In this document: piece after piece, positions 1 to 64,000 of the stretch
How positions within the stretch are numbered: the first letter of the stretch is position 1
Layout of the letters: every line of letters starts with the position of its first letter
Position numbers and translations under genes: made by a program
Notes under the pieces: model-generated
The model's input: the letters and a program-made list of their open reading frames with translations, nothing else
Told to the model about the DNA's origin: nothing
Database searches by the model: none
From: Saccharothrix sp. NRRL B-16348
Lineage (GTDB): Bacteria > Actinomycetota > Actinomycetes > Mycobacteriales > Pseudonocardiaceae
NCBI RefSeq assembly: GCF_001280085.1
Contig: NZ_LGED01000231.1
Span: 82,452-146,451 of the forward strand
DNA: 64,000 nucleotides
Direction: 5' to 3'

Positions 1-396
1 CTCATTCAGCGGGTGCTGCCGCTGATGCGCGAAGGCGGCCGGATCATCAACGTGTCGTCGGTCGCCACGAGGGTGGCCAACCCCGGCCAGACGTCCTTCG
101 CCATGGGCAAAGCCGCGCTGGAGACGATGACGTTCACCCTGGCCAGTGCCCTCGGCCGCCGCGGCATCACGGTCAACGCGGTCGCTCCCGGCGCCACCAG
201 GACCACCGACAACGCGGCCGTCTTCGAGGCGCCGGGCCTGGCCGAGTTCATCACCGGCCAGACCGCCCTCGACCGCCTCGGCCGGGCCGACGACGTGGCC
301 GACGTCGTCGCGTTCCTCGCCTCCGACGACGCGCGGTGGATCACCGGCCAGGTCCTCGACGCCAGCGGCGGCCTCCACCTCGGCCTCCGGGCCTGA
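1..396 (+). CDS. SDR-family oxidoreductase, C-terminal part (5' end outside window)
   Basis: The frame is open from base 1 to the TGA at 394-396, giving the last 131 residues of a short-chain dehydrogenase/reductase. A strand-and-serine block (INVSS, about residues 16-20), the helix after the active site, NAVAPG, and the C-terminal WITGQVLDASGG are all family hallmarks. The Rossmann TGxxxGxG motif lies upstream, off the window. In the YxxxK position the sequence reads F-A-M-G-K (about nt 100-114), so the catalytic Tyr is Phe while the Lys is kept. Either the protein is a catalytically altered SDR or it has another role. The substrate cannot be told. A gap of about 110 nt with its own promoter separates it from the next gene. 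Confidence 0.85.
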   Translation, partial: LIQRVLPLMREGGRIINVSSVATRVANPGQTSFAMGKAALETMTFTLASALGRRGITVNAVAPGATRTTDNAAVFEAPGLAEFITGQTALDRLGRADDVADVVAFLASDDARWITGQVLDASGGLHLGLRA

Positions 397-440
397 GGTC
401 GGGAGGCTCCTCGCGGACTGTCGCCGACCCCACACGGAGG

Positions 441-470
441 TTGACGTCCGCGAGGAGCCGACCGTAGCGT
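441..470 (+). promoter_or_regulatory. Promoter of the sugar operon
   Basis: TTGACG (441-446) and TAGCGT (465-470) are spaced by 18 nt and match the actinobacterial housekeeping sigma pattern. The expected transcription start falls inside the palindrome at 473-488. Confidence 0.6.
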
Positions 471-472
471 GT

Positions 473-488
473 TGGAAAGCGCTTTCCA
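473..488. promoter_or_regulatory. LacI-family operator
   Basis: TGGAAAGCGCTTTCCA is a perfect 16-bp palindrome with the central CG typical of LacI/GalR operators. It sits just after the -10 box and 22 nt before the ATG of the oxidoreductase at 511, which is where a repressor would block the sugar operon. No LacI-type gene is in the window. Confidence 0.75.
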
Positions 489-510
489 CGAACTTGAGCG
501 GGGTGTACGC

Positions 511-1650
511 ATGGCGGTGCGCACGATCGGCGTCGCGTTGAACGGGGTCACGGGGCGGATGGGGTACCGACAGCACCTCGTCCGGTCGATCCTGGCCCTC
601 CGCGAGCGCGGCGGGATCCGGATCGGTGACGACGTGCTGGTCCCCGAGCCGCTGCTGGTCGGCCGCAACCCCGCCAAGCTGAAGGAGATCGCCGAGCGGC
701 ACGACCTGCCGCGCTGGACCACCGACCTCGACGCGGCCCTCGGCGACCCGGACGTGTCGGTCTACTTCGACGCGCAGGTGACGTCGGCGCACGTGTCCGC
801 GCTGACCGCGGCGATCGACGCGGGCAAGCACGTCTACAGCGAGAAGCCGGTCGCGGCCACGCCCGACGAGGTGCTGGAGCTGGCCCGGCACGCCGACGCC
901 GCGGGCGTGAAGCACGGCGTGGTGGCCGACAAGCTCTACCTGCCGGGCATCCGCAAGCTCAAGCGCCTGCTGGACGGCGGCTTCTTCGGCCGCGTGCTGT
1001 CCGTGCGCGGCGAGTTCGGCTACTGGGTGTTCGAGGGCGACTGGCAGGCCGCGCAGCGCCCGTCGTGGAACTACCGCGCCGAGGACGGCGGCGGGATCGT
1101 GGTGGACATGTTCTGCCACTGGAGCTACCTGCTGGAGGGGCTGCTCGGCCCGGTCGAGGCGGTGACCGCGCGGGCCGTCACGCACGTGCCGACGAGGTGG
1201 GACGAGAACGGCGAGCCGTACGCGGCGACGGCCGACGACGCGGCGTACGCGATCTTCGAGATGGCCGGCGGCGTGGTGGCGCAGGTGAACTCGTCGTGGA
1301 CGACGCGGGTGAACCGCGACGAGCTGGTCGAGTTCCACGTGGACGGCACGCACGGCAGCGCGGTGGCCGGGCTGCGCAACTGCAAGGTGCAGCCGCGGGC
1401 GATCACGCCGAAGCCGGTGTGGGACCCGGACGTGCCGCAGTCCATCGACTTCCGCTCGCTGTGGCAGGAGGTCCCGGACAACGAGGTGTTCGAGAACGGC
1501 TTCATGGTGCAGTGGGAGGAGTTCCTGAAGCACGTCGCCGTCGACGCGCCGTTCGCGCACGACTTCCACTCCGGGGTGCGCACGGTGCGGCTGGCCGCGC
1601 TGGGCCTGGAGTCCTCCGCCACCGGTCGTCGGATCGAGGTGCCGGCGTGA
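511..1650 (+). CDS. Gfo/Idh/MocA-family oxidoreductase
   Basis: A 379-residue NAD(P)-dependent sugar or inositol dehydrogenase-like protein. The N-terminal Rossmann fold has GVALNGVTGRMG at residues 7-18, the family EKP motif is at 111-113, and the C-terminal domain has a D-x-x-x-H pair (D199, H203) of the kind that binds substrate. ATG 511 is chosen over the in-frame GTG 469 because the latter would put the LacI-type operator inside the gene. It is the first of three genes joined by 4-nt overlaps (GTGA at 1647-1650), so it is probably co-translated with the DUF993 and isomerase genes. The context points to oxidation of a sugar or cyclitol; the exact substrate is unknown. Confidence 0.9.
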   Translation: MAVRTIGVALNGVTGRMGYRQHLVRSILALRERGGIRIGDDVLVPEPLLVGRNPAKLKEIAERHDLPRWTTDLDAALGDPDVSVYFDAQVTSAHVSALTAAIDAGKHVYSEKPVAATPDEVLELARHADAAGVKHGVVADKLYLPGIRKLKRLLDGGFFGRVLSVRGEFGYWVFEGDWQAAQRPSWNYRAEDGGGIVVDMFCHWSYLLEGLLGPVEAVTARAVTHVPTRWDENGEPYAATADDAAYAIFEMAGGVVAQVNSSWTTRVNRDELVEFHVDGTHGSAVAGLRNCKVQPRAITPKPVWDPDVPQSIDFRSLWQEVPDNEVFENGFMVQWEEFLKHVAVDAPFAHDFHSGVRTVRLAALGLESSATGRRIEVPA

Positions 1651-2765
1651 CGTCCGTTCAGCTGCCCGGCCGGGACGGCACGTTCCGCGAGCACCGGCTG
1701 AGCCCTCCGCGGACCTGGGAGACCGGGCCGTTCGAGTCGCGGGTCGCGTTCGCGGCGGCGCACGTGGTGGCGGACCCGTTCGGCGGCAACGGCCCCGGCG
1801 CGCCCGCCGTGCTCGACTGGGACGCCACGCTGGCGTACCGGGTGCGCTTGTGGGAGCACGGTTTCGGCGTCGCCGAGGCCATGGACACCGCGCAGCGCGG
1901 CATGGGCCTCGACTGGGACACGGCGCTGGAGCTGATCCGGCGCAGCGCGTCGATCGCGTCCGGGAGGCTCGCGGCGGGCGTCGGCACCGACCACGACACC
2001 GCGGACCCGTTGACGGCGTACCAAGAGCAGTTGGCCGCCGTCGTGGAGGCGGGCGCGCAGCCGATCCTGATGTGCAGCCGCAAGCTGGCCGCCGCCGCGC
2101 GCGGGCCCGAGGACTACCAGAAGGTCTACGGGACGCTGCTGGAGGAAGTCGACCAGCCGGTGATCCTGCACTGGCTCGGCACGGCGTTCGACCCGGCGCT
2201 GGAGGGCTACTGGGGCTCGGCGGACGTCCCGACGGCCACCGGGCACTTCCTGGACCTGGTCCACACCTACCGGGACAAGGTCGACGGGGTGAAGGTGTCG
2301 CTGCTGGACGCCTCGCACGAGGTCGGGTTGCGGCGGGCGCTGCCCGAAGGCGTGCGGTGCTACACCGGCGACGACTTCAACTACCCGGAGCTGATCGCGG
2401 GCGACACGCACGGGCACAGCGAGGCGTTGCTGGGCATCTTCGACGCCATCGCGCCGGCCGCGTCCACCGCGTTGCGGGCGTTGGACGCGGGCGATCGCGC
2501 CCGGTACGACGAGGTGCTGGCGCCGACGGTCGCGCTGTCGCGGCACATCTTCGGCGCGCCGACGTACTACTACAAGACCGGTGTGGTGTTCCTGGCCTGG
2601 CTCGGCGGGTTCCAGGACGCGTTCGGCATGGTCGGCGGGCTCCAGTCGGCCCGGGACGTGGTGCACCTCGGTGAGGCGCTGCGGTTGGCGGACCTGGCCG
2701 GGCTGCTGCCCGACCCGGACCTGGCCGCCCGGCGGTGGGGACGACTCCTGGACGTGCTGACGTGA
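1647..2765 (+). CDS. DUF993 protein (dihydrodipicolinate synthase-like)
   Basis: 372 residues, GTG start inside the GTGA overlap with the preceding gene. I recognise the DUF993 family, described as a TIM-barrel relative of dihydrodipicolinate synthase (class I aldolase-like). Supporting stretches are PILMCSRKLA, QPVILHWLGTAF and DGVKVSLLDA, where the Lys in VKVSLLD is a candidate Schiff-base residue (inference). The gene is sandwiched between a Gfo/Idh/MocA dehydrogenase and a sugar isomerase/epimerase, suggesting aldol cleavage or dehydration of an oxidised sugar. The 3' end overlaps the next start by GTGA (2762-2765). Reaction and substrate are not established from sequence. Confidence 0.85.
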   Translation: MTSVQLPGRDGTFREHRLSPPRTWETGPFESRVAFAAAHVVADPFGGNGPGAPAVLDWDATLAYRVRLWEHGFGVAEAMDTAQRGMGLDWDTALELIRRSASIASGRLAAGVGTDHDTADPLTAYQEQLAAVVEAGAQPILMCSRKLAAAARGPEDYQKVYGTLLEEVDQPVILHWLGTAFDPALEGYWGSADVPTATGHFLDLVHTYRDKVDGVKVSLLDASHEVGLRRALPEGVRCYTGDDFNYPELIAGDTHGHSEALLGIFDAIAPAASTALRALDAGDRARYDEVLAPTVALSRHIFGAPTYYYKTGVVFLAWLGGFQDAFGMVGGLQSARDVVHLGEALRLADLAGLLPDPDLAARRWGRLLDVLT

Positions 2766-3595
2766 GGCTTTCGCTGAACCAGGCCACGGTGAAGCGGGCG
2801 TCCGTGCCCGAGGTGGTCGACGTGTGCGTGCGCAACGGGATCCCGGCGGTCGGGCTGTGGCGCGACCCGGTGGCCGAGTACGGGCTGGAGCGGACGGCCG
2901 CGCTGGTCGCGTCGGCCGGGCTGGAGGTGTCGTCGCTGTGCCGCGGCGGGTTCTTCACCGGGCTCGACCAGCGGCTGGACGACAACCGGCGGGCCATCGA
3001 CGAGACCGCCGCGCTGGGCGCGCAGTGCCTGGTGCTGGTGCCCGGCGGCGTGCCGGACCGGGACCTCGTCGCGGCACGGGGACGCGTCGCGTCGGCGCTG
3101 GAGGTGCTGGCGCCGTACGCGGAAGCGGCCGGTGTGCGGCTGGCCGTGGAGGCGATGCACCCGATGTTCTGCGCCGACCGCGGCGTGGTGTCGACGTTGG
3201 GCCAGGCGCTGGACCTGGCCGCGCCGTACCCGTCGTCGGTGGTCGGCGTGGTCGTGGACGCCCTGCACGTGTGGTGGGACCCGGCGTTGGCGGCCGACGT
3301 GCGGCGGGCCGGCCCGCGCATCCACTCCTACCAGGTGTGCGACTGGGTGACGCCGCTGCCCGCCGACGTGCTGCTGGGCCGCGGCCTGCCCGGTGACGGG
3401 CACATCGACCTGGTCGGGCTGACCGCGCTCGTCGCCGAGGCCGGGTACGACGGGTTCGTGGAGGTCGAGGTGTTCAACGAGGAGGTGTGGGCGCGGCCGT
3501 TCGACGCGGTCGCGGCGGACCTGGTGCGGCGGCACGGATCGGGCTGGGAGCCGGTCGTGGACGGCGGCCACGACCGACTCCCCGTCACCCCTTAA
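2762..3595 (+). CDS. Sugar phosphate isomerase/epimerase (TIM barrel)
   Basis: 277 residues of the AP-endonuclease-2-like (xylose isomerase-type) TIM-barrel superfamily. Likely metal-binding residues sit in LAVEAMHPM, VVVDALHVWWDP and GFVEVEVFNEE, at the C-terminal ends of successive strands. The GTG start lies in a GTGA overlap with the DUF993 stop. It is the last gene of the LacI-operator operon, so it presumably isomerises or epimerises the sugar handled by the dehydrogenase. Its TAA overlaps the convergent Dyp peroxidase stop by 4 nt (3592-3595). Confidence 0.88.
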   Translation: MRLSLNQATVKRASVPEVVDVCVRNGIPAVGLWRDPVAEYGLERTAALVASAGLEVSSLCRGGFFTGLDQRLDDNRRAIDETAALGAQCLVLVPGGVPDRDLVAARGRVASALEVLAPYAEAAGVRLAVEAMHPMFCADRGVVSTLGQALDLAAPYPSSVVGVVVDALHVWWDPALAADVRRAGPRIHSYQVCDWVTPLPADVLLGRGLPGDGHIDLVGLTALVAEAGYDGFVEVEVFNEEVWARPFDAVAADLVRRHGSGWEPVVDGGHDRLPVTP

Positions 3596-4923
3596 CGGGG
3601 CAGCTCGCGACCCGCGGCGAGCAGTCTGAGGGTGCTGACCGACGGCGTCAGCGCGTACAGCGCGCCGGTGGTCCGCACGAAGTGGCCGCCGATCACGGCG
3701 TCCACCCCGGTGGGCGCGCCGCGCTCGCCCGGCGCGAAGTCCGGGTTGCGCGCCCACGTTCGCTGGATGTGCTCGAACTGCTCCGCCAACGACGTGCAGT
3801 GGGCCACGAACATCAGGCCGCGCTCGCCGTCGTCGGTCGGACCGGATTCGGCAGGACCGGTTCCGGCGGGGCCGAACGGGATGCCCCGGCGCAGGATCCG
3901 GTGCTCCCGGGGCGTCCGGTGGGTGAACGACCTCGGGTTCGTCTTGCGGATGTGGGCCGGGCACGGCGTCGCCGTGCCCGCCGGGTCGTCGGAGTAGTCG
4001 AAGTCGTTGTGGCCGAGGCTCGTGGCCAGCGGGCGGCCGTCCGGGTGCCTGCCGATCAGCTCCGGCCCCCGGCCATGCCGCTCCACGGCGTCCTGCCAGC
4101 CGTCGACGTCCTGGGTGAGGCGGCGGACCACCTGGATGGAGCCGTCCGTCAGCCACGCCGCGGCGTGCGGGCGGGCGGACTCGGCCGGGTGGCCGAAGAC
4201 GAACTCGCCCGCGTTGACCAGCAGCGTGCCCGCCCGGCCCGAGCGGTGACCCGGCCGTTCGGCGTCCTCGTGGTGGAAGCCGCGCACGCCGGGCTGCGAG
4301 ATGCCGTCCTTGTAGCCGAAGTGCTCGCGCCCGCGCCGGTCACCCGGGAGCGTGGCGGCGCGCTGCTCGTGGACCATCGCCACGCCGAGCAGGGTGTCGA
4401 GCACGTCCAGGTCGCGCGCGGTCCCGGCCAGGCGGGTCGGGTCGTCGGACGCGACCGTGACCACGGCGTGGACCCGTTGGTCCGCACGGCCGAAGAGCCA
4501 GTGCGCGGGCGCCGAGTCGCCGGTGTCGCCGTTGGCCCGCGCCGCTTCTTCGGCGGTGTGCGGGAAGTGCTCCCGGAGGTCTTCCCGCGTCGCGTCGGGG
4601 TTGATGCTCAGCTCGACCAGGCCCTCGGGCGTGAGGGACACGTTCGCCCAGGTGGCGTTGAGCCCCGCCGGGTCGCTGCCGAACATCGTGCGGCCGAGGG
4701 AGAAGACCTCGTTGAAGTCCTCCACGTCGGCGGTGGTGCTCAGGTGCCCGAGCATGGCGGCGAGCCAGGTGCGCCCCAGCTGGTCGTCGGTGAACCGGAC
4801 GAACCGGAACAACTGGTGGTCTTTGTTGAACGCGGCCAGCACGTTCCCTTGTACCTCGTGGGACCGGCGCAACGGAGGACGCGCTTCCCGCCGGTCCGCA
4901 CGCGGGTGCAGCAGGTCGGTCAT
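3592..4923 (-). CDS. Dyp-type peroxidase
   Basis: A 443-residue dye-decolourising heme peroxidase. The diagnostic GxxDG motif appears as GYKDGISQPG near residues 204-213, with the Asp that acts in peroxide activation, and the C-terminal block AHIRKTNPR (near residue 325) is characteristic. No Sec or Tat signal is seen at the N-terminus (MTDLLHPRADR), so the enzyme is probably cytoplasmic or encapsulin-loaded; no encapsulin gene is nearby. It is a single gene, converging on the sugar operon. The length fits bacterial Dyps. The physiological substrate cannot be inferred. Confidence 0.92.
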   Translation of the reverse strand: MTDLLHPRADRREARPPLRRSHEVQGNVLAAFNKDHQLFRFVRFTDDQLGRTWLAAMLGHLSTTADVEDFNEVFSLGRTMFGSDPAGLNATWANVSLTPEGLVELSINPDATREDLREHFPHTAEEAARANGDTGDSAPAHWLFGRADQRVHAVVTVASDDPTRLAGTARDLDVLDTLLGVAMVHEQRAATLPGDRRGREHFGYKDGISQPGVRGFHHEDAERPGHRSGRAGTLLVNAGEFVFGHPAESARPHAAAWLTDGSIQVVRRLTQDVDGWQDAVERHGRGPELIGRHPDGRPLATSLGHNDFDYSDDPAGTATPCPAHIRKTNPRSFTHRTPREHRILRRGIPFGPAGTGPAESGPTDDGERGLMFVAHCTSLAEQFEHIQRTWARNPDFAPGERGAPTGVDAVIGGHFVRTTGALYALTPSVSTLRLLAAGRELPR

Positions 4924-5008
4924 CGTTCACCCCCTGACTTACAGGAGGCTCGCGTCGCCCTCCGGATACACCCGGGAACGGATCGTCAGCGGTTCGGCCG
5001 CCGGCGGG

Positions 5009-5521
5009 TCAGGAGCGCGCCGCTCCGCGCGTGCCGAGGACGGACTTCACCGGCGCCTGGTTCAGGTCGGCGTCCGCCGTCCTGATGTTGGGGCGTCCCT
5101 TGCCGGTGGTGATCAGCTCGCGCAGGCTGACCGCGACGTAGAAGCCCCACGACTTCGTGCAGAGGTCGAAGCACTCGTACTCGGGCACCAGGCCGACGTG
5201 CGTGAACCGGAGCCGCGACCCTTCGGGCGTCTCCGAGATGTCGAAGACGATGTCCGTGCCGGTCCACTCGGTGCGGTCCGCGGTGAAGCTGAAGAAGTTG
5301 TCCAGCACCCGCCAGACGACCCGCCTGCCCGGCACGACCTCGGTCAGCTCGACCGTGCAGCGGTGGTCGTTCATGTAGTAGTAGGTGAACTGGTCGCCGA
5401 CCTCGGCCGTGGCGCCGTCGATGTGCTCCGACCACCAGCCGCGGGGGTCGACGACGGCGGCGAACGCCTCCTGCGGCGTCCGGTCCGTCGAGATGGTGGT
5501 GCTGAAGTCCTGGCCGGCCAT
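5009..5521 (-). CDS. SRPBCC / AHSA1-like domain protein
   Basis: A 170-residue single-domain START-like protein. The opening FSTTISTDRTPQEAFAAV is typical of the Aha1/SRPBCC hydrophobic-cavity fold, followed by beta strands (GDQFTYYYMN, RLRFTHVGLV) and the long C-terminal helix (SWGFYVAVSLRELI). ATG 5521 is preferred over upstream starts because GGGAGAG lies at the right distance, and the upstream extension is not domain-like. Proteins of this family bind small hydrophobic ligands or act as cyclases or co-chaperones; nothing here selects among these. It diverges from the PP2C-like gene. Confidence 0.82.
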   Translation of the reverse strand: MAGQDFSTTISTDRTPQEAFAAVVDPRGWWSEHIDGATAEVGDQFTYYYMNDHRCTVELTEVVPGRRVVWRVLDNFFSFTADRTEWTGTDIVFDISETPEGSRLRFTHVGLVPEYECFDLCTKSWGFYVAVSLRELITTGKGRPNIRTADADLNQAPVKSVLGTRGAARS

Positions 5522-5823
5522 GATCTCTCCCGGGTGCGCGGTGGTCGACGGGCGCGAAGAGGGCTTCCTCGGCGGCGGAGCCGGGACCGGTCGCCGTCGA
5601 CCGCGAGGAACCCCGCCGTGCACCCAATGGTCGCACCGCCCCGAGTTGAGGTGCAACTCGGAAGTTGCGTTTGTTGGACCGGCGGGGCCGATGGGTGCTC
5701 GCGCCCGGTTCGATCACCCGGCCGTGTGGTGCGGATGGCCCTGACAGGTGGTTCCGGCGCGGTGGCGGGGGTTTCCGCTCTACGGTCACGCCCGAGCGGT
5801 CGTCGCCGCGAGAGGATCCGCCC
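5522..5823. other. Intergenic region between divergent SRPBCC and PP2C-like genes
   Basis: About 300 nt with no convincing gene. It holds an inverted repeat CGAGTTG-N5-CAACTCG (5642-5660) and a possible -10 TACGGT (5781-5786) ahead of the PP2C-like gene. A RBS-like GAGAGGATCC precedes ATG 5824. Nothing else is recognisable. Confidence 0.4.
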
Positions 5824-6672
5824 ATGACCACCTCAGCCGGCCTCCCGGTGGTGCACGTCCAGGTGGGCGTGGCGACCTCCCGGGGACCGAACCGCCCGCT
5901 CAACGCCGATGCCCACGCCCAGCACTGGTACCGCGGCACGTTCGCGGCGGCGGTGGTGGACGGCACCGGCTCGACCCCGGAGGTCGCCGACTTCGCCCGC
6001 GTCGCCGCCTCCGTCGCCGCCCGCACGGCCGCCCGCGAGACCCCCGTGCTCGGCGTCGTCGCGGCCGCGATCCCCTATGCCGACCACGAGGCCGACCACG
6101 TCCAGCCCAACGGCGCGATCGTCGTGGCCTCGGTGCGGGCGGGCGGGTACTGGCGCGTCGCCCACGCCGGCGACAGCTCCGCGTACGGCCTCAAGGACGA
6201 CGGCACCCTGCACCGCTTCACGACACCGCACACCCTTGGCGAGGAGTTGCGGCAACAAGGCGTGCCCGACGCCGAAGCCTCGGCCCACGACCACAAACTG
6301 CGCCACAACCTGGGCCGCGTCCCGCTCTACGGCGTCGAGGGCTTCGAGGCGACGGCCCGACTGCTGGTCCTCGCGTCCGACGGCCTCAAACTGCCCCACG
6401 AGGAGCTGCGAGACCTGCTCCTCGACCACGGCGACGACCCGCAGCGGTGCGCCGAGGAGCTGCACGCCGCGGCACGCGCGCGCGGCAGCCGTGACGACGT
6501 CACGGTCCTGGTCATCCCCCACCCCGACCGCCCTGCGACCACTCATGTCACCGACGAGAGGAACAGCCATGGCGAACGCGGACCAGAAGAACCCCCAGGA
6601 CCCGCGGAACCCGCCGCCGGACGAGAGCCCGACGCAGGAAATACCGAAGGTCCCGTCGAAGTAGTCGCCTGA
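5824..6672 (+). CDS. PP2C-like protein phosphatase family protein
   Basis: 282 residues with a degenerate PPM/PP2C fold: NADA (27-30, for NEDA), VVDGTGS (44-50, for DGMGG), AHAGDSSAYG (about 116-125, for GDSRAY), LASDGL (about 184-189) and SRDDVTVLVI (about 218-227, for DNxT). Key metal-binding Asp residues D46 and the C-terminal DD are present, so activity is plausible but shifted from canonical. The last ~45 residues are low-complexity (E/P/G-rich), with codon usage unlike the rest. A better-biased short ORF runs in another frame there, so the C-terminal tail may be incidental to that second gene. Confidence 0.78.
   Translation: MTTSAGLPVVHVQVGVATSRGPNRPLNADAHAQHWYRGTFAAAVVDGTGSTPEVADFARVAASVAARTAARETPVLGVVAAAIPYADHEADHVQPNGAIVVASVRAGGYWRVAHAGDSSAYGLKDDGTLHRFTTPHTLGEELRQQGVPDAEASAHDHKLRHNLGRVPLYGVEGFEATARLLVLASDGLKLPHEELRDLLLDHGDDPQRCAEELHAAARARGSRDDVTVLVIPHPDRPATTHVTDERNSHGERGPEEPPGPAEPAAGREPDAGNTEGPVEVVA
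6569..6664 (+). CDS. Nested small protein, 31 aa, inside the PP2C-like 3' end
   Basis: ATG 6569 has a good RBS (GAGAGG, 6556-6561) and reads MANADQKNPQDPRN through to PKVPSK, a hydrophilic Pro/Asp/Gln-rich peptide ending in TAG. Nearly all its third codon positions are G or C, whereas only about half are in the PP2C frame over the same bases. In a genome with this bias that favours the small frame as the selected one. There is no signal, Cys or aromatic residue, and no function is assigned. It could be a regulator or partner translated from the same mRNA. Confidence 0.5.
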   Translation: MANADQKNPQDPRNPPPDESPTQEIPKVPSK

Positions 6673-6708
6673 CCGGGCGGATGGCGTGTCGCACCACGCC
6701 ATCCGACG

Positions 6709-6999
6709 TCACCCGGCGACACCCGACCCCGCCCCGTCCAGCCACACGACGTGGGCGCGGCGCGTGCCGGCCGAGCGTGAGCTGAGTTCGAACAGGGTGC
6801 GTGCGTTCTCCGCGCTCTGCGAGCTGAGGTGGAAGCCGCCTTCCACCGAGCTGACCTCGGCCCGATCCTCGAAGGCGACGCCGTAGCCCGCCACGCGGAC
6901 GCTTTCCTGCTCGCCGTACTCCTCCACGATGGCGAACAGCCGCGGCGCTTCCTCGTGCGCCACTTCGTGCACCAGCATGGCGAACTCCTGCTCGGTCAT
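6709..6999 (-). CDS. Hypothetical 96-aa protein divergent from the XRE gene
   Basis: ATG 6999 follows an AGAGGAG ribosome site. The protein starts MTEQEFAMLVHEVAHEEAPRL, is acidic in its first half and basic at the C-terminus, and has no membrane segment. It is not a named family I recognise. It diverges from the XRE/DUF5753 regulator across a 168-nt region carrying short direct repeats; small proteins in this position next to XRE-DUF397 pairs are common in actinomycetes and are probably in the same regulatory unit (inference). A longer frame running on through the XRE gene was rejected as antisense. Confidence 0.65.
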   Translation of the reverse strand: MTEQEFAMLVHEVAHEEAPRLFAIVEEYGEQESVRVAGYGVAFEDRAEVSSVEGGFHLSSQSAENARTLFELSSRSAGTRRAHVVWLDGAGSGVAG

Positions 7000-7092
7000 G
7001 TCGCTCCTCTCGCCCCACCGGTCCAGGCGGTGGTGATTACGCTCCGTCGCCGATACCGTGACTGCCCGCAAGGCTGCCCACATCCGACGTGG

Positions 7093-7151
7093 AACGCAAA
7101 AAACGCAAAGAGGGCCTTGCATTCGCCGTGCAGCATTGCCGTGCAGCATTG
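7093..7151. repeat. Short direct repeats in the divergent XRE promoter region
   Basis: AACGCAAA occurs twice, 9 nt apart (7093-7100, 7102-7109), and GCCGTGCAGCATTG occurs twice with a 13-nt period (7125-7138, 7138-7151). The second pair abuts the XRE ribosome site GAGGAGG. Both are candidate operator half-sites for the XRE regulator or for autoregulation. Confidence 0.5.
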
Positions 7152-7167
7152 AGGAGGACTGGACATC

Positions 7168-8022
7168 GTGGCCGCGAAGAAGAGCACGCCGACCATCCGG
7201 TTGCGCAGGTTGGCCGGTCAGCTCAGAAGACTTCGCGAGAGCACCGGCCTGCGCCGGGAGGACGTGGAGGAGCGGACCGGACTCCACGCCACCACCCTCT
7301 ACCGCATCGAGACGGCCCGGTCCCGACCCCAGTACCGGACGTTCGACATGCTGCTCAAGCTGTACGGAGTCCCGGCGGACGAACAGCTTCGCTTCAAGGC
7401 GCTCTACAAGCAGTCGGCGGGCGAGGGGTGGATGCGCCCGTGGCACGAGACGCTCCGCGAGGGCTACACCGCCTACATCAGCTTCGAAGCCGAGGCGCAG
7501 CGCGTCCGCAACTTCGCGGGGATGTTCGTCCCGGGCCTGCTCCAGACCGAGGACTACGCCCGTGCGGTGATCCGCGGGATCGTCCACGAGATGACCGAGG
7601 AGTGGGTCGAGGACCGCGTTCGCACTCGGCTGGAGCGACAGGCGCTCCTCACCAAGGACCAGCCGCTCGAGTTCTGGGCGGTCATCGACGAGGCCGCGCT
7701 GCGCCGCGCGGTCGGCGGTCCCGCCGTCATGCGCGGCCAGCTCGAGCACCTGCTCGACGCGGCCAAAGCCCGGAACATCACGATCCAGGTGATCCCGTTC
7801 GGCTCGGGTGCCCACCCCGGGATGGCGGGCGAGATGCTCGTCATGGACTTCGGAGATCCCATGGACACCGACCTGATCTACATCGACAGCCAGGCAGGTG
7901 AGACATTCTTGGAGTCGGACGCCGACATCAAGCGCTTCCGGGACCGGTTCGATCACCTGGTGGCGGTGGCCAAGAGTCCTGACGACTCGGTGGCGCTGAT
8001 CGCCGAGATCGCCGCCGGCTAG
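7168..8022 (+). CDS. XRE-family regulator with DUF5753 domain
   Basis: 284 residues. An N-terminal helix-turn-helix (about 10-65; LRRLRESTGLRREDVEERTGLHATTLYRIE) is followed by the DUF5753 ligand/partner domain (about 90-275; FVPGLLQTEDYARAVI and ITIQVIPFGSGAHPG). GTG 7168 is preceded by GAGGAGG. The next gene, 23 nt downstream, encodes a DUF397 protein, giving the classic actinomycete regulator/DUF397 pair of the kind linked to development and antibiotic control (bldB/whiJ/abaA-like neighbourhoods). The target is unknown, but repeats upstream suggest autoregulation. Confidence 0.92.
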   Translation: MAAKKSTPTIRLRRLAGQLRRLRESTGLRREDVEERTGLHATTLYRIETARSRPQYRTFDMLLKLYGVPADEQLRFKALYKQSAGEGWMRPWHETLREGYTAYISFEAEAQRVRNFAGMFVPGLLQTEDYARAVIRGIVHEMTEEWVEDRVRTRLERQALLTKDQPLEFWAVIDEAALRRAVGGPAVMRGQLEHLLDAAKARNITIQVIPFGSGAHPGMAGEMLVMDFGDPMDTDLIYIDSQAGETFLESDADIKRFRDRFDHLVAVAKSPDDSVALIAEIAAG

Positions 8023-8045
8023 GAACCAAGGAGGTTCGGGCAACC

Positions 8046-8237
8046 ATGCAGCAAGGGGATCTGTCGGGCGCGGCTTGGCGTACGAGCAGCTTCAGCGACG
8101 AGGGGCAATCCTGCGTCGAAGTGGCGCCGGTGGGTGAGGGCTTCGCCGCGCGCGACTCCAAGAACCCGGCCGGGCCGACGCTGTCGTTCGAGCTCGGGCC
8201 GTGGCGGAGGTTCCTCGCCGGGCTCGAGAACGGCTGA
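8046..8237 (+). CDS. DUF397 small protein
   Basis: 63 residues with the DUF397 signature: GAAWRTSSFSDEGQSCVEV, then AARDSKNPAGPTLSF and a C-terminal W-x-x-F-L-A segment. ATG is preceded by AAGGAGG. It is the cognate partner of the XRE-DUF5753 regulator 23 nt upstream; such partners are thought to antagonise or modulate the regulator. The TGA is followed within 10 nt by the stop of the convergent WYL gene. Confidence 0.92.
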   Translation: MQQGDLSGAAWRTSSFSDEGQSCVEVAPVGEGFAARDSKNPAGPTLSFELGPWRRFLAGLENG

Positions 8238-8246
8238 CCGCCCGAC

Positions 8247-8951
8247 TCACGGGAGCGCCGGGGTGCGGTCGACGAGGTCGCACGTCCGGAGCGCGAAGTC
8301 CTCGTGGCGGTGCGCGGGCGAGGGTTCGCCGGTCGTTCCGGCGTTCACGATCCGGTCGACGCGGAACGCCCGCTCGGCCTGGCGCAGCCGGCACCAGCCG
8401 ACGAGGTACCAGTACCGCCCGCGCACGGTGGCGAACCGCACCGGCTCGACCTCGCGCTCCGTGCGGCCGCCGTCGCGGTCGAGGTAGGTGAGCCGCAGCA
8501 CGCGGCGGTCGACGACGGCGTCCTGGATCACCGAGGGGACCGACGACGGCTCGGCCGCCGGCCGGTCGAGCAGCTGGACCCGGTCGGCCAGGGCGCGGGC
8601 GCCGGCGGCGTCACGCGACGACATCGCGGTGACGATCTTGTGGATCGCGCTGCGCGCCGCGTGGGCGAACGGCGTGCCCTCGGCGCGGTCGAGGGCCACG
8701 GCGACGGCGGTCGCCTCGGCGGGCGTGAAGTTCAGCGGCGGCAGGGTCATGGCCTTGTCGACCGCGTAGCCGCCGCGCCGCCCGGTGTCGGCGTAGATCG
8801 GCACGCCTGCCTGGGTCAGCGCGCCGATGTCCCGGGCGATGGTGCGCACGCTCACCTCGTAGCGGGCGGCCAGCTCGCGGGCGGTGCGCCGGCGCGGCGA
8901 GACCGCGCGCAGGTCCTCCACGATGGCGTACAGCCGATCCGTGCGGTTCAT
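8247..8951 (-). CDS. YafY-type HTH/WYL transcriptional regulator
   Basis: 234 residues: DeoR-like winged helix at the N-terminus (about 1-60; TARELAARYEVSVRTIARDIGAL), then a WYL-type sensor domain (about 135-230) in which the signature reads WYLVGW, with RAFRVDRI after it. A TAGCGT box (complement of 8960-8965) lies 8 nt before the ATG, suggesting a leaderless mRNA. It diverges from a tautomerase-like gene 120 nt away, its most likely target. WYL domains sense small ligands or nucleic acid; the ligand here is not known. Confidence 0.9.
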   Translation of the reverse strand: MNRTDRLYAIVEDLRAVSPRRRTARELAARYEVSVRTIARDIGALTQAGVPIYADTGRRGGYAVDKAMTLPPLNFTPAEATAVAVALDRAEGTPFAHAARSAIHKIVTAMSSRDAAGARALADRVQLLDRPAAEPSSVPSVIQDAVVDRRVLRLTYLDRDGGRTEREVEPVRFATVRGRYWYLVGWCRLRQAERAFRVDRIVNAGTTGEPSPAHRHEDFALRTCDLVDRTPALP

Positions 8952-9071
8952 GCTCCCGGACGCTAGCCGGGCCCACCGACAGAACCCGTGTGAAGGACTC
9001 CGGAAACGGTGACATAAGGGTGTCTCACCGGCCGTCGATCGTGGTGTTCACCCAACCGAACGGAGTACGAC

Positions 9072-9494
9072 ATGCCTGTCGGATACCTCGACGTGCCCAC
9101 CGGCGCCGACCTGGACCGGAAGAGCGCCATGGTGCGTGCCATCTACGAAGCCGTGCACGAGGTCTACCCGTTTCCCGACGACACGCGGATCTTCGTGCGG
9201 GAGTGGTTGCCCGACGCGGTGAGCCGGAACGGTCTCCTCGGGTCGGAGCCGGCCAGGCCGGTGTTCGTGGTGCACGTCCCGCCGGGCGCGGAGATCGACG
9301 CCAAGCGGACGATGCTGCGGAAGGTCAGTGCGGCGGTCGGCGACGCGTACGACCTGCCGGACTTCATGACGTTCCTCCACGAGCACCCGCTCGACCTCGT
9401 GGCGCTCGACGGCGGTCTGCTCGCCGATGACCGGCAGCGGGTCGGTGATCGGACGGAGGCGTCCGTCGGCTCGGCGCGGGGCAACGGCGGCTGA
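9072..9494 (+). CDS. Tautomerase-family protein
   Basis: 140 residues starting MPVGYLDVP, with Pro2 placed to become the N-terminal catalytic proline after Met removal, as in 4-oxalocrotonate tautomerase and MIF-like enzymes. Two beta-alpha-beta units can be seen (residues 2-60 and about 75-125), consistent with a fused tautomerase dimer. The RBS GGAGTACGAC precedes the ATG. It is divergent from the WYL regulator and followed by a strong hairpin terminator, so it is monocistronic. The substrate is unknown. Confidence 0.78.
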   Translation: MPVGYLDVPTGADLDRKSAMVRAIYEAVHEVYPFPDDTRIFVREWLPDAVSRNGLLGSEPARPVFVVHVPPGAEIDAKRTMLRKVSAAVGDAYDLPDFMTFLHEHPLDLVALDGGLLADDRQRVGDRTEASVGSARGNGG

Positions 9495-9506
9495 CCCGTG
9501 CACGAC

Positions 9507-9542
9507 GAAGCCCGCCCCCGGCAGCACGTGGGGGCGGGCTTC
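9507..9542. terminator. Bidirectional intrinsic terminator
   Basis: Perfect 13-bp stem, GAAGCCCGCCCCC (9507-9519) and its complement (9530-9542), with a 10-nt loop. It lies between the convergent tautomerase and beta-lactamase-like genes and can serve both. Confidence 0.9.
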
Positions 9543-9551
9543 GGTGCGTGA

Positions 9552-10592
9552 TCAGCCGCCGTTGCTCGGGCGGTACGGCTGGGCGCGGTAGGTGCGCGGG
9601 GTGTTCGCGGTGATGCGGAGGACCGAGTCGTACAGCGTGCGGCCCAGGGCGGCGCGGGCCCGCAGCGCCGGGTGGGTCGCGCTGTAGTTGTCGGCGTTCG
9701 CGGCCTGGTTACCGGCGAACTGGCCGGACGCGAACAGCGCGAACGTGATGATCGGCTTGCCCGCCGCGTCGAACACGATGCCCGCCTCGTTGCGGCCGTC
9801 CTCGAACCAGCCCGCCTTCGTCGCCACGTTCAGCCGCTCGGCCGACGACAGGTCGAGCCGGATCCCGTCGGTGAACGACGTCAACGACCGCAGCACCTTC
9901 AGCAGGTGCTCGGTCGACGCCGCCGACAGCAGCTCACCGGCCGCGAGCCTGCGCAGCAGGGTGTACGTCTCCCGGGGCGTGGTGGTGCCCAGGAAGAACC
10001 GGTTCGGGTTGGCGACCGGCACGACCTGCGTGTGCACGAAACCCTTCGAGCGCAGGATCTCGTTCAGCTCCAACGCGGGCACGACCAGGCCGCACAGCCG
10101 CACCGCCGTGTTGTCCGACACCGTCAGCAACGCCGCCAGCGCGTGCCCGACCGTCACCGAGCTCGGGTACGCGCCGTCCAGCCCGAAGATCCCGTCGGTG
10201 TCCTGGATGACGATGGCCTGCGTGACGTCGACCCGCTGGTCCAGCGTGATCAGGCCGCGGTCGACCTTGTCCAGCACGGCCACCGCGACGGCGATCTTGT
10301 TCACGCTGTACGCCTCGACCACGCGGTCGGCCTCGGCCTCGACGGCGGGCTTCACCGTGCCGTCCGGGTCGGCCACGCCGATGTAGGACGACCACGTGCC
10401 ACGCGCGCGCGACACCAGCGCCGAGTACTTCCACGCGATCTTGCGCCGCGCCTGGTCGGCCGTCGTCGGGATCAACGCGTCCCACTCCGCCTCGGTGGTC
10501 TGCGCCTGTGCCGTGCCGGCGGTCGAGCCGATCACGGCGCTCGCCGCCGCGACCGAGCCCAGCCCCAGCGCGAACCTGCGGTTGATGTTCAT
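9552..10592 (-). CDS. Tat-exported class A beta-lactamase-like serine hydrolase
   Basis: 346 residues. The N-terminus NINRRFALGLG followed by a hydrophobic stretch and AQA is a Tat-type signal (cleavage near residue 30). Penicillin-interactive motifs are present: S-V-N-K (S96, K99), S-D-N (159-161) and K-A-G-W (259-262) in place of KTG. ELNEIL near 175-180 may supply the omega-loop Glu. The altered third motif argues that it may not be an effective beta-lactamase; it may be a peptidoglycan- or ester-directed hydrolase. It is monocistronic, ending at a terminator shared with the tautomerase gene. Confidence 0.85.
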   Translation of the reverse strand: MNINRRFALGLGSVAAASAVIGSTAGTAQAQTTEAEWDALIPTTADQARRKIAWKYSALVSRARGTWSSYIGVADPDGTVKPAVEAEADRVVEAYSVNKIAVAVAVLDKVDRGLITLDQRVDVTQAIVIQDTDGIFGLDGAYPSSVTVGHALAALLTVSDNTAVRLCGLVVPALELNEILRSKGFVHTQVVPVANPNRFFLGTTTPRETYTLLRRLAAGELLSAASTEHLLKVLRSLTSFTDGIRLDLSSAERLNVATKAGWFEDGRNEAGIVFDAAGKPIITFALFASGQFAGNQAANADNYSATHPALRARAALGRTLYDSVLRITANTPRTYRAQPYRPSNGG

Positions 10593-10691
10593 GTGCCCCC
10601 AATCAGTGGATACGCCTCTTACGACGCCCCGAGTGGCTCAAATGTTGCTCCGAACCGGTGAATCTGATCTAACCAGCGGTAACCTCCGGTC

Positions 10692-11399
10692 ATGGGACAA
10701 GGGGTATTCCTGGTCACGGGGGCCGGCCGGGGCATCGGCGCGGCCACCGCGCGGCTGGCCGCCGAGGCGGGGTACCGGCTGGTGCTGACGGCCCGCGACA
10801 CGGCGAGCCTGGCCGAACTGGCGGCCCGGCTCGGGGGGCCCGACCGGGTGTGGGTGGCCTCGTGCGACGTGCGGGTGTACGAGCAGCTCGCGGCCCTGAT
10901 GGGGCAGGTCGAGGAGGAGTGGGGGAGCCTCGACGTGGTGTTCGCCAACGCGGGCGCGAGCGTGACCACCTCGTTCACCTCGACCGACGGCGCGCCGCCC
11001 GCCGAGTGGAGCGACATGGTGCTGACCAACGTGTGCGGACCCGCGTTCACGGCACGGGCGGCGATGCCCGCGTTGATGCGCCACGCCGGCCACCTGGTGC
11101 TGACCGGGTCGGCGGCCGGGCGCGGGGTGCGGCCCGGGAACCTCTACTCGGCCACCAAGTGGGCGGTGACGGGGCTCGCGCAGGCGATCCGCGCCGAGTG
11201 CGTCGGCACGGGCGTCCGCGTCACGCTGGTGCAGCCCGGCCTGACCGACACCGGCGGCATCCCGCCGTCGCGCGCCGGCGACCCGAAGCTCGCGCCGGAG
11301 GACGTGGCCCGCGCCGTGCTGTACGCGGTGAGCCAGCCGCCGAACGTGGACGTCAACGAGATCCTGGTGCGCCCGGTCGGCCAGGACGCCTACCGGTGA
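10692..11399 (+). CDS. SDR-family NAD(P)-dependent oxidoreductase
   Basis: 235 residues of classical SDR: TGAGRGIG at 9-16 for cofactor binding, FANAGA in the middle, the catalytic pair Y152 and K156 (YSATK) and a VQPGLTDTGG loop. A box TAACCT (10680-10685) lies 6 nt before the ATG, and there is no Shine-Dalgarno, so translation is probably leaderless. Its 3' end overlaps the convergent WYL gene by 47 nt. Substrate unknown. Confidence 0.9.
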   Translation: MGQGVFLVTGAGRGIGAATARLAAEAGYRLVLTARDTASLAELAARLGGPDRVWVASCDVRVYEQLAALMGQVEEEWGSLDVVFANAGASVTTSFTSTDGAPPAEWSDMVLTNVCGPAFTARAAMPALMRHAGHLVLTGSAAGRGVRPGNLYSATKWAVTGLAQAIRAECVGTGVRVTLVQPGLTDTGGIPPSRAGDPKLAPEDVARAVLYAVSQPPNVDVNEILVRPVGQDAYR

Positions 11400-12318
11400 G
11401 CCCCGCGCCGACCGCGCGCAACGCGTCCAGCACCTCGGGCGTCGCGTCGAGCGCGTAGGGAGCGCCGAGCAGCAGCAGGTCCGCGGCCACGTGCTCGATC
11501 TCGTTCGCGCCCAAGCGCACCCGGCACGTCTGGTCGTCGACCGGCTCCACCCGGCCCGGCAACGCCACCACCAGCCGTGATCGCACCGCGGCCGCCGGCG
11601 CGTCGACCACCGCCGTGCAGGTGTACCGGTACGGGGCGGTGGTCAGCGAACGCGCCACGTACGCGGCCGGGTCCTCCGGCAGCTCACGGGGCGTGAAGCG
11701 ACGGCCTGTGGCGCGCGGCGCGTCCATCCGGTCCACCCGGAACGTCCGCCAGTCCTCCCGCGCCGGGTCGTACGCCAGCAGGTACCAGCGCCGGTAGGCG
11801 GTCACCAGGCTGCGCGGCTCCACCCGCCGCTCCTGCCCGCGGTGCGTGAACGCGACCACCTCGTGGTCACGGCACGCCGACGCCAGCACGCCGAGCGCCG
11901 CCGGGTCGGACACCGGGCCGTTCACCGCCATCACCGCGATCGCGTCCCGCACCGCCCCGATCCGCTGCCGCAGCCGGGCGGGCAGCACCTGTTCCAGCTT
12001 CGCCAACGCCCTGGTGGACGACTCCTCGATGCCGTGCACGCCCGCCGCCGTGCGCAGGCCGACGGCCACCGCCACCGCCTCGTCGTCGTCCAGCAGCAAC
12101 GGCGGCAGGTTGCGGCCCGACGCGAGCCGGTAGCCGCCCGCGGTGCCCGTCGTGCCGTCCACCGGGTAGCCCAGCTCGCGCAGCCGCCCGATGTCGCGGC
12201 GCACCGTCCGGTCCGTCACGCCGAGCCGCTCGGCCAGTTCCGGCCCCGTCCAGTCACGCCTGCCCTGCATCAGCGACAGCAGGCGCAGCATCCTCCCCGG
12301 CATCGTCATCACGGACAT
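11353..12318 (-). CDS. YafY-type HTH/WYL transcriptional regulator
   Basis: 321 residues: DeoR-like winged helix (about 8-65; TGPELAERLGVTDRTVRRDIGRL), a middle segment (LPPLLLDDDEAVAVAVGL), the WYL-type domain (RRWYLLAYD, then WRTFRVDRM) and a C-terminal WCX extension. ATG 12318 is taken as the start, with ATG 12309 and 12303 as alternatives. The start overlaps a perfect inverted repeat (12313-12327), implying autoregulation. It diverges from the alpha/beta hydrolase gene, the likely regulated target. Confidence 0.9.
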   Translation of the reverse strand: MSVMTMPGRMLRLLSLMQGRRDWTGPELAERLGVTDRTVRRDIGRLRELGYPVDGTTGTAGGYRLASGRNLPPLLLDDDEAVAVAVGLRTAAGVHGIEESSTRALAKLEQVLPARLRQRIGAVRDAIAVMAVNGPVSDPAALGVLASACRDHEVVAFTHRGQERRVEPRSLVTAYRRWYLLAYDPAREDWRTFRVDRMDAPRATGRRFTPRELPEDPAAYVARSLTTAPYRYTCTAVVDAPAAAVRSRLVVALPGRVEPVDDQTCRVRLGANEIEHVAADLLLLGAPYALDATPEVLDALRAVGAGLTGRRPGRPGAPGSR

Positions 12319-12327
12319 CCTATGTCC
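12313..12327. promoter_or_regulatory. Operator between WYL regulator and hydrolase gene
   Basis: Inverted repeat GGACAT-CCT-ATGTCC overlaps the regulator start codon and lies about 25 nt upstream of the hydrolase ATG, just before its TAGCGT -10 box (12339-12344). It is placed to control both genes. Confidence 0.6.
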
Positions 12328-12338
12328 TAAAGGGCTTC

Positions 12339-12344
12339 TAGCGT
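12339..12344 (+). promoter_or_regulatory. -10 box of a leaderless promoter
   Basis: TAGCGT, 7 nt before ATG 12352, with no Shine-Dalgarno. The same box and spacing recur at several genes in this window. Confidence 0.5.
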
Positions 12345-12351
12345 GGTGTCC

Positions 12352-13020
12352 ATGACGACTTACGTGCTCATCCCCGGCGCCTGCCACGGCGGCTGGTACT
12401 ACGACCCGATCTCCGAACGGCTGCGTGCCGAGGGCCACGAGGTGCACGCCGTCACGTTGAGCACCGGGCGGGTCAACCTGGACGACCACGTGGCCGAGGT
12501 GCTGGACCTGTTCGAGCGGCACGACCTGCGCGACGTCGTGCTCGTCGGGCACAGCTACGGCGGCATGGTGATCACCGGCGTGGCGGACCGCGTGCCCGAG
12601 CGGGTCGGGACCCTCTTGTACGTGGACGCGTTCGTGCCGCGGGACGGCGAGTCCGCGTACGACATCGTGCACGGCGACTGGCGCAAGTGGTACGTCGAAG
12701 GCGCGGCGGGCGACGGGTTCGCCATGGCGCCGCTGCCGATCTTCGACGAACGCGCCACGCCCCACCCGCTGGCCACGCTGCTGCAACGGGCGTCGATCAC
12801 CGGCGCCGTCGACCGGGTGACCGACCGCCGGTACCTGTTCATGGCGGACTTCCCGGACAGCCCGCTGGCCACCACCTACGAACGCCTGCGCGACGACCCC
12901 GGCTGGCAGGTCGAGGCGTGGGCCTCCGGGCACAACGTGCTGCGTGACGCGCCGGAACGCTTGCTGGCGGCGTTGAAGTCCGCAAGTCCGGATAAGAGGG
13001 TGCTCGACCGCACCCCCTAG
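12352..13020 (+). CDS. Alpha/beta hydrolase
   Basis: 222 residues of the esterase/HNL-like alpha/beta hydrolase type. The oxyanion segment is LIPGACHGGWYY (6-17), the nucleophile elbow is GHSYGG with S68, and the C-terminal SGHNVL supplies the catalytic His. The leaderless-type start is ATG 12352; GTG 12343 in frame is less likely because it overlaps the -10 box. It is divergent from a WYL regulator. The next gene starts 10 nt downstream with its own TAGCGT box overlapping this stop codon. Substrate unknown. Confidence 0.88.
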   Translation: MTTYVLIPGACHGGWYYDPISERLRAEGHEVHAVTLSTGRVNLDDHVAEVLDLFERHDLRDVVLVGHSYGGMVITGVADRVPERVGTLLYVDAFVPRDGESAYDIVHGDWRKWYVEGAAGDGFAMAPLPIFDERATPHPLATLLQRASITGAVDRVTDRRYLFMADFPDSPLATTYERLRDDPGWQVEAWASGHNVLRDAPERLLAALKSASPDKRVLDRTP

Positions 13021-13023
13021 CGT
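13018..13023 (+). promoter_or_regulatory. -10 box of a leaderless promoter
   Basis: TAGCGT, 6 nt before ATG 13030. Its first three bases are the TAG stop of the hydrolase gene. Confidence 0.45.
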
Positions 13024-13029
13024 GGACGG

Positions 13030-13761
13030 ATGAAGGTCCACGACATGCTCGTTGAAGAGCGTCGGCGGATGGCGGACCTCCTCGACGGGTTGGACCCGGG
13101 CCAACTGGCCACGCCCAGCCTGTCCACGGGGTGGACCGTGCACGACGTCGGCGCGCACCTGATCACCTACCTCAGGTTCGGCCAGCTCAAGATCTACTAC
13201 GGCATCGTCACGATGGCCGCCGACTTCGACCGGCTCAACCGTGAGCTCACCGCCCGGGCGGCCCGGATGCCCACCTCGGAGATCGCCGCCAGGCTGCGCC
13301 GGTGGGCGACGTCGAAGACCACCATCCCGCGCTCGGGCTACGACCCCGTGCTGGCCGACATCCTGCTGCACGACTACGACATCCGCGTGCCGCTCGGCAT
13401 CGGGCGGGACATGCCGGAGGACCGGCTGTGGGTGGCGTTCCAGCACCTGGCGGCCAAACCGTCACCGGGTTACGCGGTGGGCTCCCGGTTGGCGGGGCTG
13501 CGGCTGGAAGCGGAGGACACCGGCTGGGTGTCCGGCAGCGGGGCGGTGGTGCGCGGCGACGCCGAGTCGCTCGTGCTGGCGATGAGCGGCCGTGCGGTCG
13601 GGCTCGACGCGCTGGAGGGCGAAGGCCTGCCGCTGCTGCGGGAACGTGTCGCCGCGCCGCCGCCGCGCGGACCGCTGGAACGGCTGAAGACCGTGGTCAA
13701 GGTCGTGGTCGACCCGCCGCCGGTGGAGCGCCGTTCCCGGGACGCCATCGGCGGTTCGTGA
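13030..13761 (+). CDS. Maleylpyruvate isomerase-type mycothiol-dependent family protein
   Basis: 243 residues of the DinB-like fold. The N-terminal signature LSTGWTVHDVGAHL (about 32-45) carries the first metal-binding His, and ILLHDYDIRVPLG (about 113-125) supplies a later one. The family (TIGR03083-like) contains mycothiol-dependent isomerases and transferases, in keeping with an actinobacterial host. It probably has its own leaderless promoter. The region between it and the GH9 cellulase holds a complex repeat and a terminator. Confidence 0.85.
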   Translation: MKVHDMLVEERRRMADLLDGLDPGQLATPSLSTGWTVHDVGAHLITYLRFGQLKIYYGIVTMAADFDRLNRELTARAARMPTSEIAARLRRWATSKTTIPRSGYDPVLADILLHDYDIRVPLGIGRDMPEDRLWVAFQHLAAKPSPGYAVGSRLAGLRLEAEDTGWVSGSGAVVRGDAESLVLAMSGRAVGLDALEGEGLPLLRERVAAPPPRGPLERLKTVVKVVVDPPPVERRSRDAIGGS

Positions 13762-13767
13762 ACCACT

Positions 13768-13908
13768 CGCGTGTCGAACCTTCAGCGCCCGCGTGTCGAA
13801 CGCTCACGTCCTCTGAATTCAACATTCAAGTTGGGCGTCGGTCGTTCCGAGTGTTGAACTCGGGGGTCCTGAAGGTTCGACACGCGGGACCTGAGCGTTC
13901 GACACGCG
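13768..13908. repeat. Interleaved inverted-repeat element (A-B-A'-B')
   Basis: CGCGTGTCGAACCTTCAG (13768-13785) has an exact reverse complement at 13869-13886, and CGCGTGTCGAACGCTCA (13790-13806) has one at 13892-13908. Between them are further related cores: TTCAACATTC near 13819 and GTGTTGAAC near 13851. The six GTGTYGAAC-like cores in 140 nt make this a distinctive element in a convergent intergenic gap. Function unknown. Confidence 0.75.
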
Positions 13909-13923
13909 AGGTTGTGGAAACGA

Positions 13924-13959
13924 ACCGGTGGCGGGCTCCGTGGGGAGCCCGCCACCGGT
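13924..13959. terminator. Bidirectional intrinsic terminator
   Basis: Perfect 16-bp stem ACCGGTGGCGGGCTCC (13924-13939) and its complement (13944-13959), with a GTGG loop. It separates the mycothiol-dependent family gene from the convergent GH9 cellulase. Confidence 0.92.
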
Positions 13960-14002
13960 CATGCGGTCGGTCCGTGGTGCCGGACCGTCCGTTCTTGTGG
14001 GA

Positions 14003-16910
14003 CTACCCCACGGTGCAGGGGTTCCCGTTCACCCGGAAGTCGGTCGGCTTGGTCGTCGTCGAACCCGACCCCCAGGAGTTGAAGCCGATGCCCGCCGAAG
14101 CGCCGGGCGCCAGCGTGCGGTTCCACGACAGGTTCGTCGCGGACGCCGCCTGACCCGACTGGGACCACTCCGCCGACCAGCCCTGCGAGATCTTCTGCTG
14201 GCCCGGCATGGTGAACTCCAGCTTCCAGCCGTTCCAGGTCTGGGCGCTGGTGTTGGTCACCGTGATGTTGACCGACATGCCGGTGGGCCAGGTCGAGGCC
14301 TGCCAGACCACCTTGCAGTAGCCCGCCACCACGTCCGGCTTGGTCCGCACGTTCACCTGGGGCGACATGGCCGAACGCAGGTTCGCGCCGTTCTTCGCCA
14401 CCACGGTGAACTTGTAGGCCGTGTCCGGCCGCAGCCCCGTCACCGTGGCTGTCGGCGAGGTGACCGTGGCGACGACGCGCAGCGCGTCACCCTCGATCGA
14501 GATGACGTCGTACTCCTTGACGCCGCTCTCCGGGTCGGTCGACGCGGTCCACGTCAGCTTCGTGCCCGTCGTGGTGATGTCCGAGGCCACCGGGGTGCCC
14601 GGGGTCGACGGCGCGGTGGTGTCGACCGGCGGCGCGGACGTGACCTTCTCCGCCGCCCAGCTGGCGATCCACGCGAACGCGGAGTTCCAGTTGACCGTGA
14701 CCTCGTTCACCGAGTACGCCTCGATGTGGTCCACGAAGCACTTCTGCGCCTTGCAGCCGGCGAGCAGGCGCGCGGCGATCGGGTCCTGCAGCGCGCTGTT
14801 CGGACCACCCGAGAGCGCGCCGGGCGGCGCGGTCGGGAGGGTCGGGTCGAGCTGGTTCGCCCAGTGCCGGTGGTGGACGTTCTTCACCGGCTGGTCGCCG
14901 TAGCCCGAGACGTACGAGTACGACATCGGGTTGCGGCCCAGCAGGTAGTTCAGGCCCTGGAACACGCCCTCGCGGTACTTGGCCGCGCCGGTGAAGTCGT
15001 GCGCCAGCGCGAGCACCGAGATGTTGTTCGCGACCAGGCCGTTGGAACCCCAGTCGTAGCCCTCCAGCGGGCGGTACGGCGCGGGGTAGCCCTGGGTCGA
15101 CATCTGCGACAGGTGGGCGTCCGCCACGGTGGTGAACGCCGACTTGATCGCGGTGACGTCGGCGGCCGGCAGGCCGTTCGGCACGAGGGCGAGCGTGATG
15201 TCGCCCAGCGGGCCGGTGGAGCCCCAGTCGAAGCCGCGGGCGGTCAGGCTCTTGCCCTTGAAGTGCGTCGACGCCGTGAGGTCGCTGCGGTAGGAGGCCT
15301 CACCGGTGGTGGTGAACATCTCCGCCGCGGCCCAGTAGAACTCGTCGGTCAGCGTGGCGTCGCTGTAGGAGCCGCCGCCGGTGCCGTCGTTCGGGTCGGC
15401 GATCTTGTTCGGGTTGGCCTTCGCCGCCGCGTACGCCTTGGTGGCCGCCGCGAGCGCCTTCGCCGAGAACGCCGGGTCGATCGTCTTCCAGATGCGCGCC
15501 GCCTGCGCGGCCACGGCGGCCGTGTTCAGCGTCGCGGCCGTGCTGGTCGCGGACAGCCTGCGGGCCTGCGGGTCCAGGTGGGGCAGCAGCGGCAGGCCGG
15601 TCCAGTTCTGGTCGTGGATCTTGTGGTGGACCATGCCGTCGGGCGCCTGCATCTTCAGCAGGAACTCGACCTCCCAGCGCGCCTCGTCCAGGATGTCCGG
15701 GACGCCGTTGGCCTTCTCCGGGATGTTCAGCTTGCCGTCGCCCAGCGCCGCGGCGTCGCCGATCAGCTTCGCGCGCTCGTAGGTGTTGAGCACCTGCCAC
15801 GCCGAGATGCCGCCGTTGACGACGTACTTGCCGTGGTCGCCCGCGTCGTACCACGCCCGCGTCGTACCAGCCGCCGCGCACGTCCAGCGTGTAGCCGCAC
15901 GTGATGGTCGCGAGGCAGGGGACGTTGTTGTCACCCTGGTTGGGCGCGACGTTGAGGTGGCCGGCGGGGCGCGCGTACTCCGCGCCCACGTACTGCGCGT
16001 CGATCTCGATGCCGCTGCGGTTGTGGTAGAAGTACGCCAGCGAGTCGTACCGCAGCTTCTTGATCTGGTCCGTGGCGATGTCGAACGGGAAGCTCGTCTC
16101 CGTGCCGACGGTCAGCGTGTAGCCGGTGCCCGCGGTGTCGAACGACGAGAAGTCGATCAGGTGCGTGGAGTCGCCCGATTCGGCGTCCGCGCCCTTCGGC
16201 GCCGTCTGGCCCGAGGCCACCGTGGCGCCCGCGGAGTTCTTCAACGCCCACGGCTGCGGCGTGGTCGCGTCCGAGGTCAGGGTCGCGTGCTTGGGCAGGC
16301 CCGGCACGTAGGAGACCTGGTTGACGTTGATCTTCTTCGGCGGGTTGGCCGGGTCGCCGCCCGGCGGCTTCACGCCACCGATCAGCGAGACGTTGTCGAC
16401 GCAGACCGTCGTGTCGGCCGCCTGCGCGCCCAGGTGGAAGGTGACCTGGCCGGGGCCCGCGTCCGGGAAGTCCAGCTCCGAGGTGAACGTGAAGGTGAAC
16501 CGCTGCTTCGTCGTGGTCAGCGCGACGTCGTGCTTGGCGATCTGCCGGTACGGGCTGACGCCCTCACCGGCCACCGCCGCCGCCGGCCGGGCGACCGAGG
16601 CGTACGCGTCGAACGACATCGTGTAGGACTGGCCCGCCTCGAACGGCACGCCGTTCTGGCCGATCAGGGAGTCCCACGGGTTGACCGTGCCGCCGGTGAC
16701 CGTGGCGCACAGCTCGCCGTTCACGACTCGGTTCGACACGCCCGCGCTGGCCCACCACGGGTCGGCCGAGCCGCTGCTGAACGCGCCGTTGACCAGCCGT
16801 TCGTAGTCGGCCGCGTAGGCCGTTCCGGACGCTAGCGCGCCGCTCACCGCCACTAGTGCGAGGGCTGCGGTGGCCTGGCGGCGCCACCGGGGAGAAGGAA
16901 GCGATCTCAT
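14003..16910 (-). pseudogene. GH9 endoglucanase (CBM4-Ig-GH9-FN3-CBM2), frameshifted
   Basis: ATG 16910 with RBS GGAGGAG opens a secreted modular cellulase. In order: signal peptide (cut near residue 33, AYA), CBM4/9-like module, CelD-type Ig domain (INVNQVSYVPG), GH9 catalytic domain, an FN3 module and a C-terminal cellulose-binding CBM2 (WGSGSTTTKPTDFRVNG). The GH9 acid is visible in YSVNEVTVNWNSAF and a His block in VHHRHWANQ. A 16-bp tandem duplication at 15838-15869 shifts the frame just after WYDAG, within the DAGD catalytic-base motif; removing one copy restores GWYDAGDHGKY. As read, the first product stops being GH9 at this point. CebR boxes lie upstream. Confidence 0.9.
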
Positions 16911-16957
16911 GGACTTGGGTCTCCTCCGTCTGCTCTGACGGTTGACGACGACGCTTC

Positions 16958-16984
16958 TGGGAGCGCTCCCTGGGAGCGCTCCCA
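16958..16984. promoter_or_regulatory. Two adjacent CebR-type operators
   Basis: TGGGAGCGCTCCCT (16958-16971) and TGGGAGCGCTCCCA (16971-16984) sit side by side upstream of the cellulase start. The second is identical to the Streptomyces CebR box, the cellobiose-responsive LacI-family operator. Confidence 0.88.
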
Positions 16985-17025
16985 GGGACTCTAGAGTGAC
17001 TCGCCGCACATTCACAACCCTGGAT

Positions 17026-17056
17026 TTGACCTCCAGTTAACTTGAGGTCACAGGCT
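17026..17056 (+). promoter_or_regulatory. SoxR-type promoter (MerR family, 19-bp spacer)
   Basis: TTGACC (17026-17031) and CAGGCT (17051-17056) are 19 nt apart, the stretched spacing of MerR-family promoters. The spacer holds CCTCCAGTTAACTTGAGG (17030-17047), one base from the enterobacterial SoxR box CCTCAAGTTAACTTGAGG. It drives the oxidoreductase/fusion operon. Confidence 0.8.
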
Positions 17057-17062
17057 GTGAGC

Positions 17063-17155
17063 ATGAACTCGGGTGGATCACCAGGGGATGCGGCGCCGCC
17101 AGTGCGTTCGACAGGGTTCGACGAGTTGGGCGCCGCCTTCGGGGAGGTGCGGTGA
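17063..17155 (+). CDS. Possible 30-aa leader ORF before the LLM oxidoreductase
   Basis: ATG 17063 lies 6 nt after the SoxR-promoter -10 box, the leaderless spacing used elsewhere in this window. It reads MNSGGSPGDAAPP to AAFGEVR and stops at TGA 17153-17155, overlapping the next ATG by one base. That would couple its translation to the oxidoreductase. Codon bias is poor in the first half. It could equally be untranslated leader. Confidence 0.35.
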   Translation: MNSGGSPGDAAPPVRSTGFDELGAAFGEVR

Positions 17156-18020
17156 TGGACGTCGGGATCACGTTGCCGGGCTTCGGTTCCGACGCGGTGG
17201 AGCACGCGCAGCACGCCGAGGGGCTGGGGCTGGAGTCGGTGTGGCACGGCGACCACCTGATTCCGGTGAACCCGTTCCTGGACGCCGCGCTGGTGCTCGC
17301 GACGGTCGCCGCGTCCACCAATCGGATCAAGCTCGGGTTCGGCGTGATGGTCCTGCCGCTGCGGCCGGTCGCGTGGGCCGCCAAGCAGGTCGCCACCTTG
17401 CAGCACCTGTCCGGGGAACGGGTGCTGCTCGGCGTCGGCAGCGGGGGCGACGCGCACGGTGAGGCGGCGTGGCGCGCGGTCGACGTGCCGTTCGCGGAAC
17501 GGGGGCGGCGGACGGACGCGTCGCTGGCCGTGCTGCCCGACCTGGTGCGGGGCGAGGCGGCGTCGGTGCACGGGCAGGACGTCGTGCTGTCGCCGGGTGC
17601 GGCGATGCCGCGGTGCTCGTCGGCGGTGGCGGCGGGGTCGCGTTGCGGCGGGCGGCGAGGTTCGGTGACCACTGGTACCCGGCGTTCGTGCCGTTCCGGG
17701 CGGTGTCGTCGGGGCTGGCGCGGTTGCGGGAGTTGGCGCAGGAGCACGGGCGGCCGGTGTGCGGGGTGACGGTCGGGGTGAGCGTGGCGCTGGGCGACGT
17801 GCCCGAGTCCGTGGTGGAGCACCGGGTCCGGTCGATGACCGACTACGGGCTGACCGAGGAGCAGGCGCGGGAGGTGCTCGTGACCGGGTCGGTAGAGCGG
17901 GCGCGGGACCACTTCGGACGGCTGGCCGAGGCGGGCGCGGACCGGGTGGTCGCGATGCCGTTCACCGAGGACCGGTTCCGCCAGGCCGAACTCGTCGCCC
18001 GCGCTACGGTGGCGGGATGA
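17155..18020 (+). pseudogene. LLM-class F420/flavin-dependent oxidoreductase, frameshifted
   Basis: ATG 17155 with RBS GGGGAGG begins a luciferase-like TIM-barrel monooxygenase (MDVGITLPGFGSDAVEHAQHAEGLGL, STNRIKLGFGVMVLPLRP, GVGSGGDAHGE). At about nt 17607-17612 the frame changes by one missing base: AAMP continues out of frame, while VLVGGGGGVALRRAARFGDHWYP and the rest follow in the other frame to TGA 18020. With one base restored the protein is 288 residues, a normal family length. The stop overlaps the ATG of the fusion gene (ATGA), so the two form one operon. Single-base loss could be a sequencing error. Confidence 0.82.
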
Positions 18021-19516
18021 CCGAGCGGACCTTGACGGCCAACGGCGTCGACCTGTGCGTGGAAACGTTTGGCACGCCTGCCGATCCGGCGGTGCTGCTC
18101 ATCGCCGGCGCGACCGGGTCGATGCTGTCGTGGGCCGACGGGTTCTGCGCGCGGCTGGCGGACGGCGGGCGTTACGTCATCCGGTACGACCACCGCGACA
18201 CCGGCCGGTCGGTGACCTACCCGCCGGGCGAGCCGGGCTACGGGTTCACGGACCTCGCGGCGGACGCGGTGGGCGTGCTGGACGCCTTGGCGGTGGAGCG
18301 GGCGAACGTCGTCGGCATCTCCATGGGCGGCGGCCTCGCGCAGCTCCTCGCGCTCGACTTCGCCGACCGGGTGGCGTCGCTGACGCTGATCGCCACCAGC
18401 CCGGCCGGCCCGAACGCGCCGGACCTGCCGCCCATGTCGCCCGCGCTGCTGGCGCACTTCGCCGCCGGCGCGCCGGCCGCGCCCGACTGGACCGACCGCG
18501 ACGCCGTGGTCGAGCACCTGGCGGCGGCGCAACGGCCCTACGCCGGGCCGCGGCCGGTGGACGAGGAAGCGGCGCGCGCGGAGGCGGGGCGGGTGTTCGA
18601 CCGGGCGCGGAACATCGCGTCCAGCGCCAACCACTTCGAGGTCGGTCGCATCGAGTCGTGGCGGCCCCGGTTGGGCACGATCGCGGCGCCGACGCTGGTC
18701 CTGCACGGCGACGTGGACCCGCTGACCCCGCCGGGGCACGGCGAGGCGATGGCGCGGGAGGTGCCCGGCGCGCGGTTGCTGCTGCTGGAGGACTGCGGTC
18801 ACGAGCTGCCGCCGGGCGTCTGGGACGTGGTGGTCCCGGCGATCGTGGCGCACACCGACCTGGCCAAGCCGGGGCGCGACGAGACGATGGCGCGGATCCG
18901 GCGGCTCGGCTCGGTGGACGCGGGCACGGCGTTCGAACGGCTCTACGCCGCCGCTGCCCGCGGCGAGGTGGACGTGCCGTGGCAGCGGGAGGAACCGCAC
19001 CAGCTGATCCTCGACCGCTTCAAGGGCGTGGACGGCACGGGAAAGCGCGCGCTCGTCGTCGGCTCGGGCTACGGGCAGGACGCCGGGTTCCTCGCCGGGT
19101 TGGGCTTCGACACCGTCGGGTTCGACATCTCGCCCACCGCCGTGGGCGTGGCGGCGGAGCGGTTCCCGGCCGCGCGGTTCGTGGTGGCAGACCTGCTCGA
19201 CCCGCCCGTCGAGTGGTCGGGCGCGTTCGACGTGGTGGTGGAGGTGCTGATCGCCCAGGCGCTGCCGGCCGACGTGCGGCCGGCGGCCATCGCGAACATG
19301 CGCCGGTTCGTCGCGCCCGGCGGCACGTTCGTCCTGCTCTCCCACGCCCGTGACGACGACGAGCCGTCACCCGCCGGCCCGCCGTGGCCGTTGGTGCGCG
19401 CGGAGGTCGAGTCGTATGCCGACGACGACCTCCGCGCGGTGCTGGTCGACCGCACTGGCAACCGGTGGTGGGCGGAGTTCCGCCGCGATCAGCTGATGCC
19501 GATGATGGAGATGTAG
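18017..19516 (+). CDS. Alpha/beta hydrolase - SAM methyltransferase fusion
   Basis: 499 residues with two complete domains. Residues 1-280 are an alpha/beta hydrolase: YDHRDTGRS (58-66), nucleophile elbow GISMGG with S102, LHGDVDPLTPP (Asp) and DCGHELP (His). Residues about 290-499 are a class I SAM-dependent methyltransferase with motif I ALVVGSGYGQDAG near 343-355 and FDVVVEVLIAQALP after it. Homologues of each half normally stand alone. An internal ATG at 18887 could mark the ancestral start of the second gene. It overlaps the oxidoreductase by ATGA and sits under the SoxR-type promoter. Its 3' end overlaps the convergent AhpD-like gene by 28 nt. Confidence 0.85.
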   Translation: MTERTLTANGVDLCVETFGTPADPAVLLIAGATGSMLSWADGFCARLADGGRYVIRYDHRDTGRSVTYPPGEPGYGFTDLAADAVGVLDALAVERANVVGISMGGGLAQLLALDFADRVASLTLIATSPAGPNAPDLPPMSPALLAHFAAGAPAAPDWTDRDAVVEHLAAAQRPYAGPRPVDEEAARAEAGRVFDRARNIASSANHFEVGRIESWRPRLGTIAAPTLVLHGDVDPLTPPGHGEAMAREVPGARLLLLEDCGHELPPGVWDVVVPAIVAHTDLAKPGRDETMARIRRLGSVDAGTAFERLYAAAARGEVDVPWQREEPHQLILDRFKGVDGTGKRALVVGSGYGQDAGFLAGLGFDTVGFDISPTAVGVAAERFPAARFVVADLLDPPVEWSGAFDVVVEVLIAQALPADVRPAAIANMRRFVAPGGTFVLLSHARDDDEPSPAGPPWPLVRAEVESYADDDLRAVLVDRTGNRWWAEFRRDQLMPMMEM

Positions 19517-19998
19517 CCGTTGGGCACGATCTTGTCGGCCATCCGCTGGTAGGCCTCGGGCTCGTCGGGTGCCCACGTGGCCAGCCCGTCGACGTAGCGG
19601 TTGGCCGCGCAGAACATCGCGGCGATCAGCACGGTGTCGTGCACCTCGATGTCCGTCGCGCCGTTCTCCTTCGCCTTCGCGATCAGCTCGGACGTCACCG
19701 CGCGCCCGCTGTCGGTGACCGCCGTGGCGATGTCGAGCAACGCGATCATCTTGGGCGTGTGCTCGTAGTCCTCGGGCAGCTGCGCGGCGGCGAAGGCGGC
19801 GTGGGAGCCCGCGCAGAACTTGCACTTGTTCAACTCGGAGACGTGCGTGGCGATCAGCTCGCGCTCGCCGCGGGTCAGGTCGCTCGGGCCCCGCAACAGC
19901 ACCTCGGTGAGCTCGGTGAGCGGTCGGCCCGTCTCGGGGCGGTAGTTCATCAGGCCCGCTATCCCGGGCAGGGTGTTGTCCAACTCGATGTGCGGCAT
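19489..19998 (-). CDS. Carboxymuconolactone decarboxylase / AhpD-like protein
   Basis: 169 residues of the AhpD-like all-helical fold. The redox motif is C59-x-x-C62-x-x-x-H66 (CKFCAGSH), as in AhpD-type alkylhydroperoxidases. ATG 19998 (MPHIELDN) is preferred; an upstream extension to 20172 lacks domain character. The Shine-Dalgarno is weak. It converges on the SoxR-type operon, sharing a 28-nt overlap, and a role in peroxide defence fits that neighbourhood (inference). Confidence 0.87.
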   Translation of the reverse strand: MPHIELDNTLPGIAGLMNYRPETGRPLTELTEVLLRGPSDLTRGERELIATHVSELNKCKFCAGSHAAFAAAQLPEDYEHTPKMIALLDIATAVTDSGRAVTSELIAKAKENGATDIEVHDTVLIAAMFCAANRYVDGLATWAPDEPEAYQRMADKIVPNGYISIIGIS

Positions 19999-20144
19999 GT
20001 GATCAGTGTCCCGAGCGGGAAAGGCCTGGTCGAGCGGCGAACGGGCGAACCACAACACAGTTATGCAACGCGGTCGCCCAGGTCGCCGCACCCGTTCGCC
20101 CGCACGGCGGGCGCGCGCTGCGTCCGGCCGCGCGTCCACGGTCG

Positions 20145-20158
20145 TGTGAGCGCTCCCA
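20145..20158. promoter_or_regulatory. CebR-like operator
   Basis: TGTGAGCGCTCCCA differs from the CebR consensus TGGGAGCGCTCCCA at one base. It lies between the AhpD-like gene and the chitinase, 118 nt before the chitinase start. Confidence 0.5.
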
Positions 20159-20200
20159 TGGAATCCGGCCAAATGTGGACATGATTCGCCTTCGGCCTTG

Positions 20201-20216
20201 ACTGGTGTAGACCATT
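20201..20216. promoter_or_regulatory. DasR-type operator (dre) of the chitinase
   Basis: ACTGGTGTAGACCATT matches the DasR responsive element core TGGTCTAGACCA with one mismatch (20203-20214). It is 60 nt upstream of the chitinase start, where dre sites sit in Streptomyces chitinase genes. DasR is the GlcNAc-6-phosphate-responsive GntR regulator. Confidence 0.8.
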
Positions 20217-20275
20217 TCCGGTTGAGTGGCCCCCGTCACACGTCCGAGGGCGCTCGAACGGAAAAGAGTGATCTT

Positions 20276-21343
20276 GTGTCGAGATTCCGCGCACTGGCGG
20301 CGATAGCCGCTTTCGTGGTCGGGGCGGCGCTGACCGTCGCGGTGGCCAACACCGCCGCCGCGGCCGCCTGTGCGTCCGCGTGGACACCGTCGGCCGTCTA
20401 CACCGGCGGCACGACGGCGTCGCACGCCGGGCACAACTGGCAGGCCAAGTGGTGGACCCAGAACGAGACCCCCGGCTCGGCCGCGGTCTGGGCCGACCAG
20501 GGCGCGTGCGGCGGCACGACGCCTCCGCCGTCCGCCTGCGACTACCCGGCGTGGGTGCAGGGCCAGTGGTACACCGCCGGCAGCATCGTGCGCTACACCG
20601 ACGGCAAGTACTACATCGCCGAGCACGACAACCCGGGCTACGACCCGATCATCAGCACCTGGTACTGGAACCCCCACGACTGCGGCTCGACTCCGACCAC
20701 CACGACGAGCACGCCTGCGCCGGGCGGCTTCGTGGTGAGCCAGGCGCAGTTCCAGCAGATGTTCCCGAACCGGAACCCCTTCTACACCTACGCCGGGCTC
20801 ACGGCGGCGCTCGGCGCGTACCCCGGTTTCGCCAAGACCGGCACGGACACCGTCCGCAAGCAGGAGGCGGCGGCGTTCCTGGCCAACGCCAACCACGAGA
20901 CCGGCGGCCTGGTGCACGTCGTCGAGCAGAACCAGGCGAACTACCCGCACTACTGCGACGCGGGGCAGCCCTACGGGTGCCCGGCCGGTCAGGCGGCCTA
21001 CTACGGCCGCGGTCCCATCCAGCTCAGCTGGAACTTCAACTACAAGGCGGCGGGCGACGCGCTCGGCCTGCCGCTGCTGACCAACCCGTGGCTGGTGCAG
21101 AACGACGCCTCGGTGGCCTGGAAGACCGCCCTCTGGTACTGGAACACCCAGTCCGGTCCGGGCACGATGACCCCGCACAACGCGATGGTCAACGGGCACG
21201 GCTTCGGCGAGACGATCCGCAGCATCAACGGGTCGCTGGAGTGCGGCGGGCGCAATCCGGCGCAGGTCCAGAGCCGGGTCGACGCCTACCAGCGGTTCGT
21301 CGGCATCCTCGGCGTGCCCGCGGGCGCCAACCTGTACTGCTGA
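20276..21343 (+). CDS. GH19 chitinase with two CBM5/12 modules
   Basis: 355 residues. GTG 20276 opens a Sec signal peptide (cut near residue 31). Two CBM5/12 chitin-binding modules follow, each Cys-bounded and rich in Trp/Tyr (about 32-78 and 88-138), then a TTTTSTPAPGG linker and a GH19 catalytic domain (about 150-355). Catalytic Glu residues are E208 (NHETGG) and E217 (VVEQN), 9 apart as in Streptomyces ChiC/ChiG, and YYGRGPIQLSWNFNY is the family signature. It is secreted and degrades chitin; DasR control is indicated by the dre site. A terminator follows directly. Confidence 0.95.
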   Translation: MSRFRALAAIAAFVVGAALTVAVANTAAAAACASAWTPSAVYTGGTTASHAGHNWQAKWWTQNETPGSAAVWADQGACGGTTPPPSACDYPAWVQGQWYTAGSIVRYTDGKYYIAEHDNPGYDPIISTWYWNPHDCGSTPTTTTSTPAPGGFVVSQAQFQQMFPNRNPFYTYAGLTAALGAYPGFAKTGTDTVRKQEAAAFLANANHETGGLVHVVEQNQANYPHYCDAGQPYGCPAGQAAYYGRGPIQLSWNFNYKAAGDALGLPLLTNPWLVQNDASVAWKTALWYWNTQSGPGTMTPHNAMVNGHGFGETIRSINGSLECGGRNPAQVQSRVDAYQRFVGILGVPAGANLYC

Positions 21344-21348
21344 CATGG

Positions 21349-21381
21349 GGTGACGGGGGTCGCGCGCCGGCCCCCGTCACC
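21349..21381 (+). terminator. Intrinsic terminator after the chitinase gene
   Basis: Stem GGTGACGGGGG (21349-21359) with its exact complement at 21371-21381 and an 11-nt loop, starting 6 nt after the chitinase stop. Confidence 0.85.
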
Positions 21382-21532
21382 GCCCCGGGTGCGCGAGCAC
21401 GGCCCACCCGAACGACCCCGGCGACTCGACCCGCGGCACGTCACCCGCACCGGGCAGCACGACCCGCGCCACTTCCGCGCCCCGGGAACGGCCCAGCAGC
21501 GCCATCTCCGCCAGTCCGAAGTGGACTCTCAC
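21377..21532 (-). pseudogene. Possible gene remnant, 51 aa
   Basis: A short minus-strand frame from GTG 21532 reads VRVHFGLAEMALLGRSRGAE through to VLAHPGR and stops inside the terminator stem. Third positions are GC-rich and the sequence is protein-like, and the frame stays open about 17 codons upstream without a start. It may be the C-terminal remnant of a lost gene or a small protein. I do not recognise it. Confidence 0.3.
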
Positions 21533-21633
21533 GGCGCCGAGGTCGGCGAGTGCGCGGACCGTCGCGCTCGGGCCGGTCCCGGCGGATCACCCGCGCCCCG
21601 TCCAGACTGTCGAACACGTCCTCCGGCCCAGTG

Positions 21634-22650
21634 TCAGCCGACCAGCCGCCGGATGGCGCTGATCGGGCCGATCGAGTCGATGTCGGCGATCTTCACCGGA
21701 ACGCCCTCGGTCGACGCGTGCACCGCGCGCACGCCGTCCACGGCCATGGCCACGTGCGACTGGCCGGCGTAGTAGATGATCAGGTCACCGGCCTGGACCT
21801 GCGCCCTCGTCACCGCCCGACCCGCCGTGGCCTGCACGTACGTGGTCCGCCCGATCGTCACGCCCGCCTCGCGGTAGGCGGCCTGGGTGAGGCTGGAGCA
21901 GTCCCACGTGTCCGGGCCGTTGGCGCCGAACACGTACTGCTCGCCGCGCTGGGCGAGGGCGAAGTTCAACGCCACGCCGGCTGCCCCCGGCGGCACGGCG
22001 ACGTTCGACGTGTCGCCGGGAGCCGCGAGCACCGCCTTGTCGGCCGCGCTGAGCGACCGGTACTGCGCCCGCGCGTCCGCGACCTGCTCGTCCATCGCGG
22101 TCTTGCGGCCGGCGAGGTCGGTGACGATCCGGGCTGCCTCGCCGGCGGCGGTGGCCGCGCGCTGTTGCGCGTCCTGTGCGCCGACCGTGGCCCGTTCGGC
22201 GTCGTCGACGGCGGCCGACAGCCGGCCCAACGCCTCCTCGTTGTCCGCGGCGAGCACGCCGAGCGCGCTCATCCGGTTCAGGAAGTCCTGCTGCGAATCG
22301 CTGACCAGCAGCGCCGACAACCGGGTGAACCGCGCGCCCTCGAACGACGCCTCGGTGAGCAGGTCGACCTGCCCGCGGAACGCCTCCTGGTCGGCTCTCG
22401 CCCGTTCACCGAGCCGGGTCGAGTCGGCGAGGTCGGCGTTGGCGCGGTCAAGCTCGCCCTGCTTGGCCTTGAGGTCGTCCTGCGCCTTGAGGTGTTCCTC
22501 GTGCAGCCGTTCGGCTTCGCGCGACAGCTCTTCGTACGTCGCCAACGCGTCCGACGCGTTCGGCTGCGCGACGGCGGGCGCCGGCACGGTCAGCGCCGCG
22601 ACGACGGCCGCGGCCAACGCGGTGGCGCGCCTACCGGGATGTGCGTTCAC
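21634..22650 (-). CDS. Secreted NlpC/P60 peptidoglycan hydrolase
   Basis: 338 residues: signal peptide (cut near AVA, residue 29), a long Glu/Ala-rich coiled coil (about 35-200; EELSREAERLHEEHLKAQ and on), and a C-terminal NlpC/P60 domain (about 225-338) with catalytic Cys in DTWDCSSLTQAAY, His in GQSHVAMAVDG and a further His in VHAST. It resembles RipA/CwlO-type D,L-endopeptidases. GTG 22650 is chosen because it places the signal peptide at the N-terminus; GTG 22710 in frame would add 20 residues. A perfect DasR core lies upstream, between this gene and the divergent LPMO. Confidence 0.88.
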   Translation of the reverse strand: MNAHPGRRATALAAAVVAALTVPAPAVAQPNASDALATYEELSREAERLHEEHLKAQDDLKAKQGELDRANADLADSTRLGERARADQEAFRGQVDLLTEASFEGARFTRLSALLVSDSQQDFLNRMSALGVLAADNEEALGRLSAAVDDAERATVGAQDAQQRAATAAGEAARIVTDLAGRKTAMDEQVADARAQYRSLSAADKAVLAAPGDTSNVAVPPGAAGVALNFALAQRGEQYVFGANGPDTWDCSSLTQAAYREAGVTIGRTTYVQATAGRAVTRAQVQAGDLIIYYAGQSHVAMAVDGVRAVHASTEGVPVKIADIDSIGPISAIRRLVG

Positions 22651-22713
22651 GGTGAGGGCTACGGGCGGCTGGACCGGTCGGTTCAGATCCTTGACCCGGA
22701 TGACGTTCACGAT

Positions 22714-22729
22714 TATGGTCTAGACCACA
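22714..22729. promoter_or_regulatory. DasR operator between NlpC/P60 and LPMO genes
   Basis: TGGTCTAGACCA (22716-22727) is the perfect palindromic core of the DasR responsive element. It is shared by the divergent peptidoglycan hydrolase and chitin-active LPMO. Confidence 0.88.
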
Positions 22730-22844
22730 TCGCGTGGTGTGACGCACCGTCCCCGGTTCGTCACGCGTCGCGTGTTCCGGCCGCCGCGGAAATGGACCCT
22801 GCCTTGGAGACCCCTCCCGGGTTTCCTCCGAAGGAGCTGGACAC

Positions 22845-23585
22845 ATGAGCCTGAAACGCAAGCTCGCGGTGGCACTGGCGGCCGTGGGCATCACCCCGTT
22901 CTTCGTCGTGATGTCGGCGGGAACGGCGAGCGCGCACGGCTACATCTCGTCGCCGCCCAGCAGGCAAGCGATGTGCGCGCAGGGCCGGATCTCCAACTGC
23001 GGCCCCATCGTCTACGAGCCGCAGAGCGTGGAAGGCCCGAAGGGCCAGCGCAACTGCCACGCGGGGCTGAGCCAGTTCGCCCAGCTCAACGACGACAGCC
23101 GGGCGTGGCCCACCACCCAGGTGGGCAACAGCGTGACGTTCAACTGGACGCTCACCGCGCGGCACGCCACCAGCACGTGGGAGTACTACGTCGGCGGCAC
23201 GCGGATCGCCGAGTTCAACGACGGCGGCAGGCAGCCCGCGGCCACCGTGACGCACAACGTGGGCCTGGGCGGTCGCACCGGCCGGATCAAGCTGCTGGCG
23301 ATCTGGAACATCGCCGACACGCCCATGGCGTTCTACTCGTGCGTCGACCTCCAGGTCGGCTCCGGTGGCGGCACGCCGACCACCACGACCACGCCGACGA
23401 CGACCACGCGGCCGACGACGACCACGACGCAACCCCCGGTGGGCGGCACGTGGGCGGCGAACACCGCGTACTCGGTCGGCTCGCAGGTGACGTACGGCGG
23501 CGTCAGCTACCGCTGCATCCAGGCCCACACGTCCCTCGTGGGCTGGGAGCCGCCGAACACCGCGTCCCTGTGGCAGCGGCTCTGA
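22845..23585 (+). CDS. AA10 lytic polysaccharide monooxygenase with CBM5/12
   Basis: 246 residues. After the signal peptide ending ASA, the mature protein begins with H31 (HGYISSPPSR), half of the copper histidine brace; H107 (TARHATSTW) is the second brace His, and a Phe in MAFYSCVDL near 168 fits the axial site. A Thr-rich linker (about 178-198) leads to a C-terminal CBM5/12 chitin-binding module (GTWAANTAYSVGSQVTYGG). RBS GAAGGAG precedes the ATG. It oxidatively cleaves chitin and should act with the GH19 enzyme, both under DasR-type sites. Confidence 0.96.
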   Translation: MSLKRKLAVALAAVGITPFFVVMSAGTASAHGYISSPPSRQAMCAQGRISNCGPIVYEPQSVEGPKGQRNCHAGLSQFAQLNDDSRAWPTTQVGNSVTFNWTLTARHATSTWEYYVGGTRIAEFNDGGRQPAATVTHNVGLGGRTGRIKLLAIWNIADTPMAFYSCVDLQVGSGGGTPTTTTTPTTTTRPTTTTTQPPVGGTWAANTAYSVGSQVTYGGVSYRCIQAHTSLVGWEPPNTASLWQRL

Positions 23586-23614
23586 CTCCCTGACGCGGAG
23601 CCGATGTGACCGCA

Positions 23615-23651
23615 GCCCGCCCGCGCCGACCCTGTGACGGCGCGGGCGGGC
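23615..23651 (+). terminator. Intrinsic terminator after the LPMO gene
   Basis: Perfect 14-bp stem GCCCGCCCGCGCCG (23615-23628) and complement (23638-23651), with a 9-nt loop. Confidence 0.9.
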
Positions 23652-23673
23652 CGTCCGGCGAAGGAGGACGACC

Positions 23674-24240
23674 TTGCGACGTCTCGCAGCCCTGGTGGCC
23701 GGTGTGCTCGTGCTGGCCGGTTGCGGCTCCACCCCCACGGCGGCCCCGCCGCCGGTGACGACCGTGGTGGAGAGCGACGAGTTCAACGAAACCGACGTGA
23801 TGTTCCTCCAGATGTCCGTGCCGCACCACAAGGCCGGGCTGGAGATCGTGCGCCTGGCCAAGGACCGCCCCGTGCGCGCGGAGGTGAAGACCCTGGCCGC
23901 GGCCATCGAGGTCACCCAGCTGTCCGAAGTGGACTCGATGACGAAGTGGCTGGCGGACTGGGAGCGGCCGGAGACGGCGGGCGACAACCCGCAGCTGCAC
24001 GCCGGCCACGGCGGCGACCACTCGACCAGCCCGGAGGCCATCGCGGAAGTGGCCGCGACCGGCGCCGGCGAGTTCGAGAAGGCGTTCCTGAACCTGCTCA
24101 TCGGCCACCAGCACAACGCGGTGGCGATGGCGAAGCTGGAGAAGGAGGGCGGCGTCAACCCGCAGGCGAAGGACCTGGCGGAGCGGATCTTCCAGTCCCG
24201 CACCGCGCAGATCGCGCAGATGCTCGGCTACCTCGGTTAG
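23674..24240 (+). CDS. DUF305 lipoprotein
   Basis: 188 residues. The start is TTG 23674, fixed by a strong AAGGAGG at 23661-23667 and by the lipoprotein signal with lipobox LAGC (Cys near residue 16). The DUF305 domain is a ferritin-like helical bundle with repeated metal-type motifs: MSVPHHKAGLEIV and LLIGHQHNAVAMA, plus a His-rich HAGHGGDH stretch. Such proteins are periplasmic or extracytoplasmic and often linked to copper or other metals; the role is not proven. The TAG overlaps the stop of the convergent pseudouridine synthase by 4 nt. Confidence 0.92.
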   Translation: MRRLAALVAGVLVLAGCGSTPTAAPPPVTTVVESDEFNETDVMFLQMSVPHHKAGLEIVRLAKDRPVRAEVKTLAAAIEVTQLSEVDSMTKWLADWERPETAGDNPQLHAGHGGDHSTSPEAIAEVAATGAGEFEKAFLNLLIGHQHNAVAMAKLEKEGGVNPQAKDLAERIFQSRTAQIAQMLGYLG

Positions 24241-25139
24241 AGGTCGAGCCGGAGCCCGCTGGTGAAGCGGCGGTGCTCGCCCGTCACCGGATCGGTGAAC
24301 TCGAGCACCTTCGCCAGCAGCTGGAGCGGGTCGGTGAAGTCGTCCAACGGCTTCTCGCGCAGCACGGGGTAGAAGTCGTCGTGGCGGATGGGCACGCCCA
24401 GCGACGCCATGTGCAGGCGGAGCTGGTGCGTGCGGCCGGTGAGCGGCACGAGCCGGTACCGGCCCCAGCCGTCGCGGTGCTCGACCAGCTCGACGAACGT
24501 CTCGGCGTTCGGCGGGCCGGGCACCTCCTGCGCGGTGATGACGCCCTTGACCTTGACGATCCGGCTGCTCACCCGGGTCGGCAGGGTCAACGCGGGGTCG
24601 TGCGGCGCGATCGCCTCGTACTCCTTGTGCACCGCGCGGTCGGCGAACAGCGTCTGGTACTTGCCGCGCAGGGTCGGTTCGGCCACGAACATGACCAGCC
24701 CGGCGGTCACCCGGTCCAGCCGGTGCGCCGGGCTCAGGTGCGGCAGGCCGAGGTCGCGGCGCAGCCGGACGAGCGCCGTCTCGACCACGTGCTTGCCGCG
24801 CGGGATGGTGGCCAGGAAGTGCGGCTTGTCGACCACGACGATGGCGTCGTCCCGGTGCACGACCCGGATCTCGAACGGCACCGCCACCTCGTCGGGCAGG
24901 TCGCGGTGGAACCACACCGAGCCGCCGGGCGTGAACGCGGCGTCCGGGGCGATGGGCCCGGCGAGGTCGTACACGCGGCCCTCGGCGAGCATCAGGTCGA
25001 TCCGCTCGGGCGCGACCCGGTGCAGCCGTTCGACCAGGTGGTCGCGAACGGTCGCCCACGGCCCTTCGTCGGGCAACCGCAGACGTGCCGGGTCGAGGCC
25101 GTGGCGCTGGTCGAGCGGCGGCCGGAGCTTGCGCCTCAT
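24237..25139 (-). CDS. RluA-family pseudouridine synthase
   Basis: 300 residues. The catalytic Asp lies in AHRLDRVTAGL, the RluA/RsuA motif II (HRLDxxTSG), near residue 142; PLTGRTHQLRLHMASLG is motif III. The N-terminal part lacks an obvious S4 domain. ATG 25139 (MRRKLRPPL) is used; upstream in-frame sequence overlaps the DUF4386 gene antisense-free region and is not domain-like. It isomerises uridine in RNA, but which position cannot be told. Confidence 0.9.
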   Translation of the reverse strand: MRRKLRPPLDQRHGLDPARLRLPDEGPWATVRDHLVERLHRVAPERIDLMLAEGRVYDLAGPIAPDAAFTPGGSVWFHRDLPDEVAVPFEIRVVHRDDAIVVVDKPHFLATIPRGKHVVETALVRLRRDLGLPHLSPAHRLDRVTAGLVMFVAEPTLRGKYQTLFADRAVHKEYEAIAPHDPALTLPTRVSSRIVKVKGVITAQEVPGPPNAETFVELVEHRDGWGRYRLVPLTGRTHQLRLHMASLGVPIRHDDFYPVLREKPLDDFTDPLQLLAKVLEFTDPVTGEHRRFTSGLRLDL

Positions 25140-25141
25140 CG

Positions 25142-25720
25142 TCACGCAGCGTACGCCGGGACCTTCGGCGTCGAGGCCGCGGGCGCGGCGAAGCCCTTGG
25201 CGATCAACAGGACTCCGAGCGCGAGCTCGAACAGGCCGCCCGGGACCGACAGCGCCACGCCGACGCCGTAGCCGAGGACTTCCAGGGCCGCGCCCAGCAG
25301 GAAGACGGCGTAGCCGACGACGCCCCACGCCGCGATGGCGCGGGGGACCAGGCGGGCGCGGAACAGGACCCGGCAGAACAGGATTCCCACGGCTCCCACG
25401 GACATCATCGCCAACTGGTAGCTGTAGTGGTTGCCCGCGGGCACCGGCTCCGGCAGGAGCACGAAGACGACGCCGACCGCCAGCAGCGCCGCCTCCACAC
25501 CCCGGCCGACCAGGTACGCGTGCGCGGTGAGCTCGCTGTGCGGGCGCAGCACCGGGAACGCCAGCACGCCGATGGCGGCCACGACGGCGCAGTTCACCAG
25601 CATGAGCAGGCCTCCGACCGCGCTCGACCCCGCGTCGACCAGGGCGCTGCCGCCGCCGTACACGACGAACGCCACGAGGAACAGCGTCCCCACGGCCCGG
25701 CCGGTGGCTCTCGATGACAT
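25142..25720 (-). CDS. DUF4386-like membrane protein
   Basis: 192 residues with about six hydrophobic segments (for example ALVDAGSSAVGGLLMLVNCAVVAA and AYLVGRGVEAALLAVGVVFVL broken across the membrane), resembling the DUF4386 family. ATG 25720 has AAGGGA upstream; GTG 25741 is an alternative but overlaps the operator region. It is divergent from a TetR regulator, across an intergenic region with a 12-bp-arm inverted repeat, and is therefore its probable target. Two nucleotides separate its stop from the pseudouridine synthase start, so the two are likely co-transcribed. Confidence 0.8.
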   Translation of the reverse strand: MSSRATGRAVGTLFLVAFVVYGGGSALVDAGSSAVGGLLMLVNCAVVAAIGVLAFPVLRPHSELTAHAYLVGRGVEAALLAVGVVFVLLPEPVPAGNHYSYQLAMMSVGAVGILFCRVLFRARLVPRAIAAWGVVGYAVFLLGAALEVLGYGVGVALSVPGGLFELALGVLLIAKGFAAPAASTPKVPAYAA

Positions 25721-25748
25721 GGGGTTTCCCTTCCGCGGCACTGCCCGG

Positions 25749-25787
25749 CCTTACTTAGTAAGGCGGACGGTACCGTACTAAGTAAGG
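25749..25787. promoter_or_regulatory. TetR operator pair between divergent genes
   Basis: CCTTACTTAGTA (25749-25760) and TACTAAGTAAGG (25776-25787) are exact inverted arms. Each arm is part of its own near-palindrome (TTACTTAGTAA), suggesting two adjacent dimer sites. They cover the promoters of the TetR and DUF4386 genes. Confidence 0.78.
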
Positions 25788-25809
25788 AACTGTCACCACC
25801 GGAGGTCGG

Positions 25810-26475
25810 ATGTCGAAGTCGGGCGCACCACTGAGCCGGGAACGCGTCCTGCGCGCCGCCGTCGCCATCGCCGACGCGGGCGGGATCGCGGGGTTGACCA
25901 TGCGGTCGCTCGCCGACGCGCTCGGGGTCAAGCCGATGTCCGTCTACCACCACGTCGCGAACAAGGACGAGATCCTCGACGGCATCGTGGACCTGGTCTT
26001 CAGCCGGATCGCACTGCCGACGCCCGGCGCCGACTGGCGGCCCGAGATGGTGAAGCGGGCGAACTCCGCGCGGGACGTGCTCCGGCGCCACCCGTGGGCG
26101 CTCGGCCTGCTGGAGTCGAGGACGGCGCCCGGCCCGGCGACGCTGCGCCACCACGACGCGACCATCGGCACGTTGCGCCGCGCGGGCTTCTCCGTCGCGA
26201 TGACCGCCCACGCCTACGCCCTGCTGGACAGCTACGTGTACGGGTTCGCGCTCCAAGAGGCCGCGCTCCCGTTCAACAGCCCCGAGTCCGCCGCCGCGGT
26301 GACCGAGGACATCCTGGAGCACCTGTCGAAGGACGACTACCCGCACCTCGTGGAGCTGGCGACCGAGCACGTCCTGCGACCGGGCAACGACTTCGCCGGC
26401 GAGTTCGCGTTCGGGCTCGACGTGATCCTCGACGCCCTGGCGGCCTGGTTGCCCGACGTCAGTCCAGGTTCGTGA
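25810..26475 (+). CDS. TetR-family regulator
   Basis: 221 residues. The N-terminal HTH (about 8-55; GLTMRSLADALGVKPMSVYHHVANKDEIL broken at its turns) is followed by a TetR_C-type ligand domain (LLDSYVYGFALQEAALPF). RBS GGAGGTCGG precedes the ATG. It diverges from the DUF4386 membrane protein and most likely represses it and itself through the inverted repeats between them. The ligand is unknown. The 3' end overlaps the convergent DUF4230 gene by 17 nt. Confidence 0.92.
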   Translation: MSKSGAPLSRERVLRAAVAIADAGGIAGLTMRSLADALGVKPMSVYHHVANKDEILDGIVDLVFSRIALPTPGADWRPEMVKRANSARDVLRRHPWALGLLESRTAPGPATLRHHDATIGTLRRAGFSVAMTAHAYALLDSYVYGFALQEAALPFNSPESAAAVTEDILEHLSKDDYPHLVELATEHVLRPGNDFAGEFAFGLDVILDALAAWLPDVSPGS

Positions 26476-27082
26476 ACTCGACCTCGTACCCGAGCGCGCC
26501 GAACATGCCGGTCAGCATCTTGCGCGTGTTGTCGTCGGCCCGCCGCACCAGCCCCGACTCGCGCGCCGCGTCCGCGATCTTCCGCTCCGCCGCCACGTAG
26601 AACGGCTGCTGGTCCTGCGTCTCCACCAGCGACGCCAGCCGGTCGAACAGCCCGCGCTCCTGCGCGAACACGTAACACCGCTCCTGGTCCAGGTTCGGCT
26701 TGTCCAGCACCGCGCCGGGCAGCGCGAGCCGCACCTTCCGCGCCTCGCCGGACGCGGTCGTCGGCGCCACCCGCAACGCGTCCTCGGCCAACCCGCCGAA
26801 GTCGACGTAGGCGTTCACCGTCCCGGCCGCCACGAACAGCGTCCGCTGCCCGGCCAACGCCGACGGCACGTACCGGACGTCGCGCTCGATGTCGAGCACC
26901 ACCTGGAACTCGCCCGCCGAAGCGTGGTACTGGCTCAAGTCCCGCAACGACTGGAGCAACGCCGGCTGGCTGCGGTCGATCGTGTCCGTGCCCGTCAGGA
27001 ACCGGGGCACCACCAACACCGCCGCCACGAGCACCCCGACCGCCACCAGCACCGCCGCCGCCACACCGATGCGCCACTTCAT
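26459..27082 (-). CDS. DUF4230 protein, membrane anchored
   Basis: 207 residues. One N-terminal transmembrane segment (about 5-28; AAAVLVAVGVLVAAVLVVP) leads to an extracytoplasmic DUF4230 domain (SLRDLSQYHASAGEFQVV, VRYVPSALAGQRTLFVAAGTV broken by loops, and AYVDFGGL). The family is widespread in actinobacteria and its function is unknown. It lies 22 nt upstream of nothing co-directional except the SDR that precedes it, whose promoter is further upstream. Confidence 0.85.
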   Translation of the reverse strand: MKWRIGVAAAVLVAVGVLVAAVLVVPRFLTGTDTIDRSQPALLQSLRDLSQYHASAGEFQVVLDIERDVRYVPSALAGQRTLFVAAGTVNAYVDFGGLAEDALRVAPTTASGEARKVRLALPGAVLDKPNLDQERCYVFAQERGLFDRLASLVETQDQQPFYVAAERKIADAARESGLVRRADDNTRKMLTGMFGALGYEVEFTNLD

Positions 27083-27104
27083 GCCGGCGGGATACCCAGG
27101 CGCA

Positions 27105-27785
27105 CTACCAGGGAACCCGCTTCCCGTCGCGGAAGAACCCGCCCGTCGGCCCGTCGTCGGGCAACGTCGCCGCCCACACCACGCTCGCCGCGCCCTGCGC
27201 CACCGGCCGCCCGCCCGCGCCGCCCATGTCCGTGGCGACCCAGCCGGGGCACACCGCGTTGACCTTCATGCCGGGCAGTTCGGCCGCCAACATCAAGGTC
27301 AGCGCGTTCAACGCCGCCTTCGACGTGCCGTAAGCGGGCGTGCCGCCGCCCATCGACGCCAACGACGCGGCCTCGCTCGACACGTTCACCACGCGTGCCC
27401 GCCGTGCCGCCCGCAGCAGCGGCAGCAGGCCGAGCACCATCCGCCACGGCCCGTAGAAGTTGGTCTCCATGGCCTCCCGGACGACCCCCAGGTCGGCCGA
27501 CGACGCCCGCTGCCAAGTGTCGTAGTGGATGGCCGCGTTGTTCACCAGCACGTCCAGCCGCCCGTGCCGCGCGGTCAGGTGCTCCACCAGCGCGGCCACC
27601 GACGCGTCGTCGGTCACGTCCAGCCGGTGGTGGTCGACGCCCAGCCGTTCGGCCGCCGCCCTGGCCTTGTCCGCGTCACGCGCGGTCAGCACCACGACGT
27701 GGCCGAGCGCGGCCAGCTGACGGCACACCTCCAGCCCGATGCCCCGGTTCCCACCCGTCACGACCGCCACCGGCGCGTCCGCCAT
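27105..27785 (-). CDS. SDR oxidoreductase divergent from the ACP/KS cluster
   Basis: 226 residues of classical SDR resembling plant-type carbonyl reductases: TGGNRGIG (about 9-16), LVNNAAI, and the catalytic YGTSK; NAVCPGWVATDMGG follows. ATG 27785 (MADAPVAV) is chosen. It is separated by 110 nt from the divergent ACP gene, so a shared regulatory region is possible and it could act as the ketoreductase of the ACP-KS-KSIII-DH-DH set. That link is inference; the overall sequence is more carbonyl-reductase-like than FabG-like. Confidence 0.87.
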   Translation of the reverse strand: MADAPVAVVTGGNRGIGLEVCRQLAALGHVVVLTARDADKARAAAERLGVDHHRLDVTDDASVAALVEHLTARHGRLDVLVNNAAIHYDTWQRASSADLGVVREAMETNFYGPWRMVLGLLPLLRAARRARVVNVSSEAASLASMGGGTPAYGTSKAALNALTLMLAAELPGMKVNAVCPGWVATDMGGAGGRPVAQGAASVVWAATLPDDGPTGGFFRDGKRVPW

Positions 27786-27895
27786 GCCCGTGCACCCCCC
27801 GAGTCCGCTCCCCGGAGATTCTCCCTGGTTGGCCACTGGTCCGGGCGATGAGGTTCGATGGCGGGGAGGAGCCTGGTGAACGAGGAGAGATCGCC

Positions 27896-28129
27896 GTGTA
27901 CGAGACGCTGAAGAACATCCTCGTCGACACGTTGAAGGTCGCGCCGGAGCAGGTCACCCCGGAGGCGACCAAGGACGACCTCGACCTGGACTCGCTCGCG
28001 TTCGTCGAGCTGTCGATGGTGCTCGGCAAGGAGCACGGCCTGCACATCAGCGACGACGAGCTGTTCGACATGGAGACCGTCGGCGACATCGTGGCGCTGA
28101 TGGAGGAGCGCGCCGGTGAGCGGTCTTGA
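27896..28129 (+). CDS. Acyl carrier protein
   Basis: 77 residues, GTG start with RBS GAGGAGAG. Helical ACP fold with the phosphopantetheine attachment Ser in LDLDSLAFVEL (S33), and C-terminal FDMETVGDIVALM. It is the first gene of a five-gene run with overlapping or near-overlapping coding regions; the KS gene starts 14 nt before its stop. It carries the growing acyl chain for the associated KS, KSIII and dehydratases. Confidence 0.93.
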   Translation: MYETLKNILVDTLKVAPEQVTPEATKDDLDLDSLAFVELSMVLGKEHGLHISDDELFDMETVGDIVALMEERAGERS

Positions 28130-29327
28130 CATCGCGGTGACCGGGCTCGGCCTGGTCACGCCGGGCGGTGTGGGCGTGGCGGCGGGCTGGGCGGCGGTGC
28201 TCGCGGGCCGGTCGACCGCCGCGCACGACCCGGTGCTCGCGAGCCACGAGGTGACGATCTCCTGCCGCGTGCCCGACTTCGACGCCGACGCGCTGCTCGG
28301 CGCGCGGCGGGCCGTCCGGCTCGACCGGTTCACCAGGTTGGCGCTGGTCGCGGCACGGGAGGCGGTCGCCGGGGAAGACGTCGACGCCTGGGACGCGGCA
28401 CGGGTCGGCGTGGTGATCGGCACGTCCGCGGGCGGCGGTGAGACGTTCGAACGGCAGCACGGCGTGCTGCTCGCCGACGGCCCGACCGGGGTGTCGCCAC
28501 TGGTGCTGCCGATGCACCTGCCGAACATGGTCGCCGGCCAGGTCGCGATCGAGTTCGGCTTCCGCGGGCCGAACCTGGTCGTGTCGACCGCGTGCGCGTC
28601 CGGCGCGACCGCGATCGGCGTCGCGTGCGACCTGCTCGCCGCGCGGCGGTGCGACGTGGTGCTCGCGGGCGGGGTCGACGCGCTGCTCAACCCGTTGACC
28701 ATGGCGGGTTTCGCCCGGATGGGAGCGCTGTCGCGGCGGGACGACCCGGCGACGGCGTCGCGGCCGTTCGACGTCGACCGGGACGGGTTCGTGGCGGGCG
28801 AGGGCGCGGCGGTGCTGGTGCTGCGGCGCGCGGAGGACGCGCGGGCCGACGGGCGGCGGGTCCGGGCGCGGGTCGTCGGGTACGGCGCGACCGCCGACGC
28901 GCACCACATCACCAACCCCGACCCCGAGGGGCGGGGCGTGATCGCGGCGGCGAAGGCGGCGTTGGCGGACGCGGGCGCGTCGGCTTCCGACGTCGGGCAC
29001 GTCAACGCGCACGGCACGTCCACGCAGCTCAACGACCTGGTGGAGGGCCGGGTGCTGGCGGAGCTGCTGCCGTCGGGGCCGCTGGTGACGTCGACCAAGG
29101 GCGTGACCGGGCACATGCTGGGCGCGGCCGGCGCGGCGGAGGCGGTGTTCACCGTGCTGGCGGTCGAGCAGGGCCTCGTGCCGCCGACGGCGAACCTCGC
29201 GACCCTCGACCCCCGGCTGGACCTCGACGTGGCGACCACCGCCGTGCCGCGGGAGGTGGACCTGGCGTTGAGCAACTCGTTCGGGTTCGGCGGGCAGAAC
29301 GCGGTGCTGGCCATCGCGAAGGCGTGA
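28116..29327 (+). CDS. Beta-ketoacyl-ACP synthase (FabF-like KS)
   Basis: 403 residues with the elongating KS triad: C160 (VSTACASG), H299 (NAHGTST) and H333 (KGVTGHMLGAAG). GTG 28116 overlaps the ACP gene by 14 nt. There is no chain-length-factor partner, so it resembles FabF or a highly reducing type II PKS KS working alone. It performs decarboxylative condensation of malonyl-ACP with the primed chain. No acyltransferase is encoded here, so malonyl loading presumably uses the FAS malonyl transferase. Confidence 0.94.
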   Translation: MSGLDIAVTGLGLVTPGGVGVAAGWAAVLAGRSTAAHDPVLASHEVTISCRVPDFDADALLGARRAVRLDRFTRLALVAAREAVAGEDVDAWDAARVGVVIGTSAGGGETFERQHGVLLADGPTGVSPLVLPMHLPNMVAGQVAIEFGFRGPNLVVSTACASGATAIGVACDLLAARRCDVVLAGGVDALLNPLTMAGFARMGALSRRDDPATASRPFDVDRDGFVAGEGAAVLVLRRAEDARADGRRVRARVVGYGATADAHHITNPDPEGRGVIAAAKAALADAGASASDVGHVNAHGTSTQLNDLVEGRVLAELLPSGPLVTSTKGVTGHMLGAAGAAEAVFTVLAVEQGLVPPTANLATLDPRLDLDVATTAVPREVDLALSNSFGFGGQNAVLAIAKA

Positions 29328-29340
29328 GCGGGGAGGGACG

Positions 29341-30312
29341 ATGACCTACCGCGGCGCGGTGATCCTCGGGGTCGGCGCGAGCCTGCCGGCACGGGTCGTC
29401 ACCAACGACGACCTGGCCACCCGCCTGGACACCTCGGACGAGTGGATCCGGTCGCGCACCGGCATCGGCGCCCGGAGGTGGGCGGAGCCGGGCACGTCCA
29501 CGTCGGACCTGGCCGTCGACGCGGGCGCGCGGGCACTGCGCTCCGCCGGTGCGTCCACTGTGGACGCGGTGATCGTCGCCACCACCACGCCGGACCGGTC
29601 GTGCCCGGCCATCGCGCCGGACGTGGCGGCCCGGCTCGGCATGGTCGGCGTGCCCGCGCACGACGTGGCCGCCGTGTGCACCGGCTTCCTGTACGGCCTG
29701 GCGAACGCGGTCGGCCTGATCGCGAGCGGCGCGGCGCGGACCGTGCTGCTGATCGCCGCCGAGACGTTCTCCACCATCCTCGACCCGGACGACCGCGGCA
29801 CGGCGGTGATCTTCGGCGACGGCGCGGGCGCGGTCGTCGTCGGAGAGGGGGAGCCCATGATCGGTCCGTGCGTGCTCGGCAGCGACGGCACCGGCGCCGA
29901 CCTCATCCAGGTGCCGGCGGGGGAGCGCTACTTCCGGATGAGCGGCAAGGAGGTGTTCCGGCACGCGGTCGAGCGCATGTCGGACGTCGCGCTGGACGCG
30001 CTGGCCCGCACCGGCCTCGGCCCGGACGACGTCGACCACCTCGCGCCGCACCAGGCGAACCGGCGCATCTGCGACGCCGTCGCGCGCCGCCTCGGCCTCG
30101 ACGGGTCGAAGGTGCTGGCGGACCTCGACGAGGTCGGCAACACGGCCGCCGCCTCGATCCCCGTGCTGCTGGCCGACGCCGCCGCGGCCGGTCGGCTCAA
30201 GGCGGGCGACCGGGTGCTCACCGTGGCCTTCGGCGGCGGCCTGACCTGGGGCGCGGCCACGCTGGTGTGGCCGGACGTGACAGCGGACTTCGGCGTGCTG
30301 GGTGATCGGTGA
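29341..30312 (+). CDS. KAS III (FabH-like) ketoacyl synthase
   Basis: 323 residues with the FabH catalytic triad C113 (AVCTGF), H237 (PHQANR) and N267 (EVGNTAA). RBS GGGGAGGG precedes the ATG. It would prime the pathway by condensing a starter acyl-CoA with malonyl-ACP. Its stop overlaps the start of the first dehydratase by 4 nt. A dedicated KSIII next to a lone KS and two hotdog proteins indicates a pathway separate from housekeeping fatty acid synthesis. Confidence 0.94.
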   Translation: MTYRGAVILGVGASLPARVVTNDDLATRLDTSDEWIRSRTGIGARRWAEPGTSTSDLAVDAGARALRSAGASTVDAVIVATTTPDRSCPAIAPDVAARLGMVGVPAHDVAAVCTGFLYGLANAVGLIASGAARTVLLIAAETFSTILDPDDRGTAVIFGDGAGAVVVGEGEPMIGPCVLGSDGTGADLIQVPAGERYFRMSGKEVFRHAVERMSDVALDALARTGLGPDDVDHLAPHQANRRICDAVARRLGLDGSKVLADLDEVGNTAAASIPVLLADAAAAGRLKAGDRVLTVAFGGGLTWGAATLVWPDVTADFGVLGDR

Positions 30313-30656
30313 GCGGCTACCTCGCGTCGCCGGTGGAGGTGCTGGAGCAGTCCGATACGACCGCCGTCGCGCGGATGGTCGTCGCGGCGGACGACCCGGT
30401 GTTCGCGGGCCACTTCCCGGACTTCCCGATCTTCCCCGGCGTGGCCGTCGTGGAGTTCGCGCACCGTGCCGCGACCGCGACGGGCGGGTTGCGGCTGGCC
30501 GCGATCGAGTCGACCCGGTTCGTGCGGCCGACGTTGCCCGGCACGACGTTGACCGTCCACGTGACCTGGGACGACGCGGGGCGGCGGTGTGCCGCGGCGG
30601 TGAGCGACGCCGACGGCGTGGTCGCCCGGGTCAAGCTGCGGTACGAGCCGTGCTGA
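30309..30656 (+). CDS. 3-hydroxyacyl-ACP dehydratase, FabZ-like, catalytic residues intact
   Basis: 115-residue hotdog protein, GTG start in the GTGA overlap. The FabZ active-site His is H35 (AGHFPDFPIFPG) and the Glu is E49, 14 residues later as in FabZ. It is short for FabZ, lacking the usual N-terminal extension. It overlaps the second hotdog gene by 7 nt. It should dehydrate 3-hydroxyacyl-ACP, possibly as a heterodimer with its neighbour. Confidence 0.88.
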   Translation: MSGYLASPVEVLEQSDTTAVARMVVAADDPVFAGHFPDFPIFPGVAVVEFAHRAATATGGLRLAAIESTRFVRPTLPGTTLTVHVTWDDAGRRCAAAVSDADGVVARVKLRYEPC

Positions 30657-31081
30657 CCTCCGCCGACATCCTCCGACGGCTGCCGCACCGCTACCCGGTG
30701 CTGCTGGTCGACCGGGTGGCGGAGGTCGTGCCGGGCGAGTCGCTGACCGCGCTCAAGGCGGTCAGCGCCAACGAACCGTGGCACACCGCCGGCGACTTCC
30801 CGTCGACGTTGCTGCTGGAGTCGTGGTGCCAGGCCGCCGTGCTGCTGTCGTCGTGGGACCACCCGCTGCCCACCGGCCGGGTGGTGCTGATCGGCTCGCT
30901 GACGGACGTCGAGTTCCACCGGCCGGTCACACCGGGCTGCGTGGTCCGGCACTCGGTGCGGATCCTCTCCACCCGCGGCGACACGGTGGCGTTCACCGGC
31001 GAGTCGACCGTCGACGACCAGGCCGTGATGACCGTCGGCCGCGCCGTCACCACCACCCGTGCCGCCGCCGACCTCGGCTGA
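30650..31081 (+). CDS. FabZ-like hotdog protein lacking the catalytic His
   Basis: 143 residues, GTG start. The opening LPHRYPVLLVDRV and NEPWHTAGDFP are FabZ-like, but the catalytic HFP is D49-F-P, and the following loop is about six residues shorter (E57 at +8 instead of +14). It is therefore probably inactive alone. Paired with the intact H35/E49 protein encoded just upstream, it resembles heterodimeric dehydratases such as mycobacterial HadAB, where one subunit supplies catalysis and the other substrate binding (inference). Last gene of the cluster. Confidence 0.83.
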   Translation: MLTSADILRRLPHRYPVLLVDRVAEVVPGESLTALKAVSANEPWHTAGDFPSTLLLESWCQAAVLLSSWDHPLPTGRVVLIGSLTDVEFHRPVTPGCVVRHSVRILSTRGDTVAFTGESTVDDQAVMTVGRAVTTTRAAADLG

Positions 31082-31349
31082 CGAAGTGCGTTGACCGGCT
31101 GCGCCGCTTCGACCGGCATTCGGCGGCACCGCGCCGGCGAGCCGGTAGTCCAGCGGCAGGACCCGTCGGTGTTCCGCACTAATGCGGTCCGTTCGCGCGG
31201 GGCGCCGCGCCTCTGGATTATCTGCGACAGGCTGCGGTATCGTGCCCGCCCGGCAGAGTTCGCCGCTCGGTCTGCTGTGGTCACCGGTCGTCAAGGGCAA
31301 TGGGCAGTTTCGAACAAGATGAGTCCTGATCACGTGAAGGTGGGTGGTA

Positions 31350-32120
31350 ATGGCGCCGACTCCTTCTCCGGAGCCTCCTCGCAGACTTGTCAACTGGTCT
31401 GCGGCAACAGCACTGCTGACCGCTGTCGCGGCGGTCATCGCGGCGGTCTTCACCTGGGTCTCGGTCCAGGCCATCCAGAAGCAAGTCGATATCGCGCAGG
31501 CGCAGAACAGGATCGCCGAGCAGGGGCAGTTCACCGATCGGTACACCAAATCCGTCGAGCAGCTCGACCAGATGGGCGGAGACCACCTGCAGGTCCGCCT
31601 GGGCGGGATCTACGGCCTGGAACGCCTGGCCCACGACTCGCCCCGCGACCAGCCGACGATCGTCGAAGTGCTCTCCGCGTTCGTGCGGACCACCACCCCC
31701 GTGCCGAGCGCCGTCGACCCGTATTCCCCGATCACGTGCCCGTACGAGTCGGTCAAGCCTGACATCCAGGCCGCGATCCGGGTCATGGGTCGTCGAAACG
31801 CGAATCACGACAACGGCACGCGCATCGATCTGCGCCGTACCTGCCTGCGGACCGCGGAATTCGTCGACGCGCAGCTCGCCAAGGCGATTTTCGAACGCGT
31901 CGACCTGAGTTCGAGCAACTTCACCGGAGCCAACCTCGTCAAGGCCTACCTCTTCGGCGCGGATCTGACCACGGCCAATCTCGAAGGGGCCGACCTGCGG
32001 GGTGCGGATCTCAGCGGCGCGGACCTGAGCGGGGCGAACCTGGCCAAAGCCCTCCACGACGAGCACACCAAAGTGGAAGGCGTGAAAACGGACGGGCAAA
32101 CGACCGGAAAATGGTGGTGA
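31350..32120 (+). CDS. Pentapeptide-repeat protein with N-terminal membrane helix
   Basis: 256 residues. One transmembrane segment (about 18-40; LLTAVAAVIAAVFTWVSV), a helical stalk with Gln-rich sequence, a region with LGGIYGLERLAHDSPRDQP typical of actinobacterial membrane pentapeptide proteins, then pentapeptide repeats (about 168-233; FTGANLVKAYLFGADLTTAN and on) forming a right-handed beta helix. ATG 31350 is chosen, GTG 31344 being an alternative. Function unknown. A 268-nt gap upstream has no recognisable gene. Confidence 0.85.
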   Translation: MAPTPSPEPPRRLVNWSAATALLTAVAAVIAAVFTWVSVQAIQKQVDIAQAQNRIAEQGQFTDRYTKSVEQLDQMGGDHLQVRLGGIYGLERLAHDSPRDQPTIVEVLSAFVRTTTPVPSAVDPYSPITCPYESVKPDIQAAIRVMGRRNANHDNGTRIDLRRTCLRTAEFVDAQLAKAIFERVDLSSSNFTGANLVKAYLFGADLTTANLEGADLRGADLSGADLSGANLAKALHDEHTKVEGVKTDGQTTGKWW

Positions 32121-32197
32121 TCCGTTCGCGCGTGCCGGCCGTCCTCGATTCTCGTCCACCCGAAACGCGTCCGCCGCCGAGCCGAGACCTGGGAACC

Positions 32198-32203
32198 TAG
32201 ACT
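32198..32203 (+). promoter_or_regulatory. -10 box of leaderless lipB promoter
   Basis: TAGACT, 7 nt before GTG 32211, with no Shine-Dalgarno. Confidence 0.5.
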
Positions 32204-32210
32204 CGGGACC

Positions 32211-32900
32211 GTGGGTGCGATGCGGTTCGTGCACGGTGGGTTCGGGCGGGACGCGGTGCCGTACGAGCAGGCGTACGCCGAGCAACGGCGGCTGCACGCG
32301 TTGCGCGTCGCGGACGAGATCGGCGACGTCTGCGTGCTCCAGGAGCACCTGCCCGTCTACACGGCGGGCAAGCGCACCAAGGCCACCGCGTTCCCGACCG
32401 ACGACGTCCCGGTGCTGACCGTGGACCGTGGCGGCGAGATCACCTGGCACGGTCCCGGTCAGCTCGTCGGCTACCCCGTGGTGAAGCTGCCCGTGCCGCT
32501 CGACTCCGTCGGCCACGTCCGCAGGCTGGAGGACGCGCTGATCGGCACGTGCGCCGAGTTCGGCGTGGCGACGGCCCGGCTCGCCGGGCGCAGCGGCGTG
32601 TGGGTCCTCGGCGCCGACGAGCCCGCGCCGGACGTGCCGCCGTCGGCCGCCCGCGCGCACGGGCAGCACCGCAAGATCGCCGCGATCGGCGTGCGCATCG
32701 AGCGGTGCACCAGCCTGCACGGGTTCGGCCTCAACTGCGACCCCGACCTGACCCCGTTCGACCGGATCGTGCCGTGCGGCATCGAGGACGCCGGCGTCAC
32801 CTCGCTGTCCGCCGAACTCGGCCGTCGGGTCGCGCCGGCCGAGGTGGTGCCGGTGGTCGAACGTCACCTGACGAGGGTGTTCGCGGCCGATCGCCGGTGA
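32211..32900 (+). CDS. lipB: Octanoyl-ACP:protein N-octanoyltransferase LipB
   Basis: 229 residues. LipB motifs are complete: GGEITWHGPGQLVGYPVV (about 66-83), RKIAAIGVRI with the catalytic Lys, and LHGFGLNCDPDLTPFDRIVPCGI with the catalytic Cys. It transfers octanoyl from ACP to lipoyl domains. No lipA is adjacent, unlike the usual lipB-lipA order, so this may be a second or relocated copy. It has its own leaderless promoter and is 2 kb from a KS cluster that contains an ACP; any link is speculative. Confidence 0.93.
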   Translation: MGAMRFVHGGFGRDAVPYEQAYAEQRRLHALRVADEIGDVCVLQEHLPVYTAGKRTKATAFPTDDVPVLTVDRGGEITWHGPGQLVGYPVVKLPVPLDSVGHVRRLEDALIGTCAEFGVATARLAGRSGVWVLGADEPAPDVPPSAARAHGQHRKIAAIGVRIERCTSLHGFGLNCDPDLTPFDRIVPCGIEDAGVTSLSAELGRRVAPAEVVPVVERHLTRVFAADRR

Positions 32901-32915
32901 CGGCCGACTGCTCGG

Positions 32916-33122
32916 TCACTTGTCCACCCACAGCGTGTTGTTGTCGTCGCACTTCCAGTCGTCCCACTGGCCGCTGAACACCCCGGCCGCGCCGGCGGTC
33001 TGGCAGAGGTAGGCGTTGTTGAAGTCGCCCTGCTTGCGCCACGCGCGCTCGGACGGCGCGGTGGTGTGCAGCGCGGCGACGAGCGCCGCGGCGGTGGCGG
33101 TCATGGCGGTCAGTCGGTGCAT
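32916..33122 (-). CDS. Small secreted protein, 68 aa
   Basis: Signal peptide of about 25 residues (MHRLTAMTATAAALVAALHTT), then a mature peptide of about 43 residues rich in Trp, Asp and Asn with two Cys (YLCQTAG and DWKCDDNN) that could form a disulphide. It has no recognisable family. RBS GAGGAGC precedes the ATG. It lies just downstream of the terpene synthase gene on the same strand. Confidence 0.65.
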   Translation of the reverse strand: MHRLTAMTATAAALVAALHTTAPSERAWRKQGDFNNAYLCQTAGAAGVFSGQWDDWKCDDNNTLWVDK

Positions 33123-33148
33123 GGTCGCTCCTCAGGTGAACGGGTGGA

Positions 33149-34195
33149 TCACAGGTCGTCCCACCACCACGAGATGGCGGGGATCGGAAGGGGCTCCGTG
33201 CTCGGGTCGGACGGCCGCTCGGCCCAGCCCGGGTGAGGCGCGATGCCGTCGTAGCGGGGCACGTTGAGCGCCCAGTCGATGTTGCCGCGGATGGCGTGGC
33301 CGAGGCCGTCGAGGTAGGTCCGCAGCGCCTCGCTGACCGGCCGGGCCGTGACGATCTCGCGCAGCCGCAGGAAGCGCGTCATGACGCGGTCGCGCAGCCG
33401 CACCGCCTCCGCCGCCGCCTCGTCGCGCCGCAGGCCGCGGTGGTGGGCCAGCACGGTGACCAGGTTCGGGTAGTCGCGGCTCTCGCGCAGCTCGCGGTGC
33501 AGCGAGTGGAAGTCGTTGTCCCACGAGGCGACCGTGATCGCCATCTCGGTCAGCGCCCGCACCGCCGGCGAGTCCATCTCCGCGCCGGGCACCTCCGGGC
33601 CGTTGGCGATCTCCAGCAGCGCGATGGTCGGCGAGCCGCCCGCCGTCTGCAGGCGCAGGGCCGTGTACTCGGGCAGGTCCGGCAGGTGACCGCGGGCGCG
33701 GTTCGCGACCTGCCACGTCACCGAGAACAGCCACGCGCGGTGGGCGTCGGTGAAGCGCCGCGCCTGCGTCGGTGTGCGCAGCTCGTACATGCCGCGCACG
33801 ATGTCCTGCACGGACCGCGCGTACCGGTCGTCACCCGGGTCGCACCACGGCGCGTCCATCACGCGCTGCACCGCGCCCGCCATCGGCGGGAACCGCGCGG
33901 GGTCGTCGCCGAACCGGCCGGTGTCGCAGCGCCGGTCGTCGAAGATGAAACCCCAGTACACCCAGCGCACGGCGAGCTGGAGGCCGTCGTAGTCGGCGAA
34001 GGGCGCGAACCGGGCGTAGAACTCGGCGCTCAACGTGTGGCGCAGCGACTCGCGCTGCCGGTCGTCCGCCGCCAGGCCGACGCGCTCGACCCAGGCCAGC
34101 GCGTCGCGTTCCGACTCGGCGACGCGGGGGTGGATGGCGGCGTCGACCGGGCAGTAGAACGGGTGCAGGTCGATGGGCGCGTCGACGGTGGTCAC
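33149..34195 (-). CDS. Class I terpene synthase
   Basis: 348 residues. The aspartate-rich motif is FIFDDRRCD (D86, D87, D91) and the NSE/DTE motif is N227-D-F-H-S231-L-H-R-E235; an RY pair near 312 (NVPRYDG) completes the bacterial terpene cyclase set. GTG 34195 is chosen because it overlaps the DXS stop as GTGA; GTG 34204 is the alternative. It is coupled to a DXS gene and faces a prenyl diphosphate synthase plus ABC exporter. The chain length (C15 or C20) depends on that synthase. Confidence 0.93.
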
Positions 34196-35958
34196 GCCGT
34201 CCACCCCGGCAGGAAGCGGGCCACCGTGCGGGCGATGCCGGCGGCGTCCAGGTCGTGCATGCGGAGGATGTCGGCACGCGAGCCGTGCGGCAGGAAGTCG
34301 TGGGGCAGGCCGAGGACGCGGATCCGGCGGCTCAGCCCGGCCTCGCGCAGCGCCGCGGCGACGGCCTCACCGATCCCGCCAGCGCGTACGCCGTCCTCCA
34401 CGCACACCACGACCCGGTGCTCGGCGGCCAACGCCACCACCGCCGGGTCGACCGGGGTCACCCAGCGCGGGTCGCACACGGTCACGCCGATGCCCTCGCC
34501 GGCGAGCGCCACGGCGGCGGCCACCCCGTCGGCCGCGAGCCCGCCGACGGTCACCAGCAGCACGTCCCGCCGGGACGACCGGTGCAGCACGTCCACCCCG
34601 CCGAGCCGGTCGACCGCGGCGACGTCCGCGCCGATCGCGCCCTTGGGGAAGCGGACCGCGGTCGGCCCGTCGTCGGCGACCGCCTCGTCCAGCAGGTCCC
34701 GCAACCGCGTGCCGTCGCGTGGCGCGGCCACCCGCATCCCGGGCACGACGCGCAGCAGCGCCAGGTCCCACGCGCCGTGGTGGCTGGGACCGTCCTCGCC
34801 GGTCACCCCGGCCCGGTCGAGCACGAACGTCACCGGCAGCCGGTGCAGCGCCACGTCCATCAGCACCTGGTCCGCCGCACGGGTCAGGAACGTCGAGTAC
34901 ACCGCCACCAACGGCCGCAGCCCGCCCATGGCCAGGCCCGCCGCGCACGTGACGGTGTGCTGCTCGGCGATCCCGGTGTCGAGCACCCGATCGGGGAACG
35001 CCTCGGCGAACGCGGTCAACCCGGTCGGGTGCAGCATGGCCGCGGTCAGGCACACCAGGTCCGGGTGCCGGTCGGCGAGCACCAGCAGGTGCTGCCCGAA
35101 CACCGACGTCCACCCCGGACCGCGGGCGGCCGACGGCGCGGACACGGCGTGCAGGTGGTCCACCGGATCGTTCTCCGCCGGAGGGTGACCCTTGCCCTTC
35201 TCGGTCACGCAGTGCACGACCACCGGACGTCGCAACACCTTCGCGGCGGTCAGCGCCTCCTCCACCCGGACGACGTCGTGCCCGTCGACCGGGCCGAGGT
35301 AGGCCAGCCCGAACTCGGCGAACACGCCTCCGCCACCGCCCGCGCGCAGGGCGGCGAGGTGCCTGCCCACCGCGCCCGCGGTCGGCGCGTACGACCGCCC
35401 GTTGTCGTTGAGGACCACCACCACCGGGTGGTCGACGCCGCCGAGGTTGTTCAACGCCTCCCACGCCATGCCGCCGGTGAGCGCGCCGTCGCCGACGACC
35501 GCCACCACGTGCCGGTCGTGCTCGCCGCGCAGCCGCGCCGCGCGCGCCAGACCGTCCGCATAGGACAGTGCGGTGGACGCGTGCGAGTTCTCCACCAGGT
35601 CGTGCGGCGACTCCGCCCGGCTGGGGTAGCCGGACAGGCCGCCCTCGCGGCGCAGGTCGGCGAACCCGTCGGCCCGACCGGTGAGCATCTTGTGCACGTA
35701 GGACTGGTGCCCGGTGTCGAACACGATCCGGTCGTGCGGCGACCGGAACACCCGGTGCAGTGCCAGGGTCAGCTCGACCACCCCGAGGTTCGGCCCCAGG
35801 TGGCCACCCGTGCGGCCCACCGTCTCGACCAGGCGTGTCCTGAGCTCGCGCGCCAACCCGTCCAGCGCGTCGCGCGGCAGGCCGGGCAGGTCGGCCGGAC
35901 CGGCGATCGGTCGCGCCGGCGCCCGGACGGTCCTGGGCAGGGTGGTGGTGTCGGTCAT
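34192..35958 (-). CDS. dxs: 1-deoxy-D-xylulose-5-phosphate synthase
   Basis: 588 residues of thiamine-diphosphate enzyme. The ThDP motif is [17 protein letters not shown]; other conserved blocks are [19 protein letters not shown] with the catalytic Glu, and [15 protein letters not shown] 35958 has GGAGTGG upstream. It makes DXP from pyruvate and G3P, the first MEP-pathway step. A DXS encoded immediately before a terpene synthase and overlapping it by 4 nt looks like a dedicated, precursor-boosting copy rather than the housekeeping one. Confidence 0.95.
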
Positions 35959-36385
35959 CAGGCCACTCCGTGTGGTGCGAAAGCCCTTGCGGCAACGTGG
36001 GATGAGGCGAACGTGCCGCACTCGGACCGGCCGGTACAAGCGCGCCGACGCGTTTCACGCGAACGAGATCGCAGGTGCCACACGGACGAGTGCGTGTCGT
36101 TCCCGGAAATCGGGGAAGCGGCGTTCCCCAGCGTCGTCGGGAACGCGTCACCCCACGTCAAAGGGCGGATGTGCGGGCGAGAAGCGCAGGTGGGACCGGT
36201 CCGTCCGCCCCCGAACGGGGTCGCCGGCCCTCGTGGGCCGCCGGTGCCGCCCCACCGGTGTTAGCTTCGGAGCGCCCGGGAAGTGACCACGTCCGACCGC
36301 CGGAACGTGACCGTGTGCACCCACCGCGCTCCCCGCTCCCCGCGTCCTCGCCGGAACCGGTCTTGTTCGCGCCTGTGGAGGTTCC
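35959..36385. other. Divergent control region between dxs and prenyl synthase
   Basis: 427 nt with no convincing gene. It holds a nested inverted repeat: outer arms CGTTCCCG (36098-36105) and CGGGAACG (36138-36145), inner arms GGGGAA (36112-36117) and TTCCCC (36124-36129). RBS GTGGAGG lies before ATG 36386. Promoters for both halves of the terpenoid cluster must be here, but no clear -35/-10 pair was fixed. Confidence 0.5.
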
Positions 36386-37468
36386 ATGACTGTCATCGAC
36401 GCCGTGCGCGGCGACCTCGCCGAGGTCCGCGCGCAGGTGGACGCGACGCTCGACCGCTTCCTGGTGGAGAAGGCGCGCACCGCGCCCGACCCGTGCCTGC
36501 CGCCGCTGGTGGAGGTGCTGCGGGAGTTCGTGGCCGGCGGCAAGCGGCTGCGCCCCATGTTCTGCCACTGCGGTTTCCTCGCCGCGGGCGGCTCGCCCGA
36601 CGACCGCGCGGTGACCTGGACCGGCGCGGCGTTGGAGATGTTCCACACCTTCGCGCTGGTGCACGACGACATCATGGACCGCTCCGCGCTGCGCCGCGGC
36701 CGCCCGACCGTGCACCGGGTGCTCGCCGAGCGGTTCCTCGGCGACCACCACGACGACGGGACGTCGGCCGAGCGGTTCGGCGTGAGCCTCGCCATCCTGG
36801 CGGGTGACCTGTGCTTCACGTGGACTGACGAGATGCTGGACCGGGCCGGCGTGGACCACGCGCGGTGGCGCGAGGTGCGGGCGCTGCTGCACACCATGCG
36901 CACCGAGCTGATCGCCGGGCAGTACCTGGACCTGGGCGGCGACCCGCGGTCCACGGCGGACCCGGTGCGGTCGGCGTGGCGGATCATCCGGCTCAAGACC
37001 GCCCGGTACACGGTCGAGTTGCCGCTGCGCATCGGCGCGGCGCTGGCCGGCGGCGACGCGGCGGTCATGCGGGCGTGCGGCGCGTACGGGCGGCCGGTCG
37101 GTGAGGCGTACCAGCTCCGCGACGACCTGCTCGGGGTGTTCGGCGACCCCAAGGTGACCGGCAAGCCGGACCTGGACGACCTGCGCGCCGGCAAGCCGAC
37201 CGTGCTGATGGCGCTGGCCCGGCAGCAGGCCACCCCCGAGCAGCGCGCGGTGATCTCGGCCCTGCACGGCGATCCGGAGCTGGACGAGGAACAAGCCGAG
37301 CGGCTGCGCGACGTGGTGGTCTCGACCGGCGCCGCGGCGCGGGTGGAGCGGCTGATCACGATCCGCGCCGACCGGGCGCTGGGCGCGTTGCGCTCGTCGT
37401 CCATGGACCGGGCCGCCAAGGCGCCGCTGGCCGAGCTGGTCGCCCACGCGACCCGCCGCGCCCGGTGA
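36386..37468 (+). CDS. Polyprenyl diphosphate synthase (GGPP/FPP type)
   Basis: 360 residues. First aspartate-rich motif DDIMD (D94-D98) and second DDLLGVFGD (from D246), as in trans-isoprenyl diphosphate synthases. Residues just before the first motif (ALEMFHTFALVHDD) include aromatic positions that set product length, so C15 and C20 products are both possible. It starts the rightward half of the terpenoid cluster; its stop overlaps the ABC gene by GTGA. Confidence 0.93.
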   Translation: MTVIDAVRGDLAEVRAQVDATLDRFLVEKARTAPDPCLPPLVEVLREFVAGGKRLRPMFCHCGFLAAGGSPDDRAVTWTGAALEMFHTFALVHDDIMDRSALRRGRPTVHRVLAERFLGDHHDDGTSAERFGVSLAILAGDLCFTWTDEMLDRAGVDHARWREVRALLHTMRTELIAGQYLDLGGDPRSTADPVRSAWRIIRLKTARYTVELPLRIGAALAGGDAAVMRACGAYGRPVGEAYQLRDDLLGVFGDPKVTGKPDLDDLRAGKPTVLMALARQQATPEQRAVISALHGDPELDEEQAERLRDVVVSTGAAARVERLITIRADRALGALRSSSMDRAAKAPLAELVAHATRRAR

Positions 37469-38100
37469 GCGGCATGTCCACACCGGACTTCACGCTGCGC
37501 GCGGTCGACCTGCACAAGGCGTTCGGCACGCGCCAAGTCCTCCGCGGCGTCGACTTCTCGTTGAAGCGCGGGGAGATCATGGGCATCATCGGCGAGAACG
37601 GCGCGGGCAAGACGACGTTGCTGCGGGTGCTCTCCGGCGAACTGAAGGCCGACCGCGGCGCCGTCGTGCACCGCGACCGGCTCGGCTACTGCCCGCAGCG
37701 GATCGTGGTCAACGACGAGCTGACCGTGGAGCAGCACCTGCGCTACTTCCAGTGCGCCTACCGGCTGACGTCGCTCGAACGGGCGCAGGAGCTGGTGGAG
37801 CGGCTGGACCTGGCCCGCTACCGGCGCACCAAGGCGGGCGTGCTCAGCGGCGGCACCCGGCAGAAGCTGAACCTCGTGCTGGCGCTCATGCACGACCCGG
37901 GCGTGGTGCTCATGGACGAGCCGTACCAGGGCTTCGACTGGGACAACTACCTCGCGTTCTGGTCGATCACCAAGGAGCTGCGCGACCGCGGCCAGTCGGT
38001 GCTCGTCATCTCGCACATCGCGCACGACGTGGAGCGGTTCGACCGGCTGCACCGGCTGCGCGGCGGACAGGTCGTCGAAGAGGCGGGGGTGACGACATGA
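37465..38100 (+). CDS. ABC transporter ATP-binding protein
   Basis: 211 residues. Walker A GENGAGKTT (43-51), signature LSGGTRQ (about 131-137), Walker B VVLMDEP (about 151-157) and a His switch ISHIAHD are present. GTG start within the GTGA overlap. Its 4-nt ATGA overlap with the permease gene indicates a two-component exporter. Encoded with prenyl synthase, it probably exports the terpenoid product or confers self-resistance. Confidence 0.92.
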   Translation: MSGMSTPDFTLRAVDLHKAFGTRQVLRGVDFSLKRGEIMGIIGENGAGKTTLLRVLSGELKADRGAVVHRDRLGYCPQRIVVNDELTVEQHLRYFQCAYRLTSLERAQELVERLDLARYRRTKAGVLSGGTRQKLNLVLALMHDPGVVLMDEPYQGFDWDNYLAFWSITKELRDRGQSVLVISHIAHDVERFDRLHRLRGGQVVEEAGVTT

Positions 38101-39167
38101 GCGTTCTCACGTCGGTCGTGTCGGACTTCAAGGCGTACAAGGCGTCGCTGGACGACCAGACGACGTGGCAGGCGTCGTTGCTGAAGGCGATCGGGTTCGA
38201 GGTCGCGCAGCACGTGCGCAACCGGCTGGCGCTGGCGCTGGTGGTGTTCTTCATCCCGGTGTGGCTGGGGATCGTGCGCGCGATCATCCCGTCCGACACC
38301 GTCGAGTACCACTCGCGGGTGACGCGGGGGCCGTTGCCGGTGAACGCCAACGAGCTCGCCATGGTGTCCGGCGCGATCAACGCGGTGACGTTGATCATCG
38401 GGTTCATGATGTTCGCCGCGGTGCGCCGGTCGAGCGCGTTCGACCAGCGGCTCGTGCTGGCCGGTCACTCGCGGGCGTGCCTGCTGGCGGCCAAGCTCGT
38501 CGGCCTGCTGCTGGTGTCGGCGGTCGTCGCGGGCTACGCCGGGCTGGTCATGGCGATGTACTGGGACCCCGTGCAGCCCGGGCTGATGACGCTCAGCCTG
38601 TTCACCAGCGGTCTGACGTACGGCGGGCTCGGCATCGTGCTGGGGCTCGCGCTGTCCACCGAGCTGGCGGGCATGTTCGTGATCATCATGGTGTCGCTGG
38701 TGGACGTGATGGTGCAGAACCCGATCATCAACCCGGCCGACACGCAGGCCGTGGTGCGGTTCCTGCCGACGTACGGGTCGATGCAGGCGGGGGCGGCGGC
38801 CGGGTTCACGTCGCGGGGGGCGGTCGGGTACGCGTCGCTCGGGTTGGTGTGGTTGACGGCGTTCGGGTTGATCGGGTTGGTGGCTTTTCAGCGGCGCACC
38901 AGGGATCACGCGCGGCACGCGCCGTCGGCTGAGCCGGCGGCGGCGGTGACGGTGTCGACGCGGGCGGATGGGTCGTTGGTGGTGACGTCGATGGCCGGGC
39001 CGGTGGTGTTGTGCACGCGGTTGGCGCAGTGTCCGGTGGGGTGTGAGGCGCCGGCGGGGGTGTCGGCAGCGGCGGTCTCGTCGGCGGGGGCAGGTGCGGT
39101 GGCGGGGGCAGGGGCAGGGGCGGCGCCGGCGAGGCCGCGGCGGACGCGGCGGGCGGCGACGTCTTGA
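38097..39167 (+). CDS. ABC transporter permease (ABC-2 type)
   Basis: 356 residues with six predicted membrane segments between about 45 and 265 (for example LALALVVFFIPVWLGIV, LVGLLLVSAVVAGYAGLVM, GMFVIIMVSLVDVM). The C-terminal ~75 residues are a cytoplasmic Ala/Arg/Ser-rich tail with three Cys (VLCTRLAQCPVGCE) that is unusual for such a permease and low-complexity at its end. It is the membrane partner of the ATP-binding protein just upstream. Confidence 0.87.
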   Translation: MSVLTSVVSDFKAYKASLDDQTTWQASLLKAIGFEVAQHVRNRLALALVVFFIPVWLGIVRAIIPSDTVEYHSRVTRGPLPVNANELAMVSGAINAVTLIIGFMMFAAVRRSSAFDQRLVLAGHSRACLLAAKLVGLLLVSAVVAGYAGLVMAMYWDPVQPGLMTLSLFTSGLTYGGLGIVLGLALSTELAGMFVIIMVSLVDVMVQNPIINPADTQAVVRFLPTYGSMQAGAAAGFTSRGAVGYASLGLVWLTAFGLIGLVAFQRRTRDHARHAPSAEPAAAVTVSTRADGSLVVTSMAGPVVLCTRLAQCPVGCEAPAGVSAAAVSSAGAGAVAGAGAGAAPARPRRTRRAATS

Positions 39168-39245
39168 TGTCCGGCACAGCTCCGCGTCGGATTCGCGGCG
39201 CGGTGGTTCCGTTGTTGGAAGTGCGACACCGTTGGAGGCGACACC

Positions 39246-39545
39246 ATGCGATTCACGCGAGTCAGTGGACTGGCCGGGTTGGTCACGGCGGCGGCCCTGT
39301 TCGGGTTCGGGTTCGGGCCGCAGGCCGGGGCGGATCCGTTGCAGGAGCAGATGGGCGCGGTGCAGGGGCAGGCGTGCGGGTACGGCGTCGGTTTCCTCGG
39401 CACCACGCCGTTCGCGCCGATGGTCGGTGTGGCTTGTACACCGCCGCAGGGGGGTGGGGCACCCGTTGAGATGCCTGTCGAGGCGCTGGCGGAGGAAGCG
39501 ATGCCGGTGGATGTCATGCCCGAGGACGTCATGCCGGCTGAGTAG
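39246..39545 (+). CDS. Small secreted protein, 99 aa
   Basis: Signal peptide (MRFTRVSGLAGLVTAAALFG, cut near ADP at residue 29), then a mature part with two Cys (GQACGYGVGF and GVACTPP) and an acidic C-terminus with an EAMPVDVMPEDVMPAE repeat. RBS TTGGAGG precedes the ATG. Actinobacterial secreted proteins of this size with a paired-Cys GYG segment are common; function unknown. Confidence 0.68.
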   Translation: MRFTRVSGLAGLVTAAALFGFGFGPQAGADPLQEQMGAVQGQACGYGVGFLGTTPFAPMVGVACTPPQGGGAPVEMPVEALAEEAMPVDVMPEDVMPAE

Positions 39546-39593
39546 GTGATGTGCCGGCCTGGCGTGCTGGAGTGAGGGTCGGTGGTGCTGTTC

Positions 39594-39699
39594 GGCTCGA
39601 TTTGACATGGGGCCCTTACGGGCACTCCAGGCAGGCCAAAGCCGGCAGGCCCGGCGGGGTAAAGCGTCCCGCCAGCCCGAACCCATGTCAAATCGGGCC
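39594..39699. mobile_element. MITE-like palindromic element, 106 bp
   Basis: GGCTCGATTTGACATGGG (39594-39611) has its inverted copy at 39682-39699 with one mismatch, the inner 14 bp being exact. The interior contains further hairpins, for example GGCGGG at 39652-39657 facing TCCCGCC. No coding. It is either a miniature inverted-repeat element or a structured RNA-type repeat; copy number cannot be tested here. It lies directly upstream of a decayed HAD gene. Confidence 0.6.
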
Positions 39700-39738
39700 T
39701 CTGCGGGGGTGTGGCGGGTCCGATGTAGCGTCGGTTGG

Positions 39739-40073
39739 GTGAGGCCGTTGTTGTTGCTGGGTGTGGATGGGCCGTTGTTTCCGTTTGCCGCTCGCACGCC
39801 GCCGGACGGGTTTGTGGAGCACCGGTGGCGGTTGTACCGGTGGGGCGGGCGGTGCAGCGGGTCTGGTTGAACCCGGCGCACGGGCCGGCGGTTGGGCGGT
39901 TTGCCAGGGAGCGGCCGTTGGTGTGGTTGGACGATGATTTTGACCTGTTCCCGACTGCGCGGCGGGCGTTCCTCGATCGTCGTCGTGACCCGACTGCCCT
40001 CATAGCGGTCGATCCGGCTACTGGCATTACGGCTGATCACTTGGCGGCGGTGGAAGTGGCGCTCCGGTCCTAG
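39739..40073 (+). pseudogene. HAD-like hydrolase pseudogene
   Basis: GTG 39739 (7 nt after TAGCGT at 39726-39731) begins VRPLLLLGVDGPLFPFAARTPP, the start of the actinobacterial HAD-domain family, but the first catalytic Asp of DVDG is Gly. The frame shifts near 39840-39855; RVWLNPAHGPAV and PLVWLDDDFDLFPTARR continue in another frame to 40073. About 50 residues between NPAHGPAV and WLDDDF present in relatives are missing. It is thus a decayed gene with an intact promoter. Confidence 0.8.
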
Positions 40074-41242
40074 CGCAGGTGGTGGTCGAAGAAGGTGACC
40101 ACGTGGCGGCGGACGGTTGGTACGGCGACGGTTGGGTCGATGGTGCCGACCATCGCGGCGAGTCCGATGGTGTCCATCAGGCCTGCGGCGTGCATTTGTG
40201 GTGCTGTGGCGGCGAAGTCGGTCAACGTCCAGTGGTTGGCGTCGGCGAGAATGTGCTGTTGGACGCCGTGGTGGGTGAGCATTGCGGACCACGCGCGGCG
40301 GTAGCGGTCGGTTTGGAAGCCCTCGGTGCCGAGCAGCAGCAACGGGCGGTTGACCCCGTGCTGGGCGACGGGCAGGAGTTCGCCGTCCTGGCCGGGCTGC
40401 TCCGGGTGGTAGTCCAGGAAGCCCTCCATGTTGATCGCGGCGTCGATTCGGCGGCCTTGGTCCTCGTGCATGGCCTCGGCGGCGATCGTGCCGCCCAGGC
40501 CTTGGCCGTACAGGCCGATCCGGCGCAGGTCGAGGGTGCGGGCGAGGTTCTTCGGGAGGGTGCGGCCCTCGGCGTCGGGGTTGCCGCCTGAGGCCAGGAT
40601 CTCCAGTTGGTCGAGTACGAAGGCGGTGTCCGTGAGGCGGGTGGCGATCACGGCTCGGTAGAGCGCCGGATCGGTGCTGGGGTCGCCAGGCAGGGCGAAC
40701 CGCCGCGGGCCGGTCGGCAGGTCGACGCTGAAGACCTCGCCGGGGTGGTCGACCGTCACGACGACGTAGCCGCGGCTCGCCAGTTCCTCGGCGGTGGTGG
40801 TGCCGAACGCGCGTGGCTCCGACAGGCCGGGGCTGTAGAGGACGACCGGTCGGCGGGTGGGGCGGGCCGGTGCGTCCACGTGTGAGTGGGTGAGGGTGGC
40901 GGCCCAGTCGACGCCGCTCGTCGGCAGGTGCTTGAACGCCACCGGCGCGTACCACGAGAAGTCCGCTGCGGCGGTCGGGGTCAGCTGTGGTGCGACCGGG
41001 TGGTCGCGGACGTTCAGCGCCGGGTAGTGCACCGAGATCACCACGTCGCGGGGCCTGCCGTCGGTGGACCACGGGTCCGGGCGGTCGGCGTCCACCAGGT
41101 GCAGCGTGGTGACGCCGACGTGGTGCGGGCCGGTCGGCGAGGGCAGGGTCAAGGTCAGGTTCTGGTCCGCCTCGGCGACGCCGGTCAAGGTCGCGGTGAG
41201 GACGGCCAGGGCTGCTATGGACACACTCGTCCTGTGGAGCAT
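40070..41242 (-). CDS. Secreted PAF-acetylhydrolase-like protein lacking the nucleophile Ser
   Basis: 390 residues. Signal peptide (cut near AEA, residue 25), then an alpha/beta hydrolase fold like platelet-activating-factor acetylhydrolases (VVLYSPGLSEPRAFGTTTAE, INMEGFLDY, DANHWTLTDF). The nucleophile elbow GxSxG is G246-Q-G248-L-G250, so the catalytic Ser is Gly. Candidate Asp (near 277) and His (near 342) are kept. It may be inactive, a binding protein, or use another nucleophile. RBS GGGGGAG precedes ATG 41242. It follows the MerR gene by 20 nt and is likely its operon partner. Confidence 0.82.
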   Translation of the reverse strand: MLHRTSVSIAALAVLTATLTGVAEADQNLTLTLPSPTGPHHVGVTTLHLVDADRPDPWSTDGRPRDVVISVHYPALNVRDHPVAPQLTPTAAADFSWYAPVAFKHLPTSGVDWAATLTHSHVDAPARPTRRPVVLYSPGLSEPRAFGTTTAEELASRGYVVVTVDHPGEVFSVDLPTGPRRFALPGDPSTDPALYRAVIATRLTDTAFVLDQLEILASGGNPDAEGRTLPKNLARTLDLRRIGLYGQGLGGTIAAEAMHEDQGRRIDAAINMEGFLDYHPEQPGQDGELLPVAQHGVNRPLLLLGTEGFQTDRYRRAWSAMLTHHGVQQHILADANHWTLTDFAATAPQMHAAGLMDTIGLAAMVGTIDPTVAVPTVRRHVVTFFDHHLR

Positions 41243-41262
41243 TTCTCCCCCGTTTGTGTTTT

Positions 41263-42045
41263 TCAGTCGGTTGACAGGGCTGCGTACATGCGGGCCAAGT
41301 AGTCCCACAGTTCGTCGCCCAGGTCGTCGACCCGTTGGTCCGGCAGCACGTCCCGCAGCACGCCGTGGCCGCTCTCGCGGAAGAACGCGCTCATCGAGCG
41401 CAGGATCTCCCGGTCGCCGGCGGCGAACGTCTCGCCGACGTCGACCAGCCGTCGAGCGGTCCGGCGGACTTCCGGGTCGTCCACCGGGTCGCCCGCGCGG
41501 TAGTGCCCGACGATCTTCGCGAGCACGTCGCGCCATTCCTCGTCGAGCTTCTTCCGGGCGTCCGGACCGATCTCGAAGGCGTGCTGGTCCAGGAATTCGC
41601 GTTGGTCCCGGGTGAGGTGACCGTCGAAGACCGTGGTGCTGCCCAGCAAGGCGAGGAGCCGGTCCGGGTCCGGCCGGGTCGGGCTGGTCAGCTGGGCGAG
41701 CAGGCCCCTCGTCTGGCGGCGCAACGCGTTGAGCCGCCACACCTGCTCGTCCAGCTGGGCCAGGTGCCCGGCGAGCACCCCGGCGAGCGGTCCCGGGTCG
41801 GACGTGCCCGCGAGCACGCCGCCGATCTCGTCCAGCGACATGCCGAGCTGCCGCAGCAGCCGGATCTGGTAGAGCCGGTGCAGGTCGGCCTCGGTGTAGC
41901 GGCGGTGGCCGGACGGCGTGCGCTCGCTCGGCCGCAGCAGGCCGAGTTCGTCGTAGTGGTGCAGCGTCCGCACGGTCATCCCGGCGACCTTGGCCAGCGC
42001 GCCGACGCTCCACCGCGGCTGGTCGAGCCCCCCTTCAGCGCTCAT
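41263..42045 (-). CDS. MerR-family regulator with TipAS domain
   Basis: 260 residues. MerR winged helix (about 12-80; VRTLHHYDELGLLRPS, RRYTEADLHRLYQI), a coiled-coil dimer helix, and a C-terminal TipAS antibiotic-recognition domain (about 145-255; FDGHLTRDQREFLDQHAFEI, EWRDVLAKIVGHYRAG). TipAS-type regulators bind thiopeptides and other compounds. A promoter with 19-bp spacing and a dyad precedes it, as expected for autoregulation. The start ATG 42045 is 7 nt after the -10, so the mRNA is probably leaderless. It lies upstream of the PAF-acetylhydrolase-like gene. Confidence 0.92.
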   Translation of the reverse strand: MSAEGGLDQPRWSVGALAKVAGMTVRTLHHYDELGLLRPSERTPSGHRRYTEADLHRLYQIRLLRQLGMSLDEIGGVLAGTSDPGPLAGVLAGHLAQLDEQVWRLNALRRQTRGLLAQLTSPTRPDPDRLLALLGSTTVFDGHLTRDQREFLDQHAFEIGPDARKKLDEEWRDVLAKIVGHYRAGDPVDDPEVRRTARRLVDVGETFAAGDREILRSMSAFFRESGHGVLRDVLPDQRVDDLGDELWDYLARMYAALSTD

Positions 42046-42052
42046 GCGACCG

Positions 42053-42083
42053 ACCCTAGGACCTCACGTGACGTCAGGTTCAA
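42053..42083 (-). promoter_or_regulatory. MerR-type autoregulated promoter
   Basis: On the minus strand TTGAAC (42083-42078) and TAGGGT (42058-42053) are separated by 19 nt. The spacer contains an imperfect dyad ACCTCACGTGACGTCAGGT (42061-42079, plus strand). Confidence 0.75.
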
Positions 42084-42124
42084 GTCTTTTCACGAACGGG
42101 TGACCGTGGCAGGCTCTGGTAGGG

Positions 42125-42163
42125 ATTTCTACCAAGTGGTAGAAATTTGTGGGAGCGCTTCCA
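42125..42163. promoter_or_regulatory. Tandem operators upstream of the isomerase operon
   Basis: A perfect palindrome with arms ATTTCTACCA and TGGTAGAAAT around AG (42125-42146), then TGGGAGCGCTTCCA (42150-42163), one base from the CebR/LacI box. They are 31-69 nt upstream of ATG 42194 and suggest dual control. Confidence 0.7.
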
Positions 42164-42193
42164 TGCACGCCAACGCGACGTCAGGAGCCCGTG

Positions 42194-42928
42194 ATGAGCA
42201 GAACGTCCGTGCAGCTGTACTCCGTCCGCGACGCGTTCGCGGCCGATCCCGGCGACACCCTGCGGCGCCTCGCCGCGATCGGCTTCGCCCACGTCGAGCC
42301 CTACGGCGTCCTGGAGAACGCCGACGTGCTGCGCACCGCGTTGCCCGAGCACGGCCTCACCGCCCCGACCGCGCACGCGCAGCTCATCGGCGCCGACCAG
42401 CACGCCGTCTTCGCCGCCGCGGCCGAGTGCGGCATCGAGGTCGTCATCGACCCGTACGTGGACGCGGAGCGGTGGCAGGACCCGGCGGACATCGCGGCCA
42501 CCGCGTCCGCGCTCAACGCCGCCGCCCGGGTCGCCGCCGAGCACGGCGTCCGCGTCGGCTACCACAACCACTGGTGGGAGTTGGCGTCCCGGATCGACGG
42601 CCGCAGCGCGTTCGAGGTGCTGGCCGACCAGCTCGACCCCGAGGTGGTGCTGGAGGTCGACACCTACTGGGCGACGGTCGGCGGCGAGGACGCGCCCGCG
42701 CTGCTGCGCCGCCTCGGCGGTCGGGTGCACGCGATCCACGTCAAGGACGGCGGTCTCGCGCAGGACGCGTCGGGCCAGGTGCCGGCGGGGCAGGGGAGCG
42801 TGCCGGTGGCGGACGTGCTGGCCGCGGCGCCGGACGCGTTGCGCGTGGTCGAGTTCGACGCCTACGACGGTGACCTGTTCGTCGGCCTCGCCGAGAGCCA
42901 CGCGTTCCTCGCCGAGGTCGAGGCGTGA
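42194..42928 (+). CDS. Sugar phosphate isomerase/epimerase
   Basis: 244 residues of the TIM-barrel isomerase/epimerase superfamily: SVQLYSVRDAFAADP at the N-terminus, GVRVGYHNHWWEL with metal-type residues, VVLEVDTYWATVGG, and VHAIHVKDG. ATG 42194 has AGGAG upstream. It is the first of two genes overlapping by 4 nt with a Gfo/Idh/MocA oxidoreductase, a pairing like the operon at 0.5-3.6 kb but without DUF993. The substrate is unknown, and the upstream LacI-type box suggests sugar induction. Confidence 0.9.
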   Translation: MSRTSVQLYSVRDAFAADPGDTLRRLAAIGFAHVEPYGVLENADVLRTALPEHGLTAPTAHAQLIGADQHAVFAAAAECGIEVVIDPYVDAERWQDPADIAATASALNAAARVAAEHGVRVGYHNHWWELASRIDGRSAFEVLADQLDPEVVLEVDTYWATVGGEDAPALLRRLGGRVHAIHVKDGGLAQDASGQVPAGQGSVPVADVLAAAPDALRVVEFDAYDGDLFVGLAESHAFLAEVEA

Positions 42929-44034
42929 GCGCCCCGGTCGGCGTCGGGGTCGTCGGCACGGGCGTCATCAGCGACGAGTACCTGCGCAACCTGACCGCGT
43001 TCCCGGACCTGCGGGTGCTGGCCGTCGCCGACCTCGACCCGGAACGGGCGGCGGCGCGGGCGGCCCGGCACGGTGTGCCGCGATCGTCCACTGTGGACGA
43101 GCTGCTGGCCGACCCGGACATCGGGATCGTGGTCAACCTGACCGTGCCCGCCGCGCACGTCGCGGTCAGCCTGGCCGCGGTCGAGGCCGGGAAGCACGTG
43201 TGGGTGGAGAAGCCGCTCGGGCTCGACCTGCGCAGTGCCCGCGACCTGCTCGACCGGGCCGCGCAACGGGGTCTGCGGGTCGCGTGCGCGCCCGACACGC
43301 TGCTGGGCGCCGGGTGGCAGACCGCGCGGCGGGCCGTCGACGCCGGGCGGATCGGGGAGCCGCGCACCGCGCTGGCCCTGTTCCAGACGCCCGGCCCGGA
43401 GAGCTGGCACCCCGCGCCCGAGTTCCTGTTCCAGGCGGGCGGCGGGCCGTTGCTCGACATCGGGCCGTACTACCTGACCGGGCTGGTGCACCTGCTCGGC
43501 CCGATCCGCCGGGTCACCGCGACCGGCAGCCGGTCGAGGGACACGCGGGTGATCGGGTCCGGGCCGCGCGCGGGCGTCGAGTTCGCGGTGACCGTGCCGA
43601 CCACGGTGACCGCGCTGGTCGAGTTCGAGCGGGGCGGGAGCGCGCAGGCGGTGTTCAGCTTCGACTCCGCGTTGTCGCGCACGGGTTTCGTGGAGGTCGG
43701 CGGCACGTTGGGCACCGCCGTGCTGCCCGACCCGAACCACTTCGACGGCACGACCGCGTTGCACCTGTTCGACGGCGTGCAAACGCTTGCGGCGCAAGGA
43801 CACGCGGCGTCCCGCGGCACGGGCGTGCTGGAGCTGGCGCGGGCGGTCCGGGCCGGTGAGCCGGAACGCGCGTCCGGCGAACTCGCCTACCACGTGCTGG
43901 ACGCGATGCTGGCCATGGAGGAGTCCATCGCGCTGGGGCGTCCGGTGGACGTCGGCAGCACGGTCGAGCCGCCGCCCGCGCTGCCGGTCGACTGGGACCC
44001 GACCGCGCCGACGTTCAGTCGAGCGGAACGGTGA
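42925..44034 (+). CDS. Gfo/Idh/MocA-family oxidoreductase
   Basis: 369 residues. Rossmann motif GVVGTGVISDEYL at about 8-20, VEKPLGLDLRSA with the EKP motif near 93-95, and the C-terminal domain with GGPLLDIGPYYL (Asp/Tyr of the substrate pocket). GTG start in the GTGA overlap. It oxidises the sugar acted on by the isomerase encoded upstream. Its 3' end overlaps the convergent TetR gene by 20 nt. Confidence 0.92.
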   Translation: MSAPVGVGVVGTGVISDEYLRNLTAFPDLRVLAVADLDPERAAARAARHGVPRSSTVDELLADPDIGIVVNLTVPAAHVAVSLAAVEAGKHVWVEKPLGLDLRSARDLLDRAAQRGLRVACAPDTLLGAGWQTARRAVDAGRIGEPRTALALFQTPGPESWHPAPEFLFQAGGGPLLDIGPYYLTGLVHLLGPIRRVTATGSRSRDTRVIGSGPRAGVEFAVTVPTTVTALVEFERGGSAQAVFSFDSALSRTGFVEVGGTLGTAVLPDPNHFDGTTALHLFDGVQTLAAQGHAASRGTGVLELARAVRAGEPERASGELAYHVLDAMLAMEESIALGRPVDVGSTVEPPPALPVDWDPTAPTFSRAER

Positions 44035-44605
44035 GCAGCGTGCGCAGGTAGGACCGCAGCAGGCCGACCAGGTCGACCTCGTCCGGCGTGGTCAGCCACT
44101 GGACCTGCAAGCCGTCCATCAACGCGATGAACGTCAACGCCGCGGTCGCCGGGTCGACGTCGGGGCGCAGCTCGCCGCGGTCCGCCAGCGCCCGGAACGA
44201 GCCGACCACGCCTTCGCGGGCACCCCGGTAGTGGCGGACGAAGTAGTCGTGCGCCGGGTGGTCCGCGGCGACGGCCTCGGCGGCCAGGCGCGAGTAGAGG
44301 TCGACGATGCCGGGGTGGCGGACGTTGTGCTCGGCCAGGGCGAGGAAGTGGCGGAGGACGTCGAGGCCGGGGGTGGCCTGCAACCGCTCCCGCTCGGCGT
44401 CCTCCGCGTCCCGCCGTTCCAGCACGGCGGCGAGGAGCGCTTCCTTGGTGGGGAAGTAGTACAGCAGCCCGGCGTGCGTGATCCCGGCGCGCTTGGCGAT
44501 CTCGCGCAACGAGGACCCGTGGTACCCGGCCTCCCCGTACACCGCGACCGCCGCCGTGATGATGTCCTCGCGGCGGATCCGGCCTTTCAGATAACCGCCG
44601 GTCAC
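44015..44605 (-). CDS. TetR-family regulator
   Basis: 196 residues. N-terminal HTH (about 12-58; IITAAVAVYGEAGYHGSSLREI, AKRAGITHAGLLYYFPTKEAL) followed by a helical ligand domain of the TetR_C type. GTG 44605 is the start. It is convergent to the sugar operon and separated by 140 nt of sequence with no gene from the propeller-like gene. The target is unknown. Confidence 0.9.
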   Translation of the reverse strand: MTGGYLKGRIRREDIITAAVAVYGEAGYHGSSLREIAKRAGITHAGLLYYFPTKEALLAAVLERRDAEDAERERLQATPGLDVLRHFLALAEHNVRHPGIVDLYSRLAAEAVAADHPAHDYFVRHYRGAREGVVGSFRALADRGELRPDVDPATAALTFIALMDGLQVQWLTTPDEVDLVGLLRSYLRTLLTVPLD

Positions 44606-44745
44606 GGGCTCGCCGTCGTCTCGCGCACGCCGACATCATGCCGCACGGTCATGCCGGGGGCGTCTCGGCGGACGTGCCGCCGGGTGATCGGCGATGGGGC
44701 TTCCGCCTCGGCCGTCTTGCGACAACTCCGACGGCGGTGCCCGAC

Positions 44746-45996
44746 TCACGTCGGCGGTGCCGGGGTCCACGTCCTGAGCCGTCCGGCCGCCAGTTCGGCG
44801 AACCTGCCGGTGCGCGGGTTGTGCGCGTTCGGCGCGAAGCCCTCGACCACGCCGGTCCGCGCGCCGGCCACGGGGTCCCAACGCTCCAGCCCTGCCGCCG
44901 CGCGGACGTAGAGCACGCCGTCGTGCCCCCACATCCGGCCGACCGGGCCGGCGAACGCCGTCACGCGCCGCGCGTCCACGACGTCGTGCACCTCGACGCC
45001 GGGCACCGCGGGGCGGCCGATCGGCTGCAGCACGGCGGTGCGCTCGTCCAGCCACGCCATCGGCACGTCCCACACCTCCCGCACGGCGAGTTCCCTGCCG
45101 TGCTCGGTCGCGTGCACGTCGCCGCCCGGCCACGCCGCCACGTCGTGCACGACCGTCACCCCGTCCGGGCCCCACGTCCAGCCGTCGTCCAGCAGCCATC
45201 GGCCCGACGGGTCGAGGAGCAGCGCGCCGTGGAAGTAGTCCAGGTAGTGCTCGGGTTTCGGGTCGTCGCCCGACCACGCCGTGACCCGCTCGGTGAGCAG
45301 TCGACCGGAGGTGAGGTCGAACGCGTCGAGCCGGTTCCAGTCGGTCGCGGCGACGACGACCGCGTCCCGGTCCACGCCGGCGAACGCGACCGGGAAGCTG
45401 GAGTGGCGGTAGCGGTAATCGCCCCGGTCCAGGGCCAGCACCGGTGTGCCGGTGACGAGGTCGAGCACGACGCCGTGCCGGCCGAAGTCGGTCACCACCG
45501 CCGCGTGCCGCCCGTCCGCCGAGGTGTGCACCGCCGGGCGCGGCGGGTCGGCCGACCGGAGGTCCGACGGTTCGACGGGCAGCGACACGGGCGCGACGAA
45601 CGACGACGTCCCGTCACCGTCGACGCGCACCAGCCCGGCCTCGGCGAGGACCAGCCAACCACCGGGCAACGCCGCCACGCACCGGTCGTCGAGCGGCTCG
45701 ACCGCGCAGTCCGCGGTCGTCCACGTGCCGCCGGGGTCGGTGTCGTGGTGGCGGATCTCCGGGTGCCCGATCCAGCCGACGACGTCGCCGCAGTCGTCCA
45801 GCCGCTCCGCGCACCCGACGCACAGCGCGATCACGGGCGGGTCGTCCTGCTTCGCGCACGCCTCGCACAGCCCGTCGTACGCCAAGCCGACCCCGGTGAA
45901 CCGCCCGTAGTGGTCAGGGGGTTGTTCGGCGACGAGGTGCGCGCAGCCGCGGAACCCGGCGGCGTACGCGGCATGCCCGCACGGCTGCACGTCCAC
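44746..45996 (-). CDS. Cys-rich zinc-ribbon plus beta-propeller-like protein
   Basis: 416 residues. The first ~75 residues have Cys/His clusters (QPCGHAAYAAG, GCAHLVAEQ, LCEACAKQ, LCVGCAERLDDCG) that look like a zinc-binding domain. The rest is a run of beta strands with Asp/Gly turns (ADGRHAAVVTDFGRHGVVLD, SGRLLTERV, GVLYVRAAAG) suggesting a beta-propeller. The GTG 45996 start is chosen because upstream codons are not conserved-looking. No enzymatic motif. It faces a divergent Tat isomerase gene across 279 nt of mostly featureless sequence. Confidence 0.7.
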   Translation of the reverse strand: MDVQPCGHAAYAAGFRGCAHLVAEQPPDHYGRFTGVGLAYDGLCEACAKQDDPPVIALCVGCAERLDDCGDVVGWIGHPEIRHHDTDPGGTWTTADCAVEPLDDRCVAALPGGWLVLAEAGLVRVDGDGTSSFVAPVSLPVEPSDLRSADPPRPAVHTSADGRHAAVVTDFGRHGVVLDLVTGTPVLALDRGDYRYRHSSFPVAFAGVDRDAVVVAATDWNRLDAFDLTSGRLLTERVTAWSGDDPKPEHYLDYFHGALLLDPSGRWLLDDGWTWGPDGVTVVHDVAAWPGGDVHATEHGRELAVREVWDVPMAWLDERTAVLQPIGRPAVPGVEVHDVVDARRVTAFAGPVGRMWGHDGVLYVRAAAGLERWDPVAGARTGVVEGFAPNAHNPRTGRFAELAAGRLRTWTPAPPT

Positions 45997-46275
45997 CGGC
46001 CCATTGTGGACCGTCGGCGCGTCCGGTGTTGACGGACCGTGCTCGCGGAGACGTCCACTTTCGGCCATTCGGGCACGGCTTTTGTCTACAGCCAGCAAAA
46101 GTCTTGCGCACTTCGATCGGTTCTGAACAGAATTGCGCTCGCGTTCCAGCTGTGAGCCGGACCACAGAACCACCGTTCCGACGGCATCGCCGACGATCAC
46201 CGACGTGTGGTTACGCAACGTCCGCGTCAAGGACCTGGCCGGCTGACCGAAGCCCACCTGATCGAGGAGTCACCC

Positions 46276-47094
46276 ATGCCGTCCCGCCGCACGTTCCTCG
46301 GCAGCGCCCTCGCCACCGGCGCGGCCGTCGCCCTGCCCGCCGCCGCGTCCGCGTCCGACCGGCCGCGCCGTCGGGTGCCGAAGGAGTCGATCAGCATCCA
46401 GCTCTACACCTTGCGGGGCATCATGGGCGACGACCCGGAGCCCGTGCTGTCGGCGTTGGCCGACATCGGCTACCGCAAGGTCGAGCTGGCCGGCACGTAC
46501 GGGCGCGGTGCGGCGGAGTTCGCGGGCGTGCTGCGGCGGTGCGGGCTGCGGGCGACGTCCAGCCACGTCGGCATCGACGGCGACCTCGACCAGGTGATCG
46601 CCGACGCGCGCACGTTGGGGCACAAGTACGTGGTGGTGCCGTGGGTGAACCACTCGACGTTGGCGGAGTGGCGGGCGTTCACCGCGCGGTTGGAGGCGGC
46701 GGGGGACAAGCTGCGGCGCGCGGGGTTGAGCCTCGGCTACCACAACCACGCGCACGAGTTCGCCCCGATCGAGGGCACGCGGCCGTTCGACGTGATCACG
46801 GCGGGCACGTCGCGGCGCAACGTGCACCTGGAGGTGGACCTGTACTGGGCGGTGGCCGGTGGGGTCGACCCGGTGGCGGTGTACCGGGCGCACTTCCCGC
46901 GCGTGCGGCAGTTCCACGTGAAGGACCGGGCGGCCGACGGGTCGTTCGCCGACCTCGGCACGGGCACGATCGACTTCGCGGCCATCTTCCGGGCCACGAA
47001 CGTGACCGAGTACATCGTGGAGAACGACCAGCCTCGGGACGCCCTCGTCACCGCCCAGGTCGGGTACGACTACCTGGTCGACCTCCGGTACTGA
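46276..47094 (+). CDS. Tat-exported sugar phosphate isomerase/epimerase
   Basis: 272 residues. Tat signal SRRTFLGSALATGAAVALPAAAS with cleavage near residue 26, then an xylose-isomerase-like TIM barrel (SIQLYTLRGIMGDDPEPVL, VELAGTYGRGAAEF, GYHNHAHEFAP, HLEVDLYWAVAGG, FHVKDRA). ATG 46276 has GAGGAGTC upstream. The related cytoplasmic proteins at 2.8 and 42.2 kb lack the signal, so this copy acts outside the cell, perhaps on oligosaccharide-derived sugars. Confidence 0.92.
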   Translation: MPSRRTFLGSALATGAAVALPAAASASDRPRRRVPKESISIQLYTLRGIMGDDPEPVLSALADIGYRKVELAGTYGRGAAEFAGVLRRCGLRATSSHVGIDGDLDQVIADARTLGHKYVVVPWVNHSTLAEWRAFTARLEAAGDKLRRAGLSLGYHNHAHEFAPIEGTRPFDVITAGTSRRNVHLEVDLYWAVAGGVDPVAVYRAHFPRVRQFHVKDRAADGSFADLGTGTIDFAAIFRATNVTEYIVENDQPRDALVTAQVGYDYLVDLRY

Positions 47095-47138
47095 CGCCCG
47101 CTTGCCCGTGACGGCGGGCGACCGCCAAGATGGCGCGC

Positions 47139-48065
47139 GTGACGTCGCAGGGTGCCCAGCCGGATTCGGTGCGTGATGTGGTCGAGTTCGTGGCGCTGTT
47201 GCGGCAGCTCAAGGAACGGTCGGGATTGACGCTGCGCGGGCTGGAGGAGAGCGCGGCGGCGCAGGGCGAGGTGCTGGCCCGCAGCACGGTCGCGGACATG
47301 CTGCGCAAGGACAGCCTGCCCCGGCCGGAACTGCTGGCCGCGTACGTGAAGGCGTGCGGGGTCGCGCAGCCGGAGCCGTGGTTGCGCGCCCGTGAGCGGC
47401 TGGCGACGGGCGTCGTGGCCGAGGTGTCCGCGCCGCCGCCGGCTCGTCCTCCGTGGCGGCGCCCGTCGGTGGTGCTGACCGCCGTCGTGGTGGTCGCGCT
47501 CGTGGCGACGGCCCTGGTCCTCCAGTGGGGAGGGGCGACCTCGCCGGACGCCGCGGTGACCGGCGGGACGACCCGGCCGGGATCCGATCCGCTGACGCTC
47601 CCGCCCGGCGGCAGCCAGGTGCGCATCCACGCGGCCGGCGCGCCCGACCTGTGCCTGACCGAGGGCCGCGACAGCACCGGCGCCTACCCGACGGAGGTCG
47701 CGGCCCTCCGGCCGTGCCCGAGCCGCGGACCGCGGGTGTTCCTGCACCCGGTGGACGACGAGTTCGCCACGATCAAGTGGGAGCACCCGGTCGACCTGGC
47801 CATCGGGTGCCTGACCGTGCTGCCCTCCGGCCCGGCGATCCACCTGCTCGAACCGCGGAACGTCTGCTCCGACGACAACCTCGACCAGCTGTTCCGCGTG
47901 GAACGGGTCGACGGGGATCGCTACCGCTTCCGCTCGGCGGTCGGTTCGGCGTGCATCGGCCTGCGCGGCGGCACGGCGAGCGAGGGCGCGGAGGCGATCC
48001 GCGAACCGTGCGCCGCCGAACCCGACCAGGAGTTCACCGTCGACCTCGTCCCCGCAGGCGGCTGA
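47139..48065 (+). CDS. HTH protein with membrane anchor and extracytoplasmic lectin-like domain
   Basis: 308 residues. An XRE-like HTH (about 15-75; LRQLKERSGLTLRGLEESAA), one transmembrane segment (about 107-129; VVLTAVVVVALVATALVLQW), then an extracytoplasmic Cys-containing beta-rich domain like ricin-B lectins (PDLCLTEGRDS, GCLTVLPSG, SACIGLRGG). It looks like a one-piece membrane sensor-regulator. GTG 47139 follows TTGCCC-N18-CAAGAT and N7, a leaderless layout; ATG 47130 is the alternative. The 3' end overlaps the convergent sigma factor gene by 32 nt. Confidence 0.8.
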   Translation: MTSQGAQPDSVRDVVEFVALLRQLKERSGLTLRGLEESAAAQGEVLARSTVADMLRKDSLPRPELLAAYVKACGVAQPEPWLRARERLATGVVAEVSAPPPARPPWRRPSVVLTAVVVVALVATALVLQWGGATSPDAAVTGGTTRPGSDPLTLPPGGSQVRIHAAGAPDLCLTEGRDSTGAYPTEVAALRPCPSRGPRVFLHPVDDEFATIKWEHPVDLAIGCLTVLPSGPAIHLLEPRNVCSDDNLDQLFRVERVDGDRYRFRSAVGSACIGLRGGTASEGAEAIREPCAAEPDQEFTVDLVPAGG

Positions 48066-49259
48066 CCACGCGGGCGAGGTGGCGGCGTTCGGCGTCGGTG
48101 GGGGCCAGGGCGCGGGCCTGCTCGTAGGCGGCGAGCGCCTCGGTCGTTCGCCCCAGGCGGCGGAGGAGATCCGCCCGGGTGGCCGGGAGCAGGTGACCGG
48201 GCACCTCGTCGGCGAGGTCGTCCACCAGTGCCAAACCGGCCGCGGGGCCGTCCGCCGCGGCCACGGCCACCGCCCGGTTCAGCCGGACGACCGGGGACGG
48301 GACGAGCTTGGCGGTTCGCCGTAGAGCAGGGCGATCTGGGGCCAGTCCGTGTCCTCCGCCCGCTCGGCCGTGGCGTGGCAGGCGGCGATGGCGGCCTGCA
48401 CCTGGTACGGCCCCGGCCGGCCGCGGCGCAGCGCCGAGTCCAGCAGCGCCACGCCTTCCTCGACCTGCCCGCCGTCCCACCGCGACCGGTCCTGCTCGTC
48501 GAGCGGCACGAGGTCGCCCGCGTCGTCGAACCGCGCGTCCCGGCGGGAGTCCTGCAACAACGTCAACGCGAGCAGGCCGACCGCCTCCGGCTCGTCGGGC
48601 ATCAGCGCGACCAGGGTGCGCGCCAGCCGGATCGCCTCCACGCACAGGTTGCGCCGCACCAGCTCCGCGCCGCCGCTGGCCGCGTAACCCTCGTTGAACA
48701 GCAGGTACAGCACCGCCAGCACGCCACCCGTGCGTTCGGGCAGCAGGTGCGCGGGCGGCACGCGGTACGGGATGCGGGCGTTGCGGATCTTCTGCCGCGC
48801 CCGCACCAGCCGCTTGGCCATCGTCGCCTCCGGCACCAGGAACGCCCGCGCGATCTCCGCCGTGGTCAGCCCGGTGACGGTGCGCAGCGTCAGCGCGACC
48901 CGCGCCTCCAACACCAAAGCCGGGTGGCAGCACGTGAAGATCAGCCGCAGCAGGTCGTCGCCGATGCCGTCGGCCTCGTCGGGCGACTCGTCGAGCACCG
49001 CCACCACCTCCCGCAGCTTCGCCGCCTCCACGCTCGACCGCCGCAACCGGTCCAGCGCGCGGTTGCGGGCGGTCGTGGTGAGCCACGCGCCGGGACGGCG
49101 GGGGACGCCTTCGCGCGGCCAGCACTCCAGCGCCCGCGCGAAGGCGTCCTGCACGCACTCCTCGGCCAGGTCCCAGTCGCCGGTGAGGCGGATCAGCGTC
49201 GCCACGATCCGCCCCCGTTCGGCCCGGAACAGCTCCGAGACCTCCGCGTCGACCGTCAT
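48034..49259 (-). pseudogene. ECF42-type sigma factor with C-terminal TPR extension, frameshifted
   Basis: ATG 49259 begins an ECF sigma factor (DWDLAEECVQDAFARALECWP; AWLTTTARNRALDRLRR; TGLTTAEIARAFLVPEATMAKRL) with the long C-terminal extension of the ECF42/DUF6596 group. At about nt 48312-48320 one base is missing: LLYGE ends in one frame, and AKLVPSPVVRLNRAVAVAAADG with the TPR-like AALAAYEQARALAP follows in another. Restoring one base gives about 408 residues, a normal length. The preceding gene encodes a DGPF protein and overlaps by ATGA. Could be a sequencing error. Confidence 0.82.
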
Positions 49260-49576
49260 CCGGTGTAGAACGGCCGGACCTCGACCGAGCCGTACCGCGC
49301 GCACGGGTGCCGTGACGCGATCCGGATCGCCTCGTCCAGGTCGGCGCAGTCGACGACGTCGTAGCCCACGATCTGCTCCTTCGTCTCGGCGAACGGCCCG
49401 TCGGTGAGCAGCACCTCGTCACCGCGCGTCCGCACGGTCGTGGCGTCCTGGACGGATCGCAGCTGGGAGCCGTCCAGCCGCCTGCCCTCGACCTCGGCCA
49501 GCCACTGCTCGATGGTCGGATCACCCGCCGTGGGCTCGATCGTGTCGTCGACGCAGATCAGCAGCATGTACTTCAT
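49256..49576 (-). CDS. YCII/DGPF-domain protein
   Basis: 106 residues with the signature LLTDGPFAETKEQIVGYDVVD (DGPF near 59-62) and N-terminal MKYMLLICVDD. DGPF proteins are the conserved genomic partners of ECF42 sigma factors, and here the stop overlaps the sigma start by ATGA. It is probably the partner sensing or regulatory protein; the mechanism is unknown. Confidence 0.93.
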   Translation of the reverse strand: MKYMLLICVDDTIEPTAGDPTIEQWLAEVEGRRLDGSQLRSVQDATTVRTRGDEVLLTDGPFAETKEQIVGYDVVDCADLDEAIRIASRHPCARYGSVEVRPFYTG

Positions 49577-49644
49577 CGGTCTCTCCCGTCGTCCGGTCGC
49601 ATTCCACCACTACGACGAACGGGATCCGCCGAGGAGGACACCGT

Positions 49645-50934
49645 CTACCCGGAGGTCTTCGCCTGGCTGGAAGCGCGCTTCGCCGGCGTGCCCGCGCGCG
49701 GCACCTGCTGAGCGTCGCGCGCCCGGCGGAGCAACCGGCGGGCGCGCAACGCGATCTCCAGCGCCAGGCGCTCGTCGGGGTCGGCCAGCCGGTCGCCGAG
49801 CAGCTCCTCGAGCTGGTGCATCCGGTACCGGACGGTCTGCGGGTGCACGTCGAGCCGGTTGGCGATCTCGCCGATGCCGCCGCGCGTCTCCAACCACGCC
49901 AGCAACGTCGTCTCCAGCCGTTCCCGCTGCTTCACCGTCAAGCCGTCGAACGCCGCCAGCGCCCGCCTGCTGAGCTGGCCGACCAGGAACTCGTCCGACA
50001 GCAACGCCAACGTGGCCAGGTGGTCGTCGCACCACGTCACCGGCACGGCGGGCAGCAGGCCGCGCCGCACGAACCCCAGCGCCCGCCGCGCGCACGCCAA
50101 CGACTGCCGCGCCTCGGCCAGCGGCACCGTCGGACCCACCGCGGCACGCCGACCGCGCAGCTCGAGCGGCAACCGTCCCCCGGGGTTGGCGACCACCAGG
50201 CACGGCGTGGAACTCTCCAGGTCCACCAGCACGTCGCGGCCCAGCGTCACCGATGGCAGCTGGTGCTGGTCCTCCCGGTACTCCAGCGCCACGACGGCGA
50301 CCCGTTCCGGCAACGGCCAGTCCGTCGTGCCCGCCAGGTCGGCGAGCGACCTCGGCGACGGCGGCTGCTCGGCCAGCACCAGCTTCAGCAGCTGCCGCCG
50401 CCTGCGCTCCAACGCGCCGCTCGCGTTGGCCTGCGCCTCCGAGTAGCCCTCGATGGCCACCCGGCACAGCTCGTCCACCCACGCGAAGATCGCGTCGGCC
50501 ACCACGAACAGGGTGTCGGTGGAGACCCCCATCGCGCGGCCGTGCTCGCTCAGGTGCCGCCACACGACCCGCGCCCCGACCCGCACCGCGGTCTGCAGCG
50601 AGTCCATCGTGCGGCCTTCGAGGTATTCCATCCGCCCGCTGTAGCGCAGCACGGCCTGCCAGTCGGCCTGCGCCGCGTCCGGGTTGGCGATGTTGTCGAA
50701 GCACTTCACGATCGCCATCTCGACCGCGCCCACCAGCACCTCGCGGAACTTGCCCTCCAGCGGCTGGGCGTACGCGGGCACGCTCCGGCGGATCTCCCGC
50801 ACCACGTCCCGCACCAGGACGCCCGACAGCGGCGCCAGCTTCTCGGCCAGCTCGCCAGGGATGGTGGACCACAGCTGACGTGCCGCGCTGTAGGTCCGCG
50901 GGTGCGCCAACCCGCCGTTCAGTGAGCTCGTCAT
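49645..50934 (-). CDS. PucR/CdaR-type helix-turn-helix regulator
   Basis: 429 residues. A helical N-terminal half (about 20-170) with no clear family signature, a middle domain with GGDEF-relative fold (about 190-300), and a C-terminal PucR HTH (about 330-395; LETTLLAWLETRGGIGEIANRL, DVHPQTVRYRMHQLEELLGD). This arrangement is common in Streptomyces and relatives. It diverges from a small ORF and palindrome on the plus strand, its candidate target. The effector is unknown. Confidence 0.9.
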   Translation of the reverse strand: MTSSLNGGLAHPRTYSAARQLWSTIPGELAEKLAPLSGVLVRDVVREIRRSVPAYAQPLEGKFREVLVGAVEMAIVKCFDNIANPDAAQADWQAVLRYSGRMEYLEGRTMDSLQTAVRVGARVVWRHLSEHGRAMGVSTDTLFVVADAIFAWVDELCRVAIEGYSEAQANASGALERRRRQLLKLVLAEQPPSPRSLADLAGTTDWPLPERVAVVALEYREDQHQLPSVTLGRDVLVDLESSTPCLVVANPGGRLPLELRGRRAAVGPTVPLAEARQSLACARRALGFVRRGLLPAVPVTWCDDHLATLALLSDEFLVGQLSRRALAAFDGLTVKQRERLETTLLAWLETRGGIGEIANRLDVHPQTVRYRMHQLEELLGDRLADPDERLALEIALRARRLLRRARDAQQVPRAGTPAKRASSQAKTSG

Positions 50935-51194
50935 GCCGCCTCCGGCTTGCGCGAAGCACCGCCCTGGGACTTCGCCCGGCCGACCATAAAATCATCCGCT
51001 ATGGTGTGTCAAATATTCTTTCGGGCACTGAACTGCGTTCACTCTTTCGAGTGATGGGGCGGGTTGTACGAGCATTACAACTTTCGTTTGAAAAACGCGC
51101 ACCCGGATGACAAGTCGGCTTGCCGGCCTGGACCGGCGGGTTCAGGTTAATGCACTGTGCATTGCCCCTGTCGTATTTCCCGGGAGGTGTCGGT
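50935..51194. other. Intergenic region left of the small ORF
   Basis: About 260 nt holding an inverted repeat TCACTC-N4-GAGTGA around 51040 and a 15-bp palindrome AATGCAC-T-GTGCATT (51149-51163) ahead of the small ORF. No other gene is seen. Confidence 0.5.
51149..51163. promoter_or_regulatory. Palindromic operator-like site
   Basis: Perfect palindrome AATGCAC-T-GTGCATT, 32 nt before the TTG start of the small ORF at 51195. Confidence 0.55.
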
Positions 51195-51281
51195 TTGCGA
51201 AAGATGTTCTCATTATCGGCGGTCGTGATCGTGCTGGCCGCGGACCGGATCGCGGGCCGCCCGGCGACGTCCGGCTGCTGA
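51195..51281 (+). CDS. Small hydrophobic peptide gene, 28 aa
   Basis: TTG 51195 follows GGGAGG (51182-51187) and encodes a peptide with MRKMFSLSAVVIVLAADRIAG and a short tail ending in Cys, then TGA. A basic N-terminus plus a hydrophobic stretch resembles a short secretion or membrane peptide. It is bracketed by an upstream 15-bp palindrome and a downstream terminator, and diverges from a PucR regulator. The compact gene-operator-terminator layout argues it is real despite its size. Function unknown. Confidence 0.5.
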   Translation: MRKMFSLSAVVIVLAADRIAGRPATSGC

Positions 51282-51297
51282 CCGGCCCGGGACGCGC

Positions 51298-51329
51298 GGA
51301 GACCGCCGGGGTCGGACGCGGCGGTCTCC
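51298..51329 (+). terminator. Terminator downstream of the small ORF
   Basis: Perfect 10-bp stem GGAGACCGCC (51298-51307) and GGCGGTCTCC (51320-51329) with a 12-nt loop, 17 nt after the small ORF stop. It could also serve the convergent secreted protein gene. Confidence 0.8.
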
Positions 51330-51346
51330 GGTTGTAGTCCGGATGG

Positions 51347-52549
51347 CTACGCGGTCTTCGCGGTGAGCGCCAGGTCGATCGTGTTGTCCGGGCCCGCGGC
51401 GAAACCGCTGACGACGTCGTTGAGCGGACCGCAGCCCGTCAGCGGCGGGATCGTGTACGTGCCCGCCGGCTTGCCGCCCTTGAGCGGGTCGAAGCCCGCC
51501 GCCGAGGCCAGGCCGATGTCCGCGGGCGTGGTGGTGCGGCAGTTCGGGTCGTTGCTGATCGGGATGCCGAACGCGGTGACCGACGGCAGCTTGATGGTGA
51601 CCTTCGAGGTCGACTTCACCGCGCCGGCCGTGAGCGTGCCCGTGGTCTTGCCCTCCGGCGCGAACTCGATCTTCGACTCCACCGGCACGAACCCGAAGAG
51701 GCTGAACTTGCCCGAGGTCGGCGGCAGCACCAGGTCACCGGTGAAGTTGCCGGTGGCCAGGTCCAGGTCGGCGTTCAGGCTGCCCGGGCCGAGCGCGACC
51801 GAGCCGCCCAGCTTCTTGATCGTCGACGTGCCCTCCAACGAGTAGGCGTACTTGATGCCGCCGGGAGGTGTCGTGGTCGTTGTCGTGGGCCGGGTCGTGG
51901 TGGTGGTCGTGGTGGAAGTGGTGGTCGTCGTCGTGGTCGGGCCGCCGCCGCCCGCCACGTCGAACCGGATCAGCGTCGGGTCCTGGCCCGGGTCCAGCAC
52001 GCAGTGGGACGTGAACGTGCCGAGGCCCGTGTCGGTGCCGTCGGCCTTCTTCGGCGTCAACGTCGTGCTGTAGTCGCCGACCGTCACGGTCGTCGTGCCC
52101 GCCTTGGGGATCACCGCGGTCGGCACCGGGCCGCTCGCGACCACGTCGAACGCGCCCTCGGCGGGCACCGGCGTCTTCGGCACGGTCAGCCCGGGGATCT
52201 TGATGTCGAGCTTGCTGCCCGCGTTGTCCAGCGTCACGCCCGCCTCGGCGGAGCCCTCCACCGTCGCGGCGCCGACCAGCGTCAGGCCCTGCGTCGCGGT
52301 CGGCGGCACGGTGACCGTCGCGGAGAAGTCCGTGGTCGTCAACTCGCCGCCGACCGACGTCGGCGCGTCGATCGTGGCGCGGATCCGGGTGGCCGGCACC
52401 TGGTTGCCGATCAGCGGGAACGGGCAGGTGAACGTCAGCGTCTTGTCCACCTGGACGGGTGCCGCCGAGCCGGTGCCGACGCCGGCCAGCAGACCGGCCA
52501 CGACGAGCCCGGACGTCACGCCCGCGCCCAGTGTTGTCCTCAACCTCAC
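51347..52549 (-). CDS. Secreted DUF6801-like protein with Thr-rich linker
   Basis: 400 residues. GTG 52549 with RBS AGGAAGGAA opens a signal peptide (cut near SAA, residue 30). Two beta-rich regions flank a poly-Thr/Pro linker (about 206-228). The N-terminal part matches the DUF6801 style (FTCPFPLIGNQVPATRIRATI), and the C-terminal domain carries paired Cys (DPNCRTTTPADIG, LTGCGPLND). It is secreted or cell-surface located. No enzymatic motif is visible, so the role may be adhesion or envelope structure. Confidence 0.85.
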   Translation of the reverse strand: MRLRTTLGAGVTSGLVVAGLLAGVGTGSAAPVQVDKTLTFTCPFPLIGNQVPATRIRATIDAPTSVGGELTTTDFSATVTVPPTATQGLTLVGAATVEGSAEAGVTLDNAGSKLDIKIPGLTVPKTPVPAEGAFDVVASGPVPTAVIPKAGTTTVTVGDYSTTLTPKKADGTDTGLGTFTSHCVLDPGQDPTLIRFDVAGGGGPTTTTTTTSTTTTTTTRPTTTTTTPPGGIKYAYSLEGTSTIKKLGGSVALGPGSLNADLDLATGNFTGDLVLPPTSGKFSLFGFVPVESKIEFAPEGKTTGTLTAGAVKSTSKVTIKLPSVTAFGIPISNDPNCRTTTPADIGLASAAGFDPLKGGKPAGTYTIPPLTGCGPLNDVVSGFAAGPDNTIDLALTAKTA

Positions 52550-52757
52550 GGGTGTTCCTTCCTCGAAATCTGCCGTAAATGTGCCGACTCGACGGAAGCT
52601 AATGAGGTGCGCGGACCACCGGCAAGAGAAGCCCGGAAAACCTTCGAAATTCGCTGAATAAGGTGACGGACATTGTTGCGGTGCCGATCGCGGCACTCAC
52701 GTGGTGACAAGAAAGCGCCGGGTGCCACTCGTGTTCGCGCGAATAATCCCGGCGACC

Positions 52758-53300
52758 CTAGTCCTCTTCCCTGGCCTCGCCGCGGCGGCGCATGAAGGTG
52801 AACCCGGGGATGCCCAGGATCGCCTGCCGGACGTCGTTGGTGACCTCCAGCAGCTGGTGGATGTCCGGTCCCACGCGGTCCAGCGTGGCCAGGATCGGCA
52901 GCACGTCCTCGATCAGGTGCTTGGTCAGCACCGGCAGCTGGTCGACCAGTTGCACGGCGGCGTCCACCTCGTGCGGCGACAGGTCGTCCACGAACCGCTG
53001 CGCCAGCGGCTGCGCCTTCTTCGCGATGGGCGCGTAGCTGTCCAGCAGCTCCCGTGACGTCCGGGCGGTGCGGCCGACGTCGGTCGTCACGTCCTCGGCC
53101 GTCGCGGTGACCGCCTTCGCCCGCCCTACCAGCGTCTCGGTCTCGTGCAGCACCCGTTCGGTGCGGGTGACCAGCTCGTCCGCCCGGCGCACGACGGCTT
53201 CCGCCGCGCCGAGCAGGTCGAGCACCCGGCCGGGCACCGACACGGCGGTCTCGACGGTGGTCCTGGCCAGGCCGAACAGGGCGCGTGGGGTCAGTTCCAT
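52758..53300 (-). CDS. Helical coiled-coil protein
   Basis: 180 residues, almost entirely amphipathic helix (LLDLLGAAEAVVRRADELVT style; ELVTRTERVLHETETLVGRA, ELLDSYAPIAKKAQPLAQRF), with a short basic C-terminus FTFMRRRGEAREED. No signal or membrane segment. ATG 53300 is 7 nt after CAGAGT, a possible leaderless -10. I do not recognise a family; homologues in actinomycetes are similar helical, apolipoprotein-like proteins of unknown role. Confidence 0.7.
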   Translation of the reverse strand: MELTPRALFGLARTTVETAVSVPGRVLDLLGAAEAVVRRADELVTRTERVLHETETLVGRAKAVTATAEDVTTDVGRTARTSRELLDSYAPIAKKAQPLAQRFVDDLSPHEVDAAVQLVDQLPVLTKHLIEDVLPILATLDRVGPDIHQLLEVTNDVRQAILGIPGFTFMRRRGEAREED

Positions 53301-53449
53301 GCCGTCCACTCTGCCGCACGCGGGCGTGTGCGACCTCAGGGAAGTCCCTGACCGCGCGCTCCTTGTCCGAGTCGTCCAGACCAATTACAGTGGCCTGCGC
53401 CACCGCCTCGACCCTCTCCGGCCTGCCCGGGGAGTCGAAGGAGGCACGC

Positions 53450-54035
53450 ATGCCCGGAACGCTCCGAGCCCTGGTCGGAGCCGTGCTCGCCGGTGGTCTG
53501 CTGATGGCTTCACCGGTCGCGCACGCCCAGGTCGAACCAGGACCGTGGACCTCGTACTCGCCCACGTTCACCGTGCAGGAACGGGGCTGCGGCGACGTCG
53601 CGGACCTCACGTTCCGCCTCACCTGCTCCACCGCGCGCCGAGCGCCGGTACGCCACCTACACCGGGGGCACCCGCCAGTTCGAGGGGTCGTTCCGCATCA
53701 CCAGCCTCGGCGGCACGCGCGTCAGCCTGAAGCAGACGTTCCACGAGTCCGCGGCCGGCCCGTTCTTCATGCTGGCCGTGGAACGGGGCGGACGGCTGTA
53801 CGCGGTGCACGGCGGCGCGACGGTCGCCACGGGCGCGACCGTCGGCACGACCGTGCGGGTGAACACGGTGCACGCGGTCGGCAGCCAACACCGCACCTAC
53901 ATCAACGGATCGTTGAAGCACACGTATGACAGTCCCGGTGGCAGCTTCTACGACAAGTTCGGTGCCTACCGCACCAACAGCGGGCAGGGGCCGGCCACGG
54001 TCGTGTGGAGCGGCATCCGGTTCTGGCGCAAGTGA
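53450..54035 (+). pseudogene. Secreted protein, frameshifted
   Basis: ATG 53450 with a strong GAAGGAGG opens a signal peptide (MPGTLRALVGAVLAGGLLMA, cut near AHA). A beta-rich domain follows (TSYSPTFTVQERGCGDVADLTF). At about nt 53633-53645 the frame moves by one base; the continuation RYATYTGGTRQFEGSFRITS and LAVERGGRLYAVHGGATV runs to 54035 in the other frame. The joined protein is about 195 residues, of an extracellular jelly-roll type that may bind or cut carbohydrate. It overlaps the next gene by GTGA. Sequencing error is possible. Confidence 0.75.
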
Positions 54036-54712
54036 GGCGTCTCCTCGCGGTGTCGGTGCTGCTCCTGGTCTCGTGCGGTGTCTCGTGCGGCCGGGAGCGG
54101 CACCCGACGCTCACCGCCACGTTGACCACGCCGACCGACGTCTCCCTGGTGTGGGAGGCCGAACCGGGCGCGGCGGGGCAGGTGGTCGAGTACGCCCACT
54201 CGCCCGACGAGGCCTACACGGTGCTGGAGTTCGTGCCGCCCGACCGGACGACGTTCGTGCACCCGGACCTGATCCCGCAGACCCCGTTCTACTACCGGGT
54301 GCGGTCGTTGCACGGGCCGGCGTCGGCGTCCGTGGACGTGACGTTGCCGCCCGGCGCCGAGGTGCCGTCGTCCGACGGCCACGACTGGGCCGCGCCCGTG
54401 ACCGGTCCGAGCGGCTCGCGTCCGGTGCGTTCGGCCGACGCCGGCGCCGCCGACTTCCGCGCCGAGGTCAAGCACGCCAACGGAATCCTGTTCACGTGGA
54501 CCGACCGCGCGGAGGGGGAGGAGGGGTATCTGTTGGAGGTCAGACCGGCCGGGGCGGAGGACTTCTCGGTGGCCGCGCGGCTCGACCCGGACGTGCGGTC
54601 GTTCGGGCTGATCACGTTGCCGACGGAGAAGACCGCCACCTACCGCGTGCGTGCCTACTACTACGGTGCCACGTCCGACGTCGCGCACCAGAAGACCGGA
54701 GGTGAGGTCTAG
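54032..54712 (+). CDS. Lipoprotein with fibronectin III-like domains
   Basis: 226 residues. GTG 54032 (GTGA overlap) opens a lipoprotein signal with lipobox LVSC; Cys residues occur at VSCGVSCG. Two FN3-like beta sandwiches follow (about 35-110 and 135-222), with conserved strand patterns such as YYRVRSLHG and TYRVRAYYYG. It is attached to the cell surface and follows the frameshifted secreted protein gene, suggesting a shared surface or carbohydrate-related role (inference). Confidence 0.8.
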   Translation: MRRLLAVSVLLLVSCGVSCGRERHPTLTATLTTPTDVSLVWEAEPGAAGQVVEYAHSPDEAYTVLEFVPPDRTTFVHPDLIPQTPFYYRVRSLHGPASASVDVTLPPGAEVPSSDGHDWAAPVTGPSGSRPVRSADAGAADFRAEVKHANGILFTWTDRAEGEEGYLLEVRPAGAEDFSVAARLDPDVRSFGLITLPTEKTATYRVRAYYYGATSDVAHQKTGGEV

Positions 54713-54753
54713 GTTCAGGCCGGGGCTGGGGTTCAGGCCCGCTGGTTCAGGCC
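54712..54753. repeat. Three copies of GGTTCAGGCC
   Basis: Copies at 54712-54721, 54730-54739 and 54744-54753, in the short gap between the FN3 lipoprotein and the racemase. The third overlaps the racemase stop. Function unknown. Confidence 0.6.
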
Positions 54754-55430
54754 AACGCCAAGTCGACGCCCGTCTCCACGTGGATGCGCGTGGAATCGAC
54801 CAGCGGCACGGTGCTGTCGGACTGGTCGACCAGCAACGTGATCTCGGTGCAGCCCAGGATCACCGCCTCCGCGCCCCCGTCGACCAGCCGTGCCATCACG
54901 TCCCGGTACGCGGCGCGCGACGCCGGCTCCACCCGGTTCTTGGTCAGCTCCTGGTAGATCACGTCGTGCACGAGCGTGCGGTCCGGCTCGTCGGGGACCA
55001 CCAGCTCGATGCCGTGCGCGCTCATGCGGTCGCGGTAGAAGTCCTGCTCCATGGTGAACCGGGTGCCGAGCAGGCCGACCTTGCGGTAGTCGGTCAACCT
55101 CTTCGCCGTGGCGTCCACGATGTGCACGAACGGCACCTTGATGGCGTCCGTGATGACGTCGGCGACCTTGTGCATGGTGTTGGTGCACAAGAGCACCAGC
55201 TCGGCTCCCGCGCCTTCGAGCTTGCGCGCGGCCTCGGCCAGCACCTCGCCCGACCGCTCCCACTGCCCCGTCCGCTGCAACTGCTCGATCTCGGCGAAGT
55301 CGACCGTCAGCAGCAGGCTGGGCGCGCAGTGGTGACCGCCGAGCCTGCGCCGCGTCTCCTCGTTGAGGAGCCGGTAGTACTCGGCGGACGATTCCCAGCT
55401 CATGCCGCCGATCAACCCGATGGTTCGCAT
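54747..55430 (-). CDS. Aspartate/glutamate racemase family protein
   Basis: 227 residues. The two active-site Cys motifs are LLCTNTMHK and LGCTEITLL, as in aspartate/glutamate racemases, and the N-terminus RTIGLIGGMSWESSAEYY is family-typical. It racemises an acidic amino acid, possibly for cell-wall or natural-product use. The 3' end carries the GGTTCAGGCC repeat. It is divergent from the acyl-CoA synthetase gene. Confidence 0.93.
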   Translation of the reverse strand: MRTIGLIGGMSWESSAEYYRLLNEETRRRLGGHHCAPSLLLTVDFAEIEQLQRTGQWERSGEVLAEAARKLEGAGAELVLLCTNTMHKVADVITDAIKVPFVHIVDATAKRLTDYRKVGLLGTRFTMEQDFYRDRMSAHGIELVVPDEPDRTLVHDVIYQELTKNRVEPASRAAYRDVMARLVDGGAEAVILGCTEITLLVDQSDSTVPLVDSTRIHVETGVDLALA

Positions 55431-55520
55431 GGCGACGATTGTGTCGGTCCTCCCCTCCCGGGCAACTGAGAATAGCGTTGTCGCTGGTCACGGGGTTGCG
55501 GCCTGCGGTACGGTGCCTTG

Positions 55521-57143
55521 ATGGCGCACCTCAGCTACTCCTCCGGCACCTCGGACGTGCCGCTGTTGGGCGACACCATCGGCGCGAACTTCGACCGCGC
55601 GGTTGCCGCGCACGCCGACCGCGACGCGCTGGTCGACCGCTCCACCGGCCTCCGCTGGACCTACCGCGAACTGGCCGCCGAGGTCGACTCCGTCGCGGCC
55701 GGGCTGATGGCCTCCGGGGTCGGCGTCGGCGACCGCGTCGGCATCTGGGCGCCCAACCGGGCCGAGTGGGTGGTGGTCCAGTACGCGACGGCCCGCATCG
55801 GCGCGATCCTCGTCAACATCAACCCGGCCTACCGGGTGCACGAGCTGGAGTACGTGCTCAACCAGGCGGGCGTGCACACGCTCCTCGCCTCGCCGTCGTT
55901 CAAGACCTCCGACTACGCCGGGATGATCGCCGCAGTGCGGCCCCGGTGCGCCGCACTGCGCCAGGTCGTGCTGTTCGACAGTCCCGAGTGGACGGCGTTG
56001 CACGCGAACGCGTTGCCGGTGTGGCCGGAGCTGTCGGCGGACGATCCGATCAACATCCAGTACACGTCGGGCACCACGGGATTCCCGAAGGGCGCGACCC
56101 TGTCGCACCACAACATCCTCAACAACGGCTTCTTCGTCGGCGAGCTGCTCGGGTACACCGAGGACGACCGCGTCTGCGTGCCCGTCCCGTTCTACCACTG
56201 CTTCGGCATGGTGATGGGCAACCTCGCGGCCACCTCGCACGGCGCGTGCGTCGTGATCCCCGCGTCCGCGTTCGAACCCGCCGCCACCCTGCGGGCGGTG
56301 GCGGAGGAGCGGTGCACGTCCCTGTACGGCGTGCCGACGATGTTCATCGCCGAACTCGCCGACCCCGACTTCACCTCCTACGACCTGTCGTCGCTGCGCA
56401 CCGGGATCATGGCCGGCTCGCCGTGCCCGGTCGAGGTGATGAAGCAGGTCGTGGACCGGATGGGGATGCGCGAGGTGTCCATCTGCTACGGCATGACCGA
56501 GACCTCGCCGGTGTCCACGCAGACCCGCCGTGACGACTCGCTCGACCGGCGGGTGTCCACCGTCGGCCGGGTCGGGCCGCACCTGGAGGTCAAGGTCGTC
56601 GACCCGGACACCGGCCGCACCGTGCCGCGCGGCACACCCGGCGAGCTGTGCACGCGCGGGTACTCGGTGATGCTCGGCTACTGGGAGCAGCCGGACAAGA
56701 CCGCCGAGGCGGTCGACGCCGCGCGGTGGATGCACACCGGCGACCTCGCCGTGATGGACGAGGATGGGTACGTGAACATCACCGGCCGGATCAAGGACAT
56801 GGTGATCCGCGGCGGCGAGAACCTGTACCCGCGCGAGATCGAGGAGTTCCTCTACACCCACCCCGACGTGCTCGACGCGCAGGTCGTGGGCGTGCCCGAC
56901 GCCAAGTACGGCGAAGAGCTGATGGCGTGGGTCCGCCTGCGCCCCGGCGCGCAACCCCTGACCGCCGAGTCGCTGCGGTCGTTCTGCGCCGGCAAGCTCG
57001 CGCACCAGAAGATCCCCCGGTACGTGCACGTGGTGGACGAGTTCCCGATGACCGTCACCGGCAAGGTCCGCAAGGTCGAGATGCGCAAGCAGGCCGTGGA
57101 GATCCTCGGTCTCGCCGACGCCGACGCGGTCAGGCACGCGTAG
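55521..57143 (+). CDS. AMP-binding acyl-CoA synthetase
   Basis: 540 residues of the medium/long-chain acyl-CoA ligase type. Adenylation motifs are present: [18 protein letters not shown] (about 178-195), [10 protein letters not shown] (A5-like), the GD loop [21 protein letters not shown] and the catalytic Lys in the C-terminal [16 protein letters not shown] 55521 lies 6 nt after TACGGT (55509-55514), a leaderless layout. It activates a carboxylic acid as CoA; a supply role for the KS cluster is conceivable but it is 24 kb away. Confidence 0.93.
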
Positions 57144-57160
57144 GTGCTCGTGGTGCTGGT

Positions 57161-59035
57161 CTACGACGTTCGCGCCTCCTCTGCGAACTGGGTCCGGTAC
57201 AGCTCTTCGTAACGCCCGCCCGCGGCGAGCAGTTCGGTGTGGGTGCCGCGTTCCACGACCCGACCGCCCTCCACCACGAGGATCAGGTCGGCCGCCCGGA
57301 TCGTCGACAGCCGGTGCGCGATCACGACCGCCGTCCGCCCCTGCAACGCCTCGCCCAACGCGGCCTGCACCGCGGCCTCCGAGGTGGAGTCCAGGTGCGC
57401 GGTCGCCTCGTCGAGGATCACCACGCGCGGCTTCGCCAGCAGCAGCCGGGCGATCGTCAACCGCTGCCGCTCACCGCCGGACAACCGGTAGCCGCGCTCG
57501 CCGACCACGGTGTCCAACCCGTCCGGCAGCGAAGCCACCAGATCGGCCAGCCGCGCCCGACCCAGCACCTCCCACAGGTCGGCCTCGGTCGCCTGTGGCT
57601 GGGCCAGCAGCAGGTTCGACCGGATCGACTCGTGGAACAGGTGACCGTCCTGCGTCACCATGCCGAGCGCGCCGCGGACCGAGTCGGCCGTCAGGTCGCG
57701 CACGTCCACACCGGACAGCCGCACCGCGCCCGAGTCCACGTCGTAGAGCCGGGGCAGCAGCGAGGCGATCGTGGACTTCCCCGCGCCCGACGAGCCGACC
57801 AACGCCACCACCTGGCCCGGTTCGGCCCGGAACGACACGTCGTGCAGCACCTCCACTCCGCCGCGGTTGTCGAGCACCGCGACCTCTTCCAACGACGCCA
57901 GGGACACCTTGTCCGCGGACGGGTAGGCGAACCGGACGTTCTCGAACTCCACCGACACCGGACCGTCCGGCACCGACCCCGCCTCGGGCTTCTCGGTGAT
58001 CAACGGCTTCAGGTCGAGCACCTCGAAGACCCGCTCGAAGCTCACCAACGCGCTCATCACCTCGACCCGCGCGCTGGCCAGCGCCGTGAGCGGCGCGTAC
58101 AGCCTGGTCAGCAGCAACGCCAGCGCCACCACCGACCCCGGGTCCAACTCGCCGCGCAGCGCGTAGAACCCGCCCAACCCGTACACCACGGCCAACGCCA
58201 GCGCCGAGACCAGCGTCAACGCCGTCAGGAACACGGTCTGCACCATGGCCGTGCGCACCCCGATGTCCCGCACCCGCCGCGCCCGCGTCGCGAACTCCGC
58301 CGACTCGTGCGCCGGCCTGCCGAACAGCTTCACCAGCGTCGCGCCCGGCGCCGAGAACCGCTCGGTCATCTGCGTGCCCATCGTGGCGTTGTGGTTGGCC
58401 GCCTCACGCTCCAGTCGAGCCAGCCGCGTCCCCATCCGCCGCGCCGGCACCACGAACACCGGCAGCAACACCAGCGCGAGCAGCGTGATCTGCCACGACA
58501 GGCTGATCATCACCGCCAGCGTCAGCGCCAGCGTGACGAGGTTGCCCACCACGCTGGACAAGGTGTCGCTGAACGCCCGCTGCGCCCCGATCACGTCGTT
58601 GTTGAGCCGGCTCACCAGCGCCCCGGTGCGGGTGCGGGTGAAGAACGCGATCGGCATCCGCTGCACGTGGTCGAACACCGTGGTCCTCAGGTCGAGGATC
58701 AGGTCTTCACCGATGCTCGCCGACAGCCACCGCGTCACCAGGCCCAACCCCGCCTCGACGATCGCGATGCCCGCGATCACGGCCGCGAGCACGAGCACCA
58801 CCTGGTACGCCGCGCCGTTGACGATCGCGTCCACGATCCGGCCCGCGAGGACGGGCGTCACCACCGCCAGCACCGCCACGACCACGCTCAGGGCGAGGTA
58901 CTGGGCCAGCCTCACCCGGTGCGGACGGGCGAACGCCCAGATCCGGCGGAACGTGGCGACGGAGAACGGCCGCTTGTCGTCCTGCGCGTTCGTCACGTGG
59001 TAGAGCGACATCCAGGCGGTGGTTTCCATGTCCAT
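57161..59035 (-). CDS. ABC transporter, fused permease-ATPase half transporter
   Basis: 624 residues. Six membrane segments (about 45-315) in an exporter-type transmembrane domain, then an ATPase with Walker A VGSSGAGKST, signature LSGGERQR, Walker B VVILDEAT and the H-loop AHRLSTI. As a homodimeric MsbA-like exporter it exports lipids or drugs. ATG 59035 lies 6 nt after a -10 box; a 19-bp-spaced promoter with a dyad suggests MerR-family control, possibly SoxR-like. Confidence 0.95.
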   Translation of the reverse strand: MDMETTAWMSLYHVTNAQDDKRPFSVATFRRIWAFARPHRVRLAQYLALSVVVAVLAVVTPVLAGRIVDAIVNGAAYQVVLVLAAVIAGIAIVEAGLGLVTRWLSASIGEDLILDLRTTVFDHVQRMPIAFFTRTRTGALVSRLNNDVIGAQRAFSDTLSSVVGNLVTLALTLAVMISLSWQITLLALVLLPVFVVPARRMGTRLARLEREAANHNATMGTQMTERFSAPGATLVKLFGRPAHESAEFATRARRVRDIGVRTAMVQTVFLTALTLVSALALAVVYGLGGFYALRGELDPGSVVALALLLTRLYAPLTALASARVEVMSALVSFERVFEVLDLKPLITEKPEAGSVPDGPVSVEFENVRFAYPSADKVSLASLEEVAVLDNRGGVEVLHDVSFRAEPGQVVALVGSSGAGKSTIASLLPRLYDVDSGAVRLSGVDVRDLTADSVRGALGMVTQDGHLFHESIRSNLLLAQPQATEADLWEVLGRARLADLVASLPDGLDTVVGERGYRLSGGERQRLTIARLLLAKPRVVILDEATAHLDSTSEAAVQAALGEALQGRTAVVIAHRLSTIRAADLILVVEGGRVVERGTHTELLAAGGRYEELYRTQFAEEARTS

Positions 59036-59041
59036 GCCCGG

Positions 59042-59072
59042 AACGTAAGACCTTGAGTCAGCTGGAGGTCAA
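59042..59072 (-). promoter_or_regulatory. MerR-type promoter of the ABC exporter
   Basis: On the minus strand TTGACC (59072-59067) and TACGTT (59047-59042) are separated by 19 nt. The 24-nt block from the -35 resembles the SoxR-type promoter at 17.0 kb, with four differences. Confidence 0.65.
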
Positions 59073-60263
59073 GCTCCGGGGCCGGTAATCGCGCAACGAC
59101 ACCGTGTTCGCCAGCTTCTGCAGGTCGCCGAACAACCTCGCGCCGCCCGGGATGTGCGGCACGACCCGCATCGTGAAGTCGCGCATGCGGATGAACCTCC
59201 GCGACTTCGGCATCAGGCTGCTCACCCCGCCCAGTGCGAACTTCTGACATCTCGCCACGTACTCGCGCATCTCCTCCTCGTACCGTCTGAACGCCGTGGC
59301 GTGGTCCGGCGCGGTGGCCAGCTCGCCCGCGAGGACGTACGCGCCGACCAAGGCCATGCTCGTGCCGTTGCCCGCCATCGGCGACGCGCAGAACGCCGCG
59401 TCGCCGAGCAGCGCGATCCGACCGTCCGACCAGGTGTCCATCCGGATCTGGGAGAGCCGGTCGAAGTAGAAGTCGGGCGCGTCCCGCATGTCGCCGAGCA
59501 GCCGGGGCACCTCCCAGCCGTCGTCCGCGAACGTGGTGGCGATCAGCTCGCGCTGCCGCGCCGTGTCGTGCCGGTCGAACTCCACCGGGGGTGAGGCGAA
59601 CACGAACATCGCCTTGGCCTCGCCGTCCGGCGTGGGGTAGAGGCCCGCGGTGCGCCCGGGCACGGTGTGCATCAGCTGCCAGCCGTCCAGGTCTTCCCGC
59701 TGGGTCGTGCCGAAGATGGCGATGTAGGCGCCCAGGTCGTGCGCGAACCGCGACTCGGGACCGAACGCCAGCGAGCGCACCTTGGAGTGCAGCCCGTCCG
59801 CGCCGATGACCAGGTCGAACGTGCGCGGCGCGGCGCGTTCGAAGGTCACCGCCACGCCGGTTCCGGTCTGGGTGAGCGAGGTGATGCCGTCGTCGAAGAG
59901 GTACTCGACCCCGGAGCCGGTCGCCTCGTGGAGGATGCGGACCAGGTCGCCCCGCAGGATCTCCAGCTCGGCGATCACGCCGCCCGAGTCGCCCATCGTG
60001 TCGGACGCCATGGTGGCGGTGCGCTTGCCCTCGGCGTTCACGAACGCCATGCCTCGCGCGCCCGTGTGGGCCGCGCGCACTTGATCGAGGACGCCCATTC
60101 GTTCGGCGACCTCCCGGGCCGTGCCGCGGAGGTCGACGGCCTGGCCGCCGGGTCGCGGCGCGGGCGCCCGCTCGACGAGGGTCGGAGTGAGTCCGTGGTG
60201 GCGCAGCCAGTAGGCGAGCGCGGGGCCAGCGACGCTGGCGCCGGAGATAAGTACGGTGTTCAT
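59058..60263 (-). CDS. FAD-dependent monooxygenase
   Basis: 401 residues. N-terminal FAD-binding GASVAGPALA (8-17) is a GxGxxG variant; GADGLHSKVR and GDAAFCASPMAGNGTSMAL are the DG and GD motifs of group A flavoprotein hydroxylases. ATG 60263 is 6 nt after TACGGT (minus strand), so translation is likely leaderless. An inverted repeat (60251-60276) overlaps the start. It is divergent from a GntR-TetR regulator. The substrate is unknown; a drug or aromatic compound is typical. Confidence 0.92.
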   Translation of the reverse strand: MNTVLISGASVAGPALAYWLRHHGLTPTLVERAPAPRPGGQAVDLRGTAREVAERMGVLDQVRAAHTGARGMAFVNAEGKRTATMASDTMGDSGGVIAELEILRGDLVRILHEATGSGVEYLFDDGITSLTQTGTGVAVTFERAAPRTFDLVIGADGLHSKVRSLAFGPESRFAHDLGAYIAIFGTTQREDLDGWQLMHTVPGRTAGLYPTPDGEAKAMFVFASPPVEFDRHDTARQRELIATTFADDGWEVPRLLGDMRDAPDFYFDRLSQIRMDTWSDGRIALLGDAAFCASPMAGNGTSMALVGAYVLAGELATAPDHATAFRRYEEEMREYVARCQKFALGGVSSLMPKSRRFIRMRDFTMRVVPHIPGGARLFGDLQKLANTVSLRDYRPRSLTSS

Positions 60264-60276
60264 GCGTACACCGTAC
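60251..60276. promoter_or_regulatory. Operator overlapping the monooxygenase start
   Basis: GTACGGTGT (60251-60259) and ACACCGTAC (60268-60276) form 9-bp arms around 8 nt covering the ATG, and the left part of the -10 box. The adjacent GntR-TetR regulator is the likely binder. Confidence 0.75.
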
Positions 60277-60305
60277 ATCAGTGTTCTGCGTGGTCAATCA
60301 CTCGA

Positions 60306-60338
60306 TAGTGCACTAGTGCTGTAGCCTTCGGTGCACTA
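60306..60338. promoter_or_regulatory. Operator-like repeats before the regulator gene
   Basis: TAGTGCACTA (60306-60315) is palindromic, and GGTGCACTA recurs at 60330-60338. They lie between the monooxygenase promoter and the ATG of the regulator, suggesting autoregulation. Confidence 0.45.
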
Positions 60339-60355
60339 CGTTCGAGGAGGCAGGG

Positions 60356-61288
60356 ATGACTGACGCGATCTACCAGCGGATAGCGCGCGAGATCCGCGAT
60401 CTGATCGAGTCGGGCCGACTGCGACCCGGTGATCGGGTGCCGTCGACGCGCGAGATCACCGTGCAGTGGGACGTCGCGATGGCCACGGCGACCAAGGCGC
60501 TCGCCACGTTGCGCATGGAGGGCTTCGTCCGTCCCGTGGCCGGCGTGGGCACGGTCGTGGCGTCGGAAGGTGGGGAGCCTGTGCGACCGCGCGGGCAGGC
60601 GACCGACCTGACCGGCGAGCGGCTGGTCCTCGAGGCGGTCCGCCTGGCGGACGCGGAAGGCCTCGATGGGTTGTCGATGCGGCGGGTGGCGTCACAGCTG
60701 GGCGTGGCGACCATGTCGCTGTACCGGCACGTCGAGAACAAGGACGAACTGGTCCTTCGGATGATCGACCACGTGTTGCGGAAGGAGGAGTTGCCCGACC
60801 CCGCGCCCGAGACCTGGCGCGAGCGGCTGGAGGTGTGCGCGAGGTTGCAGTGGAAGTTGTTCCAGGAACACGCGTGGCTGGCGCCGGCCATGTCGATGAC
60901 CAGGCCGCAACTGCTTCCCAGTGCGGTCGCGTACACCGAATGGGTCATGCGAGCGCTCGACGGGAAGGGGCTGAACCTGGAGGAGATGATGCACGCCGCC
61001 GTGACGATGTTCGGCTTCGTGCGAGGTGTCGCGGTGAACATCGCGCCGGAGGACGAGCAGCGGCGGGACACCGGGATCACCGGTGACGAGTGGATGACCC
61101 AGCAGGCGCCGGCCCTGCTGGACATCGTCAGCACCGGGAAGTTCCCGATGTTCACCCGCGCGGTGGCCTCTGACCTGGACTTGGGGTTGGAGACGCTCTT
61201 CGAGTTCGGTCTCGCTCGAATGCTCGACGGGATCGGGGAATGGATCAGTGGTCGGTCGACGTTGACGGAGGGGAGGACTGGCATGTGA
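60356..61288 (+). CDS. GntR-TetR hybrid regulator
   Basis: 310 residues with two DNA-binding domains. Residues about 1-75 are a GntR winged helix (AIYQRIAREIRDLIESGRL, STREITVQWDVAMATATKAL); about 85-300 are a TetR protein (GLSMRRVASQLGVATMSLYRHV, then a helical ligand domain). RBS GAGGAGGC precedes the ATG. Such fusions occur in actinobacteria as drug-responsive repressors. Its divergent target is the FAD monooxygenase, and the repeats at 60251-60276 and 60306-60338 may be its sites. Confidence 0.9.
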   Translation: MTDAIYQRIAREIRDLIESGRLRPGDRVPSTREITVQWDVAMATATKALATLRMEGFVRPVAGVGTVVASEGGEPVRPRGQATDLTGERLVLEAVRLADAEGLDGLSMRRVASQLGVATMSLYRHVENKDELVLRMIDHVLRKEELPDPAPETWRERLEVCARLQWKLFQEHAWLAPAMSMTRPQLLPSAVAYTEWVMRALDGKGLNLEEMMHAAVTMFGFVRGVAVNIAPEDEQRRDTGITGDEWMTQQAPALLDIVSTGKFPMFTRAVASDLDLGLETLFEFGLARMLDGIGEWISGRSTLTEGRTGM

Positions 61289-61307
61289 GCACTTGGGGAG
61301 GCACGCG

Positions 61308-62207
61308 GTGGCGCTGGACCCGGAGGATCTGTTCGAGGTCGACTCCGACGTCCCTGACCTGACCGGAGCGGTGCTGTTGCACCACTTCGACGGCTTCATG
61401 GACGCCGGTGCGGCGGGCGGAGCGCTGGTCGCCCACCTGCTGGAGGTGCACGAACACCGGGTGGTCGCCCGGTTCGACATCGACGACCTGATCGACTACC
61501 GCGCCCGGCGGCCGACGATGACCTACGCCACCGACCGGTGGGAGTCCTACGACGCCCCCGAGTTGGTCGTCCACCTGATGCACGACGCGGTGGGCACGCC
61601 GTTCCTGCTGATGACCGGCCCCGAGCCGGATCGCCGGTGGGAAGCGGTCGTGGCGGCGGTGCGGTCGCTGGTCGAGCGGTGGGGGTTGCGCCTCGCGGTC
61701 GGTTTCCACGGCATCCCGATGGGCGTGCCGCACACCCGGAAGTTGTCGGTGATTTCGCACGCCACCAGGCAGGATCTGGTGGTGGAGGGCTCGCCGTTCA
61801 GCCGGGTGCAGGTGCCGGGCAACCTGTCGGCGCTGCTGGAGCTGCGGCTCGGGGAGGCAGGCTACGACGCCATGGGCTTCGCCGCGTACGTCCCGCACTA
61901 CCTCGCGCAGGGCACCTACCCCGCCGCCGCGTTGAGCCTGCTGCAGGCGTTGACGAAGTCGACGGGTCTGGTCATCCAGGCCGCCGCCCTGAACGAGGCG
62001 GCCAAGCGGACCGACGCCGAGATCACCCGCCAGGTGTCGGAGTCGGCGGAGGTCGCGCAGGTGGTCGAGGCGCTGGAGCGGCAGTACGACGCGTTCACCG
62101 AGGCGTCGGACAACCTGCTCATCAGCGACGACCAGCCGCTGCCCAGCGCGGACGAGTTGGGCGCGGAGTTCGAGCGCTTCCTGGCCGAACAGCAACGCGA
62201 CCACTGA
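61308..62207 (+). CDS. PAC2-family protein
   Basis: 299 residues. The PAC2 domain (about 15-240; LLHHFDGFMDAGAAGGALVAHL, then HGIPMGVPHTRKLSVISHA) is found in proteasome assembly chaperones and in actinobacterial proteins of unknown function. GTG 61308 with RBS GGGGAGG is chosen over TTG 61293. The family sits with the actinobacterial Pup-proteasome era genes in some genomes, but nothing of that kind is nearby. Confidence 0.9.
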   Translation: MALDPEDLFEVDSDVPDLTGAVLLHHFDGFMDAGAAGGALVAHLLEVHEHRVVARFDIDDLIDYRARRPTMTYATDRWESYDAPELVVHLMHDAVGTPFLLMTGPEPDRRWEAVVAAVRSLVERWGLRLAVGFHGIPMGVPHTRKLSVISHATRQDLVVEGSPFSRVQVPGNLSALLELRLGEAGYDAMGFAAYVPHYLAQGTYPAAALSLLQALTKSTGLVIQAAALNEAAKRTDAEITRQVSESAEVAQVVEALERQYDAFTEASDNLLISDDQPLPSADELGAEFERFLAEQQRDH

Positions 62208-62367
62208 CCACCGACTGATCACGGGTCACTGATCAACGCCAACAACCGGCCAACGCGACCCACTGACCAGCCCGATCCGCAGCGCGGCGCCTCACCGGGC
62301 GTGCTGCGGAGCGGTGCCGGGCCATGGTGTGCTGCGCCGGGGTGGTGTGCCGTGGATGATGTTGGGC

Positions 62368-62691
62368 GTGTCCGACTCTGACTCTCCTTCGTCATCGCAA
62401 CCAACGTCACTGGCCGAGGTCCGTGCGCGCATCGACGTGATCGACTCGGAGCTGGTGCGCCTGCTGGCGCAACGGCAAGGTCTGGTGCGCGCCGCCGCGT
62501 CGTTCAAGACGGACGACCAGGCGGTCCGGGCACCGGACCGGGTCGCCAAGGTGATCGCGTCGGTGCGGGAGCGCGCGTCGGCCGCCGGGTTGGAGCCGGC
62601 GGTGGCGGAGGCGGTGTGGCGGGCGATGATCGGCGCGTTCATCGAGGTCGAGCTGGCCCAACACGCGGCAAACGAACACGCCGCTAGCTGA
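62368..62691 (+). CDS. Chorismate mutase-like protein
   Basis: 107 residues. AroQ-type chorismate mutase helices: AEVRARIDVIDSELVRLLAQR, LVRAAASFKT, and the C-terminal VWRAMIGAFIEVELAQ, with the catalytic Arg, Lys and Glu positions plausible. GTG 62368 is chosen: it follows GATGAT plus 7 nt, the leaderless layout; ATG 62356 and 62359 are in-frame alternatives. It is a small stand-alone enzyme of aromatic amino acid or aromatic precursor metabolism. Confidence 0.85.
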   Translation: MSDSDSPSSSQPTSLAEVRARIDVIDSELVRLLAQRQGLVRAAASFKTDDQAVRAPDRVAKVIASVRERASAAGLEPAVAEAVWRAMIGAFIEVELAQHAANEHAAS

Positions 62692-62823
62692 CAGCAGGCT
62701 GGGGTCGCCCAGGTCTCGGCCGCCCACGGTCGGGCAGCCCAGGCTTCCACTGCCCAGGTTCGACCATTCCAGGACCGACCACCCGGGCTTCGGGCTGAGC
62801 GGTGGGCGTGCCGGCGGGGCTGG

Positions 62824-63819
62824 TCAGAGGTACAGCTCGGCGAGTTGGCGGTACGAGTCGAGCATGGCGGCGCGGTCGTAGGTGCTGGTGGTGACCAGGA
62901 CCTCGTCGGCGGCGGTGCGGTGGAGGAGGGCGTCCAGGGCTTTGGCGACTTCCGACGGTGTGCCGTAGACGTGTCCTTGGAGGGATTGCTCGAACAGTCT
63001 GCGTTCACGGCTCGTCATGGGTTGGGCGAGGATGTCGTTCGGCGCGCTCAGGGGCGGGAACTCGCCTCGGGTGCGTGAGTGGGCCATGGCCCACGCCTCC
63101 GGCACGAGGAGGCTCCAGGCGTCCTCGGTGGTGTCCGCGACGGCGACCGTCGAGGAGATCACCACGTACGGGTCTGCCGCCCAGGTCGAGGGGCGGAACT
63201 CGGTGCGGTAGGTGGTGATGGCGTCGATCATGGCGTCTTCGCCTCGGAACGCGCCGATGACCAGTGGGACGCCGTGCGCGGCGGCCACGCGGGCGCCGGA
63301 GCCGGTGGCGAGGACGAACGGTGACGCGCGGAGGCCGTCGGCCGGGTAGCCGCGCACCGCCTGGTCGCCGGTGAAGTAGCCCAGCAGTTCGGTGAGCCTC
63401 GGGCTGAAGTCGGCGGCGTCCTCCTTGTCGTGCCCCAACGCCTTGCGGACCGCCTCGATGAAGCCGACCGACCGGCCGAGGCCCATGTCGATCCGGCCCG
63501 GGAACAGCGACTCCAGCACGCCGAACTGCTCGGCCACGACCAGCGGCTGGTGATTGGGCAGCATCACGCCGCCGGTGCCGACCCTGATCCGGGACGTCGC
63601 CGCGGCCACGGCGGCGGCCAGCACGGTCGGCGCGGAGCCGGCCACGCCCGGCACGCCGTGGTGCTCGGACACCCAGAAGCGGTGGTAGCCGAGTTCTTCC
63701 GCCTGGCGGGCGAACGCGACCGTGTCGCGCAGCGCCTCGGCATGGCCATGCCCGGCTCGCACCCGCGACCGGTCCAGCACGGAAAGCCTCACGACATGGG
63801 CAACGGTCTCGGTCGCCAT
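62824..63819 (-). CDS. LLM-class flavin-dependent oxidoreductase
   Basis: 331 residues, a luciferase-like TIM barrel with VRLSVLDRSRVRAG at the N-terminus, HRFWVSEHHGVPGVAGSAP and IRVGTGGVMLPNHQPLVVAEQFG, all typical of the alkanal-monooxygenase-like bacterial luciferase family (MsnO8/YwcH-like). ATG 63819. It is the last gene before the G-rich end of the window. The substrate is unknown. Confidence 0.92.
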   Translation of the reverse strand: MATETVAHVVRLSVLDRSRVRAGHGHAEALRDTVAFARQAEELGYHRFWVSEHHGVPGVAGSAPTVLAAAVAAATSRIRVGTGGVMLPNHQPLVVAEQFGVLESLFPGRIDMGLGRSVGFIEAVRKALGHDKEDAADFSPRLTELLGYFTGDQAVRGYPADGLRASPFVLATGSGARVAAAHGVPLVIGAFRGEDAMIDAITTYRTEFRPSTWAADPYVVISSTVAVADTTEDAWSLLVPEAWAMAHSRTRGEFPPLSAPNDILAQPMTSRERRLFEQSLQGHVYGTPSEVAKALDALLHRTAADEVLVTTSTYDRAAMLDSYRQLAELYL

Positions 63820-63839
63820 CGCATTCCGGGAAGTGCCGC

Positions 63840-64000
63840 CACCGCACTCCGGGAAGGGGCGGGAAGGGGAGGGAGGGGAAGGCGGAGGGAGGGAAGGGAG
63901 GGAGCGGGGGTCAGAGGCGGGGGGGGGAGGGGGGGAGGGGCGGTTTTGGGGTTGCGGTGGGGTCGGAGGGGGGGGGGGGGGACGATGGGTGTTTGGGGGC
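63840..64000. repeat. G-rich low-complexity sequence at the window end
   Basis: From about 63840 the sequence is almost entirely G and A on the plus strand, with tandem GGGAGG/GGGAAGG units and a run of 14 G at 63968-63981. No gene is detected. It might be a G-quadruplex-forming region, but the end location and homopolymers make poor sequence quality likely. Confidence 0.55.

What the first reader, a model, noticed from the sequence alone, without database searches (positions are those of the whole stretch)
27896..31081. Orphan ACP-KS-KSIII-DH-DH cluster with no acyltransferase, CLF or thioesterase
Five overlapping or nearly overlapping genes encode ACP, a lone FabF-like KS, a FabH-like KSIII and two hotdog dehydratases, with a ketoreductase-like SDR on the opposite strand 110 nt away. 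The set could make a reduced or polyene acyl chain from a KSIII-chosen starter, borrowing malonyl loading from fatty acid synthesis. It matches no standard aromatic type II PKS, and I cannot place it in a named pathway.
Basis: partly seen in the sequence, partly recalled or inferred. Interest (0 to 1): 0.75.

Follow-up and report, generated by a model that had tools for sequence, protein, structure and literature searches.

The report
Acyl-chain operon ending in LipB paralogue
Some soil bacteria of the genus Saccharothrix carry a small gene set that looks able to build a short fatty chain on its own carrier protein, and it ends in a spare copy of the enzyme that normally attaches an eight-carbon chain to proteins on the way to the cofactor lipoate, so the chain may be made to be handed to that enzyme.

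Summary
The unit is one gene longer than described: it ends in a second LipB (octanoyltransferase), 32220-32900. This paralogue is in 7 of 25 genus genomes, all 7 among the 9 that carry the cassette, and in 0 of the 16 without it. In four loci it starts 1-10 bp after DH2. An empty site bounds the cassette at about 27.78-33.15 kb. The SDR next door and the terpene genes belong to the surrounding locus, not to the cassette.

The KS groups with KSs of aliphatic azoxy clusters, away from housekeeping FabF, polyene type II KSs and CLFs. The two hotdog proteins match the DH pair of cinnamoyl/polyene type II PKS clusters; DH1 keeps the catalytic His, DH2 has lost it and keeps the Glu, so they are probably one heterodimeric enzyme. 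Housekeeping FAS, LipB and LipA lie elsewhere.

Best reading: a self-contained acyl-ACP line whose acyl group is taken over by its own LipB-type transferase. Chain length and acceptor are not shown, and no extra LipA or lipoyl-domain gene goes with it. Known enzyme kinds in a combination I found no report of: a new variant of a known kind.

The parts
27896..28129 (+). acyl carrier protein (D-S-L serine motif in the sequence)
   Evidence: PF00550 7.9e-13; 87-94% identical in the eight other genus loci
28116..29327 (+). FabF-like ketosynthase; Cys160, His299, Lys328 and His333 invariant in a 14-sequence alignment
   Evidence: tree places it with azoxy-cluster KSs
29341..30312 (+). KSIII (FabH-like); Cys, His and Asn motifs VCTGF, HQAN and GNTAA visible in the sequence
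   Evidence: PF08541/PF08545; NCBIfam fabH over cut-off
30309..30656 (+). DH1, short hotdog subunit keeping the GHFP histidine and the Glu
   Evidence: His and Glu in 17 of 17 aligned DH1
30650..31081 (+). DH2, FabZ-like hotdog subunit without the GHFP histidine, Glu kept
   Evidence: motif absent and Glu kept in 18 of 18 aligned DH2; Glu57 invariant in 20
32220..32900 (+). LipB2, paralogue of lipoyl(octanoyl) transferase; Lys152 and Cys186 kept
   Evidence: PF21948 8.4e-36; NCBIfam LipB over cut-off; 195 bits to solved lipoyltransferase 1w66; 7 of 9 cassette genomes, 0 of 16 others; tree
31344..32120 (+). pentapeptide-repeat gene between DH2 and LipB2 (my caller starts it at 31572); an inserted neighbour, not a cassette gene
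   Evidence: PF00805 2.1e-19; not between DH2 and LipB2 in L129-L132
32916..33122 (-). 68-aa ORF inside the segment missing at the empty site; role unknown, perhaps belonging to the neighbouring terpene locus
   Evidence: a relative in L134
27777..33145 (.). extent of the cassette by comparison with an empty site
   Evidence: L227 (G020) aligns to window 26472-27776 and again from 33146, with about 115 nt between
27105..27785 (-). SDR; locus neighbour, NOT a cassette gene on the evidence
   Evidence: present in 5 of 16 cassette-less loci; intact in 3, in pieces in 2 and absent in 4 of 9 cassette loci

Best explanation
The window holds a self-contained acyl-ACP production and transfer cassette: ACP, KS, KSIII, DH1/DH2 and a LipB paralogue. 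Proposed working: KSIII primes, the single KS elongates on the dedicated ACP, a ketoreductase and, if needed, an enoyl reductase and FabD are borrowed from fatty acid synthesis, DH1/DH2 dehydrates as a heterodimer with one active site, and LipB2 takes the medium-chain acyl group (octanoyl if it keeps the family's specificity) from the ACP onto its cysteine and passes it to an amine, probably a protein lysine. Shown: gene content, conservation, cassette borders, linkage of LipB2 to the cassette, kept catalytic residues. Inferred: every reaction, chain length, DH heterodimer, LipB2 as the receiving enzyme, and the acceptor.
For: LipB2 in 7 of 25 genus genomes, all among the 9 with the cassette; LipB2 starts 1, 1, 2 and 10 bp after DH2 in L130, L131, L129 and L132, and 37 bp after KSIII in L135 where the DHs are gone; empty site L227; LipB2 monophyletic at 100/100 with Lys and Cys in 15 of 15; median dN/dS of LipB2 0.31, KS 0.21, KSIII 0.25; second LipB1 beside a two-lipoyl-domain E2 and LipA on contig C218, so LipB2 is not the housekeeping copy; His/Glu split of DH1/DH2 as in the ApeI/ApeP heterodimer with a single active site (passage of PMC8041823).
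Against: No dedicated acceptor is visible: one LipA in each of 25 genomes and Biotin_lipoyl matches 9-11 with and 9-13 without the cassette. LipB2 is missing from G006 and only remnants are left in G005, and G006 and G015 lack the DHs, so the set is not indivisible. In the window and in L128 another gene separates DH2 from LipB2. G014's second cassette copy (L136) has no LipB within the 20 kb read. The residue I recall as FabF Ile108, the bottom of the acyl pocket, is Ala in this KS (alignment), so nothing seen limits the chain to C8.
Confidence: 0.5

Rival explanations
1. A starter or acyl-chain module of a secondary metabolite whose other genes lie elsewhere in the genome; LipB2 is a passenger with a role of its own in lipoate assembly.
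For: The closest KS relatives outside the genus lie in biosynthetic clusters; KSIII-ACP-KS sets occur in several cluster types; two cassette genomes have lost LipB2.
Against: No LipB2 in any of 16 genomes without the cassette; LipB2 abuts DH2; no tailoring genes inside the cassette; no VlmB match in the own genome (which had no positive control).
Confidence: 0.3
2. Decaying left-over of an azoxy or polyene cluster without a present function.
For: DHs absent in 2 of 9 and LipB2 absent or remnant in 2 of 9 cassette genomes; DH1 and DH2 evolve faster (median dN/dS 0.38 and 0.59).
Against: Open frames with kept active-site residues; low dN/dS for KS, KSIII and LipB2; same place in 9 species.
Confidence: 0.1
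3. A polyene or reduced acyl chain made with the adjacent SDR as ketoreductase, possibly joined to the terpene genes dxs, polyprenyl synthase and terpene synthase next door.
For: Closeness; DH pair related to polyene-type DHs.
Against: SDR, terpene synthase, dxs and polyprenyl synthase occur together without the cassette in L227, and SDR or polyprenyl synthase without it in further loci; no CLF; KS outside the polyene KS group.
Confidence: 0.07
4. A second general fatty acid synthase for membrane lipids.
For: FabF/FabH-like KS and KSIII over NCBIfam subfamily cut-offs.
Against: Present in only 9 of 25 genus genomes; a separate housekeeping KSIII-ACP-KS set exists (L196).
Confidence: 0.03

Closest known systems
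KSIII-ACP-KS set of aliphatic azoxy clusters (VlmA/VlmB type)
   Same: Nearest KS relatives outside the genus: 71-75% in L186-L188; KSIII 55-60% and ACP about 57-64% in L007-L009, L087, L193 and L194. The azodyrecin paper reports KSIII-like genes near some VlmA groups (passage of PMC9379638).
   Different: No azoxy genes in the cassette and no VlmB match in the own genome; DH pair and LipB2 added; gene order ACP-KS-KSIII.
DH pair of highly reducing / cinnamoyl type II PKS clusters
   Same: DH1-DH2 neighbours at about 45-59% identity, same His/Glu split; the own genome also has such a cluster (L197).
   Different: There the pair goes with KS, CLF, KR and a DsbA-like protein; here with a lone KS and KSIII.
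ApeI/ApeP dehydratase heterodimer of aryl polyene clusters
   Same: Two-subunit hotdog DH with one active site (passage of PMC8041823); DH1 over the Pfam ApeI-like cut-off.
   Different: No other aryl polyene genes; ApeI is fused to ApeH in the strain of that paper.
LipB octanoyltransferase
   Same: Family score, Lys and Cys kept, 195 bits to 1w66.
   Different: Separate clade on a long branch, 9 internal sites fixed or nearly fixed (at least 14 of 15) for another residue than in 26 comparison LipBs at positions 19-122 and two at 164 and 166, plus a C-terminal extension; genes of an acyl-ACP line beside it.
Mitochondrial type II FAS supplying octanoyl-ACP for lipoate (recalled)
   Same: Idea of a separate small FAS feeding lipoylation.
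   Different: Not tested; no lipoate role is shown here.

Membership tests
Highly reducing (polyene) type II PKS | KS-CLF heterodimer (as described in PMC10698177, passage) | tested here: not met
   One KS and no CLF in the cassette; KS outside the polyene KS group at 100/100 and far from CLFs
Highly reducing (polyene) type II PKS | Dedicated KR in the cluster | tested here: not met
   Only the SDR is near, and it does not follow the cassette
Highly reducing (polyene) type II PKS | DH pair of this type | tested here: met
   About 45-59% identity and same residue split
Aliphatic azoxy cluster | VlmA/VlmB-type N-N forming genes | tested here: not met
   None among the genes around the cassette; VlmB query empty in the own genome (no positive control in that call)
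Housekeeping FAS II FabF | KS inside the FabF group | tested here: not met
   Grouped at 100/99 with azoxy/triad KSs apart from the own FabF; own FabF is on a long branch, so exact order is unsure; NCBIfam fabF 427 bits, cut-off 493.75
LipB octanoyltransferase | Family score and Lys/Cys dyad | tested here: met
LipB octanoyltransferase | Octanoyl transfer from ACP to lipoyl domains | not testable with these tools
   needs enzyme assay
Cispentacin/coronafacic acid type II PKS-like set | AmcB, AmcE, AmcF and AmcG homologues over cut-off | tested here: not met
   ACP 36 of 80, DH2 59 of 140, KS 224 of 325 bits; AmcG only 21.5 of 80 with the KS
Aryl polyene cluster | KS-CLF (ApeO-ApeC) and other ape genes | tested here: not met
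   No CLF in the cassette; other ape genes not searched one by one

The most novel reading that the evidence does not exclude
A bacterial counterpart of a dedicated lipoate-type acyl supply: a mini fatty acid synthase assembled from an azoxy-type KSIII/ACP/KS set and a polyene-type DH heterodimer that makes one acyl-ACP for its own LipB paralogue, which acylates protein lysines (lipoyl domains or new targets), or serves as an amide-forming off-loading enzyme of a natural product.
Probability: 0.35. Interest if true: 0.75.

Novelty: new variant of a known kind. Interest (0 to 1): 0.5.

Why it matters
If LipB2 really draws on the cassette ACP, this would be an acyl line hard-wired to a LipB-family transferase, either a separate supply for lipoate assembly or a new way of releasing an acyl chain as an amide. 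Both are directly testable with six small proteins. It also shows a mix-and-match origin: KS set of one cluster type, DH pair of another, transferase from primary metabolism.

Tried and rejected
SDR as part of the cluster: rejected by the presence pattern. Terpene hybrid: rejected because TPS, dxs and polyprenyl synthase stand without the cassette in L227. Azoxy product: no azoxy genes near, VlmB query empty. Cispentacin-like set: below cut-offs. Housekeeping FAS. A dedicated lipoylated protein or second LipA: looked for, not found. Chain length from the KS pocket: the recalled FabF Ile108 position is Ala, which settles nothing. Chain length from elaiomycin (side chain recalled as C8): the papers seen did not give it, and azodyrecins carry longer chains, so this is not used as evidence. 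Paper searches returned nothing; 32, 35, 36, 55, 56, 73 and 74 were seen as listings. Polarity of the empty site is open: G016 (L225) looks like a deletion, since a dxs remnant is left there, so G020 could be pre-gain or post-loss.
Full report
Observation. The reported genes are present at the reported place: ACP 27896-28129, KS 28116-29327, KSIII 29341-30312, DH1 30309-30656, DH2 30650-31081, with an SDR on the other strand at 27105-27785, 110 nt away. Gene borders are from my own codon-usage caller. The host is Saccharothrix-like: the nearest named KS is 95% identical, from Saccharothrix sp. 6-C; the genome G000 has 10.9 Mb in 278 contigs.

Conservation. In 25 genomes of the genus, 9 have the KS at E <= 1e-130; G014 has a second copy at 82%. 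I fetched 20-kb stretches for these and for the same place in the 16 others, found through the conserved pseudouridine synthase that all 25 carry. All 9 cassettes lie beside this gene and DUF4230. ACP, KS and KSIII are in 9 of 9, DH1 and DH2 in 7 of 9 (absent in G006 and G015), LipB2 in 7 of 9 (absent in G006; only two pieces covering 14% in G005).

The unit includes LipB2. A search of the 25 genomes with the window's LipB gave a housekeeping copy of about 54-58% identity in 25 of 25 and the close paralogue (83-100%) in 7, all among the 9 cassette genomes; none of the 16 others has it (G023 has one further partial match of 43%). By hand the chance of 7 falling within 9 of 25 is 36/480700, about 7e-5, but the species are related and share one locus, so this overstates the weight. 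In L129, L130, L131 and L132 LipB2 starts 2, 1, 1 and 10 bp after DH2; in the window a pentapeptide-repeat gene and in L128 an opposite-strand gene stand between; in L135, without DHs, it starts 37 bp after KSIII. In the protein search 15 sequences at 78-100% (the window's own included) stand before a drop to 60% (best 120 of 7999 listed); those with a name are Saccharothrix or Actinosynnema.

Borders. L227 (G020) has SDR, 124 nt, terpene synthase, dxs, polyprenyl synthase and no cassette; its alignment to the window breaks at 27776 and resumes at 33146. L225 (G016) resumes inside dxs and so looks like a deletion. The SDR is intact in 3, in pieces in 2 and absent in 4 of 9 cassette loci, and present in 5 of 16 without cassette. 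SDR and terpene genes are therefore locus neighbours.

KS. A 58-row tree puts the 10 cassette KSs in one clade (100/99), sister to three KSs of same-family azoxy-type clusters L186-L188 (100/95), inside a group (100/99) with seven more azoxy-labelled KSs and L010. Of the 11 loci that I labelled azoxy, 10 have a VlmB-like match and L189 does not (L087 is the source of that query, annotated VlmB-like, and carries a PF09924 protein, the VlmA model named in PMC9379638). The polyene KSs, the CLFs and the FabFs of other phyla are elsewhere in the tree. The own FabF and three other own KSs are on long branches and several rows have unusual composition, so the deep order is unsure. None of the 9 cassette-like KS loci outside the genus examined (L186-L194) and none of 9 Streptomyces/Kitasatospora loci there shows DH1, DH2 or LipB2. 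In 394 genomes of the class only the own and two others passed E <= 1e-150, and in 297 of the family 16 passed 1e-140.

DH pair. DH2 relatives occur in 60 of 297 family genomes at E <= 1e-12. I read the surroundings of 11 of these loci outside the cassettes (L137-L147). The KR-like and DsbA-like families stand beside the pair in 10 of 11 (L143 gave no gene calls) and the CLF-like one in 9 of 11 (L147 is cut by its contig). This is the gene set of cinnamoyl/polyene type II PKSs (passages of PMC6510318 and PMC10698177). DH1 has the GH(F/Y/L)P His and the following Glu in 17 of 17; DH2 lacks that motif and keeps the Glu in 18 of 18; the window's and L129's DH2 have an unaligned His in the shortened loop. 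That His and Glu are the FabZ catalytic pair is recalled. PMC8041823 describes ApeI/ApeP as heterodimeric dehydratases with a single active site (passage). Hence DH1/DH2 are most simply one enzyme.

LipB2. It scores over the NCBIfam LipB cut-offs and matches solved lipoyltransferase 1w66 at 195 bits. In a 42-row tree LipB2 (15) and Saccharothrix LipB1 (12) are each one clade at 100/100, LipB2 on the side of Streptomyces LipBs; bootstrap had not settled. Lys152 and Cys186 are kept in 15 of 15; their catalytic role is recalled. The housekeeping copy lies on C218 with a two-lipoyl-domain E2 and LipA.

Function. The anatomy fits: starter by KSIII, extension by the lone KS on the dedicated ACP, dehydration by DH1/DH2, reductions and malonyl loading borrowed, acyl transfer by LipB2. 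PMC10332631 (passages) states that LipB moves an ACP-bound octanoyl residue to target lysines. Against a simple lipoate role: LipA is single in 25 of 25, and Biotin_lipoyl matches are 9-11 in cassette genomes (mean 10.3) and 9-13 in the others (mean 10.4). The DHs and LipB2 can be lost while ACP-KS-KSIII stay, so the oldest function of the set may not need them. dN/dS medians: PsU 0.16, KS 0.21, KSIII 0.25, DUF4230 0.29, LipB2 0.31, DH1 0.38, DH2 0.59, ACP 0.59, with one ACP pair at 1.2.

Verdict. Known enzyme kinds, a new combination. Searches for print: lipoyl, LipB, gene cluster, acyl carrier protein, natural product; 8 papers with at least 5 of 6 terms, 6 listed, none by title about such an operon; Saccharothrix, lipoyl, octanoyltransferase, ketosynthase; none with 3 of 4. 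The library lacks most subscription journals, so this is weak evidence of absence.

Noticed in passing
L197 (G000:C113:100000-119900): The same genome has a separate cinnamoyl/polyene-type set with KS, CLF, DH1, DH2, KR and DsbA-like matches.
   Followed up: partly
window 33149-37468: Terpene synthase, dxs and polyprenyl synthase beside the cassette, standing without it in L227.
   Followed up: partly
L136 (G014:C1:883000-902900): Second, divergent ACP-KS-KSIII-DH1-DH2 copy at another place, without LipB in 20 kb, with a tandem-hotdog thioesterase-like gene upstream on the same strand.
   Followed up: partly
window 31344-32120: Pentapeptide-repeat gene between DH2 and LipB2, absent from that spot in L129-L132.
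   Followed up: no
L129 and L132: The SDR next to the cassette matches in several pieces, so it may be broken there.
   Followed up: no
window 32916-33122: 68-aa ORF with a signal-like start; a relative lies at the same place in L134.
   Followed up: no
L148 (Streptomyces plasmid NZ_CP108847): KSIII-ACP-KS set near a very large type I PKS and an acyl-CoA carboxylase subunit.
   Followed up: no
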